A DNA stretch of 64,000 bases, taken from Steromphala cineraria (lineage: Eukaryota > Mollusca > Gastropoda > Trochida > Trochidae). This document shows positions 1 to 64,000 of this stretch, one piece after another. Position 1 is the stretch's first letter. Each line of letters opens with the position of its first letter. The DNA lies in assembly GCA_916613615.1 (NCBI GenBank), contig OU744731.1, forward strand, positions 57,976,289 through 58,040,288. Reading direction: 5' to 3'. The position numbers and the translations under genes were made by a program. The notes below the pieces were generated by a model that saw nothing but the letters and a program-made list of their open reading frames with translations, searched no databases and was not told the origin of the DNA.

Positions 1-718
1 TTTATCTGTCACAAAGAAATGTCACCAAAGACATAGACGTAGACATTTTGGAAGGATCTTGAAACATAAACATTTGAAAAGCTTTAAATACATCAACGTG
101 TAACTTGAAAAGCGATAAAAATATAAGGAACAGTTAGCTTGAAAAGCATTGTAGCTGAAGACCATAAAAACTGTAGTGGGGTTCATTTATCACTAGGTGA
201 AAACAATTGTTAGTATGCTAGGTATTGCCTCTTCATTTTATCATTTTTATATTTTGAACGTTTCACATTTTCTTCCTTGTTTTTGTATGCATTATGTCTA
301 ATTCAAAAAAGGAGTTATGTTGATATAAACTTTATCATTTACCCTATAACCCTTCATATTCATATTATTCTGGTTACTTAACTCTCCAGAATCAGGCGTT
401 TGTTCAACATGCCAGCACTGACGTCACAGAAAAACTTAAATCGGTACTTTCAATTGTATATATATGAAAAAATCATTTGGACATTTATGCCATTATCCAA
501 ACTTTCTGTCATCTGATCTGCTTTTTTTGTGATGAGTAGGAAAACCGCGAGTGACAAATCAGCAAATTGTTTAAATTATTTATAAGATGGCATCTTACAT
601 ATTTCCATAAAGTTAATCCTCTTATTTTCGAAACATGTCAATGCTAATCATGTATTTGGATAGATAATACAGTAATAAATCTTATTGGTGAACCTAAATT
701 TGGACTAACTTTAGTGCA

Positions 719-960
719 ATCATCCATAGTCAGAGGACAAAGTATGAAGATTCACAAAAAATCCATAGGCGGCCATTTTTTGTGAACACCTTTAATTCAT
801 TTTGTGTAAGAAAAAGAAATCGAATGGCTAAACTTTACGTGATATATTTGAATTGTTACTGCTCCATTTAGTTTAAATACATTGTCTTTCAATTGGAACT
901 ATTAATTTTCATTTTCCTGACATCACCTTATATCCCCCCTAAAAACGTGCTACTGCCCCT
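719..960 (+). mobile_element. TTAA MITE copy M1 (left end deleted)
   Basis: Right two thirds of the MITE family described at 3176-3531, ending CGTGCTACTGCCCCT before TTAA (961-964). The left end is missing through a deletion confined to copy A; the intact orthologue in copy B is 8609-8969. Confidence 0.9.
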
Positions 961-1582
961 TTAAAGAACTTGAAATGAAAATATTTCTTTCTGAAAAAAT
1001 AGTGGGTGCTGTAGGTATTAGATACTTAATAGAATTTCAGACTAATTGGATAAACTCTTTTGACAGTCAGTAATTGCGATTCAGGTTGAGAGTTGAGAAA
1101 TTTGTCCCTGAAAATAAAGATTGTTTTATGCATAGGTTTTTTCACAACCATAATAATTAGTTTACCACATTTGATCTACCAGCAGCAAATTGATTTTTTG
1201 TTGTTGTGTGTTATCGCAAACGGTTTATACTCGTCAGCAACCTGTTCGATATATGTAAAGCAGGCAGGCGTGTTTCAAACTCCTTCATCAGCAACTTGTT
1301 AGTTATTGAATTTCACTCAATTAACTTAATTGGACATCACCTTGTAAAGCTTCTGGCTTTAGTGAGATGTTTTTGATAATACATACTTTCAAATCATCAC
1401 CGTTCATCTTTGAACTGTAGACTGCCCTTGCACAAAATACTATATATTAGTGGTATAAATCTAAAGCTTGATTAAGGCAATTGTTTGAGAGGTTTGCTTT
1501 GAAAATTGCTTAGATAGTGTAAGGACTACATCACATTTCAGATAGTCAATGTCTCGGTTATTTTGAGCTACTGTATGTAAAC

Positions 1583-2404
1583 GGGGAGGCTCCCACTTAC
1601 CCAGCCCTTTTGTTTAAGGTAATTGAACCAGTTAAGCGGTATAATCCCTTAAAACAACAGGTGCTGGGTAAAATTTGCTACCCATGAGAAAAGATACATA
1701 AAATACATACATTGTTATTCACATAAATTATACAGCCATACAGTTCATTTACAAGGTTATTTACAGTTATTTATATATAGTCTTTCTTGCAGCATCTCCA
1801 ATGAACAGACGTCGATTTTCTTGTTTTAATACTGAATTTTATCCCAGATGACATCTGGCAGATGACACATTTATACTGATTTTTTATGATATCTGTTCAC
1901 TCAGTTAAATAAACTTGATGAATTTACCTTAAGATTTTCTAACTATGTGTTCACTCAGTTAGATAAATACGAGGATTTTATGTGAACTCACACTCAAGCA
2001 TTCACACGACTGAGAGCAATCATACATAGATGATTAACAGTTAACCTGTCAAAACTAATTGCCATCAATACCAATTAACCGCTTTCAAATATAAATGATT
2101 TTAACAGTATTTTAAATAAATTTAGTATTTTGAATTAAATGCAATAGTTAATTGAATATTATTTCATTATATCTAACAATTAAAACTGAATAGTTTTGTT
2201 AAATGGATTTGTTTAATGCAATAATACAATAAATTTCTTGATCTTTACAAGATACCAGACATGTCACCATTCGTTCTTTTTAATAATTTTCAGGGATTAT
2301 TTCCTAGGTAACTTTTTCCCCAGTTACGGAGACTGGTCAGCCTAATCCTAATCCCTATTAGATAGGAATAATTAACCTTAGGGCTGGGCAGGAGGGACTA
2401 ACCC
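1583..2404. mobile_element. 822-bp non-autonomous hAT-like DNA transposon
   Basis: Flanked by a perfect 8-bp target duplication ATGTAAAC (1575-1582 and 2405-2412). The empty site, with a single ATGTAAAC, is preserved in copy B at 10837-10844. The ends are imperfect inverted repeats: the left begins GGGGAGGCTCCC and then CCCAGCCCT, and the right read in reverse begins GGGTTAGTCCC and then CCCAGCCCTAAGG. There is no coding capacity. An 8-bp target site is typical of hAT (also P and Merlin); the superfamily is inferred from that length only. Confidence 0.85.
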
Positions 2405-2646
2405 ATGTAAACGTCGTCTCCGTATGCATTGTTTTTTTATCTATCAAGTATTTTGTGTAATTTGCCTGAAGTACACCCTGTGCGTTGATGTTTTTGTAGT
2501 TATGTGACAAAAGGTCAATTATTAGAACACATGAGTCACTGTATCAGTCTCATTCAACACTCATTAGACCAAAAGCTCATCCTTCAGACTTCTATATCTC
2601 AGTATGTGTCACTTACTAACGTGGAATCAATGGAAGAGTGTCTTAA

Positions 2647-3001
2647 AGGGACAGTAGCACGTTATCAGGGGGAACATAAGGTGATGTGTGGAAAATGAAA
2701 ATAAATGGTTTCAATTGAAAGACAATGTATTTAAACTAATTTGAGCAGTAATAATTCAAATATATAGCATAAAGTTTAGCCATGTGATTCATTTTTCTTA
2801 CACAACATGAATTGAAGGTGTTCACAAAAAATGGCAGCCAATGGATTTAAAGTGAATTCTCACACTTTGACGTCTGACTATGGATGATTGGCTTGTGTAA
2901 TGAGATCGTTGACACTGTCAATATAATACATATAGCAATAACTTACAATTATCTGTGAAATATTCAAAATATAAAAGCATAGAAAAACGTGCTACCATCC
3001 C
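2647..3001 (-). mobile_element. TTAA MITE copy M2 (reverse orientation)
   Basis: Left end AGGGACAGTAGCACG after TTAA (2643-2646); right end CGTGCTACCATCCC before TTAA (3002-3005). Both copies A and B carry it at the same place, so it predates the duplication; the diverged fragment at 4025-4450 lacks it. Confidence 0.92.
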
Positions 3002-3175
3002 TTAAACATGGTTGCCTGTCTCTTGTACAACACTTAATAAAGATTCCTTAAAACTGAAAAAAATATACATAGTAGAATTGTATTAAGCTATACTTCCCTA
3101 GCTTAAATGATCATAAAAAAAGGTTTCAAATATAATGTCTTCCGTTGATTTTTTTTGAGAATGAAATAGCTTTAA

Positions 3176-3531
3176 AGGGGCAGTAGCACGTTTTTTGACA
3201 ATTTTATATTTTCAATTTTTCACTGACAATTGTACGTTAATGCTTAATGTATTACTTTGATAGTGTCAAAAATCTCATTACACAAACCAATTACCCATAG
3301 TCAGAGGACAAAGTATAAAGAATAGCATAAAATCCATTGGCAGTCATTTTTGTGTGAACACCTTTAATCCATTTTGTGTAAGAAAAGGAATCTCATGGCT
3401 TAACCTTACATTACATATTTGATTTATTACTGCTTCATTTAGTTTAAATACATTGTCTTTAGATTGGAACCATTTTTATTTATTTTCATGACATCACCTT
3501 ATATTCCCCCTAAAAACGTGCTACTGCCCCT
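3176..3531 (+). mobile_element. TTAA MITE copy M3 (copy A only)
   Basis: A 356-bp element with inverted termini AGGGGCAGTAGCACGTTTTT, flanked by TTAA (3172-3175 and 3532-3535). Copy B has the empty site, a single TTAA at 11608-11611, so the insertion postdates the duplication. The interior is AT-rich and non-coding. TTAA target sites are used by the piggyBac and Kolobok superfamilies; piggyBac ends normally start CC, so an AGGG start favours a Kolobok-like mobiliser (inference). Confidence 0.95.
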
Positions 3532-3743
3532 TTAAGCACAATATTGCGCCATGCCATGTACACAATCATTTACAAAGCGATGTAAGACATATTTTCTCGC
3601 TTTGCTGAAGAGACAAGCACATCTGTAAAGCTCATGTAGTAAATTTACCGCAAATAGGTAATTATTTAAACATATATCCAGGTACCAAAATAGTTTAAGC
3701 ACTTTTGTATGTTTGCTCTGAAATAAAATATGTGTATATATTA

Positions 3744-4024
3744 TTATATTGTTAGAGAGTTTTGGTTTTTAATTTATAGTTGCAAGGATTACAACACATT
3801 TTAGGGATTCTTGTCGCGGTCTCATTAAGCTGCCGGACTTTGGATATAGCCAATCAAATCATTTTCTCATCGAAATGTTATCGAGAAGGTGGCGAGAAAA
3901 TGATTTAATTGGCTATATCGCAGCGTGTGCGAATCTAACTTCTGAGCCGAGGGTACAGATTAGTAGAGTTAGCATAATGTTTGTACCCTGAGACAGGATT
4001 ATCAATCTCATGATTGTATGTCTA
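3744..4024. other. Inter-copy spacer with an imperfect hairpin
   Basis: Non-coding. Holds an inverted repeat with 25-bp arms (3844-3868 and 3894-3918, one mismatch) around a 25-base loop. The loop edge has CGAG at 3882 and 3893, loosely recalling the tips of the palindrome composites, but not at the centre of symmetry. Confidence 0.6.
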
Positions 4025-4450
4025 CTTCATTTCAGTATGCATTGTTATTTACCTGCTATCTAGTAATTTGTGTAGTTTACCTGAAGTCCCTTTTTAGTAA
4101 TACCAGTGTAAACCCTGTGAGCTGATAGTTTTGTAGTTATGTGACGAAAGGTTAACGATAAGAACACATGCGATAGTATCAGATTCTCATTAAACACTCA
4201 TTAAACCTAATCCTTTAGACTATAATTTCAAACCTTCTACATATAAGTATGTTTTAATTACTTACCTGGAATCAATGGAAGATTTTCTAAACATCATGGT
4301 CTGTCTCTTGTAGAACACATAAGATTAACTCCTTATACTGAATTAATCTACCTACTGGAATTGTCTAAAGCTATACTTCTCTAGCTTATAAAATTATTAA
4401 AATATTTTTAAAAACATGTAATCCGTATTGAATAAGATTCTGAAAGCAAA
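4025..4450 (+). repeat. Diverged third copy of the duplicated block
   Basis: Matches 2411-2640 plus 3002-3120 of copy A with many substitutions. It retains short strings such as TAGTTATGTGAC, GGAATCAATGGAAGA and GTCTGTCTCTTGTA. It lacks the MITE that sits in A at 2647-3001, reading TTTTCTAAACATCATGG across the site, so this fragment is older than that insertion or descends from an empty allele. Confidence 0.8.
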
Positions 4451-4879
4451 TAAACAAATTAACGATCACGTATGTTTATAGTAAATATTTACCGGAAAAG
4501 TCTTCAATGCAACCATGGAAGAGTGTCTCTGGTAAATATTTACTCTCAATCTTTGCAGAATGTAAGCAGTCTGTATCCTGTTTGAAGATAATATATCTTC
4601 TTGATTTGAATCAGTACTATTAACATTTACAGCTCTAAATATCGAATGTAGACCTTTTCATTGATATGTGAAGTTCATCATTTTGAATGTGCAATAAAAA
4701 TAGTTATATTATGATACGCAGGGAAATCTCTAGGGTCAATATACTTAACTTTTGTATTTATAATGACAATGTACAAGAGTCAAATCCAATCAGTTCTTGG
4801 TTTGATATTAATGAGATCCAACAAATAACGGATTAAATTCTGTTTCTATCAGTTATATGTTGAAGTATGGGGTTCTAAC

Positions 4880-6000
4880 GGCTTAGTTGAATCTTATGTA
4901 TGAATCGATCTTGACCTCAATCATGTGGCGAGGAGCATCCTACAGTAAGATGGAACCTGGCGGGGTCATCCATTTCCAATATGATATTGCATGCACTGAC
5001 GTCTCTATCCCATAAAGCAAGTTGCCTACTCAACACATTCACATTTGTAGATTATCGCTCAAGCTCTGCGCTAGAACCCTTCCCATTCATTTTGAAATGT
5101 ACCATAGTTAGGATTATTATATGTTTGATTTGGAAGTTACTACACATCGATCATATAACAATTGATAATCATAGCTACAACCCTTCCCATTCATTTTGAA
5201 ATTAACCATAGTTATGATTATTATATGTTTTATTTGGAAGTTAATTGATAATCGAAGATGTAAAAAAAGTCGAAACCCTTCTCCATATAGTGACCTGCAG
5301 CTTCTCCTATTCCTCAACGTGTTGTCCTCCCTGAAGTACACACATAATGGTTGACTCCTGTGGTCAAACTATATTTGCTCTGCTGTGAACACATGTCAAT
5401 TCAAACAGGGTCGTGTTCACTTAAACATGTCATTAGTGACGAGTGGAAAGAATAATTGTTACATGAATTTGCTCTGCCAGCTGACTGGAGGTATGACGTT
5501 GATGTCGACAATACAGATCTAATTATTTGAGCTAAAGAACAGACACCATTGTTGAAAGGCAAAGGACAGTGTTAAGACAATATTCCGTTTCGAAGCTTTT
5601 GATAATGCTGTATTTGATAAGATGGATTTTTCTCTCAATACTGACGTATACATATTTGGATTTGTAACCCCCTTCTTGATGTGTTAGTAACTACAACATT
5701 CAATATCTAAACAAATAATATCATAATTGTCATTGTATTTAACTGCTTGAGTTTTCTCATTTTTTATCAACCCATCGATGTCGCTGTAAGATAGCAACTA
5801 GCTTGGCATCAACTGGGAATAGGACTCAAAGTAATTGCTCCGGCTCTATGTGATGAATGTTAGCACGGATGGGGTTTCTGTGTCAAGGGTTCCTGCAAAC
5901 CGAGTGACAACAATTGTCACTGGAACATTCAAACTAATTGGGTCTGCTGTGAATGTCGTCTTCATTTACACATTTGATAAGTGACAGTTGTAGAATGTAT
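4880..6000 (+). repeat. Diverged dispersed repeat block (partner at 45360-47240)
   Basis: Collinear strings recur at 45.36-47.24 kb. Examples are GCACTGACGTCT followed by CACAAAGCAAGT-like sequence, the CTGCTGTGAACA stretch near 5385 and 46200, and the GTTCCTGCAA and GTCGTCTTCATTTACA stretch at 5900-5960 and 47130-47210. An inverted partial copy of the middle part is at about 30345-30465. Function is unknown. No reading frame is conserved among copies. Confidence 0.65.
5074..5250 (+). repeat. Short tandem duplication of about 104 bp
   Basis: The string ACCCTTCCCATTCATTTTGAAA is followed by ACCATAGTTA and ATTATATG in both 5074-5178 and 5179-5250. The small frames on both strands here derive from the repeat and are not genes. 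Confidence 0.8.
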
Positions 6001-7863
6001 TGGAGAATTAAGTTCCTCTGCCAATTGGCTCAAATGATATGGTCATATTTTAAATGGAAAAAACTTAAAAACCTTTAAAAACGTCTCACTTCTTTCAAAC
6101 ACACTAATCTACACTTGTTGAAGCCCTCTTTTACATTAATTGGGACTTTTTTGCCGAAATGCTTAGGTTTTATGCTTGTGGTACATTCACAATTAAAAAT
6201 ATTCCCTTACTTGCATATATCAAGAAGTTTACATAGAGTGTTTGGGTAAGGGTAAGAGAGGTTAATAATGGGAAGGGAAAGGTTGATGGAAGCTTTAAGG
6301 TTAAATGGATTCATACTGTAGCATAATACATTGGGAAAACAACTGTTTCATTTCGTTATTAAACTTTCTTTTAGTATTATTGTCTTCCCCTTTCATATTG
6401 TATTAAGATTATATGACAATCAAAAGCAACATCCTTGAATAAATTGTCCCATTTTTGGAAGATATGAGATTTGATATTGTCAGACAGCAGTTTAATATAA
6501 AACCTCAATATAACAGTGTCCTGTCTGATGTTGTATAATAGACTTTTTGTTAAACAACTCTGTTTATCAATAGCCGAAATAAATCGCACGTTAAGTCAAT
6601 TGGTACATCCCTATGATCAGTTTGTGAAGTCAAGTAGGGCAATCCGATCATTAGGTTCATTAGTGCTAACAGATAAAGATACGTCGTCTGAAAGCCTATT
6701 CGATTGCCTCCATTTGTAAGTATACACTGTTATCGCGTTTCCATTTGTTTGGCTGCTATTATTCAAGAAGGGCTGACAATGGTACTTGGAGCCCTCAGAT
6801 AGATGTCTCGCAACATGTCACACTTACAGGGTTTCCTTAAACGACATCAATCGTTACAATGCCCCAACACTGCATCAGTCCTGAATGTATCATGAGACAA
6901 GAGATGGTATTTTGACTTAACAAGACGAATGTCTTAGTCTGATATATCAATTGCACTAGAGACTCACTATACAGTGAACATATTTTCCTAATGTTTTTAG
7001 AAACTTTGTCCAAAAAGATACCTTTTTTACTTTCAAATCATAATAAAAATGTTTACCACGTTAACAATAATAGAGATAAACATGTAGCCAAAAACCGATT
7101 TTCACGATGTTTTTTTTTTACATTTAACAAATTTACATATATTCTTCGATAAACGTGTTGGGTCGTGTGCATGGTGAGATTCATTTTCCATTCTATCTGT
7201 GACATCCTATTTTCTTTATGTCATTTTTGTGTGTGTTGATTAATGAATTTGTTGAAAATAACAATATCGTGACTGTGTTTCAGTTTGGTATCGTTGAATG
7301 ACTTTGTCTGATATAGCGTTCCTTGTGACATCATACATTTTAGCTTTATAACATTAGGTAGTTGTACAGCCCGCATTAAAACATTGAGACCATTTTATTC
7401 ATCCTCATAATTTTTAATCGAACTTGCCCCTTAACAATGAACCAAATCAAAAACTTCATGTCAGTGCATTAAGATCAATGTGAAGTTTATTAAGGAAACG
7501 GAAATAGAAAATCGATTTCTGATCTAGAGTTGAGATTCTGATATGCTTGAAAGATAAAGTGTCTGTCTCTGCCTTCTATCTCTTACTATGCCTTTATTTC
7601 CGTCTTTTCCCTCATCCTTTCGATCCCTTTCTCCCTGATCTGTCTACTCTCTTTTGGACGGCAACATCCACGTGTTTAATAACTGAAATATTGTTCAAAA
7701 CTCGTTAAACACAATCTCACTCACTCACTCACTTTGAAGAAAAATGAAGTGAGATTTGTTGACTGCTTTAAGAAGTACAGTCGTGCAGCAATTGACCTGA
7801 CATTTGTTTGTTTTCCTCGTTTTCTTACATATTTCCAAATATCTGATGGATTAATTTTTTTTG
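6001..7863. other. Non-coding stretch
   Basis: AT-rich with no recognisable gene. 6640-6765 has a diverged inverted partner at about 41607-41720. A short (CTCA)n tract lies at about 7716-7734. The frames at 6377-6719 and 7721-7936 are overlapping, antisense to each other and featureless. Nothing else is seen. Confidence 0.6.
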
Positions 7864-8608
7864 TTAATCTGTCACAAAGAAATGTCACCAAAGACATAGA
7901 CGTAGACATTTTGGAAGGATCTTGAATCATAAACATTTGAAAAGCTTTAAATACATCAACGTGTAACTTGAAAAGCGATAAAAATATAAAGAACAGTTAG
8001 CTTGAATAGCATTGTAGCTGAAGACCATAAAAACTGTAGTGGGTTTCATTTATCACTAGGTGAAAACAATTGTTAGTATGCTAGGTATTGCCTCTTCATT
8101 TTATCATTTTTATATTTTGATTGTTTCACATTTTGGAAATCGTCTTCCTTGTTTTTGTATGCATTATGTCTTATTAAAAAAGGAGTTTTGTTGATATATA
8201 CTTTATCATTTACCCTAAAACCCTTCATATTCATAATATTCTGCTTACTTAACTCTCTAGAATCAGGCGTTTGTTCAACATGCCAGCACTGACGTCACAG
8301 AAAAACTTAAATCGGTACTTTCAATTATATATATATGAAAAAATCATTTGGACATTTATGCCATTATCCAAACTATCTGTCATCTGATCTGCTTTCTTTT
8401 GTGATGAGTAGGAAAACCGCGAGTGACAAATCAGCAAATAAGTTTAAATTATTTATAAGATGGCATCTTACATATTTCCATAAAGATAATCCTCTTTTTT
8501 TCGAAACATTTCAATGCTAATCATGTATTTGGATAGATAATATAGTAATAAATCATATTGGTGAACCTGAATTTGGACTTCCTTTAGTGCATGTTTATCC
8601 TACTTTAA

Positions 8609-8969
8609 AGGGGCAGTAGCACGTTTTTTGATAATTTTATATTTTAAAATTTTCATTGATAGTTGTAAGTTAATGTTAAATATATTATTTTGACAGTGTC
8701 CAAAATCTCATTGCACAGGCCAATCATCCATAGTCAGAGGACAAAGTATGAAGATTCACATAAAATCCATAGGCGGCCATTTTTGTGAACACCTTGAATT
8801 CATTTTGTGTAAGAAAAAGAAATCGAATGGCTAAACTTTACGTTATATATTTGAAATATTACTGCTCCATTTAGTTTAAATACATTGTCTTTCAATTGGA
8901 ACCATTAATTTTCATTTTTCTGACATCACCTTATATTCCCCCTAAAAACGTGCTACGTATACTGCCCCT
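8609..8969 (+). mobile_element. TTAA MITE copy M4
   Basis: Same family as 3176-3531, flanked by TTAA (8605-8608 and 8970-8973). The right terminus carries six extra bases: CGTGCTACGTATACTGCCCCT is seen in place of CGTGCTACTGCCCCT, breaking terminal symmetry. Confidence 0.93.
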
Positions 8970-9336
8970 TTAAAGAACTTGAAATGAAAATATTTCTTTC
9001 TGAAAAAATAGTGGGTGCTGTAGGTATTAGATGCTTAATATAATTTAAGACTAAGTGGATAAACTCTTTTGACAGTCAGTAATTGCGATTCAGGTTTAGA
9101 GTTGAGAAATTTGTCCCTGAAAATAAAGATTGTTTTATGCATAGGCTTGTTCACAACCATAATACTTAGTTTACCACATTTGATCTACCAGCAGCAAATT
9201 GATTTTTTTTTTGTTATCGCAAACGGTTTATACTCGTCAGCAACCTGTTCGATATATGTAAAGCAGGCAGGCGTGTTTCAAACTTTTTCATCAGCAACTT
9301 GTTAGTTATTGAATTTCACCCAGTTTACTTATAGAG

Positions 9337-9482
9337 AATACTACACGAGGTCTCATTAGATACGAATTATACGAAACGAGTGTCCTTCCGGCGGTATCTG
9401 GCCGAGCGAAAGCGAGGTCAGATACCATAGGAAGGTCACGAGTTTCGTATAATTCGTATCTAATGAGACCGAGTGTGGTATT
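9337..9482. repeat. 146-bp palindrome with stable mini-hairpin tip
   Basis: Arms of about 65 bp pair almost throughout; both carry GTCTCATTAGATACGAATTA. The exact centre is CCGAGCGAAAGCGAGG at 9402-9417. Folded, this tip gives C-G, C-G, tandem G-A and A-G mismatches, G-C, C-G and a GAAA loop. GCGAAAGC is known as an unusually stable DNA mini-hairpin. Cruciform potential is high. Confidence 0.9.
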
Positions 9483-10523
9483 TTATTTATTACACACGTT
9501 TAGAATAGACACATTTGTTAATAATCCTCATTTTCTTGTATGGCATCAAGGAAACAATTCCGAAAACCCGAAACCGGTTTCAATAACCGAATGCGTAACA
9601 ATCGACGTTCGTGATGCGACCAGTCCATTTTACGCAGTCGCTCATTTAAACATGCGACGAAAGAAAATAGTTTCGAGTTTCGGTTATATGAACCAAAATA
9701 AGAATGTCAAAAATAGCCGAATTCATAGATGATGAGTTTTGATTAACGATTATTTAATGATTGGTACAAAAAGTGTAGAATGTAAACATTCAGAGTCAGA
9801 GTCGAATCTGTCACCGCTCTCCTCTTGGTCGGCTCGCCATGTTCAAGCGTCAAGGCTGACGAGTGTCGGTGTGGCTGGACTAGCGGAAACATTGGCTCTG
9901 TTGAAAACGGATTACTAACCAACGGGTAATGTGATGGCAGATCTTTAATTTGAAACAAACGCCATTTCGAACTTTTCTAGGTACTTAAAATGAAACGATA
10001 GAATCGATATGGATAATAATGAAAACAACGACGTGCTCGGAGAGTGACGGGGACCCGACATGTTAACGGGAAGGGCAAGGTCATCGACTTGTGTAGCTAA
10101 TGCGTGTTTGCCGTTTGGGGATTCTGTTCCTGACTCCGTGACTGCATTTTAAAGTTGTTCCTTCTCATTGCTTGTCACATTTGATAGCATATATATTTGG
10201 CTTGATCGACCTGTTATCACTGACAAACCGTGCATGATGCGATGTCCGGGTGTTGAACTTACTAAAAATATTATTAATGCATTCGCTGATTTATTATTTT
10301 TCATAAAATCGATTTTGCACACTGATCAAATCGTATGTTTTCTAAGAATCTGTCTATGTATCAACTATTTTAAGTATATAAAGCGGTAAACTTGAAGAAA
10401 TGACATGTTTGTTGTTAATTCGAAAAAAGTTCCGTTTTAGTTGACCCTAAATGAGAGGTCATTGGTTAACCAATCAAATCTGTGGAATGCGAGGTCATGT
10501 TGTTACGACACAGGTCAACGCAA

Positions 10524-10543
10524 TACGACACACGTGTGTCGTA
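10524..10543. repeat. Perfect 20-bp palindrome
   Basis: TACGACACACGTGTGTCGTA is its own reverse complement, centred on a CACGTG E-box, and lies just inside the right end of composite C1. It could be a dimeric protein-binding site for element or host factors; this is inferred from symmetry alone. Confidence 0.75.
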
Positions 10544-11082
10544 CGAGATTAGTATGCCACCACTTGTACGTTACCTACGTGTGTAATAAAATTGGACATC
10601 ACCTTGTAAAGCTTCTGGCTTTAGTGAGATGTTTTTGATAATACGTACTTTCAAATCATCACCGTTCATCTTTGAACTGTAGACTGCCCTTGCACCAAAT
10701 ACTATATATTAGTGGTATAAATCGAAAGCTTGATTAAGGCAATTGTTTGAGAGGTTTGCTTTGAAAATTGCTTAGATAGTGTAACGACTACATCACATTT
10801 CAGAGAGTCAATGTCTCGGTCATTTTGAGCTACTGTATGTAAACGTCGTCTCCGTATGGATTGTTTTTTTTATCTATCAAGTAGTTTGTGTAATTTGCCT
10901 GAAGTCCCTTTTAGTAATACCTGTGTACACCCTCTGCGTTGATGTTTTTGTAGTTATGTGACAAAAGGTCAATTATTAGAACACATGAGTCACTGTATCA
11001 GTCTCATTCAACATTCATTAGACCCATTGCTTATCCTTCAGACTTCACTTACTAACGTGGAATCAATGGGAGAGTGTCTTAA

Positions 11083-11438
11083 AGGGACAGTAGCACGTTA
11101 TTAGGGGGAACATCAGGTGATGTGTGGAAAATGAAAATAAATGGTTTCAATTGAAAGACAATGTATTTAAACTAATTTGAGCAGTAATAATTCAAATATA
11201 TAGCATAAAGTTTAGCCATGTGATTCATTTTTCTTACACAACATGAATTAAAGGTGTTAACAAAAAATGGCCGCCAATGGATTTTAAGTTAATTTTCATA
11301 CTTTGTCGTCTGACTATGGATGATTGGCTTGTGTAATGAGATCGTTGACACTGTCAATATAATACATTTAGCAATAACTTACAATTATCAGTGAAATATT
11401 CAAAATATAAAAGCATAAAAAAACGTGCTACCATCCCT
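11083..11438 (-). mobile_element. TTAA MITE copy M5 (reverse orientation)
   Basis: Orthologue in copy B of the insertion at 2647-3001. TTAA flanks are at 11079-11082 and 11439-11442, with termini AGGGACAGTAGCACG and CGTGCTACCATCCCT. Confidence 0.93.
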
Positions 11439-11820
11439 TTAACATGGTTGCCTGTCTCTTGTACAACACTTAAGAATAATTCCTAAAAACTGAAAAAAAT
11501 ATACATAGTAGAATTGTATTAAGCTATACTTCCCTAGCTTAAATGATCATAAAAAAAGGTTTCAAATAGAATGTCTTCCGTTGATTTTTTTTGAGAATGT
11601 AATAGCTTTAAGCACAATATTGCGCCATGCCATGTACACAATCATTTACAAAGCGATGTAAGACATATTTTCTCGCTTTGCTGAAGAGACAAGCACATCT
11701 GTAAAGCTCATGTAGTAAATTTACCGCAAATAGGTAATCCGATTAAAACATATATCCAGGTACCAAAATAGTTTAAGCACTTTTGTATGTTTGCTCTGAA
11801 ATAAAATATGTGTATATATT

Positions 11821-12064
11821 AAACGTAAGGGAACACGAATCATTGTCATTCTAGAGTTTTAAAGATCTATCTGATAACAACTGGGGTTCTTAGGGCGGGT
11901 TTTTCCTTGATCAACCAATATTAAGGAGATAATGCCTAATAAGAAAACAGTTTTGAACATTTATCAATCATTTATTACTATTGCTGACACCTGATAAACT
12001 GCCTTAGCACAAAGGAGAAACCGCTCCAAGATATGACATGATGATTATTAAGGAATGGTGTTGT
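11821..12064. other. Non-coding spacer
   Basis: Unique, AT-rich sequence between the duplicated block and the dispersed repeat at 12065. No gene, repeat or structural signal seen. Confidence 0.6.
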
Positions 12065-12820
12065 CAGGATGTTCCTCGTCTCCTGAGGTAAATAAATACA
12101 ATACGTAGACGAAAATTATTACCCAAAACCATTGCCCCATGAACACTTTGTGGCTCACTACTTTGCTTTAACAGAATAAGCAACTTCTTACAAATCTCTG
12201 GAGTCTATTTATCATTAATGTGCATGGCTCAGACAGACTCACGTGATGCAAAGGGATCATCCTTCTATTCTAAAGAAGAGCTTATAGCTATATGGTCTAG
12301 AAATGCATTTTCTTATATTACCCTATCTGTATCAAACCCTGCTCCGTGTCATTGCTTTGATAAGACATCTTGTTGTTATGTTTTCGGTACCTGTAACTGT
12401 TTATATTTTGCAGGACAATATTTATTTTGATATCAATAAACGCTTATAAGTTTCAGATTGAAAAGAAGTGTTAAAGTACACATAACTCAACATACTTTAT
12501 TTTCCCACTTGATATCAACTCATAGCAATTGACCTATTATCTCATCGCATATATTGCCATATGGTAGTGGAGTTGATATCTGTGTAAGCTATCATTACAG
12601 GAAGACTGCGCTCATTATAGCCTCCTACAGCATTTATAGTTTTTGAAAGCATAAATTGATTAGATTATAGATGTTTTTACTTAATTTACCTTCTATCTCA
12701 TCTCATGAAGTGGGAAGAGCGTTTAATTCCACCCAGTGAGGTAGACAAGATCTTACAAAACTACAAATTGATGAGTGCTGAAGCAGTACATATATTGAGA
12801 CTAAACATTGCATAAAAGCA
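12065..12820 (+). repeat. Diverged dispersed repeat (partners at 14755 and 49205)
   Basis: The first 190 bases match 49205-49435 and, less well, 14755-14930. Shared strings include CATTGCCCCA, TCTCTGGAGTCT and ATGTGCATGGCT. The last part (12670-12820) matches 50240-50410, giving a collinear pair with unrelated sequence between. Within it, 12513-12527 and about 12570-12585 form a short inverted repeat around GATATCAACTC. The frame at 12218-12430 is not kept in the partners, so it is not called a gene. Confidence 0.65.
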
Positions 12821-12924
12821 TCTATTTAGTAGGCCATATTTAATATTTAGTATATTAAGTAGTTGCTTTAATTGGTCATTAGTTTTTCAATAGATCTTGT
12901 TAGAACTTTTCCGTTCGTTTTCTG

Positions 12925-13155
12925 ACTTGGGTCTCATCCTGTGTTGTGTCCCTGGGCAAGGCACTTCATCCACATTGCACTCAGTCCACCCATCTGTTAA
13001 AATGGGTACCTGAAAATTGGATGTACTGACCTACATGGTCGTGATTAGCGCTTGATAGCAGCTGTGAAAGTACACTCCTTCGGGGTAATAATGTAGCGCT
13101 TTGAGCATGGAACAAGCGCAATATAAGTATTCACATTATTATTATTGTTATTTTG
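12925..13155 (+). mobile_element. SINE fragment with LINE-like tail
   Basis: Contains the widely shared animal SINE core: CCTGGGCAAGGCACTT, then CAGTCCACCCATCTGT, then AAATGGGTACCTG. It ends with TAGCGCTTTGAGC, GCGCAATATAAGTA and an (ATT)n run at 13134-13155. This central domain plus an ATT-repeat tail is typical of tRNA-derived SINEs mobilised by CR1/L2-type LINEs in molluscs, echinoderms and fish. The promoter-bearing tRNA head is not clearly recognisable, so this is a 5'-truncated or old copy. Confidence 0.75.
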
Positions 13156-15089
13156 GATGTCATTTAAAAATTTGCAAATTCGGTTCATCTGATTACTTTT
13201 AAAGTACTTGAAATATACTTAATACTGTTTTTAATATATAAAGACAATTGAGAGTAATTGTGTTCGCAAGAGGCAGAGCACTTTGAAGAGACAGGACAGA
13301 ACAGTAGAAAATGTTGAAATGTTTACAATGTTATTCTATGGAGGACAATAATATGATATGGTTCACACCTGTGTTAGGTTATATGCTAATAACTGAACTG
13401 AGTTTTGTTTGATGCCATATACATGAATAACGTTGAGATTGAGATGTTTTTTTCATGACTTAAAACTTGACATTGACTTGACATTATTAGGTTTAAGCAT
13501 AGATGCACGAAAATATTTGGTTTTATCATGGAAAATGTATGTTTTTATTCTGTTCACCAAATCACATGAGATAAGGTTCCATCGATATATCTGACATGTA
13601 TGTGTTCTACTTTGCCTTAATCATACGGTAAGCATCATCTTGCTGGGGGGTACTGGGCATAACCTAATAACATTCTCAATTTAACCTTTTCAAGAATAAT
13701 TGATGAAGATGATGACCTACAAAGTTTTGCTTTGAGGCAGTTGCCGTAAGCTTGAAATTGAAGAGTCTTCAATTAATTTCAATAACAATAAATTATATTC
13801 ATTTTGTTTCTCTCATTTCTACAAAGAATATATGATATATCTAATATTGATTTTCCTTTTATACTTACCAATACTTAAAACAGGCCCGTTTCATGCTCGG
13901 TTATAAGATGATAAACAAACGGGTTAATGCAATCATGTATGATAGCAGGACCTTAACGAAATCTGGCCAAATTATCAATAATGAAACGTTTTAGTTCTAC
14001 AACATTCAATGAGAGTATTTTCATTTAGAACACATCAATTTACAAAGCCTGTTTTAGATCAGCACCCTGCTTTGGTAGAACTTTTGTCTGAGAGGGAGGT
14101 GACTTTAAACGAGCTACCACTATGTAGCTTTATGTAGTTTATTTTGATCAAATGCTATTCAAATTCGATCAATGTTGGTGGTTATTTAAGAAATGAATTT
14201 AATTTCTGACGAAATCGCACTTTTAGCATGCTTTATCTTACGTCTATCTATGAATACTTATCTAGTTGACTAGATCGATATTTGAAAGGATTGTTATCAT
14301 TTTTCATCATACTTACGATTGTGAAAGCCCAATGTTCTGTCTTTTACAAAATTAAGCAGAATACATTAGTTATACAACTGTAGATAATCACCATATCAAT
14401 AGAAAACAATGTTGCAACATAAATAAGTTACCAAAAACAGCTAGATTTTAAAGTAGGCAGTCAAAGAGAAGTAAGGCTTTGAATCCCTGTTTTTGTTATC
14501 AGCCATATTCTAGTTGTATTGCTTGATACCTAGAAATTCAAATAAATAGATAGAAATCAAATATCTTAATTCTGATGATGACGTCATCCTCTTGTCATAC
14601 TTCAAGCACAGCGTCACTATAACCATATTTGCAATATCGATATGAAAAACAGGACGATTTTGAGTATGTACAAACGGAAAATATGATGATCGAACATAAT
14701 ATACAGGACAACCATAACAATTCATCAAAGTTTAAAAATCCCATTGGTTTAAAAGAGGTAAACGTAGACACCAATGGGAATGGAACCATTGTCCCATGAG
14801 CAACACTCCTGTCTCACTACTTCAATTCAACATTATAAGCCGATAAATCACAAATCTCTGGGGTCTTTTCACTATAAACATGCATGGCTCTGATTGACTA
14901 ATACAATGTTGAGGCAATCAAAGCACCATGTCAACAACCAGACAATGTATATTACCTCGATAAGCTCATTTTATCTGTCCTTGGTACGAACACATCAAAC
15001 ATCAAACACAAGCTATGGATTGTCAAGACAAGCGACTTGTTTTGTTTTGAGGTGTTCGGTGCGATACTGTTTAAACTTTTGTATGTATA
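13156..15089. other. Non-coding stretch with diverged repeats
   Basis: AT-rich. 13640-13790 loosely matches 45000-45110 (CTCAATTTAACC, then TTCAAGAATAATTGA). 14755-14930 is a third copy of the repeat at 12065. Overlapping frames at 14510-15198 on both strands show no domain. Nothing else is seen. Confidence 0.6.
14755..14930 (+). repeat. Diverged copy of the 12065 repeat
   Basis: Shares AACGTAGAC, CATTGTCCCATGAG, TCTCACTACTT, CAAATCTCTGG and ATGCATGGCTC in order with 12100-12230 and 49240-49375. Fragmentary; no coding function. Confidence 0.6.
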
Positions 15090-15364
15090 GGTTATATACT
15101 CCTTTGAGGTTGATATGGGATATACAGCCCGAGGCGAAGCCGAGGGCTTTATAGCCCATATCAACAGAAAAGGAGTATATAACCGTCTTACACAACATGG
15201 GACATCAATTTAGAACTTATTTTTCTATTTTGTTAAAAAAGATTTTAAAATAATTAGGAAAAAAAAGTATTTTTCAGGCTGAAGTAATCCACATAACACA
15301 CCTAGGTGGTTATGTCAAATAGCAACCTGTAAAGACAAAGGAAATAATCTCCCGCGTTGTGTAA
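15090..15364. mobile_element. Composite palindrome element C2
   Basis: A 95-bp palindrome (15090-15184) is followed after three bases by a 177-bp segment bounded by the inverted repeat TTACACAAC (15188-15196) and GTTGTGTAA (15356-15364). The arms share GGTTATATACTCCTTT and GTTGATATGGG. The tip at 15129-15145 is CCGAGGCGAAGCCGAGG, exactly at the centre of symmetry. It folds with tandem G-A mismatches above a GGC-GAA-GCC stem that contains the very stable GCGAAGC mini-hairpin. The architecture matches C1 and C3. No coding sequence. Confidence 0.75.
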
Positions 15365-15809
15365 CTATGTTTATATAATACTTTCAAAAGTCTTTGCAAG
15401 TTCATATTGTGTTGCTTTATATCATCATTTATTGAGAATAAATAACAAAGTAGATGTATGATGTAGACAAGGCAAGTCGGAAGTTTCTTATTATTCTCCC
15501 AAAACCATATCATCAATTAATAAACATTCTCAACATACATATTTTGGATACACTTTCCGAAATCATGTCCATGTATTGCAAACGTATTATCTTCTCAATG
15601 CACAAAGGTGAGGAAAGGTTGCCAAACAATACAACAGCAAAACTGCAGGCAATGTAATCCTTTTTATAACGACCTAATGGTACTAAGGAAAGTGGGAAAG
15701 TAACATTTTCATTTGTGGCTGCGATCGTACATACATTATTGTATGTTAAAAGGCTAAAGTGTTCTTGTTTTAAAGATTACAAAGTGATAAACTATTATCT
15801 CACAGCAGT
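15365..15809. other. Non-coding spacer
   Basis: AT-rich spacer between composite C2 and the TTAA-flanked element. Overlapping frames at 15310-15516 (-) and 15454-15657 (+) have no recognisable motif. Confidence 0.6.
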
Positions 15810-16044
15810 TTAAAGGTGCAGTATTGCGCTAATTTTGACATTTTTCGCTTAGAATTGTTTTAAAAGATGAAATATATACTTAACAAAATGGTCCCGAGTC
15901 AAACAAAATCTAAAAATTAAATATTTTTTTATTTTGGAAAAAAGTTTTTTTTGTTTTTGTTTTGTGGTCCGCAAACTTTTACGACTTCCGCTTCTCGCGT
16001 GTTACTCTACACCATCATGTCAGATTCCACGATGCCGTCTCGTC

Positions 16045-16077
16045 ATGTCGGTTACTCCAACTGGAAAGTTTGATGCG
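16045..16077 (+). CDS. Candidate first exon, unknown protein
   Basis: ATG at 16045 reads MSVTPTGKFDA and meets a consensus donor GTGAGT at 16078 in phase 0. It lies about 230 bases inside the left TTAA end, in a stretch richer in CpG than its surroundings. Joined to the exon candidate at 17683 the frame stays open to a stop, giving a peptide of only about 55 residues with no known domain. An alternative upstream ATG at 16019 ends at TGA (16071-16073) before the donor. Purely sequence-pattern evidence; it could be chance. Confidence 0.22.
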
Positions 16078-17682
16078 GTGAGTTGACGATTTGTTTTGTG
16101 TGAATGAAGAGTAGATAGTTATCAAATGATAAATACCTATGTACTAACATTTTCGGATGTCATATAATTGTATAGATTATTCATCTTGGCAAAAATACTC
16201 TTGATCGTGTTGAGATATATATATGTGTACAAATTTTATGTTGTGGAATCTAATAGTTTCGTGATCAGAGGCTTCCATTTCAAGTAAATGACATCCTGTA
16301 AGAATTTACATTGAAGATTATTTAGTTGTAACAACATTCATTGTAGTTGTTTGGTGGCAATTTGATGCACATTTATATAGTATATTTACATTATAAGGTG
16401 AGATGTTAATCAGTCTTAAAAAAGCATGCAGCGAGTACCTGACTTCGTAATTCCACCAGTAGGCCAACTTTAGTCTCGGTAGAAGCTAGCACCTTACATA
16501 TATCTAGAACTTCTTTCTCCTTACTAATCAAGTAGGCTACTTTCGAATACAATATGCTGTCTTAGAACAACAAAATATGACGAAGGGGGTCATTATCTCA
16601 GGAAATATGTTACAGGTAATCTCGTCACCGAAAATTCAGTCGATTCAAACAGTGTAAACATGGAGTCAAAGTAAATTATGAAGTGAGAACAGCTCACAAA
16701 AAGACTTCTCGCAAGTTTTCCCATCTGTATGCACCTCATCCTGAAAGAAATAACATATATACGGCCTTTTATTGAGTTTTAAATCGTCAGTTACATATGA
16801 TCATTGCTTAGCTGAGTGGGTTGCTTGTCCACTAAAATGGCTGACTTCCGGTAGCAGTCCCGGAGTGAATGGTTTTGTGCAACCTATGAATAGGCGGCAC
16901 TAGCGTAGATCAGATTCAGACCGACACGTTCTGTCAAATTTAATCAAATAAGACCAGTATATCTTCCAACTAAACTGTCTCAATGAATAATGAATGTCCC
17001 AACTTCAGAGCATTATCAATAACAACATTTTTCAACAATAGCTAGGCTAACCCAGGCGAATTATATCAGCTGTGCTGCTAACGTGGAAATGAGATTTAAA
17101 AAAAAAATCTATATTAAGTACAATTTAAGTACTAATAAATGCCTTTTCTGTACATTTAGATTCGAATTATGGACCTCACCTCCTAAATTGTATTTATTCA
17201 TTTAATTATTTTAACTTTCAGACAATCATGATTTATGTTGTTGTCTTGTCAGAATGTCATGTATTTTTTTTCACATTTATCATATGTATAACCACTAAGC
17301 TGTTAGCTAGACAAAATAGATAATTAAATGGAATACTGATATAAACAAATAATAACTGAAATATTAAAAAAATATGTGGTTAAAACCTTCCAAACCATAT
17401 TTAGTTTGGAAGTTAGGACATTATCCTAATGTATTGACCAACCAACATGTTGCACCCATCATATATAACAATTATGAACTGAAAACTTGCTTGCTTTTAT
17501 CTGATCCAAAGTTCATTAAAAAAAGGTTTATGGTATGTGTGTCCTCCAATAGACAATATTTCTAAATTGTCAATTCAAAAGTTCTGCAAAGTTTTCTTGC
17601 TAATCAAGATAATTTTTTGCAAAATCAATTACATAACTAGTTATGTCACTTTATCAATATAAATTCTTTATATGAATTCCAG

Positions 17683-17811
17683 AAAGAAGAAAGGATTTCA
17701 AGAGAAGAGAGAAGAAATTGTGGGTGGATACAGGCAGGAAGTATGGGAGTGAGGACAGCAGGGGAAGATATCAAGCCACATGAAAAACCTAATCAGTATT
17801 TTGTATTTTGA
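17683..17811 (+). CDS. Candidate terminal exon, unknown protein
   Basis: Follows an acceptor-like TATGAATTCCAG. In the phase set by the 16045 exon it reads KEERISREERRNCGWIQAGS and continues open for about 42 codons to a TGA. AATAAA follows at about 17834-17839, a plausible polyadenylation signal. The product would be small, basic at its start, and of unknown function. The 1.6-kb intron it implies is unconfirmed. Confidence 0.25.
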   Translation, partial: KEERISREERRNCGWIQAGSMGVRTAGEDIKPHEKPNQYFVF

Positions 17812-18046
17812 GATGCATTTTCCTTTTGATTTATCATGAATAAAACAATATTGTCTAAAATTAGTTTGTTAATATGGTGTTGAAGATTGTGTTAAAGGTT
17901 AATGCAGATTTAGATTTCTTAAATATCTACAAGCTGAGTTTAAAACATTAAAAGATATATTTTCAAACATTTGAAAACAATTATTGCTTGACATATCAGG
18001 TTATGCTAAATTAGACCTTGCAAATACCAAGTTCTGCAGTGGATAT

Positions 18047-18414
18047 TAGGGATGTCACAATACACCGATGCATCGTCGCGGTACAGTTCACGATACAGTC
18101 AACTGTATCGTGATACAAATTTTAGTGAATATCGTTCATATTTTTGTGAATATTGTCCAAATATTTTTGAAAATCAAGTCAAGAAATCCAGAGTTGATTA
18201 GATTCCTTGTTAAGATAGCATTAAATGACTTTTTCATGAAGAAGTTGTGTTTAAATGTTGGTTACTCAGATAAGTCTCTTTAGGATTTATATCCCTGAAT
18301 TTTTTATCTTACCATAATAATGTCGCATTTAGTGTATCGTGATATGTATCGTATCGTGACCTCAGCATCGTGATGTGTATCGTATTGAAATGGACCTGTA
18401 TCGTGACATCCCTA
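18047..18414. mobile_element. 368-bp hAT-type MITE
   Basis: Perfect 8-bp target duplication GTGGATAT (18039-18046 and 18415-18422). Terminal inverted repeats TAGGGATGTCACAATACA and, on the right in reverse, TAGGGATGTCACGATACA. TAGGG-type ends with 8-bp target sites are classic for hAT elements. Subterminal ATCGTGATAC and GTATCGTGA motifs recur on both sides, as is common for transposase-binding repeats. The frame at 18068-18283 is a by-product of the repeat. Confidence 0.93.
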
Positions 18415-20003
18415 GTGGATATACAATTTCAAGTTGCTTTCCTTAGAAACCAAAGACAATAAACACCGTTCAATTAGAAAATACAAAAGGCACATCAGGA
18501 AATTGATGAATATCTTGACTTGTGCCTATTGCTTATGGCAATGTGCAAGGGGCACATTTTTAAGATTTCAAAGAAATGGAAAAAATATCAAATTCATTTG
18601 AAAGTGGCAAATCCTAAAATGCAATAATGCATGTTCTTAAGACAGCAAATTATGTTTACACTGAGTCTGTACATACTGTTGGAATGTTCAGGACAGACCA
18701 CTGAATGCAGATATATTCATGTACATGTAAACAACAAACTATAAAATTAAATCCACCAGCATTGAATTTGGATAAAAACACATTAAAACAAACCAAAGAA
18801 ACAAGTAGAACTATATTTATTTCAAGTTTTGAACATATAAAGCATTTAGCTGATTAACTCTTTACTGTTTACAATATTGCCATGTCTCAGCCCTTTCCTG
18901 CTTACTTGACAACAACTGCACAACCCCATTGGCATACTGCTTGTATATTACATGTATCATAAAACTTTCAATCCGTTGAATGATCTTTTTGTCACCTCTA
19001 AGGTGTTTTTTGTCAATTTTGTTATTCTAAATGCTCATTTTAGATAGTTTATTAATAAAGGTACAATATCTCGAAGCAATAAAACCCACATCAGCCAAAA
19101 AATAAAATATAAACAGCATATTATATATTGATGATAATTTTATTTCATTTTTGTAAAGGAATTTTATCAATACAAACTCTAAAAGCATGAATTCCTGATA
19201 ACAAAATGACACTTATTAAACTATGATTAAGGGGAGATAATCAACAAGTTCAATCAGAAGGTGATCTTCAGTTCTCTCAAAACCATAAAGTGAAAGATAT
19301 CAAAGCTCTATCTCAAATTACAATATGTTCTGGGGCCCTTGGCAATAAAATCTGTAGACCTCTTTTTTTTTAATAAAAATAATGAAAGTGAACTAGAATT
19401 TATTTGTTAATATTAGTAATACTAATAGGGGGGCTGGTCAAACCTATTTTAACATAAAACATCTAAACAATACTATTTCACCATTATAAAAAAAGTAATT
19501 CAAGTTTTTATCTCTTTGCCGCTGTTGATATTGTCCAATTTAGATTTAATCCTGTTCAAATTTGTTTTACTGTCTGACTATAAAATTGGGATAAATTAAC
19601 TAAAATGGACTATATTCAAACTTATCAATTTTAAGCTTGTGTTACTTTCACCACCCATACCATCAGGTTTAATTCATACCTATTTGATGATGCTAGGGAT
19701 AGTATACTGTAGCAATCACTAAATGTCAAAACAATGAATAAACTCCTCAAATTATCATAACTAGTTTTAGTCAAATTATTTTCTGAATACAGCATAACTT
19801 GCTGTTAAATTGTTTCAAAGAGATTGAAGGCGCCATTGTATTGTTCACAATATCCCTGAATAAGAGATGTGATAGTTTCTTGAGGGTTTGTTCCTTAGTT
19901 GAGTTCAACAATTCAGCACTGAACTGCATGTGGAATATCACAGACTGCCCCACACTCCAGCACTGATCACTAACTCACTATCCTGGATTAGCTTCCACTC
20001 TGA

Positions 20004-20010
20004 TTACATC
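20004..20010 (-). CDS. Candidate terminal exon start and stop codon
   Basis: Minus strand acceptor TTTCTATTGCAG ends at 20011. Joined in phase to the 22012-22056 exon the reading would end at once (R, M, stop), leaving a long 3' untranslated region towards 19.4 kb. An alternative phase stays open for seven codons. Weak evidence. Confidence 0.2.
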
Positions 20011-20684
20011 CTGCAATAGAAAGTTTAAAACATTATATTGACTGCTGTCCACAAATATATGAAGATTATCATATTTGATTGGTATGTGGAGATATTAGGC
20101 TAGCCACTTAATGATCCAATTAAATCCAATCTGTATCAAAATAAACATTGAATTTTAAAATTGATTTAAAGTATATTCACAGGTCATAAAATGAACACAT
20201 CTCATAACTTTAACATAAATTTATTATCATAACTTGATTTTGTTTGATGCATTCATAACAAAATTTATACAGTCATTAACACCTACAGGAAATTTGTGCT
20301 TCCAATCATTATTATCAATGATACTGGTTAAAAAAGTTTCATGAAGTTTCTCTAATACATCTGTCAAGTTTCTGTTTTTCTCATCAAATCATTGCTTTCA
20401 TTGCCCTCAATGCATCACACAGTATTCAAATAATAGAGTGAGTGCCTCTTGGAAATCATTTTGAAGATTTGAAAGGATTTTTATGTATTTATCATACTCT
20501 TATCCCTAGTTAGACTCAGCATATAAAATCACAATGACAGCAATATATATACATTTATTTATGTGTGAGTGTGAATGTTTACAGTCATATAAGAAACTTC
20601 AGATAGCAAAAGAGTTGAAAAAGCATAAATTTCAAAAATATAAATGTTATGATAATCATACAAAGTGGTGGATCCAGGATTTTG

Positions 20685-20712
20685 ATGGGTGGGGGAGGGT
20701 GGGGGGACCTTA
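20685..20712 (+). other. G-quadruplex-prone tract
   Basis: The run GGGTGGGGGAGGGTGGGGGG has four G-tracts separated by single bases, the pattern of a very stable G-quadruplex. It follows the phrase GTGGATCCAGGATTTTGATG. It stands out against a strongly AT-rich background. Confidence 0.8.
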
Positions 20713-21408
20713 TTTGTATTGACTTGAATAATCAAAGTTATCAAAAATATAACTTGCTCAGAATATAACCCCTTTGAAAGATATGCACAAATTTCAATGA
20801 CAAAGAGTTTCATGATTAAAAGAATATTTTATCAAAACACTCTTTCAGTTACAAAACATACAAATTTTGGCCTAAAACAATTCACAATTTCCCTTCATCT
20901 AGGATTTTTGGGTAATATTGATTCATATTACTGTAGTTATTAGAAGAAATGAATACATTCATAATGTACAGGACCAGTTTTTAATTCTAAGAGTACCTAT
21001 ATCTGTGTTATGATTTTTCATATTCTGTTAATATCTTCAAATTGAACACATTTCTAAAATTATCTCCCTTGGCAGAATATATATATATTTATTGTCAGAC
21101 AAAGTTATTAAGTACTATGCAGACACACAAGTATGTATCATCCAAACCTCCTCTGAACCAAATCTTAAAATGGTCATTGTTTAGTGAGATTTGTGGGGAA
21201 CAAATTAATCACCATCACATTGTACACAGATTGGATAAATCTATTATGATTTTTTGGGATGATACTTGTGTTTATTAAAGTTCAACAAAATGCAGATAGA
21301 TCATCAACCACTGAACTGCCTGTGGGAAGCTGCTTGTCTCAAATTCAAATACTGGCTGCCAACAAAATATCCTTGTTTCAGATTTAATTATGATGGGCCC
21401 CTAAAGAT

Positions 21409-21453
21409 AAACTATTGTTGAATCTGCTTAAAACTATTGTTGAATCTGCTTAA
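21409..21453 (+). repeat. 22-bp direct duplication
   Basis: AACTATTGTTGAATCTGCTTAA occurs twice in direct succession, a slippage-type duplication. Confidence 0.85.
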
Positions 21454-22011
21454 AATTACCAACTAAGATTAAAGGAAAACCTCAGTGAGGGGGAAAATAT
21501 CCTTAAAACATTTGATACTCACATTAATCAAATGTTTATCAATGTCAATAAATCAATCATATTTGCCAATAGACAATTGATAATGAAACTAGAACTGTTC
21601 ACATTTTCATAATTGACCTGTCTCATCAGAACTTCAGATTTTCAGAAATTCTTGTGGATCACATTGGCCAGTCAATCAGATATTGGAGGGGCCAAAGGGA
21701 ATTGACATAAATTTTCCTTGCTCCTTAGATGAACTTATAATTACTAATACATTTGCATAATCTAACAATAACCTAAATTTTCCAAAAGATATTTACACTT
21801 ATTTTTTTCTTTCAAAAAGGTTAGTAGCATATATCCTAAACTCCCGACATGGGGCCTGTAGGACCCCAGCAAAAATGATGGGCCATTTATGAAATCATTG
21901 TTTGGGGGCTGGCCCGTGGGGGGAGATTAACTGGACCTACTGTCAATCCGAAGCTCAGTCTCATTCATTTATTCTTTGTGGGAGATTAACAATTAATAAG
22001 AATATACATAC

Positions 22012-22056
22012 CTGTGAATTGGGTCTTCCAATAAGTTCTTCTGTGAAGAGTAATCA
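22012..22056 (-). CDS. Candidate internal exon (45 nt)
   Basis: Minus strand acceptor TTTCATTTACAG and donor CAG/GTATGT are both textbook. In the frame shared with the previous exon it reads DYSSQKNLLEDPIH. A short exon of this quality on the same strand as the 23170 start suggests one spliced gene, but no domain is recognisable. Confidence 0.38.
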
Positions 22057-22356
22057 CTGTAAATGAAAAATGACATTTAACATTTCATCATAACACAAGT
22101 CACATTGCTGCTAAATGAGTAATGAGTAATGAATAATTACTTTTCAAATAATAATTGAGAATTCCTTTAAAAGTTATTAACTACTGATAATTCATAATTC
22201 AATTCCTGTAAATTGAACATTGATGAGAGTGATCATGAAAAGATGAGCAAACCAATATAATGATGATTTTTTGGTAAATGTCAAGTTAAATCGAATCTTT
22301 CAGAAATCACTTGCAGCTGCTTTTGCAAATAAAATTCATCTATAGAAATTTCATAC

Positions 22357-22419
22357 CTTGCACTTGAATCATCGCCCTTGACCAAAATTGGAGATAATGG
22401 TGTTGATGACAGATGAATT
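22357..22419 (-). CDS. Candidate internal exon (63 nt)
   Basis: On the minus strand a long T-run plus AG acceptor precedes it and GTATGA follows it. The length is a multiple of three and two frames are open. One reads IHLSSTPLSPILVKGDDSSA and joins in phase to the next candidate exon. Supported only by splice consensus and open frame. Confidence 0.35.
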
Positions 22420-22948
22420 CTAAAAAAAATATGGTTTATCAATCTTAATAATTAAATATAACAATGACATAGATTTCTGTTTTCTGTTTTGATAATCAGT
22501 AATCAATAGTCCATGTCGTATGTTTACAGAACTACGATTTACCCATAATAAAAAATATGTGTACATTGCAAACCGGATATCAACTGTAGTATGCCGGAAC
22601 TGAGTGTGCGGGATATTTACTATCTTATTAAAAGACGCATGATGTTCTAGTCCAAACAATGAGTTGAAACATATTACAAACAATTACAAACCATTACAAA
22701 GCCTAAAATCTAACTGAAAACATTACAAACAAATTTCATATATATATCATTTCTATTGACAACCTTATCATAAGAACATTCAATCGTGACAAGAAGAAAT
22801 GTCCTCGGTCCTCGCTTTTTTTATGAATAATAAATCGGAAACACGCAACAAATATCGTAAGTTGGCAAAGTTGGCTTATGCATAATAATAAAAAATTCAT
22901 ATTTGATGGACTTTAAATAAAAAAGCGTAAACAAACCATGTGACTTAC

Positions 22949-23170
22949 TTCTGGTGACGGCTGCATCAAGTGTCATTTGTATGCATAAAGTAGACGGCCG
23001 GCCCAATCGCTGTGTGCGAGTAAGGGGCCGTGTTGTTCCTTCAAACTGGTCCAACGTTGATGGGTTTCCCCGAGAAAAATACTGTGATCTCGGCGATTCT
23101 TTGCACGTTGTACCTTCTTTGATATGATCGTCGATGGGCTGAAAAGTCGTCCTCGTCCACGCTTTCCCAT
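22949..23170 (-). CDS. Candidate first exon of element-borne gene, RW..LK-type N-terminus
   Basis: ATG at 23170 opens MGKRGRGRLFSPST and continues for 65 codons to a TGA at 22973. The end of the frame has a conserved-looking pattern: FLGETHQRWTSLKEQ, then HSDWAGRLLYAYK. This resembles the (L)G...RW..LK.......A..LL motif common near the N-terminus of many uncharacterised animal proteins linked to transposable elements (recollection, not a search). A consensus donor GTAAGT lies at 22943-22948, but the frame stops 24 bases before it, so either another frame is used, the donor differs, or the copy carries a frameshift. A GC-rich leader lies just upstream (23171-23260). Function unknown. Confidence 0.4.
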
Positions 23171-23431
23171 TGTTGCAAATCGTTTTTAACTAGCGGAAGT
23201 GAAGTGTATTAGACGCGAGTCATGCATTTCCGGTTGTCCGCCATATTTATGGAAACGTTTCCATAATTAAGAAGATTATTTTTACCGGTGATTCATTCGA
23301 AAACTACTCGACAGATTTTTTTTTATTTTCGTAAACATAACTTAATTAAATAATAGAATAAATTCATAACATGCATTTTGTCGAAAACCGTCTCGTTAAA
23401 AAGCTCATAATATGTGCTACTGCTCCTTTAA

Positions 23432-26400
23432 GTGGCAATCTAGAAATTGATGGAAACACAAGAGTATTCTGAACAACGACGTTTGGTATAGATCATCATA
23501 TGCTTGAAAACTGCATAGGGATTTACACTGAAACGTAGTGACTGTCAAATAAAGAAGTTGTTTATCCATAACATTAATCTAAAATAGTGTCTTTCTTATT
23601 GTCTTACAGTGTCAAAGAAGCATATATTTGGCTACTCACAAGTGTTCAATATTTTTGTTTCTTACTTCATTTGCCATTCTGGCGTTTTAGTAATTTAGAC
23701 GCACTACATGTATATCCGTTAATCATCTTCATGTGACAATTATTTTTACATTGAAATGACGATCAACTTCATATGAGGAATAGATCAGGAACAATGTTTT
23801 ACCACACGTGCATTCAATTAGTGACAAGACAAAAAGTTTGTGACAATAACTCTTTGCAGATGATATTAATTTTGTACTTTAATGTATTTCAATAGAATTT
23901 TGACATAACAATTTGTTTCATTGTGTGCCTGATCAATAGATTTCAAAACATTATTATTAAAGACCGAGATGAATATTCATGTTCATTCCGAAATTGGGCG
24001 CTTTTATAATTTCTTATCTAGACAAAATTGTTTTTGACATAATAATTATTTCTTCTTTTTATAGAACCAGTCAGCTATAACTGTAAAGTCAGAGTCAGTA
24101 ATCCCATCTCTTGATAAATATGTTTAATTTACATACATTTTCTTCAGAGGTTTTGCTATTTGTAGGTGGTCATCTTAGTATTATTTGGTGAACATTCAAA
24201 ACATTGAAAATGATAACCAGTCTATTGTCACTTGTCAAGACACAGACGATGTAAAAATTGATAGAGTTGATATTTCATTTAATGCCAAGTAGAAAGATTT
24301 TGGTTTGGAAGTGACAGGCAGGCTATTGTGGGTAGGGACTCGGCTAAATAGGAAAAATAGTCAGATATTAAAAAATGTTTGCATTTACATTCCCAGTTTG
24401 GACAAACTAATGTAACGGATAAAACGTTTATTTATGGTTTATGTTAAAAACAGTTTGTTTTGGTTTTGACATTAAATGAGATTGTTCAAAATCATTCCAA
24501 CAATATTCTCCTCTATCAATGACTTATTATTTTATGAACTGAGATTTCACTACGAGAATTACCTCCTCTTTTAAATAATGACCTTATAAGGATAACTGGT
24601 GCAGATGATGACTGTGTTTAGAGGCGTTACCTCAAAACTAATGTTACTTCAACCATATTTTTAAAAACATATATTTAATGCCTTTTTTCATGAAAGTACA
24701 TGTTTATGTTAAGATAACGATTGTAAATACATGTTAATTTTATGCTACTGTATATGTTCAAATTTAAAACAGATTTATGTGATAGTTTTTTCATTGAAGT
24801 GTAAAACAACAAGATCATAATGCAAGAGAACATCTACAAACTCAGACAAGGCCTCTTTTGACATTTACATACTGTATACATCAAATTGCATTTTCAAATT
24901 GATGCTCAAGTATGCACATCATCGTGTATGTGAACAGCAAACGCTTTTTATGTGATGCGTAGGATGAAATAACAATGTCATAGTGTACTTTGATACATTA
25001 GTGAGACTATATTTTCGGAATCGTAGGTGACCACTATACGTTTATAGCAAGTGAGCTGAGATAATGTACAGATGTATTGGGAGTCATCGATTTACCATAG
25101 CGTATTCCTGATGGTAACGTAGTTATCATACTGATTGAATTCCTTCGTATTGTAATTTCACATTTTCCAGATTAATGAATTGATTCAATTACTGAACAAC
25201 GTCCTTCGCTTTGTCAACTTTTGACCATTTGAGTGCAATGATATTAATCAAATCATATGTTATTTCAATGGGAGGGAAATGGGGAAAGCAGTTTAGTATA
25301 CGTCTTGACATCAACATAGTTTCACATTTCAAGTAAACATTACCTTAGGAAGTTGATTCAATTGATCAATATGTTCATTCTTAGTCATAGCCAAAGTAAA
25401 CATATTAAAACATATTCATATTTCATATGTGTGCATATGGATTGAAAAACATTCTTACATATAAGGTGAATAGATAGCGTTAAAGTTTGTGTGGCTGCCT
25501 TTTTAACAACTCCACATAACTCTTCAATTAAAGATACATTATCATTCTTCCATGCGGTTCAAGATGAAATTTAGCTATGGAGAACATAAGTACATCACTC
25601 CGTAGATATCTCTTGATATCACATTTACATTTTTTATCAACAATAACATACCTATTTCGACGCCAAGAGCATAGTACCCCCTGAAAAAAGGGCATAGCAT
25701 TTAACGCGACCGCTTTCGGTGACGTATTCATTATGCGTGTAGGATTTACACCGTGTCTCAACTACCGTAATTGTGTTTGATGGGTATCAACTTTGGTTGC
25801 AGCGAATAACTTATACAGGAAAAAAAAGAAAATAAAATCTAGTCGTGCGCGACAAAGACCGGTTTCAAGCATATATTTAGAAACCGGAAGTTTTGAGATG
25901 GCCACACTTCGCCTTTCGCCTTTATGTCGGCTGCTGTTTCGGTAATTCTTGTAAATAATGTCCTATTCAATGTATGTTGGTCCGATTTTCCCTAGGTTAG
26001 TCCCAAAGTTTGCCAAAAATACGAGGAAAACAGTAAAATTACTTATTAAAATATTGAACTCTTATAATGTATGTTTATGGGACAAAACAAGATAAATGGA
26101 AACTGCCTATTACCTTGATTAAGTTTGAAAAGATCAAGGTCATTAATGACATCCATGATATATGTTATGTTCTACACCGATGCTTCTGTTGTAACGTTGC
26201 TTATCACTGAATGAGTAACAAATTAACTATATATTTATCATTCGAAATTCAGCATTAAATGTATATCCACGCATCTATTTCTATAAAGCCTTTCATTCTT
26301 TCTAATTGGCAATTACAAACATTTCACCAAGGGTTTAGTTATCGGCACAAAGAAAAAGTGTATGATCAAATCATGATTAGCAATTATTGTGAATTACATG

Positions 26401-28149
26401 TAAATAGTTTACGCCAGGATAAAGAGTTATGAACACTTCAATGGGGTTAGCAAGTTCATAAACGGAAATATTCATCTACTGTCATCATTAATTCAGGTTA
26501 TAGTGTGTCACGTAATCTTAGACATGCTTTCTCTTAATAACCCTAAGCAGATATAGTTAAGGTGATTTTGACAAAACAATTACTAAGTAAAAATTCAGTT
26601 TAGTTAGTTACTAAGTGATGTTGCTTTTGCCTCGGCACATTGCAAAACACCACAAGCTTAAGATTGTGTATGAAATAAAAATGAGTATAATTATTTTGTT
26701 TTTATCAATCAAAAAATTTTTTCTTACACATGTTCGATTCGACTGCTTCTTATGTTTGCTATAATAACACAGACCTCTGTTTCCAAAACTTCTCAAAAAT
26801 AGTTTAACAAGATGGAGAAAGATGAGATATGTCTGAAAAGTGTTAAAAAAGAATATTTATGCTGTTTTTTAAATATGTATCGAATATACAACGATGTAAA
26901 CTTGGCACCTAGCTAGAACCAGTTATTTTGGAACTCAACCAACAGTTGTAAAACATTAAGTTTAGTTTTAAGTCATACTGACAAATACATTATAAAGATT
27001 ATATATATAGTTAATAATCATAAGAAACATTGCTTGAATTTCGTTCATTACTCTCTTTTCAGAATTAGACCACTAACACAAGCAGATCAAATATGTAACC
27101 ACAATTAGTAGAACTCTTCATGCATGTAATCATGTTTGTCACCAGGAATAAATTGTCAATTAGACTAGATTGGAAGCGTCTGTGAAACGTCAGTAACGTG
27201 ATGGTCCTTTACAATGTCGATACATTTCTAACAGTACATCGTTTTAATGTCTAGGAGTTCATACAGAAGACCACGAGAAGTTTATTTCGAGCATAAAGAC
27301 ATAGCTGACCTGATTTTGACACAGAAGAGTGTGATGTACTTTTATAATGAGTGAAAAGCCTGTCTGATGTCCAAGCACTTATTATCACTCATTATGCGGG
27401 ATAAGCGGGGATATAATTCAAAACCTTTGAGATTAAATCTGTGGTGGTTAAAAGCTCATTGTACATTCATGAATACGATAAAAAAAAGAATTACATTGAC
27501 CTGCCTCTCACAACTTTGTGGTCTCTCTTTTCCAAGTGGCTCGGCCAAGAATAAAACCCTCCTGAAAGGAGAGAAATTGTTTGGTTGAGGATCAAATATA
27601 GATTATACCATAATATGATATGTTTGTGGTATGTCAACACCTCTTGATAAATGTTGATATTTTCTATGATGTAAATGTAGATTTTAGCTTCCAACATGTA
27701 TGATAGAAATAGGGTTTAACAACCAATTTACTGATAAAGATCCACTGGTTCTGCTTAATAACATCTCGATCTGCTCATCAATCCCGACCATTTGCTGTTA
27801 TTTGTGAAGGAATCATATCCTACGAATGCTCGGTTGTGCTTTGCATTCTGAATAAGTAATACCATTGAATATTATTTAACAATATATTACAAAAATCATT
27901 TTCTTGTGACAATGTTTTAAAATCAAATAAGTAAAAGCAATGATGTGAGAAGAAATAGTGTAACATTGTCTTCTATGTTATTAGGAATCAATGTAAATCT
28001 GTTAGATTGAAAAAATTGACATTGATTTTGCTCTGGTCAAGTATGGACTTTATATAGTTCAACAGTTTAGTTTCAAACGGGTAAAATTCAGTTCAGTCTG
28101 ATTAAAATCGACCGTACTCCGAGGAATAAAATATATAAAAAAATATTGT
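23432..28149. other. Long non-coding stretch
   Basis: About 4.7 kb of AT-rich DNA without a recognisable gene, RNA or well-defined repeat. 25840-25940 is slightly richer in CpG. 27270-27390 shares strings such as TGTCCAAGCACTT and ACACAGA..GTACTTTTAT with 53150-53190 and 54570-54640, marking a diverged repeat. Small frames at 25528 (-), 26611 (-), 27367 (+) and 27491 (-) show no domains. Confidence 0.6.
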
Positions 28150-28250
28150 CTCTATCGGGGCTCGAACCAGCCAGATCATCCTCTCCATCTCGGTCTGAAT
28201 GCACACACCTCTATCGCATGTTCCTATGACCAGTTTAGCGCAGACAAACC
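28150..28250 (-). pseudogene. tRNA-like relic
   Basis: The minus strand contains GGTTCGAGCCCC, close to the RNA polymerase III B-box, followed by GATAGAGAC. Upstream lies GCGATAGAGGTGTGTGCATTCAGACC, which could be a decayed D and anticodon region. The T-stem does not pair properly and no clean acceptor stem forms, so this is a decayed tRNA or SINE head rather than a working tRNA. Confidence 0.3.
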
Positions 28251-29421
28251 CAGTCATAAGCTATCCAATCACATCCTCGTTTTTAAATAGCGTTTAGCGG
28301 CCATTATGTATAACGAATGGTACACCTTTTGGACAGAACTAAACAGGTCGTGTCTGTTACTGAATAAGAACTAAGTAAATTATCTGAAATGATAATTGTT
28401 TTGTACAAGGAGTGATTATATCGAACATAAACAACCGCGCATAAGAACGTATAAGAATTACCATTTAAAATTATTTTGCTGTAAATGTTTTTCTCTTAAT
28501 GTTGCCCTACGTATCCATAGGTTCTCGGCATAGCTCTGAACTCTTACTAAATAGGAACTCAAATACCTATAAAAAAGGCTTGAACAACATATTGATATCA
28601 TAAAAGTAGAATATATGAGCTGTAAATGTGCACTTTGTATGTTAATTGTTGAGTGTATAAAATGGAAGTAGATTACAGACAGGTAGATAAGCTTGATACA
28701 GCACTAAGGAGAAGGAATTCCGTTAAGGCTCCAAGATATATGAAGCTTTAAGACAGCAAATTTGTTCCAGATGTTAACCATAAAGTCACCGAAAAGAAGT
28801 GTGTGAATAATACATTCTATAATGTATTTCTGGCAACTTATGCTTAACTTCTTCAAAGTGTAAAAATAATGCGTCTCTCTCTAACAGTAAACACAAGATT
28901 CATACCTATTAACACGACTACCAATAGTGTATAATGATATTGAGTATCATTATGTTTTGTGTCTTTAAAAATATACAGAACAAATATCGCATAACCAGAA
29001 AGAAGCAAACTGCGTGTTTGTTTACCCTACTTATGTTGTGTTCATTACTGAGTGTATAGCAGGGGTAGGAATTTATAGCTGGAAAATAGGTTAAGCTGTT
29101 CAAGTCAAAAGATCCACGTAGAGCTTATATGTTCCTCTTATAGCCAGATAAGAAAATTGAGATAAAAAAACGGTCAGTGGATGTAATACGTCTTAAGCAC
29201 AGCTAAACACTTGAGACTTTTGATGACTCAATCTAATGTCTCAAACTAGAATACTAAAATATAAAAAGTCACGAATGAAAGAAAAAATCTCAATATATAA
29301 AAGTTGTTAGTCATGATATAAGCTTCTCAAAAGAATACAATTCAATTGTGAGGGGTTTGGCTCCCAAGACAGGTATGCACCTTGGTGTGAAGAAAACTTC
29401 AAACAAACAAATCCTTAATCC
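28251..29421. other. Non-coding stretch
   Basis: AT-rich, no gene recognised. The frame at 28918-29103 (-) has no domain. Confidence 0.6.
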
Positions 29422-29425
29422 TTAA

Positions 29426-29781
29426 AGGGGCAGTAGCACGTTTTTAGGGGGAATATAAGGTGATGTCAGGAAAATGAAAATTAATGGTTCCAAGTGAAAG
29501 ACAACGTCCTTAAACTAAATGAAGCAGTATTAATTCAGATACATAACGTAAAGTTTAGCCATGCGATTCCTTTTCTTACAAAAAATGAATTAAAGGTGTT
29601 CACACAAAAATGGCTGCCATTGGATTGTATGTGAATCTTTATAATTTGTTCTCTGTTTATGGATGATTGGTTTGTGTAATGAGATTTTTGACACTTTCAA
29701 AGTATTACATCCAGCATTAACTTACAATTATCAGTGAAAAATTGAAAATATAAAATTGTCAAAAAACGTGCTACTGCCCCT
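29426..29781 (-). mobile_element. TTAA MITE copy M6 (reverse orientation)
   Basis: A 356-bp copy with near-perfect termini AGGGGCAGTAGCACGTTTTT on both ends, flanked by TTAA (29422-29425 and 29782-29785). It is the cleanest copy outside the duplicated region and sits alone in a long non-coding stretch. Confidence 0.95.
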
Positions 29782-29785
29782 TTAA

Positions 29786-32236
29786 GCTCAAGAGACAAAG
29801 GCTAAATTAACAGTTTTCTATTATATATCCATACGATTTTAAGAATCCAACCAGTAAAGCAATGACAAATATTGGTATAAGGCACTTTTTGAAATGACAA
29901 AATTAACATCAAATAAGGATCGAATACATTCGTTGATGGACTTACTGTTTATATCGGATATCGCTTAACAATTTTTTAATCTTTCTACAATTGATTGAAA
30001 TTCTGTTAGGCAATATTAAATTTATATATTGACCTTTCGTTTTGAGTCGGTGCCTTTCCTGTTTTGCTGTTGAATATTTTCACTATTATATATCAAACAG
30101 ATATGTTAAAACGGGACACTATTTGTTACAACCTAATTATTTGTTTATAGATGTAACTTGATTTTTGGAGACAATATTGTTTCACATGAAACAGCATTCA
30201 AAATACATACAAAATGCCTCAATAGGAATTCTGGTCCCACCGTTATCATATGCCTGTAGACAGTTATGATTGTCTAATGCTTCAATAATTAGATTTATAT
30301 TTCAAACACCAACAACATGACTAAACTCAGCTGGCTGCGGAAATTAATGTTACAGTTCTTCCGTCCGTTACTAATGAAATGTCTGAGTGAACACAACAAT
30401 GTTTGAAGGAACATAATTGTCACAGCAGAGCCAATAAAGTTTGACCTCAAGAGTCTTAATCAACTTGTTTACGTGTACTTTAACATGTTTCTTGAGAATA
30501 CAAGTTGCACGTGACTATGTTACAGCTTTGATCATCAGTTGCATTATGCTCGATCTGAAATGAATACCAAATGGAATATAATATAACCCCTCCAGGATCG
30601 TCTGACACTAAGATAAAAACGAATTTAATGCTTTATCTCACTATAAAGAAAATCATAAATCTTTATGTACACTTTGATTGTTAATATTTTTGTTAACATT
30701 CTGAGTTTCAGGGGAACAATAATTGTGCCTCTATGATTGCATAAAACCTTTTTTGTGTTTCAAAAAATCCCCATGAAGGACCTAAGGCAATGAATATGTC
30801 CAATCATCAAAATCGAATGAGATGATTAAAACTTTCATTGTTTTGTATCTAATACATATCGTAACATTCCAATTAATCACACTTCAATGAAGAAAATGGA
30901 CTTAACCGTCAAACAGGTTGTTATGTTAAAATATCTTAACATTATGGTAATTTTCACTTAAGAAATACTTTAGACATCATATGTATCACAATCAATCTAT
31001 CGATTTACTTCTTGCCGAGAGGTTTCCAACACAGAAATATAGGTTGGCTGAATCATCGCTCATTGAGGTCGCTACTCAAACTTCTCAAATCGAATGACAC
31101 AAAGTAAGTGTTCATAATTTCATCAAAACAACGCTCAACCTACTAAAGATTTTATCTGAAATCAATTCACATGTTTCTGATAGTGAAGACGGGAGACATG
31201 ACTAAGTGCCAGGCCCTAGAGGCTTTACTACACTATCTTATTGCTTAAGTAGCATAGGCATTGTTCTGAAGACTATCAATTTGTCTCTTTTCAATGTAAT
31301 TTGCATCTAAACGCGATATTTTTGACAGGAAAACAAGTTATATGACAGTACTTTGTGTTAACATGTCTTTCTTCAATTTCACACTTTGAGTATATGCGAC
31401 TGTTTCAACTATTGTAATTGTACGTTAACACGACAGGATTCATTCATCAGGTCGATAGTAAGTCAAAAGGACGCCTGGGAGAAGTAAAGCTCATCAAACT
31501 TACGGACAATGAAGACTAAGCACCATGTATTGTTAAAAGACATGCATAGTGTGAGAAGAAGAAATGAGTTGTTCAGTCAACATATGTTCCACCTTCTGAT
31601 CATTGGAGTCTTCGTCTTGTAGAGCACGTGTTAAACTAGTGTAACGAGACCTATTTTGAATTGTCATTAAAGCTGTATATGTGCCTGTTAAGCTAGGCTG
31701 ACAAACAGTTTGCAAATTAAGAATATCAAAGTTGTAATTGAATGCAAACTAATTTCGATATTTTATTTTTCATTATTACTGAAACACCTTCATAAGTGAA
31801 ACTTGTCAGATGAGATGTCACATGAATTAGAATTGCAATTTAAGTTTTTCATGAAGTTGTAACTGAATACATTGACACCTTAGCTGTTTGTCAATAATAA
31901 TCTATCATGGACAGTAAATTATCTATTTTTTAATCTGACATGATATCAAGTCAACCAGTTTGTATCTATTTACTACACATCTTTGTCACTTTCACAGCAT
32001 TACAAATTTCATCCAATTAATCAAATGTTTTGGAAGTCATGTCAATTGGGAATGTATTGTTCATGTATGCTACATTTGCATCAGTCATTAAAGTGAAGCT
32101 GTAAATCGATAGTAAATATAATTACAAAATTATGTGGTGCACGTTAGTTATAATTTATTTGATAGTTTTTTAGATTTTGTAAACACTGAAATGTTCCTCG
32201 AAAAAAATGCATGCTTTTTATTATCTCATTTATTTA
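29786..32236. other. Non-coding stretch with one inverted repeat copy
   Basis: No gene is recognised. 30345-30465 in reverse matches 5355-5460 and 46185-46290 (shared GACATTTCATTA, CTGCTGTGA, TTGAGGTCAAACTT). The remaining sequence is unremarkable; the frame at 31533-31715 (-) has no domain. Confidence 0.6.
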
Positions 32237-33590
32237 TGGTTTCCTATCAGGGGGATTACAGCTCCTCCTATACCACAACATCGACTAGAGCTGGTTATCT
32301 ATCAGGAGGGTTACAGCTCCTCCTATACCACAACATCGACTAGAGCTGGTTATCTATCAGGAGGGTTACAGCTCCTCCTATACCACAACATCGACTAGAG
32401 CTGGTTATCTATCAGGAGGGTTACAGCTCCTCCTATACCACAACATCGACTAGAGCTGGTTATCTATCAGGAGGGTTACAGCTCCTCCTATACCACAACA
32501 TCGACTAGAGCTGGTTATCTATCAGGAGGGTTACAGCTCCTCCTATACCACAACATCGACTAGAGTTGGTTATCTATCAGGAGGGTTACAGCTCCTCCTA
32601 TACCACAACATCGACTAGAGCTGGTTATCTATCAGGAGGGTTACAGCTCCTCCTATACCACAACATCGACTAGAGTTGGTTATCTATCAGGAGGGTTACA
32701 GCTCCTCCTATACCACAACATCGACTAGAGTTGGTTATCTATCAGGGGAATTACAGCTCCTCCTATACCACAACATCGACTAGAGCTGGTTATCTATCAG
32801 GAGGGTTACAGCTCCTCCTATACCACAACATCGACTAGAGTTGGTTATCTATCAGGAGGGTTACAGCTCCTCCTATACCACAACATCGACTAGAGTTGGT
32901 TATCTATCAGGGGAATTACAGCTCCTCCTATACCACAACATCGACTAGAGCTGGTTATCTATCAGGAGGGTTACAGCTCCTCCTATACCACAACATCGAC
33001 TAGAGTTGGTTATCTATCAGGGGGATTACAGCTCCTCCTATACCACAACATCGACTAGAGTTGGTTATCTATCAGGGGAATTACAGCTCCTCCTATACCA
33101 CAACATCGACTAGAGTTGGTTATCTATCAGGGGAATTACAGCTCCTCCTATACCACAACATCGACTAGAGTTGGTTATCTATCAGGGGAATTACAGCTCC
33201 TCCTATACCACAACATCGACTAGAGTTGGTTATCTATCAGGGGAATTACAGCTCCTCCTATACCACAACATCGACTAGAGTTGGTTATCTATCAGGGGAA
33301 TTACAGCTCCTCCTATACCACAACATCGACTAGAGCTGGTTATCTATCAGGGGGATTACAGCTCCTCCTATACCACAACATCGACTAGAGTTGGTTATCT
33401 ATCAGGGGGATTACAGCTCCTCCTATACCACAACATCGACTAGAGCTGGTTATCTATCAGGGGAATTACAGCTCCTCCTATACCACAACATCGACTAGAG
33501 CTGGTTATCTATCAAGGGTATTACAGCTCCTTTTGTACCACAACATCGACAAGAGCTGGTTTTCTTTCAGGAGAATTATAGCTCCCCGTG
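32237..33590 (+). repeat. 55-bp minisatellite, about 24 units
   Basis: Unit pattern: TTACAGCTCCTCCTATACC, then ACAACATCGACTAGAG, then (C/T)TGGTTATCTATCAG and a five- or six-base variable block. Two variable positions (CTGG or TTGG, and GAGGG, GGGAA or GGGGA) define unit types. From about 32620 to 33075 they cycle in threes, a 165-bp higher-order repeat. The left third is nearly all one type and the later part another. The last two units are diverged. Each unit can form a small hairpin between AGGAG and CTCCT. A 55-base period cannot keep a reading frame, so the overlapping frames here are artefacts. Confidence 0.97.
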
Positions 33591-36397
33591 TACCAAAGAT
33601 ACACAAACACTTTCCATCTTTTCAATATTGTGGTTATAAATCAATCGAGTATGTTTGTTGAACACGGTAGGGTTTTACCTTGCTCTTTTCTTATAAATGA
33701 TCTATTAATATGAACGTAGAATGTTGACAAATTGTATCCATGTTATATTGTTGACTAATAAAACCACACTTGGTTGTTGGACGAATTACATCTCCCAATT
33801 ATATGAATAAAAACGAAGCTGGTTTTAGACAAAATATAATGACATTGCTGTTTGAGCCGTTGTATGTAAGACCGCATTTACAAGCGTTGCTATACACACT
33901 ATTGAGAGATAGATTTTTGACCAATTGGAGTGATTGGACATACTGATCGCTATATATGTTGATCACTATGTATCCCTGCAGCTTTCAGTTGATAAGAGAA
34001 TGATCCACAAACACCTAGCCAAGCTGTTAGTGTCATCATATCAATGTGGGATTTACTCCAGAGAATATTACCTGAATCTATATATCAAAGTAACCTTTTT
34101 ACTGCGCAGGTAACCTGTTAATCTCGTTAGCTCTGGTTGAATGTTGATAAATTGAAACAAATACACCAGTTGACATGCATTGATATTGACATTTAGCTCT
34201 ACTAATGACGGTTTAATCCCTTACACTTTTCTGTTTCATGCATATCAGTGATTGACGACTTCAGAGAAGCAAACATAGGCAATCAGCTTGTTACTGTCTA
34301 ATGTGAACTATGTATTATCTGACTTCTGTCCAAATATGACCAAATCAGACCTAACTTCGAAGGTTTTCATTATGGTTTCTTAATTTCTAGCCCACTTGAC
34401 TCTGTTTATTTGAACAGAAGCTAGTTCAAAATTTCATGACTTGACCTACATCAGTAGGGAGAGAATGCAAGTATTGTAACTGTGTTGCAATATTATTTTT
34501 TTCATATTTTCATGCAGAATTGAAAGATCTTATCACAATTGTACTTGAATTACGCTTTGGTTACTTTAATTTGATCTGTGTAACATCAGTTCAAAACCAA
34601 TAATTCATAGAGGGTATGTACCCTCACAAATAGACACTGAAAACATTAGCATCAGTCAACAACATGTAAAGCATGTATACGTCTAGGGTTGGTCTAAAAA
34701 CCTGTAAAGATCTACCGACAAAGACAATTATGTTTCTTCAACTTATTCAAATAAGGTCATAACCATTTTGTAAAACAAATCAGAATTAGAAAATCAAAAA
34801 ATTCAGTAGGTAGTACAATTAACTATCAGTATAACTTTGATGCATGAATGAACAACTTGATAAAAGATTTACCAGAAAAAGGTTCTCCACAGTATTTGCA
34901 TAATAGACAAGATGGAGATACACCCCCGCTCCATTAGCACTATATCAGATTGTCTGAACTGGAAGTATCTTGAGGATGAAAATGAGGGCGAAACGTCATA
35001 ACCAATAGTGTGTGATATAATGTATGTATGAAAATAATACCTACATAACAGAACTGACTATGTTGCAGGTTCTTTGTTCAGATGGAAGCGAATATGACTG
35101 ATATGTCTTAAATTTCATTTAGAGGTTTTGTTTACTGATTACCACTTCTAAAGAATTGATAATGTGGATGCCATTTCCCATGAAGCTTTATCAGTTTAGT
35201 ACAAATTAAGAAATGACAAAGACAAGGACAATGCATCGAAATGAGCTCGCAGATTAAGAAGTTGTGGTTCATAGATCTTGAACATAGATATTCCAACTTC
35301 GAATGTAAATGGCCTCAAATGAGCAGGTTGATGATTGTCTCGTGCTGATAAATGACAGTAGATGATGCACAAGCTTTCATCCAATGACTGTATTTCATGT
35401 TTTATTTTTAGTCACAAACTTAGTATTAATTTGCGAAAGAATTCATTGATTAATCAAACTACTGTTTAAATATTTAATAGAAAATATGCTACGAATTTAT
35501 TGCAACTATTTGTGTGCATTGCCATACAAAACCACATGTGATCGTTAATTTGTTTATTTGGTTTATGTATCTGAATCAGCATCACATTCATTATTTTTTG
35601 TTTGTTGTTATTTAGAAAGTTTGAAATGGACGTATAAGCTAAGGTGAGTGTAACTTAATACAATATCAGTAGGTATTTTAATTATGTTTTAATGAATTAT
35701 TCATAAGAATTCTCTAGGCGACAGGTCACCGTCGACCGGAAGTTATGACACAAGATAGAAATGATTAGTGATGATTATGTTTGTGTTGAATAAAACTGTG
35801 ACACTTACTCATCTGTTGTGTAAACTACACAAATGAACTAACAGGGTTTAAACTGCTATTACTAAGAGAGACTTCAGACATCACAACACATAACTTTTGA
35901 ATTTATGCCACGTATACAAATTGTACAACATATTTAAAAAAAAATTTAATCATGTTTTGAAAGTAAAACAATCACTTTCTACTTCGTTTGTTAAAATATC
36001 TGATACGTTCCGGACTGGTGCAGTGTCTATGTTGTTGTCTAGAAACAGTTATCTACTCCACCTGAAAATCTGATGTGCATCTTATACTAAATGGGTCACC
36101 CAACAAAAGGAGAATCAACATGCAACCAATTCGCGTGATACGTCTTTCAAATCAACGATGAACAGTGACATGTTTTGAAACAAAAATATTAACTTTATGG
36201 AAATATGAAGGTATACCATCTTTAACTTAAGTTTGCCATGATGATTTGTTACCCGTTGTTTTCTACTTATCCCACAAGAAAGCAGATTAATGACAGATAA
36301 ATTCGGAGTATTGTTTCAATTTCAAAATGTAATTTTTACCAATGAAAGTGGATGTATTTACCAGTTTACTTATTGCTGTAATTTTGTTGCTGGCAGT
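33591..36397. other. Non-coding stretch
   Basis: AT-rich and without a recognisable gene. 35935-36050 matches 41450-41570 (shared TTTTGAAAG, ATCACTTTCTACTTC, GTGTCTATGT), a diverged direct repeat flanking the minisatellite region. The frame at 35196-35384 (-) has no domain. Confidence 0.6.
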
Positions 36398-36994
36398 ATA
36401 ATCAAACTCCTGGTGATACTAGAGTGATTATTATAATCAAACTCCTGGTGATACAAGAGTGTGTATTATAATCAAACCTAATGGTGATACTAGAGTGTGT
36501 ATTATAATCAAACTCCTGGTGATACAAGAGTGTGTATTATAATCAAACTCCTTGTGATACTAGAGTGTGTATTTTAATCAAACTCCTTGTGATACTAGAG
36601 TGTGTATTTTAATCAAACTCCTGGTGATACAAGAGTGTATATTATAATCAAACCCTTGTTGATACTAGAGTGTGTATTATAATCAAACTCCTGGTGATAC
36701 AAGAGTGTGTATTATAATCAAACTCCTTGTGATACTAGAGTGTGTATTTTAATCAAACTCCTGGTGATACAAGAGTGTATATTATAATCAAACTCCTGGT
36801 GATACAATAGTGTGTGTTATAATCAAACTCCTGGTGATACTAGAGTGTGTATTATAATCAAACTCCTGGTGATACTAGAGTGTGTATTATAATCAAACTC
36901 CTGGTGATACTAGAGTGTGTATTATAATCAAACTCCTGGTGATACAAGAGTGTGTATTATTATCAAACTCCTGGTGATACTAGAGTGTGTATTA
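36398..36994 (+). repeat. 35-bp minisatellite, left half (about 17 units)
   Basis: Unit ATTATAATCAAACTCCTGGT followed by GATACTAGAGTGTGT, with variants CTTGT, ACAAGAG and ATTTTAAT. The array is interrupted at 36994 and resumes in phase at 39991, so it was one array before the insertion at 36995-39990. Confidence 0.97.
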
Positions 36995-37414
36995 GATTAT
37001 CTCCCGCGTGACAGACAGGCAGCTGACAGACAGGTAGCTTACAGACACTCAGATTAATTAGGTAATCCCCTACAGAGATAATGGAACAGTCCACAGTCCG
37101 ATTAGAGCAGAGGGCGACTTCTCATCAGATTAAGCTTTATTAACAAACACTTAAAACAATATAGGTTTTCTGTGTGATCAGAGGATCAAATAATAATCTG
37201 TCTTATACTCTCAAAATTGTTTTCATAGGCTATTTAATTTTCAAAGTGATTTTATGTTGTGTTTTTATAAGCTGTTGTTGCTGTTAATTGATTTTAAAGA
37301 GCGTCTTCTCACTTTGTTTTTAATGTTTACTAGTGATGTTTTCATCTTGGTACTATGAAAGTGTATGTTTTAATCCTGTCTTCTCACTTGGTAAGTGACT
37401 GAACTCAATAAATG

Positions 37415-37422
37415 TATATAAG
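37415..37422 (+). promoter_or_regulatory. TATA box of the FLYWCH frame
   Basis: TATATAAG at 37415. With the LINE removed, the start codon (now at 39266) would lie about 36 bases downstream, with an initiator-like CTCACTAC between them and a strong start context CAAAATGG. The LINE inserted between the two. Confidence 0.65.
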
Positions 37423-37448
37423 AGAACATTGACTGTATCTCACTACAC

Positions 37449-37982
37449 AATGTTAGATTTATATGGGTGCCTTCCCACATAGGCCTAACAGGAAATGAAA
37501 GAGCCGACCGAGCAGCAAAAGCAGGTCTAACCCACAGCAATAATGTCAACATACCATTTACTAAAAAAGAAATTAAGAGCATTGTAAAATCAATTACAAC
37601 GGATGAATACAACAAAACCTTTAAAAGCAACTGGGGACATACCCAGTACTATCAAGTACAACCTACAAAACTTACAAAAGTTAAAAACTTCCACAACTTT
37701 AGAAGGGTTGATGTAGCCATAACTAGACTCAGGCTCAACAATGTTTGCAACGAGGTTTATCTCCACAAAATAGGGAAAGCACCAAATAATCTATGTAATC
37801 AATGTAATGTCGAAGACACCATAAATCACATTCTGTTTCAATGTGATAAATACAAAAAACACAGGGGACAACTCCTTGAAAATGTAAGCGCTAACAACCC
37901 ACAAGAACTGTTAGCCAATGCTAAAAATTACCAGTACCTTTCAGTATTCCTACTACAAACCAAATTGTATAAAACATTATAA
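37449..37982 (+). pseudogene. LINE ORF2 C-terminus: end of RNase H plus zinc-knuckle-like region
   Basis: Open from the 5' truncation point to a TAA. It starts NVRFI and then WVPSHIGLTGNERADRAAK, the C-terminal RNase H block with its conserved His and last catalytic Asp. About 100 residues later comes RLRLNNVCNEVYLHKIG and then C-N-Q-C ... T-I-N-H-I-L-F-Q-C, the Cys/His cluster found at the end of many LINE polyproteins. The endonuclease, reverse transcriptase and first two RNase H catalytic residues are missing, so it cannot be active. No frameshift within what remains, which suggests a fairly recent insertion. Confidence 0.9.
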
Positions 37983-38365
37983 TTAATAACCACCTAGCCT
38001 TACACCCAAACTCTTAACCATTACCTACCCCTCATCCCCTCCCCAATTTAAGGGTCACTAAACCCTAACAACCACCCCACGGGTAAAACTCCCAGAAGGA
38101 CCCTACGCAAGCGAGACTGATCTCTTAAACCTCCTTCTTCTTCTGGTAAGTGTTGGTCATGGCGACCCACGACCAGAGCTGGTTGGTGAGATGGGTTCAC
38201 GATATACATTACCTCGGGACCACTCGCGCAAGCCTATACAAACAGGCGCGTAGGCTCCCAACGGGAGATTTCCACCTAACACCTAAAATAATATTTACCA
38301 CTCCCATATTTGGGATAACTGGTAGGACTCGGGCACAGGGCAAAATGGTTAAAACTCTTCACTAA

Positions 38366-38541
38366 AAGTGCACGGTGTGGCTACCCCCGGCACTTCACTA
38401 AATTATAACTGGTAATTTTCCCAGTAGCAAACCTCAAAACCCTCACTGCCTGCTTCTTAATCGGGTTCAGTGGGGAGGACAGGTATTGTACCTTAAGTGT
38501 ATGGTTAGACTACCCCCTGCACTTTACATAGGTACAATACC
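38366..38541 (+). ncRNA. Paired stem-loops in the LINE 3' untranslated region
   Basis: Two copies of a motif, 38366-38398 and 38495-38527, share AAGTG, GGT, CTACCCCC and GCACTT in order, with AAGTG pairing to CACTT. The second is extended by GGTATTGTACC (38482-38492) pairing perfectly with GGTACAATACC (38531-38541). LINE 3' stem-loops are known recognition sites for the reverse transcriptase; that role here is inferred. Confidence 0.55.
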
Positions 38542-39105
38542 AGTCAGACGACCTTCAAGAAAGAAAAAACGCACATTGCGAAGATAACAACGCTGGAAAC
38601 AACAGCAAATAACAGACTAAGAATATCAAACAAAAAAGATAAGTATTACTCCATTCACTCAATTATCAATAATTTAGATATAAAACATTACTAATTACAA
38701 ATAAATATAAATACAATTCAAACACAATTATTCAAATACAATTTTATCTTATCACAATTAAAAATACCATCTCAAATACTACTTTAAACCTTTTTACTTT
38801 TTACAATATAATTTCCATACATAATATATTCTTTCTATCTCTTTCAGGTACCACGCCATTTCACAGCACTATTTATTTACTGACTATTCATAAAATCAGC
38901 CCCCCCCCCCTCACTCTATTCCAAATTCTAAATTAATTTTAACCACTTTAGAACTTTTATTAATTTTACTTGGGTTCCTAAGACCTATTCTAAATTCCAT
39001 GCCCCTTTTTTGGGAAATAACTCAGGCTTAGACCCCACGTCGGCGACATCACCGTATGGTGAAGAAGACGTTAAACCCCAATCCAACAACAACATATCTC
39101 ACTAC

Positions 39106-39250
39106 ACAACTTTTATTAATTTTACTTGGGTGCCTAAGACCTATTCTAAATTTCATGCCCCCTTTTTTGGAAATAACTCAGGCTTAGACCCCACGTCGGC
39201 GACATCACCGTATGGTGAAGAAGACGTTAAACCCCAATCCAACAACAACA
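39106..39250 (+). mobile_element. Second tail-only LINE copy at the same target site
   Basis: Repeats the last 145 bases of the LINE (from ACTTTTATTAATTTTACTTG to the CAA tail) with a few differences. It is followed by a third copy of the target string TATCTCACTAC at 39251-39261. The frame at 39010-39288 spans the duplication and is an artefact. Confidence 0.85.
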
Positions 39251-39265
39251 TATCTCACTACCAAA

Positions 39266-39625
39266 ATGGCTGGATTGCGCAAAGTTGAATATCTACTGTC
39301 GGCGAGAGGAGCACCTTAGATTCTTCTGGATGGATACACAAGGAACAAGATCCGACAGAGCTGCACTCACTGGAGGTGTATGTTGAAGACATGCACTGGG
39401 AGATGTTCCACTGTCGGCGATTTCGTCAGAACATGGACAGAGCATAACCATGCACCTGATAACTGCAACAAGGAGAAGTTTGTCAGCGAGCTTCGCAAGA
39501 GGGCACGGGATGAGACGACGCAGATGCATACCATGTACAACGAGCAGCTACAAGAAGAAGAGAATCCACAAGACCTTCCATCATTCCCCAGCGACAGCAG
39601 CAGAATGCGGTCTCTCACATTGTGA
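39266..39625 (+). pseudogene. FLYWCH-type zinc finger protein, one in-frame stop
   Basis: Begins MAGLRKVEYLLSARGAP in a strong start context. It then has a TAG at 39317-39319 and continues ILLDGYTRNKIRQS, CTHWRCMLKTCTGRC and HNHAPD. This is the full FLYWCH pattern: a G-x-P-x-L-x-x-D-G-Y opening, W-R-C, a second Cys, and paired His in HNHAPD, so the C2H2 zinc ligands are intact. The rest (KEKFVSELRKRARDETT ... LPSFPSDSSRMRSLTL) resembles the linker seen after FLYWCH in Mutator-associated proteins but stops before any transposase core. Total about 120 codons. The single nonsense codon replaces a usually basic position; readthrough, editing or simple decay are all possible, and decay is likeliest. 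Confidence 0.85.
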
Positions 39626-39990
39626 AACTGAACTGACAGAAATGAACTGTAATGAACTGAAATGTGATTGTGAAATGTTGCCTACTGAACTGAAATGTGC
39701 TACATAATAATTATGTGAAATGTGCTATGTACATTAAATAAATAATTATGTGAAATGTGCTATGTACATTAAATAAATATTTATGTGAAATGTGCTACAT
39801 AATAATTATGTGAAATGAGCTATACAATATTTTACTCATTTGCATATACAAACTCACTTTCAAATTCACTTTTGTCTTTTGTCTTTTATTTGGACTAGGT
39901 AACAAGCAGTAACCAAGTTGTGCACTGAACTGTAAATGTTGTTGGTTTAATGCGTCTGTCAGCTACCTGTCTGTCAGCTGGGAGTCCACC

Positions 39991-40552
39991 GTGTATTATA
40001 ATCAAACTCCTGGTGATACTGGAGTGTTTATTATAATCAAACTCCTGGTGATACTAGAGTGTGTATTATAATCAAACTCCTGGTGATACTGGAGTGTGTA
40101 TTATAGTCAAACTCCTAGTGATACTAGAGTGTGTATTATAGTCAAACTCCTGGTGATACTAGAGTGTGTATTATAATCAAACTCCTGGTGATACTGGAGT
40201 GTGTATTATAATCAAACTCCTGGTGATACTAGAGTGTGTATTATAATCAAACTCCTGGTGATACTGGAGTGTGTATTATAGTCAAACTCCTAGTGATACT
40301 AGAGTGTGTATTATAGTCAAACTCCTGGTGATACTAGAGTGTGTATTATAATCAAACTCCTGGTGATACTGGAGTGTGTATTATAATCAAACTCCTAGTG
40401 ATACTAGAGTGTGTATTATAGTCAAACTCCTGGTGATACTAGAGTGTGTATTATAATCAAACTCCTGGTGATACTGGAGTGTGTATTATAATCAAACTCC
40501 TGGTGATACTAGAGTGTGTATTATAATCAAACTCCTGGTGATACTGGAGTCT
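39991..40552 (+). repeat. 35-bp minisatellite, right half (about 16 units)
   Basis: Same 35-bp unit as 36398-36994 but with different variants: CTGGAG alternates with CTAGAG, and TATAGTCAAA with TATAATCAAA. The alternation gives a higher-order pattern (a block of four to five units recurs). The left half lacks the CTGGAG variant, so the two halves are distinct variant domains. Confidence 0.96.
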
Positions 40553-43216
40553 GTAGTGGGACTGACAGAAAGGCAGAAGAAGCACACAAGATACTACAAG
40601 TTTAACATGCTTCTTTCAACATTCTTATCTTTGGGTTGATCTCAATCAAAGTTATAATGAAACTAAAGACAAGGCGTGTGTTCTTTATATTTACTTTTTC
40701 AGGTTAAAATATTGATGCATTTACAATTTTTCAAATATTCATATTTCGTCTTCAAATGCTTAAAATCTTCAGATTCATACATGTGTTTTTTTTATCCATC
40801 AATAATTTTTGAAATGTTACTTTACTTACATGTTCGAAAACGAGGAAAAACATTATTCAATATATGTCTTTGCTGCACATGCAGGATTTAGTTCTATAAT
40901 TGTTTCAACGCAGTCAACAGATCTTTTCAGTTTTCAGATTAAATCTGTAAATGATGTACTTGTCAAGGAGTCCACTTTATCTTAAAAGCATGTCATCATC
41001 TCAGCTCGAGATCGGAAATCGATTTTCTATTTTTGTTTCCTTAATAAACGTCCCATTGAACTTCATGCCCAGACACAAAGTTTATGATGAGAGAGAGAGA
41101 GAGAGATTCTTTATTTCCTCCAGTAGTCACCGAAGATTACATTTGACGAAGGCTACCAAATATCATGAAGGTACAAAATATGTAGTCACATGCAAGGTAG
41201 TATATTTCACTAAGTCATGCAATGATTTCAAGTTTAAAACAAACTAAAATATTGTTATTTGCAACAAATTCAATTAAAACACATTACACAAAATGACATT
41301 AAGAAAATAGGACGTCACAGATAGATTCACAAATGGTTCAATACACACGACCACGTCCCTTTATGTATCTCGATGAATATATGTGAATTTTTCAATTGTT
41401 TAATAACAAACATTTCTGGATATATGTTCAGTTCGACTATTGTCAACGTTAAAAATTGTAATTATGTTTTGAAAGAATTAAATCACTTTCTACTTCCATT
41501 TTTAACATAACTGATACTTTCCGAAATGGTTCAGTGTCTGTGTCTATGTAACGATTGATGTCTAGTTAGGAAAGCCTGTAAGTACGACAAGTACATTTGT
41601 CTGGGGTAATAGCAGGCAAACAAATGGAAACGCAATTACTGGAACATTTACAAATGAAGGCAATCAAATAGGCTTGCAGACAGCGTATCTTTATTTGTAA
41701 GCACTTATGAAGCTAACATCGTAGTGATGGCTTCTGTTTATTTCCTAAGTTGGCTTCTCAAACTGTTCATAGGAATGTACCCATTGACTTAACAAGTGAT
41801 ACATTGCGGCTACTGATAAACAAAGTTGTTAAACAAACTAGCGATTATCCAGGGACAGACAGGCGACTGTTATGTAGAGGTTCCCACATGAATAGTTTCT
41901 ACAATTACTTTTATAAGGCGAAACCATACATATATTCGTAAAAAAACATTTAAAAACATCACTCTTTCTTGGTATTCATTAATATGAAAGTCTTGATTTT
42001 TTATGGTACATCATTAATGTCGTATGCAATCAATTATGTTGACATATGTATGGGGTGTTCGCACTTATATATTTTTTCTTCATAAGACCAAGAAATCCAA
42101 TTTTGACCAAGGATCAGTATCTGAAACTTTTTAACAAACTTGTTGCAAGTTTTATGTAAATTGCATTTCTCAACATAAACATTTTCATAGCATGTGTTCT
42201 TTTTTTCTTAGTAACTGCAAACAAATATGAACATAAAAGGTTACTACTTTTATTACCTACAGATGATATTCAGATAAAAGTCTGCAGTCTTTTAAGTCAC
42301 TTCTTAATATATCACATACAAATATTTGAGTCAAGCTGGGCTGAAGTAGACTTGAAGGCGATGCTAGGGGAAATGCATCGACCAAGGAACGCCATCTGCT
42401 ATCTTGACAAGGACTCTTTAAAGGATTCTTTTGCATGTGTATTTTTTCATCATCGAAACTTCATTACAAAACAACTGCCTCTGACATTCTCTTTTATCTG
42501 GTTTTCAAGAATTATATTAGTGCATGTTCTTCTGACGCATGTTATCATGTGCTTGTTATTATGTCTTAAACTTACCTGAATGGATTTTTTCACACCTATA
42601 CAAAAGGTTAAAGTGAAAAGTATTTTGAAAATCACCTAAGTCAATATTTATGATTACTTAGAAAGATATCAAAAAAAGCATTTTTTTTTAAATGAGCGCC
42701 TTATAAACACACATCCAACCTCTAAAACTGTAACACGTGTTGAATGCTACTGAATCGTCTAAAAGCTAGTCATGTTGACCGTTATGCACCCAAACTAAAG
42801 CAGACCACACAAGGTCAAGATAAGTGAAGTTAGCGACACACAATCAATAACTGATTGATTATGATGAGGAAGTAATACGCTTGAACCAATTCAGAGAGTG
42901 GCCACTTAGTTTATTATAGCTTGTATTAACAGTTTGGCATTAAGTACAATACAATTAATCAAACATTAACATGAAACTCCATTATCTTTAGCAATCATCT
43001 TTCATTCTACATAGAAAATGATATCTTTAATATCATAAACCCTGAGGTTTAAATATTTTAAGAAATGAGGAATTTGAAACAAGTACACATTTAGAATATT
43101 TCCTTTGGTCTGGAACATAAATAGGTTTTATTGATAAGTTATTGTGACTTTTCATTCATAATTCTCTCTATATTTTCTTTTCTCAGATGGTTTCGGACAG
43201 AAAGAACGTTCAATAT
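40553..43216. other. Non-coding stretch
   Basis: No gene recognised. A (GA)n microsatellite of nine units lies at 41089-41106. 41450-41570 is a diverged direct copy of 35935-36050, and 41607-41720 an inverted copy of 6640-6765. Frames at 40676, 40951, 41750 and 42352 show no domain. Confidence 0.6.
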
Positions 43217-43231
43217 GATTATTTCGAACTT

Positions 43232-44093
43232 CCCTCTGCTGAAGAAAAGAAGGGAAGTAAAGTAAACATTATTATCAAAAACTGTGTAAATTCATCTTTA
43301 CTAAAACATCAGGTCAGCTGAAATGTGAAGAAAGATTGGGACGAGAACTGCCACCGACCGAATGGGAAAATATTAACTTAATGCCCAATAGATGTACACA
43401 AAGTGTGAATTTGAAATATTTCCAGTACAAAGTCACTCAGAATATTCTAACAAGTAATAAATATCTACATAAAATTGGTTTGATTGGTTCACCACTATGT
43501 ACATTCTGTAAACAGACACCTGAATCTGTCCAACATCTACTGTTTGAATGTGACATTGTATATGGAGTGTGGAGAAAGTTAGTAGCATGGCTTGGAACTT
43601 TGTGTGAGGGAAATAATGAATTAAAACTGGAAAATGTATATATTCTTTTTGGCTTCAGGGGAAAAAATAATAACCCTCTAAATGTAATCTGCCTGATTGT
43701 AAAAAAAACCATCTACAATATGAGCAGAAGAGATATTAAGCCAAATTTAAATCAGATTAAAAACGAAATAAGAAGATACAACAAATCATGTAGATACATT
43801 GCTTACTCAAACAATGAACAAACCAATTTTTTTGCATTCTGGTCATCCCTCCACACCCTATTATCATAGCTTTATATAGTGATTTTGATTGATCTCCTAA
43901 AATCAATCCTTTACAACCTTGTCTGCTCAAATCAGGGCCATACAGTTGAACACTGTACATTTTGTCTTACATGCAAATTGTCTCATTTCATGCTTGTGAA
44001 TTTCTTGTTGTGTGAGTTTCTATTTAGCCATGACATGATGTCCATGTAATATGTCTTCTTGGGAATAAAAACATAAACAAAAACAAAAAAAAC
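43232..44093 (+). mobile_element. 5'-truncated LINE with 15-bp target duplications
   Basis: Flanked by GATTATTTCGAACTT at 43217-43231 and 44094-44108, with an A-rich tail (ATAAAAACATAAACAAAAAC and so on) on the right. These are the marks of target-primed reverse transcription. It contains only the polyprotein C-terminus. The tail type and zf-RVT domain point to an L1/Tx1-like clade, different from the LINE at 37447. Confidence 0.93.
43336..43869 (+). pseudogene. LINE ORF2 C-terminus with zf-RVT domain
   Basis: Open frame of about 178 codons, extending upstream at least to about 43315 (QLKCEERLGREL) inside the truncated copy. It has the zf-RVT pattern: VTQNILTSNKYLHKIG, C-T-F-C, then ES.QHLLFEC and a Trp (VWRKL). 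It ends with FFAFWSSLHTLLS and a TAG. This region lies downstream of the reverse transcriptase in L1-type elements and helps bind RNA. Upstream catalytic domains are missing. No internal stop, so the insertion is probably young. Confidence 0.9.
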
Positions 44094-44108
44094 GATTATT
44101 TCGAACTT

Positions 44109-44580
44109 AACCTCTTAATTTGGTGAAAATCGAAATTATTCGTTTGAGATTACATTGCTATCAAGACTATACTATTCTGTGCTGTAAATTAGTCCTATCC
44201 CATTTGCTTGTTTGCTTGTTCGGTCAATACATCTGTGAATATAAAAATACTTTTTTCATTAAGTTTTGAATTTGGTCGTTTTCTTACTATGTACTACTAT
44301 CATAAACAAAGGTTTTTAAATATAAACTTTTTTTGTAGTAAGAGATTATCCTCCTGCAAACTCGGTAGAAGACTCGAACTTATTCGTTTAATTCTCTTTT
44401 CTGTTTCCCATTCAAATGGTGTGATTTTCATATCAAATTAAACCGATTATTAACTTATTTTTGCGTTTTCATGATGTACTTTATATCTAAAGCAGAGCTT
44501 ATGTTCAATAGTTTATTAACTTGCTTATTCCTAAGGAAGACAGAATTGGCTCAAACGTATTTCTGGTCCTTGGTAGGAGT
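44109..44580. other. Non-coding spacer
   Basis: AT-rich. Small frames at 44208 and 44471 have no recognisable domain. Nothing else is seen. Confidence 0.6.
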
Positions 44581-44805
44581 ACAGGATTTGGGGCATCTTC
44601 CTACGCAGAGCCTAAAAGGCCAGTTTCCAAACTGTCATGTTATGCCTTGCTGCATAGCCTTGCGTTTTCTGTGCTTGCTCTCTACTCTGTAGGGGCACTA
44701 TAGCAGCACAGAAAAGTAAAGTCTCTGCAGCAAGGCATAAAATGACAGTTTGGAAACTGACTTTTTAGGCTACGCGTAGGAAGATTGATTTTGGGTTGAT
44801 CCTGT
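44581..44805. repeat. Long fold-back hairpin (arms about 100 bp)
   Basis: Left arm ACAGGAT ... ATCTTCCTACGC ... GCCTAAAA ... CAGTTTCCAAACTGTCAT ... ATGCCTTGCTGCA ... TTTTCTGTGC pairs with the right arm in reverse order, leaving a loop of about 30 bases (44675-44704). The pairing is near-complete and no direct target duplication is evident. It could be a fold-back MITE or source of a hairpin RNA. Frames at 44471-44703 lie on the left arm and are not called. Confidence 0.88.
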
Positions 44806-47800
44806 TGAATAATTGTCGAATGACATTCCAAGAAACATTACAAAAAGGTTGTTTTTTCGCATCGAATTCTTAAGTTTAAAAATGTTACACCTTTACACAT
44901 TCTTCGCTTTCTTCGTCATACGATAAGCAACAACTTAATTTGACAGAATAGACAGGTCATCGATTCTCAATATCACATTCCATGCACTAACATCTTTATC
45001 TCACTACACGAATTACCTTCTCAACACAATTTAACCATTTCAAGGATAATTGAAGAATATGATCAACAAAGCTCTGTTTTGTTTTGTCGTCTAACTTAAA
45101 ATCGCAATAGCTTTATCTTTACTTAAGAAATATATATTTTCAAGATAATAATAACCTATATTCATTTCATCCTATCATTTCTAAGAATATAGTGTTTGTA
45201 AAGAGATTTAGGTGTCATATTGTGAAGCTACATACATGTATTAGGAGTAGGACATCAGATGGAATTACTGAACGTTTCTGATGATACAAATAGATTCATC
45301 AAACAAATGATGCACTGTGTCATATTAATTTCGTTCACCATCTGAAAATCAGGTTTATTACAAAGGATAATGTTCTAAGAGCTGAGTGACATTTTTCCTT
45401 CATCATCTGGCGGGAAGCATCGTACAATGGGGACGAACCTGGGGTTTATCGATTTCAAATATTTTATACACTGACGTCTTTATTCCACAAAGCAAGTAAC
45501 CTTCTTCAAGCTTTGCAACCTTTAAAGGGGCAGTAGCAGGTTTTTTGATAATTTTATATTTTAAAATTTTCACTGATATTTGTATGTTAGTGCTGAATGT
45601 ATTACTTTGATAGTGTCTTAAATCTCATTACACAAGCCAATTAGCCATAGTCAGAGGACAAAATATGAAGATTCGCATAAAATCCATTGGCGGCCATTTT
45701 TGTGTGAACACCTTTTATTCACTTTCTGTAAGAAAAGAAATCGCATGGCTAAACTTTACGATATATTTTTGAATTATTACTGCTCCATGTAGTTTAAATA
45801 CATTGTCTTTCAATTGGAACCGTTTATTTTCATTTTCCTGACATCACCTTATATACCCCATAAAAACGTGCTACTGCCCCTTTAAAGATTATCAATAACG
45901 CTCGACATTAGAACCCTTACCGATAAAGTTTGAAATTAAACATGATTTCTAATATTATGTATTTGACTTGGTTTCACTTTGGATCGAGCTAATACTCATA
46001 ATATTCCCAACCCTTCCCCCTAGATTCTGAGATTATTCATAGTTATTATATCATATATTATATTCTGATGATTTTTTACATTTTAAATCGATCATAAAGC
46101 AACTAATAGTTTAAGCTGTAACAAAGTCGCATGAAGCTTTTTTATCAAACATGTACACATCGAGTAAAGTGTAGCTTGAATAAAACTCTTGAGGTCAAAC
46201 TTAATGAGTACTGCTGTGAACATCATGTTCATTCAAGCATTATTATATTCAGACAGACATTTCATTATTGACGAAAGGAGGATGTGCTGTAACATTGATT
46301 TGCCTTGCCAGCTGTCTAGAGTGATGATGGTAATGTTGACAATAAAGATTTGATTATTGACGCAAAAGTACATACACCACAGTTGACAGGTAAATAACAA
46401 TAGTTTGACCATAAACTAAGCTTTTGATGCTGTTCATTCGATGAGTTATTTATAATGCTTTTTTTATAATACGTTTTTCTCTCCAAACTGTAAATGGCCT
46501 TAAAAGAAACTATGTTTGTACGAAATACCTGATGATTGAAAATTCAAACCTTCTGATTGGTTTGTGTTTGTATGGTGAAAACTTGGGTCAAGACAAAAAG
46601 GTAAAATTGATCATATATATTTCAATTTTTCATCTATTGGATGTTGAAGCAAGAAATCAGATGATTATGGTTGATGATTGATAAGAACATGTTTACATAC
46701 AAGAAGAATGATGTATCCACAATAATAAATAATAATAATGATATGTGACACAACATTACTTACCTGAGTCTTCATTCATACTATGAACAACACGTTATGA
46801 CCTTAATATCTAAATATGTTGCTTTTTCTCTCACATTTATGTTGTTAGAGTGAAAAATGCAACACAAACTTTACCTTATCTGACTCTTCATACTATCGAT
46901 AACAAGAAAACTTTCAAGATTAAGATGTGTTTGTATTTTTACCTACAACTTTTCAGAAAACGTCAACGTTTAACATCTAGAACAAATAATCTGGTTAAAG
47001 AAGTCACTTGTCTTTGTATTAAGCTTCTCGCACTATCTCAAGTTATTTATCAGTGTGACTGTCATTACCTGGGAATAAGCAAGTAATTGTTGTGATGAAT
47101 GTCAGCGTGAATAAGATTTCTATGTCAGGGTTCCTGCAATCCGAGTAGACAACAATGGTCACTGTGAAGGTTAAAACTAATTGACTCTTATTAGACTGTC
47201 GTCTTCATTTACATAGTGACGGTTGTAGCTCCCAAGTGACTCAAGTCATCTGGCTGTTTAAATGAAAATTAATGAACTGAAAATACATTATCCTTCTCTC
47301 CGAAAACAATAATCTACAGATGATGAAAAATCTCTGTTATATCACTAAGATGTTTTGCTTGTGAATTGTAAAACAAGAATATACACCGACATGCACATGT
47401 CAAGGCTTAAATACAGAAAGATAGGTAAGTAGAAAGAAGGGAATTATGGGAAGGAAGGGTTGTACTTTTTACATTTTTTTCTTGTCAGTCACGTTGTAGA
47501 TTAGAGCTTGAACAAGTAAGCTGTCAAGGTCATCGCATATCCTTGAGCTTAAACAGCTTAATTCGTAACTTTTGTTTCACACTATTGAGACACTACACTA
47601 TAAGCTATAAGCCCGTCTTATAAACTCACCAACATACAAAATACAGCTTCTATACTCTTATATTCATAATGATGTGCTCAACATTATCACTTCTTGTGCA
47701 GAGCAGTTCTTACAGCCTGGTTAAGATTGTTCTGTGCGTTCTATGGGGTAAACATTCAGAGTTGCCTAGTCTGCCACTTGGTACCTTCTTCTACTGCAAT

Positions 47801-49204
47801 ACTTCCAATATATCTTAAGTCTATCTAATGAAAACAAAAACTGTGAAAAGGCATATCAGGTCTAAAGTAAATGACTGGGCTAATTATATATGAACTATCG
47901 TTTCATTATCTAATCATTTCAGCAAAAATGGAGTATTTTCATAGACCACCTTATCATTGTTCACATTATTTGCATGAATGAATTACAATGTACCAAACCC
48001 TGCCAAACTTAGAATGTTTCCCTCTGTCAATTTAACAGAACAATTTAAAAATTATCTATGTTTTATATGTAGATATGATTAGACATTGTCTTTTCCCTTG
48101 GTGTGTAGCATACCAATCTAATTTTACACTATCCTTATTGTTATCACGGAAATAAATATCATCAGCATATCTTAACATTGCTTGTTTGACATGTGATGAT
48201 TTCAAAGAGAAGATGATATTTTATTTCATTAAAGCAAATGAGTAAACGAAACCACTGATCACCTTTACTGGCATCTAATGAAATGTCAAAAATCACATCT
48301 AATCAGAATTGAATAGAAAAATGAAAGTAAGATGTCTGTCCTGATTGATTATACAACCTGTGTCAATATCGAAAGACGTTTACATGAATGTGATCAATTT
48401 ATTCAATATAAATCATAGAGACCTGTAAAGTCGATATTTTAAATTTGCATCAAGTTTCACATATAAAGGTACTCCTTACAATAACAAATACTATATCATC
48501 GTTTTTAAATAAGTTAGTGTTATAAGTACGATTAGATATCATGCATCTTCACTGATGTAGAACAATGATTCAATTCCTTTGGAGTAAAAAGCAGCTTTAC
48601 CTGCTCCATAACTGTTAATGTACAGAAAGGGGTGAAGAATATCACTTACGTCTAAAAACTACAGAAACAATCGTGTTCACATTGGTATGAAACATGATAC
48701 TGTGTTTGCATTATGAATAGAAGTATAATTGAAGAAATATTACAGAAGACTAGAAAAGGAATAACAACTTATATTACATTTGTGTTTAGATATTTAACGT
48801 TTCTAATGAATGGATTTAATAGCAATTTAAACGTTCGTTCTGAAACACATTGTCTTGTTTACAAATGTAGATCTCCTATATATTTGATATGCAAAAGTAA
48901 TTTGATTATGGTTAATGTATGTATCTCGTCACAATTCTGTTTTAGTATTTGGACATTGACTGTAACAACATAAGTAACACATGAATGTACTTATCATTGC
49001 TAAGTCTAATCACAAAAATATAATAAATTCTTGTAACAGACAATTTCAATGTTTTGAAGGAAACTGACAACTTTGAGGATATACATAAGATATGCTGATA
49101 ATTATTGAGGTATAGTGGTGCTAATATGTCATTCATTTTATGCATTACGACACAAAGATAACAACATCACTGTGTAAGAAGTACTTTGAATCAACTGTTT
49201 GACT
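44806..49204. other. Non-coding stretch with diverged repeats and a MITE
   Basis: Apart from MITE M7 (45526-45881) this holds 44990-45110, resembling 13640-13790, and 45360-47240, collinear with 4880-6000. An (AATA)n-like tract is at about 46720. Frames at 46850 and 48713 on + have no domain and lie in AT-rich DNA. No gene is recognised. Confidence 0.6.
45526..45881 (+). mobile_element. TTAA MITE copy M7
   Basis: A 356-bp copy flanked by TTAA (45522-45525 and 45882-45885), with left end AGGGGCAGTAGCAGG and right end CGTGCTACTGCCCCT. It lies inside a diverged repeat that resembles 4880-5250, so it inserted after that repeat spread. Confidence 0.95.
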
Positions 49205-50410
49205 CGCCAGACTCTCTAAAACTCCTCGGGTAATAAATGCAACACGTAGACGCAAATCATTACCAGCAATCATTGCCCCAGGAGCTCTTCGTGTCTCACT
49301 ACTTAACTTTAACAACATAAGCAACTACTTAGCAATTCTCTGGAGTCTGTTCATCATCAATGTGCATGGCTAAGATGGACTAACAAAATGTTGAGGGATA
49401 CTACTTCGTTATGAAAGCTATTTGGTAAGGCAACTTTATTTCGTATAACTTCTTATAGCAGTAATGATTATTACAGCCAGATTCTCTACCATTGTTACAT
49501 ATACAACATAATATAGAGTAGGCAGATATTGACATTCATTTCTTTTATTATATACTGAGCAATGAATGATGGGTCATGCAATTCAACACATTCAATAACA
49601 AAATAGAAATTCACATTCATACTGCAATGGACCATAATCATTATCGTCACTGCAGTGAGAAAATTGGGAATGACGGTATCACCTCCATTTGAAATATAAA
49701 TATTTTCTCCCTTACATGTATATGTATCAATCGTTGCTCAGTGTAATGGCGTTGATAAATATATCTTGTTGCCAACTTTGGTATGTAAATCTTTAGTTTC
49801 GTATGGTCAATAAATCTTTTGATACGGTTGTGAAGTTCAGCTTGTGTTCTTTTCTATTCGTCATAATTCATGTTATCCTGAAAACAGGCTAAGAAAGGGG
49901 ATTTTCCGCTTCACTCTTCGAATGACATCCTTACTTTATAAGAAGTCTTTAAACACCAAAACTTCACCAGAAAATCGGTTCTTTCTCAACACCAACAAAC
50001 ATTCACAACTTATTTACATGTATTTTTACTACAATATCGAAATTTCTACCGAGGTTTTACATATAATCATTTCCTTTAAGCATTTACAGCCCAATGTGTT
50101 TTAGAGTTGCTATGCTGTTTCAGCAATCACAACATTAAAAAATGATTGCATAGGAATCCTTGTGATTTCGACCTTCATCATTTATATTCTTTTATGAAGT
50201 AGAAAATAATTAGATCATTTCATTGTTTTTTCAAAATACAATTTCTATCTCGTCTCGTGAATTGGAAAAGTGAAGTTCTTACTCCACTCAGTTGGACATA
50301 AATGATCTTAGGCAAAACATTGAAATAGTCTCTACATATTTCACTCTCAGTGATAAGTGCTGAGGCAATACAGTGATGTCAGTATCTACAACATTGCAAA
50401 AAATGAAAGG
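49205..50410 (+). repeat. Diverged repeat, partner of 12065-12820
   Basis: 49205-49435 matches 12065-12255 and 50240-50410 matches 12670-12820 (ATCTCGTCTCGTGAA..TGG, ACTCCAC.CAGT, TGATAAGTGCTGA.GCA). Between them the two loci are unrelated, implying insertion or replacement. No reading frame is shared. Confidence 0.6.
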
Positions 50411-50990
50411 CAATGAGGCAATGCTAGACACAAATACATAGACTTGTTAGACATCAATGATTACACTATGTGTTCTATGTATTAAAATCTTCTGATGCAT
50501 TGGCAAACGTAATTTTCATCAAAACAACATGTGTGGCACATGATTTACTTACCAAATTTACTGTAAATTTGCAAGTGGATAAAATTCTTATTAAATTTTA
50601 TATTTGCATTTTCCAAGGCATTATTAAGTGCACAACCAAGATTTCCGTCAATTGTTGCTATCACTTGAGTTAATAGTTATAAGCATACATTTGCTTCAGT
50701 CACTCCATCATAGAGTAGCATGCATGCAGCAGATAGTTAAGGAAATTGTTGGGAGATGACCACTTTTTCACAACAGCTAAATGTTCGATTTGCATGTAGG
50801 TCGTGTCGTTGTATCACCTTAAAAGTGCGAAACTGTTCCACATGCATAGTTAGTATTCATTGAAGTTGTACTACAAAATGACACTTTAAATGACCTTTTA
50901 CAGATGCTAAAAGTATTTTCTGTGATTTAATACAGTTTGACTCTCATTGATTGAAGGTGGTTTCTGAGGTTTCGTACATGATATATTTAA

Positions 50991-51415
50991 AGGGACCATT
51001 CGAGCGGGGTATTTTTTGTGGAAACGAAATTCAGGAGGACTTTCCTGTTTACAATTATATATGATTTTTACATGATTATTTTATACTTAATTTCAAATAT
51101 GTTTGTGAGGTTAGCATTTCAGTTGTTCAAGATTAAACAATTTGCCAACAAATAAAGTGTATCGCTAAAAAAATATAAACATCATGAACTGAAGCCAATC
51201 ATCGAAGCTACGATCGTGGAATGCATTACTACGAACAAATGCTATCGTTACTGATAACTTTTATTATGAATTATTTGTATAAATGCTCCACTTCTATCAA
51301 TCAAGTATTCACTTCTTTATTTTGGTAATGAATTAGCATAATACGTACAGCACATATGTTTTCTCGCAATGCTAACGTTTCAAAATAGTGGACGAAGCGC
51401 GATCGAGTGGTGCCT
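50991..51415. mobile_element. 425-bp TTAA element, second family
   Basis: Flanked by TTAA (50987-50990 and 51416-51419). Left end AGGGACCATTCGAGC and right end in reverse AGGCACCACTCGATC agree at 12 of 15 bases. Same target site and AGG start as the M-family MITEs but otherwise a different sequence, so it is a sister family of TTAA transposons. Non-coding. Confidence 0.8.
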
Positions 51416-51419
51416 TTAA

Positions 51420-54400
51420 GGGATGCTTCTGCAGTAGGATTTGATGTCCTTTAATACATGTCAAGCATTAAAGTTACAGTTGACTTGATTCCGAAGTAAA
51501 AAACTTGAAACCAACGAATTTACGTTTCTATTCACAGGTTTTCCCGAGCAGACTGATTGCTGTCAAATACCAATAAGCAGACCTATAACGCCTCACACAT
51601 CATCCTAGGTAATGTCAGCAGACTTTGCTATACTTTTTAGGGAAGTCACCAAACAAGAGGCCAAACGTTAGTTTCGATTCTTCGCTCATGAAACGTGTGA
51701 AATACTTTTTCCATTCGTGTGTACGTACGTCTGTGCTGATTCCATAGCTGGCTTGACAGTGTCATCCCCAAACGGAGTAAAATCATATTGAACATTGATC
51801 AATATTAATCCTTGGGTAATAGGAATTTTTTTCAATGCCTCGTTCTATCATTTTTGATAGTATTCAGCAAATTTTTAAAGCAAATCGTGTAATTTGGTTT
51901 TCTTTTAAAGGAAAATATTTTAAAAGTAATTTAACTGCTATCTATATAATGACAGAACTCTTTGCAGATATAACCTTCTGTCAGTTTATGATTTGCAAGC
52001 CAGTTATGCACAGTTTATTACCCTGAACTGGCAAGGCTTATCCAAAACTCACAACAAGTATAAACACTACTGTAGATGACTGCTGCTACTGTATATATTG
52101 CCATACATCCTTTGTAAAATCAGACCATCTGACTTCATCAATATGGATAAAACATTACCATTATTTGACAGATGGAAGTCTTAGTGCTCACATAAAAAAT
52201 TATCTTGTATTCTAGTATACCGATACAATTTATAATGGAAGTTTAATATAACACATCGTGCGAGAGTTTCCAAGTGTGGAATGCTCGTTGCTTCAAACTT
52301 TATACCATTAGTACAGTTCTATGAGAACAAATTTTAAGGGAAAAAAGTTAAATGGTTACTTAAAATATCAGTACAAAATAAACTATTAGAAATAATAAAC
52401 CATTTGCAAAAATGGTTGACAATGAAAGGACATTCAACATTGGTGAAAGCTAAAGAGTTTTGGGTCGAACTACAGAAAAAAACCTTCACATATTGCAATG
52501 CAATTCCTCGAAAATCTAATGTAACTCGTAGCATTATACAGTTATGCAGATATGATAAGGAATACATTTAATCAAGTACATATATAAATGTTTTGCCCAT
52601 CGTATCAACCTAAAGAACATAGATACCATTAACATATTTGCAATACAACGAAAATGTACACATATTTCTTATCATGGTGTTAGTAACAAACACACTTTCT
52701 AGCACTCGTTTTAATTCTCTCGGTGGAATACTGACCATGTGAAGGAAAATAATTTGTAACATAAAGTTTGCTTTATTGATTCTGTAATATTGATAATCGG
52801 ATGAGACATATACACACTCAGTACCCCCATGTTTTAATCCAAACGAGCTGTCATCAAATTCAATCCGTATATATTGTGTTACCATTCAGCATTTGTCGCC
52901 CAAAAAAATAGTAAACTATGTGCACTGTAGCTAACTTCTTATTAGAAAGCTTTTACTGATTCTGCTGGCGTCGTTTTGTCTAAATTGGAATCAAATGTGA
53001 AACGCTTGTCATTTAAAGGTTATTTGTGGCGACATCTTCAAAGAGTACATATATGCAATGTGTGAGAATTCAAACAGTGAAGATGGATACAACATTTGAT
53101 CATTGGCAAAAAAGCTTAATACACTTTCATGTATCAGTAAAATGGTGTCAATAGTCTGTTTGATGTCCAAGCACTTCTTTACGGCAGAACACTAAAAAAT
53201 CAGGTTTGCCAATATGACCTAAACTGACTGTAAAACTCTTCTTGGTTATATAGTGCATTTGTTTCTACAGATGATAACTAATTGATATGTGTCTAAGCAA
53301 TTCTATCAACGACCCTAACTAAAAGTTGATCTCAGTTGGAATTCAAATTGAATATAGATTTAAGTACTTAAAAAATGACATATCGCTTTAAACGTTGAAA
53401 AAGTATTGCCCAATAACCTGTTGTCTTGACCTGTTCGCTGATGTGTTCAACGTCAACTAAGGAAAGTGTTTTCATTCTTTATTCTTCAAACTTTATACAT
53501 ACATAAATGTGACTGAGAGGTTCATGGCATAATCAAATAATAACGTCTGTTTGATGCTAGTCTTAGTGACAACGAATGTACGCTTTTAATGTCAAAAGAA
53601 TATAAGTAGAAGTTTCATCACTTACACTTATCTAACCAAGGTCAAACAGTGCATTGAATTGGAACTTGACACAATAATCATCAAGATGACATACCCATGA
53701 TGACGTATCTTAGAAATAAACTTGATTTAAGGTATATCAAAATATAAAAAATATCAAATTATAATTCAGAATTCATACAGTGACATTTAGCAGAAACTGT
53801 CAATAATAAGGTAGTGTTTACAGAAGTCAAGAAACAAGACAAATTCAACATAAATCACATAATTTTATATACAAGTCATAACATTAATTAGTAATAACAA
53901 AACGTGTTAACTCCAAGGATTTATTTGAAATTGTATAATTATTTCCAGTTGAGATGTAGGTTATAAGGACTGTGGTAAACTCGGTTTTGTAGCGTTCAGT
54001 CCTAATGGGACAGGAGAAGCTCACATTTCTTTATCACCTTAAATCGTTTTGTTACTGTCAAGACAACACAGCTACACTGATGCAATCCATTATATATTTA
54101 TGAGTAGCATGCATCTCAATGAACACATTTTATAACCATTTATGATTTGTTGCCGATTCTACTGACGTCCTGCTTTGGAATTGGCTGTTAAACTGTTTAA
54201 AGGTTATTTGTGGATACATCTTTGCATTGTGTGGGAATTCAGACTATTACCTCATGTTATTGTCAGAACAACACCCATACAATGATGAAATCCTTTTCTA
54301 TTAAAAGGGTATAACGCCACACAGTGAAGCCAAACAAACTGTGAAACCATTTTGTTTTTGGTGCCTGCAAAAAATTGTCAACTCCATGTACAAAAGTCGA

Positions 54401-55572
54401 CTTTTTAATAGATTTTTTCCCTTGCTTGGACAGTTTTGTGGATTCTACTGAATGGAATAGACTGAAAATGCCTGTCATTTAAAGAATATGTGTGGATACA
54501 TCTTTGCAATGTGTGATAATTCAGGCCGTAAAGACTGTAATGACTCTTGATCGCTTTTGTAGGGTTGACCTGATGTTGACACAGAAAGATCAATCTGACA
54601 AATTATGTACTTTTATGATTCAGTAGATGCCATGAACAGCCTGATTGAATGTCCCATCACTTGCCTACGACAGGTTTTATGACCCTCCCAATCCATGCTT
54701 GGCTACACAACAACGTTTGCCAGTAGATCAGAACTGATCCATCCAGTTAATCGAACATTTATTGGTTGTTCAAGGCTTTTGTTTCCAAAACTATAAGTAC
54801 TGATTTGGAATGTTTTGATATCAATTGTTTTTCCCTTAAAAAATGAAAGGACTGGTAGCCAGCCTGTGTTTTTTTGTTATTATTTCCCCTTTAAATCCAT
54901 GTTTATTCTGAAAGTTAAATTGTTTGCAACTGAATGTATTTGAGTCACAAAAAAAAGGTTGACCACAGAATTGGTAATAAAAACATTGAGCCTGTGTTAA
55001 ACAAATGTTCTCTCCCATTCAGCTGCATCACAAATGAACTGACCTCTCGACAATGAAGCGCATTATCAATATGATGGCTGGTAACGTGGTTCGATGGGAA
55101 GTGTATTAAAGAAGCTACATTTCCGAAATCGATTTCTGATCTGAAGTAGAGGTTATAGTGCAAATAGGATAAAGGTTAAGATTAATCTCTTTTTAACGTT
55201 AACAATTTTATGGTACTCGCTTTGGATCTGGAAATGAGCAGTTTCCAAATATGACTAACTTTAAATGTTTAGTACCCCTTACTTACAAATGAAATACCAA
55301 GGACATCAGCTTCATTTAGAGAAACTGTAATAGAAAGGTAAAGTAACTCTCAGAAAATATTTGTGTCGAAGCAGCTCATATGATGGAATTAGTATATTTG
55401 TATGTTTGTAATATTTTTCTGCATAGATTAAATGTATGCACACTATTTCTATATCAAAAGCGAACCCCTCACGATAACAGATGTAGAAATATGTATATAT
55501 CAAAAATACTTCGGTCATTTACAGAATCATTAGAACTGAGGAAGGTGATTAAGCCAGGTCATGATTTCATTT
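51420..55572. other. Non-coding stretch with diverged internal repeats
   Basis: No gene is recognised. 52950-53100, 54150-54250 and 54425-54545 are three diverged copies of one motif (GATTCTACTG, then TTTAAAGGTTATTTGTGG, ACATCTTTGCA and TGTGTG.GAATTCA). 53150-53190 and 54570-54660 match 27300-27390. Many small frames on both strands lack domains. Confidence 0.6.
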
Positions 55573-55800
55573 GGTGCTAGTGGACGCGTAAGCAGGTTCA
55601 AATGGATTACTGAATTGTTTTAGTAGAACTCAGGAGCAGGTGTAACTAGATGATATGAAAAGATTAGGGTCTCGTGGACGGGAAAGCAGGTTGGTATGGA
55701 ATACTGAATCGTTAGAACCCTAGAGATAGAACTCAGGAACGGGTGTAACCAGATGATATGTTAAGATAAGGTGCTAGTGAACGGGGAAGCCATTGCAAGG
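55573..55800 (+). repeat. Tandem repeat of about 100 bp, 2.2 units
   Basis: The unit starts GTGCTAGTGGACG..AAGCAGGTT and includes ACTGAATCGTT, GAACTCAGGA.C.GGTGTAAC and AGATGATATG. Second unit from about 55668, partial third from about 55772. Confidence 0.85.
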
Positions 55801-56040
55801 ACGATGGAGAAACAGGTTACCATGGCAAGGAAGATGGTGAAGCAGGCTGCCATGGAAAGGAAGATGAAGAAGGAGGTTGCCATGGCAAGGAAGATAGTGA
55901 AGCAGGCTGCCATGGAAAGGAAGATGAAGAAGGAAGCGTCAAGTTATGGTAGGCAAAATAAGAAGGAAGCGTCAACTTATGGTAGGCAGAATAAGAAGGA
56001 AGCATAAAGTTATGGTAGGCAGAATACGAAGGTAACGCCA
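55795..56040 (+). repeat. Purine-rich minisatellite with a repeated Lys/Glu frame
   Basis: Units built on GCCATGG(C/A)AAGGAAGAT are followed by a second unit GGAAGCGTCAA(G/C)TTATGGTAGGCA. The plus frame (55771-56007) reads repeats such as MARKMVKQAAMERKMKKEV and ASSYGRQNKKEA before a stop inside the last unit. It would be a highly charged coiled-coil-like peptide, but the frame follows from repeat periods divisible by three. There is no promoter or homologue, so it is treated as repeat, not gene. Confidence 0.75.
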
Positions 56041-57728
56041 GAGGCAAAGGAAGTGTATGGTGATCAAGCGATTGATGGATTTATGTTGATTTTTCAAAAT
56101 TTATGCATTAAAGATAAGAACATTAATTTTTAGAACATTTGTTTTAGAATATCAAGATTTCATGTATTCCTGTAAAACCTCAAAATATTACATTGTCATA
56201 GAATTAAATGACACAATATCAACATAATTTCAATTTGAAATATACAGTTAGTAAACGCTTCCTAGGCCTCTCAGGCCAGCGGTCATCAACTTTATTATTA
56301 TTACCAATAACATTACCATCGTAACAAATTCATCATTTTTAAAATTAAAACCTCTGCAATCGTCACAGCTCATGTATTAAGCATTTCCAATGTCCTTAAT
56401 GTAGGGCATTGGTATAAGGCATATCAATCATTTCAACATTGCTCAAAGAACCTATCCTCATTATCAATGAGGTAACCATACACCTAATTGCATGTAGTAA
56501 CTTTGTCAGTGATTGTTGCCATCTTGACTTTCATGTCGATTATATTGCAAAAGAAGTTTGAATAATATACCATACCTGATACTTTGGATGCCCTAAACTA
56601 TTCCAACCCGTTAAATGATAACCATATTACACTTAAAATGATTCCGAATTGAGTATTTGTTAACATTTATCAGATACATCTGCTTTTTGGTGTAATACTT
56701 TGGAGGGATGTTAGTCATCAATGACAACTTTTACAATCAAAATCTCATGAATCGAATGAGTTGACATGGCCATGTACATCTTTACAAAGTTGCTTCCCAT
56801 GTCATATCAATCATACTTACATTGTACAGTAATGTTTGGATTTGATGGAAGATTTTGAAGCAAATTCATTTTCAACTAACCCTTTGACGTCATTAGTCAC
56901 TATGGTTATTGCATCTGAAATTGGTTTTTCATTAACGTTGAGAGGGATTGTCAATATTTTTGTATCAAACTGTCAGTTTACAGGAATAAGAAAGATGATA
57001 TACAGAAGCCTGATTGATAAAGAAACTAAAACTTACTTTAATATGAAATTTATAAAAAGTATTTCAAAGTCTCGTAATGGAAACGATCTTTTAAGCAAGA
57101 TATTAATAAAACCAAAGTGGTCGAAATAGAACTACGACTAATACATTTCCTGCTCACTCAAACATATATCTAAAAAAACATTTCGACTGTTTATTCATCA
57201 AAAAACACTTAATTGTGCTATTGTTTAAAAATCGTGATACATCAGGTATATGAACCTTTCAATCCCTACTACCTTGATTACATTATAAAGAAATATCGTG
57301 CAATCAGATAATAGGCGGGTAAAAGATTGATTTTGGTGATAGTTCATAGTATTTGTGAAAGGATCACTAGTGATAAAACATCGAGCTTGATCTGTTGGAT
57401 ATAATGTTCACCAGCATCAATTACAATAAAACGAACAATACATGAAACACTTATGTAGACTCTTTATCCAAGTTTCCATAAATCTTTTCGATATCTAATT
57501 GCATTCAGAATTATAGATGATTACCAAACGAAATTTGATTTGTTGAGTGGTAAGCCAAATCGGTAACTCCAGACAGCAATACACTCAGTGTTAAGTTGTC
57601 TGACTTGGTTCAATCTTATCACTTCCTCTTTATCCACTCATGAGTTATTGATTTTCGTAATAAATATCATTTCACATCCGCTTGTTTACCTTCTTGCTCT
57701 AGCTGATTCTCTTGAGAATGAGTGCAGT
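56041..57728. other. Non-coding stretch
   Basis: AT-rich. The frame at 56836-57129 (+) is 97 codons with no recognisable domain, and upstream there is no start context worth noting. Nothing else is seen. Confidence 0.6.
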
Positions 57729-58115
57729 TTGGTCAAAAACATCTTACACCGGCTGTAGGAAATTCAGTTGCATTATATATCTATATTTGGTTCCTTTGTT
57801 ATTTACCAAAGGGCATGTGTTCTGCCTTCAAGTCACAATGATGTTTTATTATTAGCATATCTCATGAATAATCAAAATGAAGGCTAGTGATACCATCTTT
57901 CATTGTCATATCGAAAATGTATTTACCTGGTCAAAAACATCTTACACTGGCTGTAGGCATCAAATACATGTATATATTTGTTTAGACTGTCAATGGGCAT
58001 GTGTTTTGCCTTCAACTCACAATAATATTTTATCATAATCTTGTCTTATGAATAAAAATGTAGACTAGTGATACGTAATTCCATTTTCTTTTCGAAAATG
58101 TATTTACTTGGTTCT
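57729..58115 (+). repeat. Tandem duplication of about 198 bp
   Basis: GGTCAAAAACATCTTACAC is followed by GGCTGTAGG, GGGCATGTGTT.TGCCTTCAA, AGACTAGTGATAC-like sequence and TCGAAAATGTATTTAC in both 57729-57928 and 57929-58115. The second unit is slightly shorter. Confidence 0.88.
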
Positions 58116-58668
58116 AGAAATGGTGCATTAATTATGTGAATAACACATACAATAGGTAAGGTTTATGAGCAGTTTATGACGTGTTTAAAGTTCGAATGTT
58201 TTCCTGTACAGCAAAAGCTAGGTATAGATGAAAGCAACTGAAGGAAAGAATTTTGCTATGTAATGACACTCGGGTAGTTAAGGAATTTCAGAACATTTAA
58301 AAAAGACAGTGTCACAATATCAGTGAGATATCCTGATATCAAAGCAATTCTTAGCATCTAGTCAGCAAGTCTACTTCAGCTTGACATCAATTAGGTATTT
58401 ATGGAATCAATGGAGATATGTCTTGTGAGTTCGTGGCATAGTGCCTGTAATACACTTTTCACTAATAGCTTTAGTAACCTTGTTAGTTTATGCTTCTATG
58501 GTATTTGCGGATTAACTAAACAACTTTATCATTTTCTCTAAACTCCTTTAGGGGTATTAAAGTGTGTTCTGGAATTAAACTACTGGCGAGGGATACGAAT
58601 ACATTTGAAAGATTGATTGTCATAATTTCATAAAACGGTTCTAAGACCGAAACATCGCTAAAAGCCTA
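58116..58668. other. Non-coding spacer
   Basis: AT-rich; no gene, RNA or repeat recognised. Confidence 0.6.
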
Positions 58669-59710
58669 ATTCTAACATGACACGAAAACTAGTTTGAAAA
58701 TACTGCGTTCTGATTGGTTACTCATAAACATTTTGGAGTAATTATTTCGCCGATAATCACCTCTAAATATTTACGACCGCTTCACATTCCTCCGCGCACG
58801 AGGATACAATCTGCACTCGGCGACTTTCTGTTTACAATAGACATGTTGGCGACGACGCTTTAAATTTCAATATCAGAAACTTGTCGACATTTTGAAACAC
58901 CTACAAATTTTAATCGAATAACCAGTTTTTTTGTTCCTGTTTGAAGTGTTTCTTACTGCTTCGCGATGTAAATTAATCACAGTCCACAGATCTAAAAACA
59001 AAATCAACGATCGCAACACCTCTCATACAGCGATTCGTCAAATGAAAGGAAGCGACTTTATTCTTTAATTTCGCTGAATGCTGTCACTGACCCTACCTCT
59101 AATTTACAAGTGACCACTTTTCCTGTCACAGTCTCGCCAACCATGACACCAAATATAACTTTCTTGACAGCTTCCACTAAGTTTGAAACAGTTCACCGAC
59201 ACGTAGTGAACAACTATTTTCAGAGTAACGTCCCTTGATTTGGTCAGTCCTTGTCGCTCTTGTAGGGGTGATAGGTCGACCCATGGATTTAGGTAAAAAT
59301 TCGTAACTTTGACGACATTGAAAACTGTTTTCTATTGATAATATGCTCAATAGATTACAGATGAGTCTATTTAAAAACGTGTTTTCTGTATGTAATGACA
59401 TTTTAATTGTTAGGTGTTCTGTATGAAAGTGAACTGTACCGTTGTTTTGCAAGTGAGTGGAACCGGTCTGCACCGGTTTGACCTAATCACATTGCTTTTG
59501 CGCAAGTCAAAATAGTTCCACCTTTTTTGACTAATTAGTCATGTTAGAATGGTGATAAATCCATTCTGTTTTTTATTTTGGGGTTGTATGTCGTGCATTC
59601 TTTACCCCTAAATAAACATTTCAAACCTCGCAAGCTCGGTTTGAAATTATATTTAGGGGTAAAAAATGCACGACATACAACCCCAAAATAACAAACAAAA
59701 TGGATTTATC
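58669..59710. mobile_element. Composite palindrome element C3
   Basis: An 882-bp segment bounded by a perfect 13-bp inverted repeat ATTCTAACATGAC (58669-58681 and 59538-59550) is followed after three bases by a 157-bp palindrome (59554-59710). The palindrome arms share TTTTGGGGTTGTATGTCGTG and TACCCCTAAATA. The tip at 59626-59639 reads, on the minus strand, CCGAGCTTGCGAGG, with the same tandem G-A mismatch arrangement as C1 and C2. The interior has more CpG than the background and a minus-strand frame at 59177-59473 without a known domain. Same layout as C1 and C2, mirrored. Confidence 0.72.
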
Positions 59711-60317
59711 CCCTAATTTTTTCTGGTATGTGACAATTTCTTAAATGAATTCAATGAAGAAGTAGTTTACAACAACGTGGTCTTTCACGTTTGTTTTGAT
59801 TATGCTGGGTAGTCACAACGATTATTGTGTTTGAGCATCTGAAAAAAAGCATCTATAAGAAATTTATATTTAAAAAAAATAATTTAGCCCTTGTCTAGTG
59901 GTTGATGCATTAATCGATTTTAAGTTCAACAGATAATAGAATGTCGTGAGTCAGCTGTGTCAAAGTTTGGGTATGTTGTTTGAAACGAAGGTTTGAAATC
60001 GAAAACAACTGCTATCTACTGCTTAGGATAAACTCATTCCATAGATTATGTCAAATGACTCAGGTTTTTACCATTTACCAAAACATAGTAGCATTAAGAA
60101 ATCTAAAGATATAGTTATTTCCAAAACACATCACTTCTGTGCCAATCTTTGTGTAGTCTTAAAGCAATATTTACTATTATATACATTTCAAACGTTTTCC
60201 TTTTAAAACAAAATACAATATCAGGAATGCAAATTCCTGATTATGAACCATTGTATTTGTTTAACTACGTATGTCAATAAGATGTAAGAAATGCTGCATG
60301 CATAATTGAACATTGAT
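59711..60317. other. Non-coding spacer
   Basis: AT-rich; nothing recognised. Confidence 0.6.
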
Positions 60318-60329
60318 CAAGTTCATCAA

Positions 60330-60353
60330 GGTAGGTAGGTAGGTAGGTAGGTG
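60330..60353 (-). repeat. (CCTA)n tail microsatellite of the LINE
   Basis: GGTAGGTAGGTAGGTAGG on the plus strand; on the minus strand this is the LINE 3' tail next to the target duplication. Confidence 0.85.
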
Positions 60354-60494
60354 GATTTAAGGGCGACGTTGGGCCACAAATGACCTATATGCGCCCTTCA
60401 TTAAAAGGTAATGTTAATATATTGTTAAAAAAAAGAAAGGATTAAAAGATTAGATAAAATCATATTTGCCTGTGTTTTTGACAAAATCTAAAAG

Positions 60495-61161
60495 TCACCT
60501 TTGAACTTCGCCAAACATCAAGTTTTCTCCTAATATAGATCTAATGGAGAAGACGTTTGATTTTGAGATAACATCCTCTCTGAGGTCCTGGCGTTGCTCG
60601 TTATGACCTTCACATTCTAAGAGAAAATGAAAGATTGTTTCTGGTGTATTTGTAAAAAAATGAATACATAGCTGGGATACATTTTTGTCTAAGATATGCC
60701 TGTATGCGTTTAATCCGCAATGACCAAGCCTCAGACGAGTAAGATTAAGTTCTTCTCTTCGATTTTGTAGACGGATCTTGGTATGCTTTTCAATCGTTGG
60801 ACATGAACTGTACATTTGCCTTGCAGTGCTGCCATTATCCCAGTCACTTTGCCACTTGTCACCAATTGCCTTATTTATGTTTGTATAGATGTCTGTGGGG
60901 ATGGGGCAGATATGTGACCAGATACAATATGTCAAACATAAAGTCACTGCGTTGTCCAAATACACCTTATTGAATAGCTTGAACTGCTGCCAAAGAGTCT
61001 GTAAAAACAATTGATTCATGGCTATGTTGTTTCACCCACATTAGAGCTTTATAAATAGCAGTTAATTCTGCAGCAAATACTGAAATATGATCTTGGAGTC
61101 TGAACGATTCTTCTACTTCCAAGGATGGTATGATTACGTAACATTTCATTCCATTTTGCAT
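60495..61161 (-). pseudogene. LINE RNase H and C-terminal domain, frameshifted
   Basis: The first frame (61161-60967) reads VIIPSLEVEESFRLQD and SVFAAELTAIYKALMWV, then IVFTDSLAAVQAI. These are the RNase H blocks with the catalytic Glu and second Asp. A shift near 60990 leads to a second frame that lacks the usual WVPSH..I.GNE.AD block but ends with LTRLRLGHCGLNAYRH and the Cys/His cluster ETIFHFLLEC. It cannot encode an active enzyme. Confidence 0.88.
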
Positions 61162-62284
61162 TGAAAAAACAAAATAACACGTTGAGATTAAGCTATTTTA
61201 TTGGACTCATGATTGACACAACGTGGACAAAACTTTACTGAAAATGTAACCTTGTCAAGCGTTGTTCTCTAAATAATTGTATTATATCGCAGTGCCTCTG
61301 GTATCCGTCGTCCGCCTCAATCGTGGTGTTTTGTGTTAGGCTGCCGTTAGTAGGACAACATTGATTCCAAGAAGATTCAGCAGTGTTTTCAGTATCTTCA
61401 CACCTTTATGATTCACACCCACAAGTAAATTCCTGGTAAAATAATAGTTTCCTTCTCTATGTAGAATATCTTAGAGATATCCACTCTAACAACATTTCAC
61501 ACAGTTATCGATGTCAAAATTCCGAGTAATACTATCGCTCACTTTTCAGATGAATCTCCTGAGAATCAAATTTTTCCTCTGCAGTTATTTTTTACAATGT
61601 TTTCTTGAAAGAACGTCTCTTTTCATGGCACTGGTAGGTTTTCATACTTCGTCCCAGTTTTGCATGTTTATACATCCATTGTTCCCGTCTTAGTTCTCTT
61701 GGAAAATCTGGAAAACAAACAAAATCATTATCAACTCTTGTTCAAAAAATGTTTGAACTCTGCACTAACCTTGTTGAGTTTGGTTAAAAATTTAACAAAA
61801 GTAGAGTGACATCATTCCTGTAGTTCAGTCCCTTTAGAATATCCTTAATATATGTTAAAAACTTAGAATTTCGATAATATGGAACATTAGAATAAAACAT
61901 CATCTAGAATCACTTTCTTGTAAAGAGACTTTTTCACGTATCAAATAAAACATAACACTCACGTAAATCATCAGTATAGTAGATAGAAATAAAACTTACC
62001 GTCTTCAACAGGTCATTTTGGTTTCACTTTGGCACAGCAAACCGTCCGTTGCTTCCTTCGAATTCCTTTGGACCATGAGATGATATTCGGTCGTCATTCG
62101 ATGAAATAATTTAGTCTTCGCCGTACATACATGTGCATGGAAACGATTTGTCCCTTTCTGTGTGACTTGTGTTGAAACATCATCGTCTGATAAATTATCA
62201 TCAAATTGAAGATACTCGGACGTATGTCCCTCCAGAAACACTAAATTACCGCACACAATGTCAAGGGATAACACTTACAACGTC

Positions 62285-62293
62285 CCTTTTATA
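62285..62293 (-). promoter_or_regulatory. TATA box
   Basis: TATAAAAGG on the minus strand, a near-perfect core promoter element, 40-140 bases downstream of three CACGTG repeats and just upstream of an open stretch. Confidence 0.5.
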
Positions 62294-62330
62294 CCAAACC
62301 AAAACGATTACTCTCGTTTAGAACCATTTG

Positions 62331-62448
62331 CACGTGCATTAAGAATGTACTGGCTAAATAGTTGGGTCGCACGTGCAAGAATGTTCTGGCACGCTGGTTA
62401 TGACGAGTACGTTTTGAACAGTTTACACGTGCATTAAGAATGTACCGG
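62331..62448 (-). promoter_or_regulatory. Three CACGTG/AAGAATGT repeats
   Basis: Plus-strand reading: CACGTGCATTAAGAATGTAC at 62331, CACGTGCAAGAATGTTCTGG at 62370 and CACGTGCATTAAGAATGTAC at 62426. Each pairs an E-box with AGAATGT; the middle copy has AGAATGTTCT, matching a heat-shock-element type inverted GAA..TTC. Placed upstream of the minus-strand TATA box. A regulatory role is inferred. Confidence 0.55.
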
Positions 62449-62639
62449 TTTATCAGATTTGGGCATCTCAAAGGTTTTAAGGGAAAATTTATATTGAAAG
62501 ATGTTTCTTGTTTGATTGAGTTTCTGTTAAAATTTAGTATTTATCACATAGAGCCAATGTTGAATGTTGTAAAAACCTAGCCTGTATTTTAAGTCAGATA
62601 ACATACGCGTAACCGTCCATTTCACGAATGTACGATTAC

Positions 62640-63322
62640 TTATATGTTATCCTTAACAGAAATGCGTCCTTTAACACCAAGATTTTGGAGTTTGAATAAA
62701 AGCCCTTGTCTCCAGAGCATATCATAAGCTTTCTCGATATCTAAGAATACACATATCATATATTCTTGATTGCCAATAGCTTTCTGTGCCTCTGTTTGAA
62801 CACGAATGAGTTGGTCAGTGCATGAGCGATTTTTCCTAAAACCAGATTGAATCCTTGTTAGATGTTGATTGGACTTCATGTGATAACTAAGACGGTTAGT
62901 AACCAATCTTTCCATAATTTTGCACAAACTGGATGTAAGGGCAATTGGTCGATATGATGATGGTAATGATGTATCTTTTCCTGGTTTTGAATAGGAATCG
63001 CAACAGCCTCTGTCCACACTTTTGGGATTTCTCCACTAAGCCAACTTTGGTTAAGTATATCCATAACTATTTCTAATGAACTATTAGGCATACGTTTGAA
63101 TGGGTCATAGCAAAGGTCATCAGCCTCTGGTGATGTATGTTTGCCTTTATGGATTGCTGTTTTCAGCTCTGCAAAGGTGAATGGCATATCCAGTGGCAAA
63201 CACGGGTCTAATATTGCTTTCTCAATAAATGCGTTAAATTCATACTCTGTTGTTGTAATTTGGTCTTGAAAATCAGCGGGAAAGTTTTCTATGCTGCTGA
63301 CATTTTCAAATTGTTCAGCAAG
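62640..63322 (-). pseudogene. LINE reverse transcriptase, N-terminal half, frameshifted
   Basis: The first frame (from the truncation at 63322 down to about 62980) reads LLAEQFENVSSIENFP and FTFAELKTAIHKGKHTS, the pre-RT region before motif 1. A frameshift near 62980-63010 moves to a second frame with SSYRPIALTSSLCKIMERL (motif 2), QSGFRKNRSCTDQL and VFLDIEKAYDMLWRQGLL (motif A, with the first catalytic Asp). The frame then diverges after GVKGR near 62655. The F-A-D-D block and everything to the RNase H are missing. Jockey/I-type non-LTR affinity. Confidence 0.9.
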
Positions 63323-63336
63323 CAAGTTCATCAAGG

Positions 63337-64000
63337 CATAAGAACATCAATCATTTCCCTTTAATTTCCCGTTTACGTATCTATCAATAAATGTAAAGTT
63401 TTATTTCAGTAACGAACATGTTTTATACTTATTTTTAAGCTTGTCTTGTCCAATGTCGGATGGAAACTATTAACTAGTTCTTTCACACTGTCTTATCTCT
63501 CCACAAATAAATCCTTGAGAGAGAGATTTATGTTTATGCATAAATACATTAACTACTTATTGCCTGAAATGATTTATTGGTCTATCCATAGCAAACTGGT
63601 AATGTCATAACACTCAGTTTCTCTTACAATTGAAATAAAAAATAAAATAATTCCCAAGGTGCATTCAGACCCTGGTTTAAAAATCCAAAACCTTTTTTTC
63701 GGAATCACCTTACCTGGAGGCCAAAGTGTCAATATCATGGTGGCTGGAAAAAGACAACGTGTATTCAACGACAAACGCAATGGCCTTCAGCAGCATGCTT
63801 AATACTTCTAATGATGATCGATGCTGATTTATTCCCCTTAATACATATTTTTATAATGTTTTTCTTTGGTCATAAAGGTTATCTGCTTCTTTAATCCAAT
63901 GATGGATGTTGAATAAATATATTCATTATCCCTTTTGACAATTAAATGTTTATTTTGGCTGGTCAAGGACAGTCAATGTGACGCAATATTGTAAAAACTG
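63337..64000. other. Non-coding right flank
   Basis: AT-rich sequence beyond the LINE target duplication. The frame at 63574-63780 (-) has no domain. Confidence 0.6.

Follow-up and report, generated by a model that had tools for sequence, protein, structure and literature searches.

The three long palindromes found in this window (the whole stretch of DNA that was analysed, 64 kb in length) are the terminal hairpins of three different multicopy mobile elements, P1, P2 and P3, which lie in the window with both ends and measure 1257, 280 and 1045 bp. The tip that the palindromes share, to which an earlier note had drawn attention, is not the whole signal, as tandem mismatches at phased sites along the stem have been kept in four families (A, B, C and P1) with diverged arms. 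We conclude that the elements are real and mobile, very recent in the case of P1, and under strong structural constraint. On balance, we lean towards the view that they are non-autonomous Helentron- or Helitron2-like elements, which have a structural ruler built into their folded strand and which insert precisely and free of a TSD.

Three palindromes and the elements that they terminate

The pattern CCGAGN{2,9}CGAGG has 3 matches in the 64-kb window, at the places and on the strands that had been noted, compared with a mean of 0.02 in 100 dinucleotide shuffles, none of which reached 3. A long hairpin is centred on each of the three tips, with 15 (P1), 18 (P2) and 14 (P3) of the 20 flanking bases pairing without gaps. 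Folding of the CGAG strand as single-stranded DNA gave energies of -56.2, -35.5 and -71.1 for P1, P2 and P3, far below the minima of 200 mononucleotide shuffles each (-24.7, -21.1 and -20.1, respectively); the RNA folds of the palindromes are strong too. Compared by blastn, the three hairpins have no mutual match below E = 1. The earlier note overlooked two extra CGAG/CGAG pairs in the arms of P1, whose hairpin carries six direct CGAG copies (at 9346, 9377, 9403, 9413, 9439 and 9470) that are placed mirror-symmetrically, with steps of 31, 26, 10, 26 and 31.

The content of the window looks eukaryotic, with five ORFs of at least 120 aa in 64 kb, none of them inside P1, P2 or P3, with fragments of reverse transcriptase and RNase H and with a GC content of 33.6%, while a search of the window revealed no Rfam family at gathering score and no tRNA. 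A viral or bacterial origin was considered and rejected, as none of the 21 IMG/VR stretches that contain the 16-mer CCGAGCGAAAGCGAGG is palindromic there (ungapped pairing, best 14/30).

That the tip is an isolated structure was ruled out by the element ends found. Most tip loci belong to families with sharp ends, and the elements follow a common layout, in which the start is the foot of the hairpin and the motif directly after the hairpin is the reverse complement of the other terminus. Both ends of P1, P2 and P3 are defined by this complementarity; the family starts were set by eye and are uncertain by 2-3 nt. The features are as follows:

9333..10589, plus strand: P1 mobile element, both ends, 1257 bp from AGAG (the true start may lie 2-3 nt earlier)
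9333..9486, plus strand: P1 terminal hairpin
9346..9349, plus strand: P1 third-site CGAG, left strand (partner 9470-9473)
9377..9380, plus strand: P1 second-site CGAG, left strand (partner 9439-9442)
9402..9417, plus strand: P1 tip CCGAGCGAAAGCGAGG, innermost tandem G.A site
9439..9442, plus strand: P1 second-site CGAG, right strand
9470..9473, plus strand: P1 third-site CGAG, right strand
9487..9499, plus strand: P1 internal 13-nt copy of the asymmetric inverted repeat, adjoining the end of the hairpin, TTATTACACACGT
10577..10589, plus strand: P1 3' terminus ACGTGTGTAATAA, which matches the reverse complement of 9487-9499 exactly
15085..15364, plus strand: P2 mobile element, both ends, 280 bp
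15105..15109, plus strand: P2 second site on the left strand; in the window copy, TGAGG faces CAGAA
15129..15145, plus strand: P2 tip CCGAGGCGAAGCCGAGG
15188..15196, plus strand: P2 internal inverted-repeat copy TTACACAAC
15356..15364, plus strand: P2 3' terminus GTTGTGTAA
58669..59713, minus strand: P3 mobile element, both ends, 1045 bp from GGGG
59626..59639, minus strand: P3 tip CCGAGCTTGCGAGG
59538..59550, minus strand: P3 internal inverted-repeat copy ATTCTAACATGAC
58669..58681, minus strand: P3 3' terminus GTCATGTTAGAAT

In the P2 copy of locus L113, the second site reads TGAG opposite CGAA. In P3, the AATTA that precedes GGGG lies inside the match of all 40 scored copies.

All three elements are present in many copies. 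The 40 scored P1 matches (558 candidates, window copy included) are all 99-100% identical over 211 bp; the flanks of ten copies that were fetched all differ, eight of these ten and the window copy have an intact 3' end, and TAT stands before AGAG in 11 of 11 copies. For P2, 40 of 40 were scored from 163 candidates, and the 39 besides the window copy are 96-98% identical, while for P3 (40 of 40, from 916 candidates) the corresponding 39 are 97-98% identical. In addition, 40 of 700 candidates were scored for family A, six copies of which are 98-100% identical over about 340 bp and have unique flanks. Copies within one family are not independent. The claim that the arms differ while the tip is kept is thus true between families only, where the spacing is kept too: because each palindrome is the end hairpin of a family of mobile elements, the arms within a family are as conserved as the tip (99-100% over the hairpin in P1).

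Precise insertion can be read from the P2 copy in L113, which sits in a satellite array whose neighbouring units are uninterrupted. Comparison of the occupied site, GTTAT[280 bp]ACATTC, with the neighbouring units, GTTAT|ACATAG and GTTAT|ACATAC, revealed neither duplicated nor lost bases relative to the array units in this one copy of one family. By eye, no exact flank repeat was seen in the P1 and A copies; the A copy in L086 has TGCATAT near both ends, away from the boundaries. No A-tail was seen at the element ends of the A, P1 and P2 copies.

Some copies occur in pairs. At L113:64-1342, two P2 copies that are 100% identical over 280 bp face each other with satellite array between them, and facing pairs occur in family B as well. 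Two family G elements are arranged head to tail at L052:1762-5242, with a period of 1739 bp and 99.9% identity; the body of this family G element has two more CGAG hairpins by eye and a promoter- and intron-like look.

Across the genome (1.27 Gb, containing the window at C38:57976289-58040288), 12,649 tips were counted, compared with 3,227 for the backwards-read pattern, and the corresponding figures for CCGAGCGNNAGCGAGG are 2,917 and 0. The excess of tips is if anything understated, because the fixed bases of the backwards-read pattern contain no CpG, a dinucleotide that the window has at just 0.63 of its expected frequency. Among the first 30 tip places listed for contig C1, which are not a random sample, 20 have at least 12 of their 20 flanking bases paired without gaps, as against 19 of 776 cross-pairings. 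Gapped stems were found in five of the other ten (L024, L026, L037, L050 and L051), L047 is degraded, and L022, L035, L039 and L048 are not palindromic there. These counts and pairings cover part of the genome-wide test that the earlier note had proposed.

Phased mismatches and the folded strand

In 29 folded hairpins, tandem mismatches (CGAG/CGAG, CAAG/CGAG or TGAG/CGAA) recur at regular distances from the innermost pair; these hairpins are those of the named families, with L022, L035, L039 and L048 left out as having no hairpin. The sites lie at 1/24/55 in A (L025), at 1/26/57 in B (L031) and in C (3/3 copies) and at 1/27/58 in P1, so that in these four families one site is near the loop, the second follows 23-26 bp further and the third 31 bp beyond, the difference between third and second being 31 in all four. 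Other families have sites at 1 and 27 (G), at 1, 25 and 49, plus 56 in L042 (E), and at 2 and 26 (P2). Based on hand-entered offsets of the fold results, a second-site mismatch at 24-27 was found in 7 of 10 families with F left out of the comparison, and in 7 of 11 with F. Sites have been lost in the copies L033, L034, L047 and L049.

The helix between the second and the third site is exactly 29 bp long in A, B, C and P1, and in all six family pairs 28-29 of its positions are Watson-Crick in both members, with 10-20 double changes, in which the pair differs on both sides, per family pair. In the left arm, C agrees with the other three families at 9-13 of these 29 bases. Since A, B and P1 have 17-18 of 29 left-arm bases in common, and A and B match by blastn, these three are diverged relatives rather than independent cases, which speaks against the reading that we favour, as do family F, which has the tip only, and families D, H and I, in which the 31-bp step is absent. 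Selection for a folded strand, which had been proposed from the tips, is well supported and extends beyond them, through the phased G.A sites, the compensatory changes and a bias of mismatches to one strand.

The compensatory changes also bear on the question of whether the elements could be ordinary cut-and-paste MITEs, with palindrome arms kept alike by gene conversion. High copy number and short inverted repeats would agree with such elements, and conversion can homogenise palindromes. However, conversion should erase CGAG/CGAG, yet the register of these sites is kept even though families differ from each other at 10-20 of the 29 pairs next to them; with both bases of these pairs exchanged and the mismatch sites unmoved, the pattern is not easily put down to arm-to-arm conversion. 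Furthermore, MITEs of this type have TIRs at both termini and a TSD, neither of which is seen here, as the repeat is terminal on one side only and the one clean insertion is without a TSD. We therefore regard this explanation as improbable. A protein that binds CGAG in double-stranded DNA, with the hairpin being incidental, would explain why CGAG is a recurring word and why the right-hand copy is mostly CGAG (variants are CGAA, TGAG and CAAG), but would not require the word to have the same orientation at mirrored places, or the arms to be complementary from one site to the next, and we consider it hardly credible.

Judging from the types of mismatches, the strand that folds is probably the CGAG strand. 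In 31 hairpins, this strand shows 74 G.T compared with 12 A.C and 145 G.A compared with 18 C.T mismatches, a count that omits 7 of the 30 tip loci (L022, L030, L035, L039, L041, L047 and L048, with fewer than 30 pairs) as well as P1. In addition, the CGAG strand is more stable than the opposite strand in all three window hairpins. By family, the loops comprise the tetraloops GAGA, GAAA, GACA, GCAA and GCTA, the triloops GAA and GTA, CTTG, and TTCA in family E. Very stable loops in DNA are cGNNAg, cGNAg and gCNNGc, while GNRA, UUCG and CUUG are favoured in RNA; the GACA and GCTA loops and the GNA triloops are thus suggestive of DNA rather than RNA. It is plausible that the folded strand is DNA and that it is read by a single-strand enzyme, as the earlier note had proposed.

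Alternatively, the function may lie at the level of RNA, with transcripts that fold and selection that acts on processing, packaging or retroelement copying. The preference for G.T wobbles on one strand and the strong RNA folds would be in line with this, and RNA also stabilises tandem G.A in CGAG as well as GNRA and CUUG loops. However, stable DNA loops that are not of the GNRA type are present as well (GACA, GCTA and the GNA triloops), and the precise ends, the lack of a TSD and the lack of an A-tail at the ends seen do not fit with LINE-driven copying, which makes selection on RNA unlikely.

Inverted repeats and the predicted joint

The inverted repeat that links the far end with the motif after the hairpin is 13 nt long in P1, P3 and C_L051 and 10 nt in D, and none of 1000 shuffled tails was as good in these cases. 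Repeats of 8 nt were found in A_L025, B_L044 and F_L043 (4, 3 and 9 of 1000 shuffled tails as good, respectively), and repeats of only 6 nt in family G (G_L052) and in C_L050 (47 and 87 of 1000). That of P2 is 9 nt long.

Folding with the ends joined predicted one continuous rod, with the joint in the stem, for A_L025, B_L044, C_L051, D, P1, P3 and F_L043, while in G a two-base bulge is next to the predicted joint and in P2 the joint coincides with an internal loop; A_L085, which was cut too short, was left out, and C_L050 was folded over a shortened stretch. Given the uncertainty of 2-3 nt in the starts, two extra bases in A, B, C, G and P2 would form a small bulge at the joint. From the predicted joint to the third site, the distance is 14 nt in L085, L044, L051 and P1. 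The B copies L031 and L032 do not have the two bases at the start, and their joint would hence sit at 12 nt. No core sequence common to the joints of all families was seen. Repeated TGACGTCA words were seen in the representative elements of families A, B, C, E and G; they are not a common feature, since the representatives of D, F and P1 lack them.

Here we propose that the CGAG strand of the palindrome, of about 100-165 bp, would fold into a rod when single-stranded, which in A, B, C and P1 would carry tandem G.A-type mismatches at fixed steps. The two ends of the element might be brought together by pairing of the far end with the motif after the hairpin, which would place the predicted joint inside the rod, with about 14 nt between it and the outermost G.A site. 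A transposase, possibly a Helitron-type Rep, would use the G.A sites and the loop to recognise the CGAG strand in its folded form, act at the joint by distance, and move the element via a single-stranded, probably circular, intermediate. In a more general form, which we put forward tentatively, this would represent a eukaryotic single-stranded DNA recombination in which the G.A mismatches of a folded rod, at steps of 31 bp and about 25 bp, serve as a ruler that depends little on sequence and from which the enzyme measures to the joint of a circular single strand, comparable to attC but outside bacteria. If this is true, the arms would be free to diverge while mobility stays. To our knowledge, end recognition by eukaryotic rolling-circle elements is poorly known, and the constant distances from mismatch to joint in families with diverged arms make it amenable to testing with short oligonucleotides, which could show that a eukaryotic transposase reads a folded single strand and not a sequence.

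Candidate enzymes and related systems

Of the enzymes that could move these elements, Helitron Rep is represented by 150 scored matches in the genome, and none of those inspected could be tied to these hairpin ends. Among these, 20 Rep loci that were inspected with 1.5 kb on each side contain no CGAG tip. In one Helentron group, stretches that fall short of the group ends (L078-L081 and L110) contain a single CGAG..CGAG match (L079), which lies outside the listed palindromes. The lack of an autonomous element with these ends among the Rep and recombinase loci examined speaks against the Helitron-like reading, and so do two further observations: for elements oriented as Helitrons are, transfer of the CTCG strand would be expected, but the bias is on CGAG, and the single insertion site seen is T|A, which is neither the TT of Helentrons nor the AT of Helitrons.

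Tyrosine recombinases likewise have 150 scored matches in the genome. Two candidate partners, L088 (Ngaro-like) and L089 (DIRS-like), were rejected, as no such hairpin ends are found in the stretches taken. The DIRS-like element in L089 has, at 1506-1810, an 87-nt inverted repeat that is 98% complementary with its halves 131 nt apart, and the part of it that was retrieved contains no phased CGAG hairpin. DIRS-type retrotransposons have an internal stretch complementary to both joined ends, as do the elements here, with the difference that P1, P2 and P3 are without any window ORF of at least 120 aa.

An integron-like reaction, in which the hairpin works as an attC site and a tyrosine recombinase binds its folded CGAG strand and exchanges strands at the joint in the stem, would agree with the presence of recombinase matches in the genome. 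In attC sites, the joint lies in the stem and the far end is complementary to the inner foot of the hairpin, and the rods predicted here have the same layout, with the joint in the stem in P1, P3, F_L043, A_L025, B_L044, C_L051 and D; that one strand is favoured and that one P2 insertion is TSD-free would fit as well. Against this stand the lack of such hairpin ends in L088 and L089 and of a joint core common to all families, and we judge the reaction to be quite unlikely. Integron attC sites are like the present hairpins in having a folded single strand with a strong strand bias, and their bottom-strand preference and the structural elements of the folded strand have been described (PMC6393395); they differ in that the host here is a eukaryote, the rod is longer, and tandem G.A sites take the place of extrahelical bases.

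The Helentron- or Helitron2-like reading, which we favour, is supported by published descriptions of Helentrons, HINEs and Helitron2, which include asymmetric or subterminal inverted repeats, a 3'-end palindrome beyond the inner repeat, the lack of a TSD and high-copy, gene-less derivatives (PMC4067079, PMC5148889, PMC7492417). Helentron-associated elements (HINE/DINE-1) and Helitron2 share with the elements here the asymmetric inverted repeats (here 8-13 nt, and 6 nt in G_L052 and C_L050), the lack of a TSD (here in one P2 copy in L113) and a terminal palindrome beyond the inner repeat, though the latter is far longer here, about 100-165 bp compared with the 5-10 bp given for mite HINEs. Differences from Helentrons and Helitron2 are the phased tandem G.A sites and a bias that favours the complement of the strand expected to be transferred, and while Helentrons and HINEs insert between T and T in T-rich sequence, the P2 site is T|A (GTTAT|ACATAC, one insertion in one family). 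The canonical Helitron (Helitron1), with 5' TC, 3' CTRR and insertion between A and T, differs from the elements here, whose termini are AGAG..AATAA in P1 and GTATAGG..GTGTAA in P2. Replitrons have direct terminal repeats and a TSD of 2-8 bp (PMC10741241), whereas an inverted motif, and no TSD in the case resolved, are found here.

Enzymes that act on folded strands and need irregularities in the stem are known from bacteria (PMC6393395, PMC8266576). The REPs of E. coli, which are acted upon by TnpA-REP, are imperfect hairpins with conserved stem mismatches that are required for enzyme activity, and in REP and IS200/IS605 systems guide pairing at the hairpin foot picks the cleavage site (PMC8266576). 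By analogy, the elements described here may work like the substrates of these bacterial enzymes; the E. coli REPs are 29-37 nt long with tetranucleotide guides 5' of the hairpin, compared with 8-13 nt on the 3' side here (6 nt in two representatives). Among the papers listed by searches on long hairpins of non-autonomous Helitrons, on Helitrons together with integrons and hairpins, and on these DNA loops and mismatches, no title or abstract beginning mentions hairpins with phased tandem G.A sites.

Apart from P1, P2 and P3, the window has a fourth long hairpin at 44595-44785, with arms of 81 nt that are 88% complementary, a spacer of 29 nt and no CGAG tip. In addition, it contains separate arrays of one 35-bp unit at 36397-36994 and 39991-40555, with a 156-bp duplication between them at 38952-39261, and a 55-bp unit repeated in 24.5 copies with 96% matches at 32237-33585.
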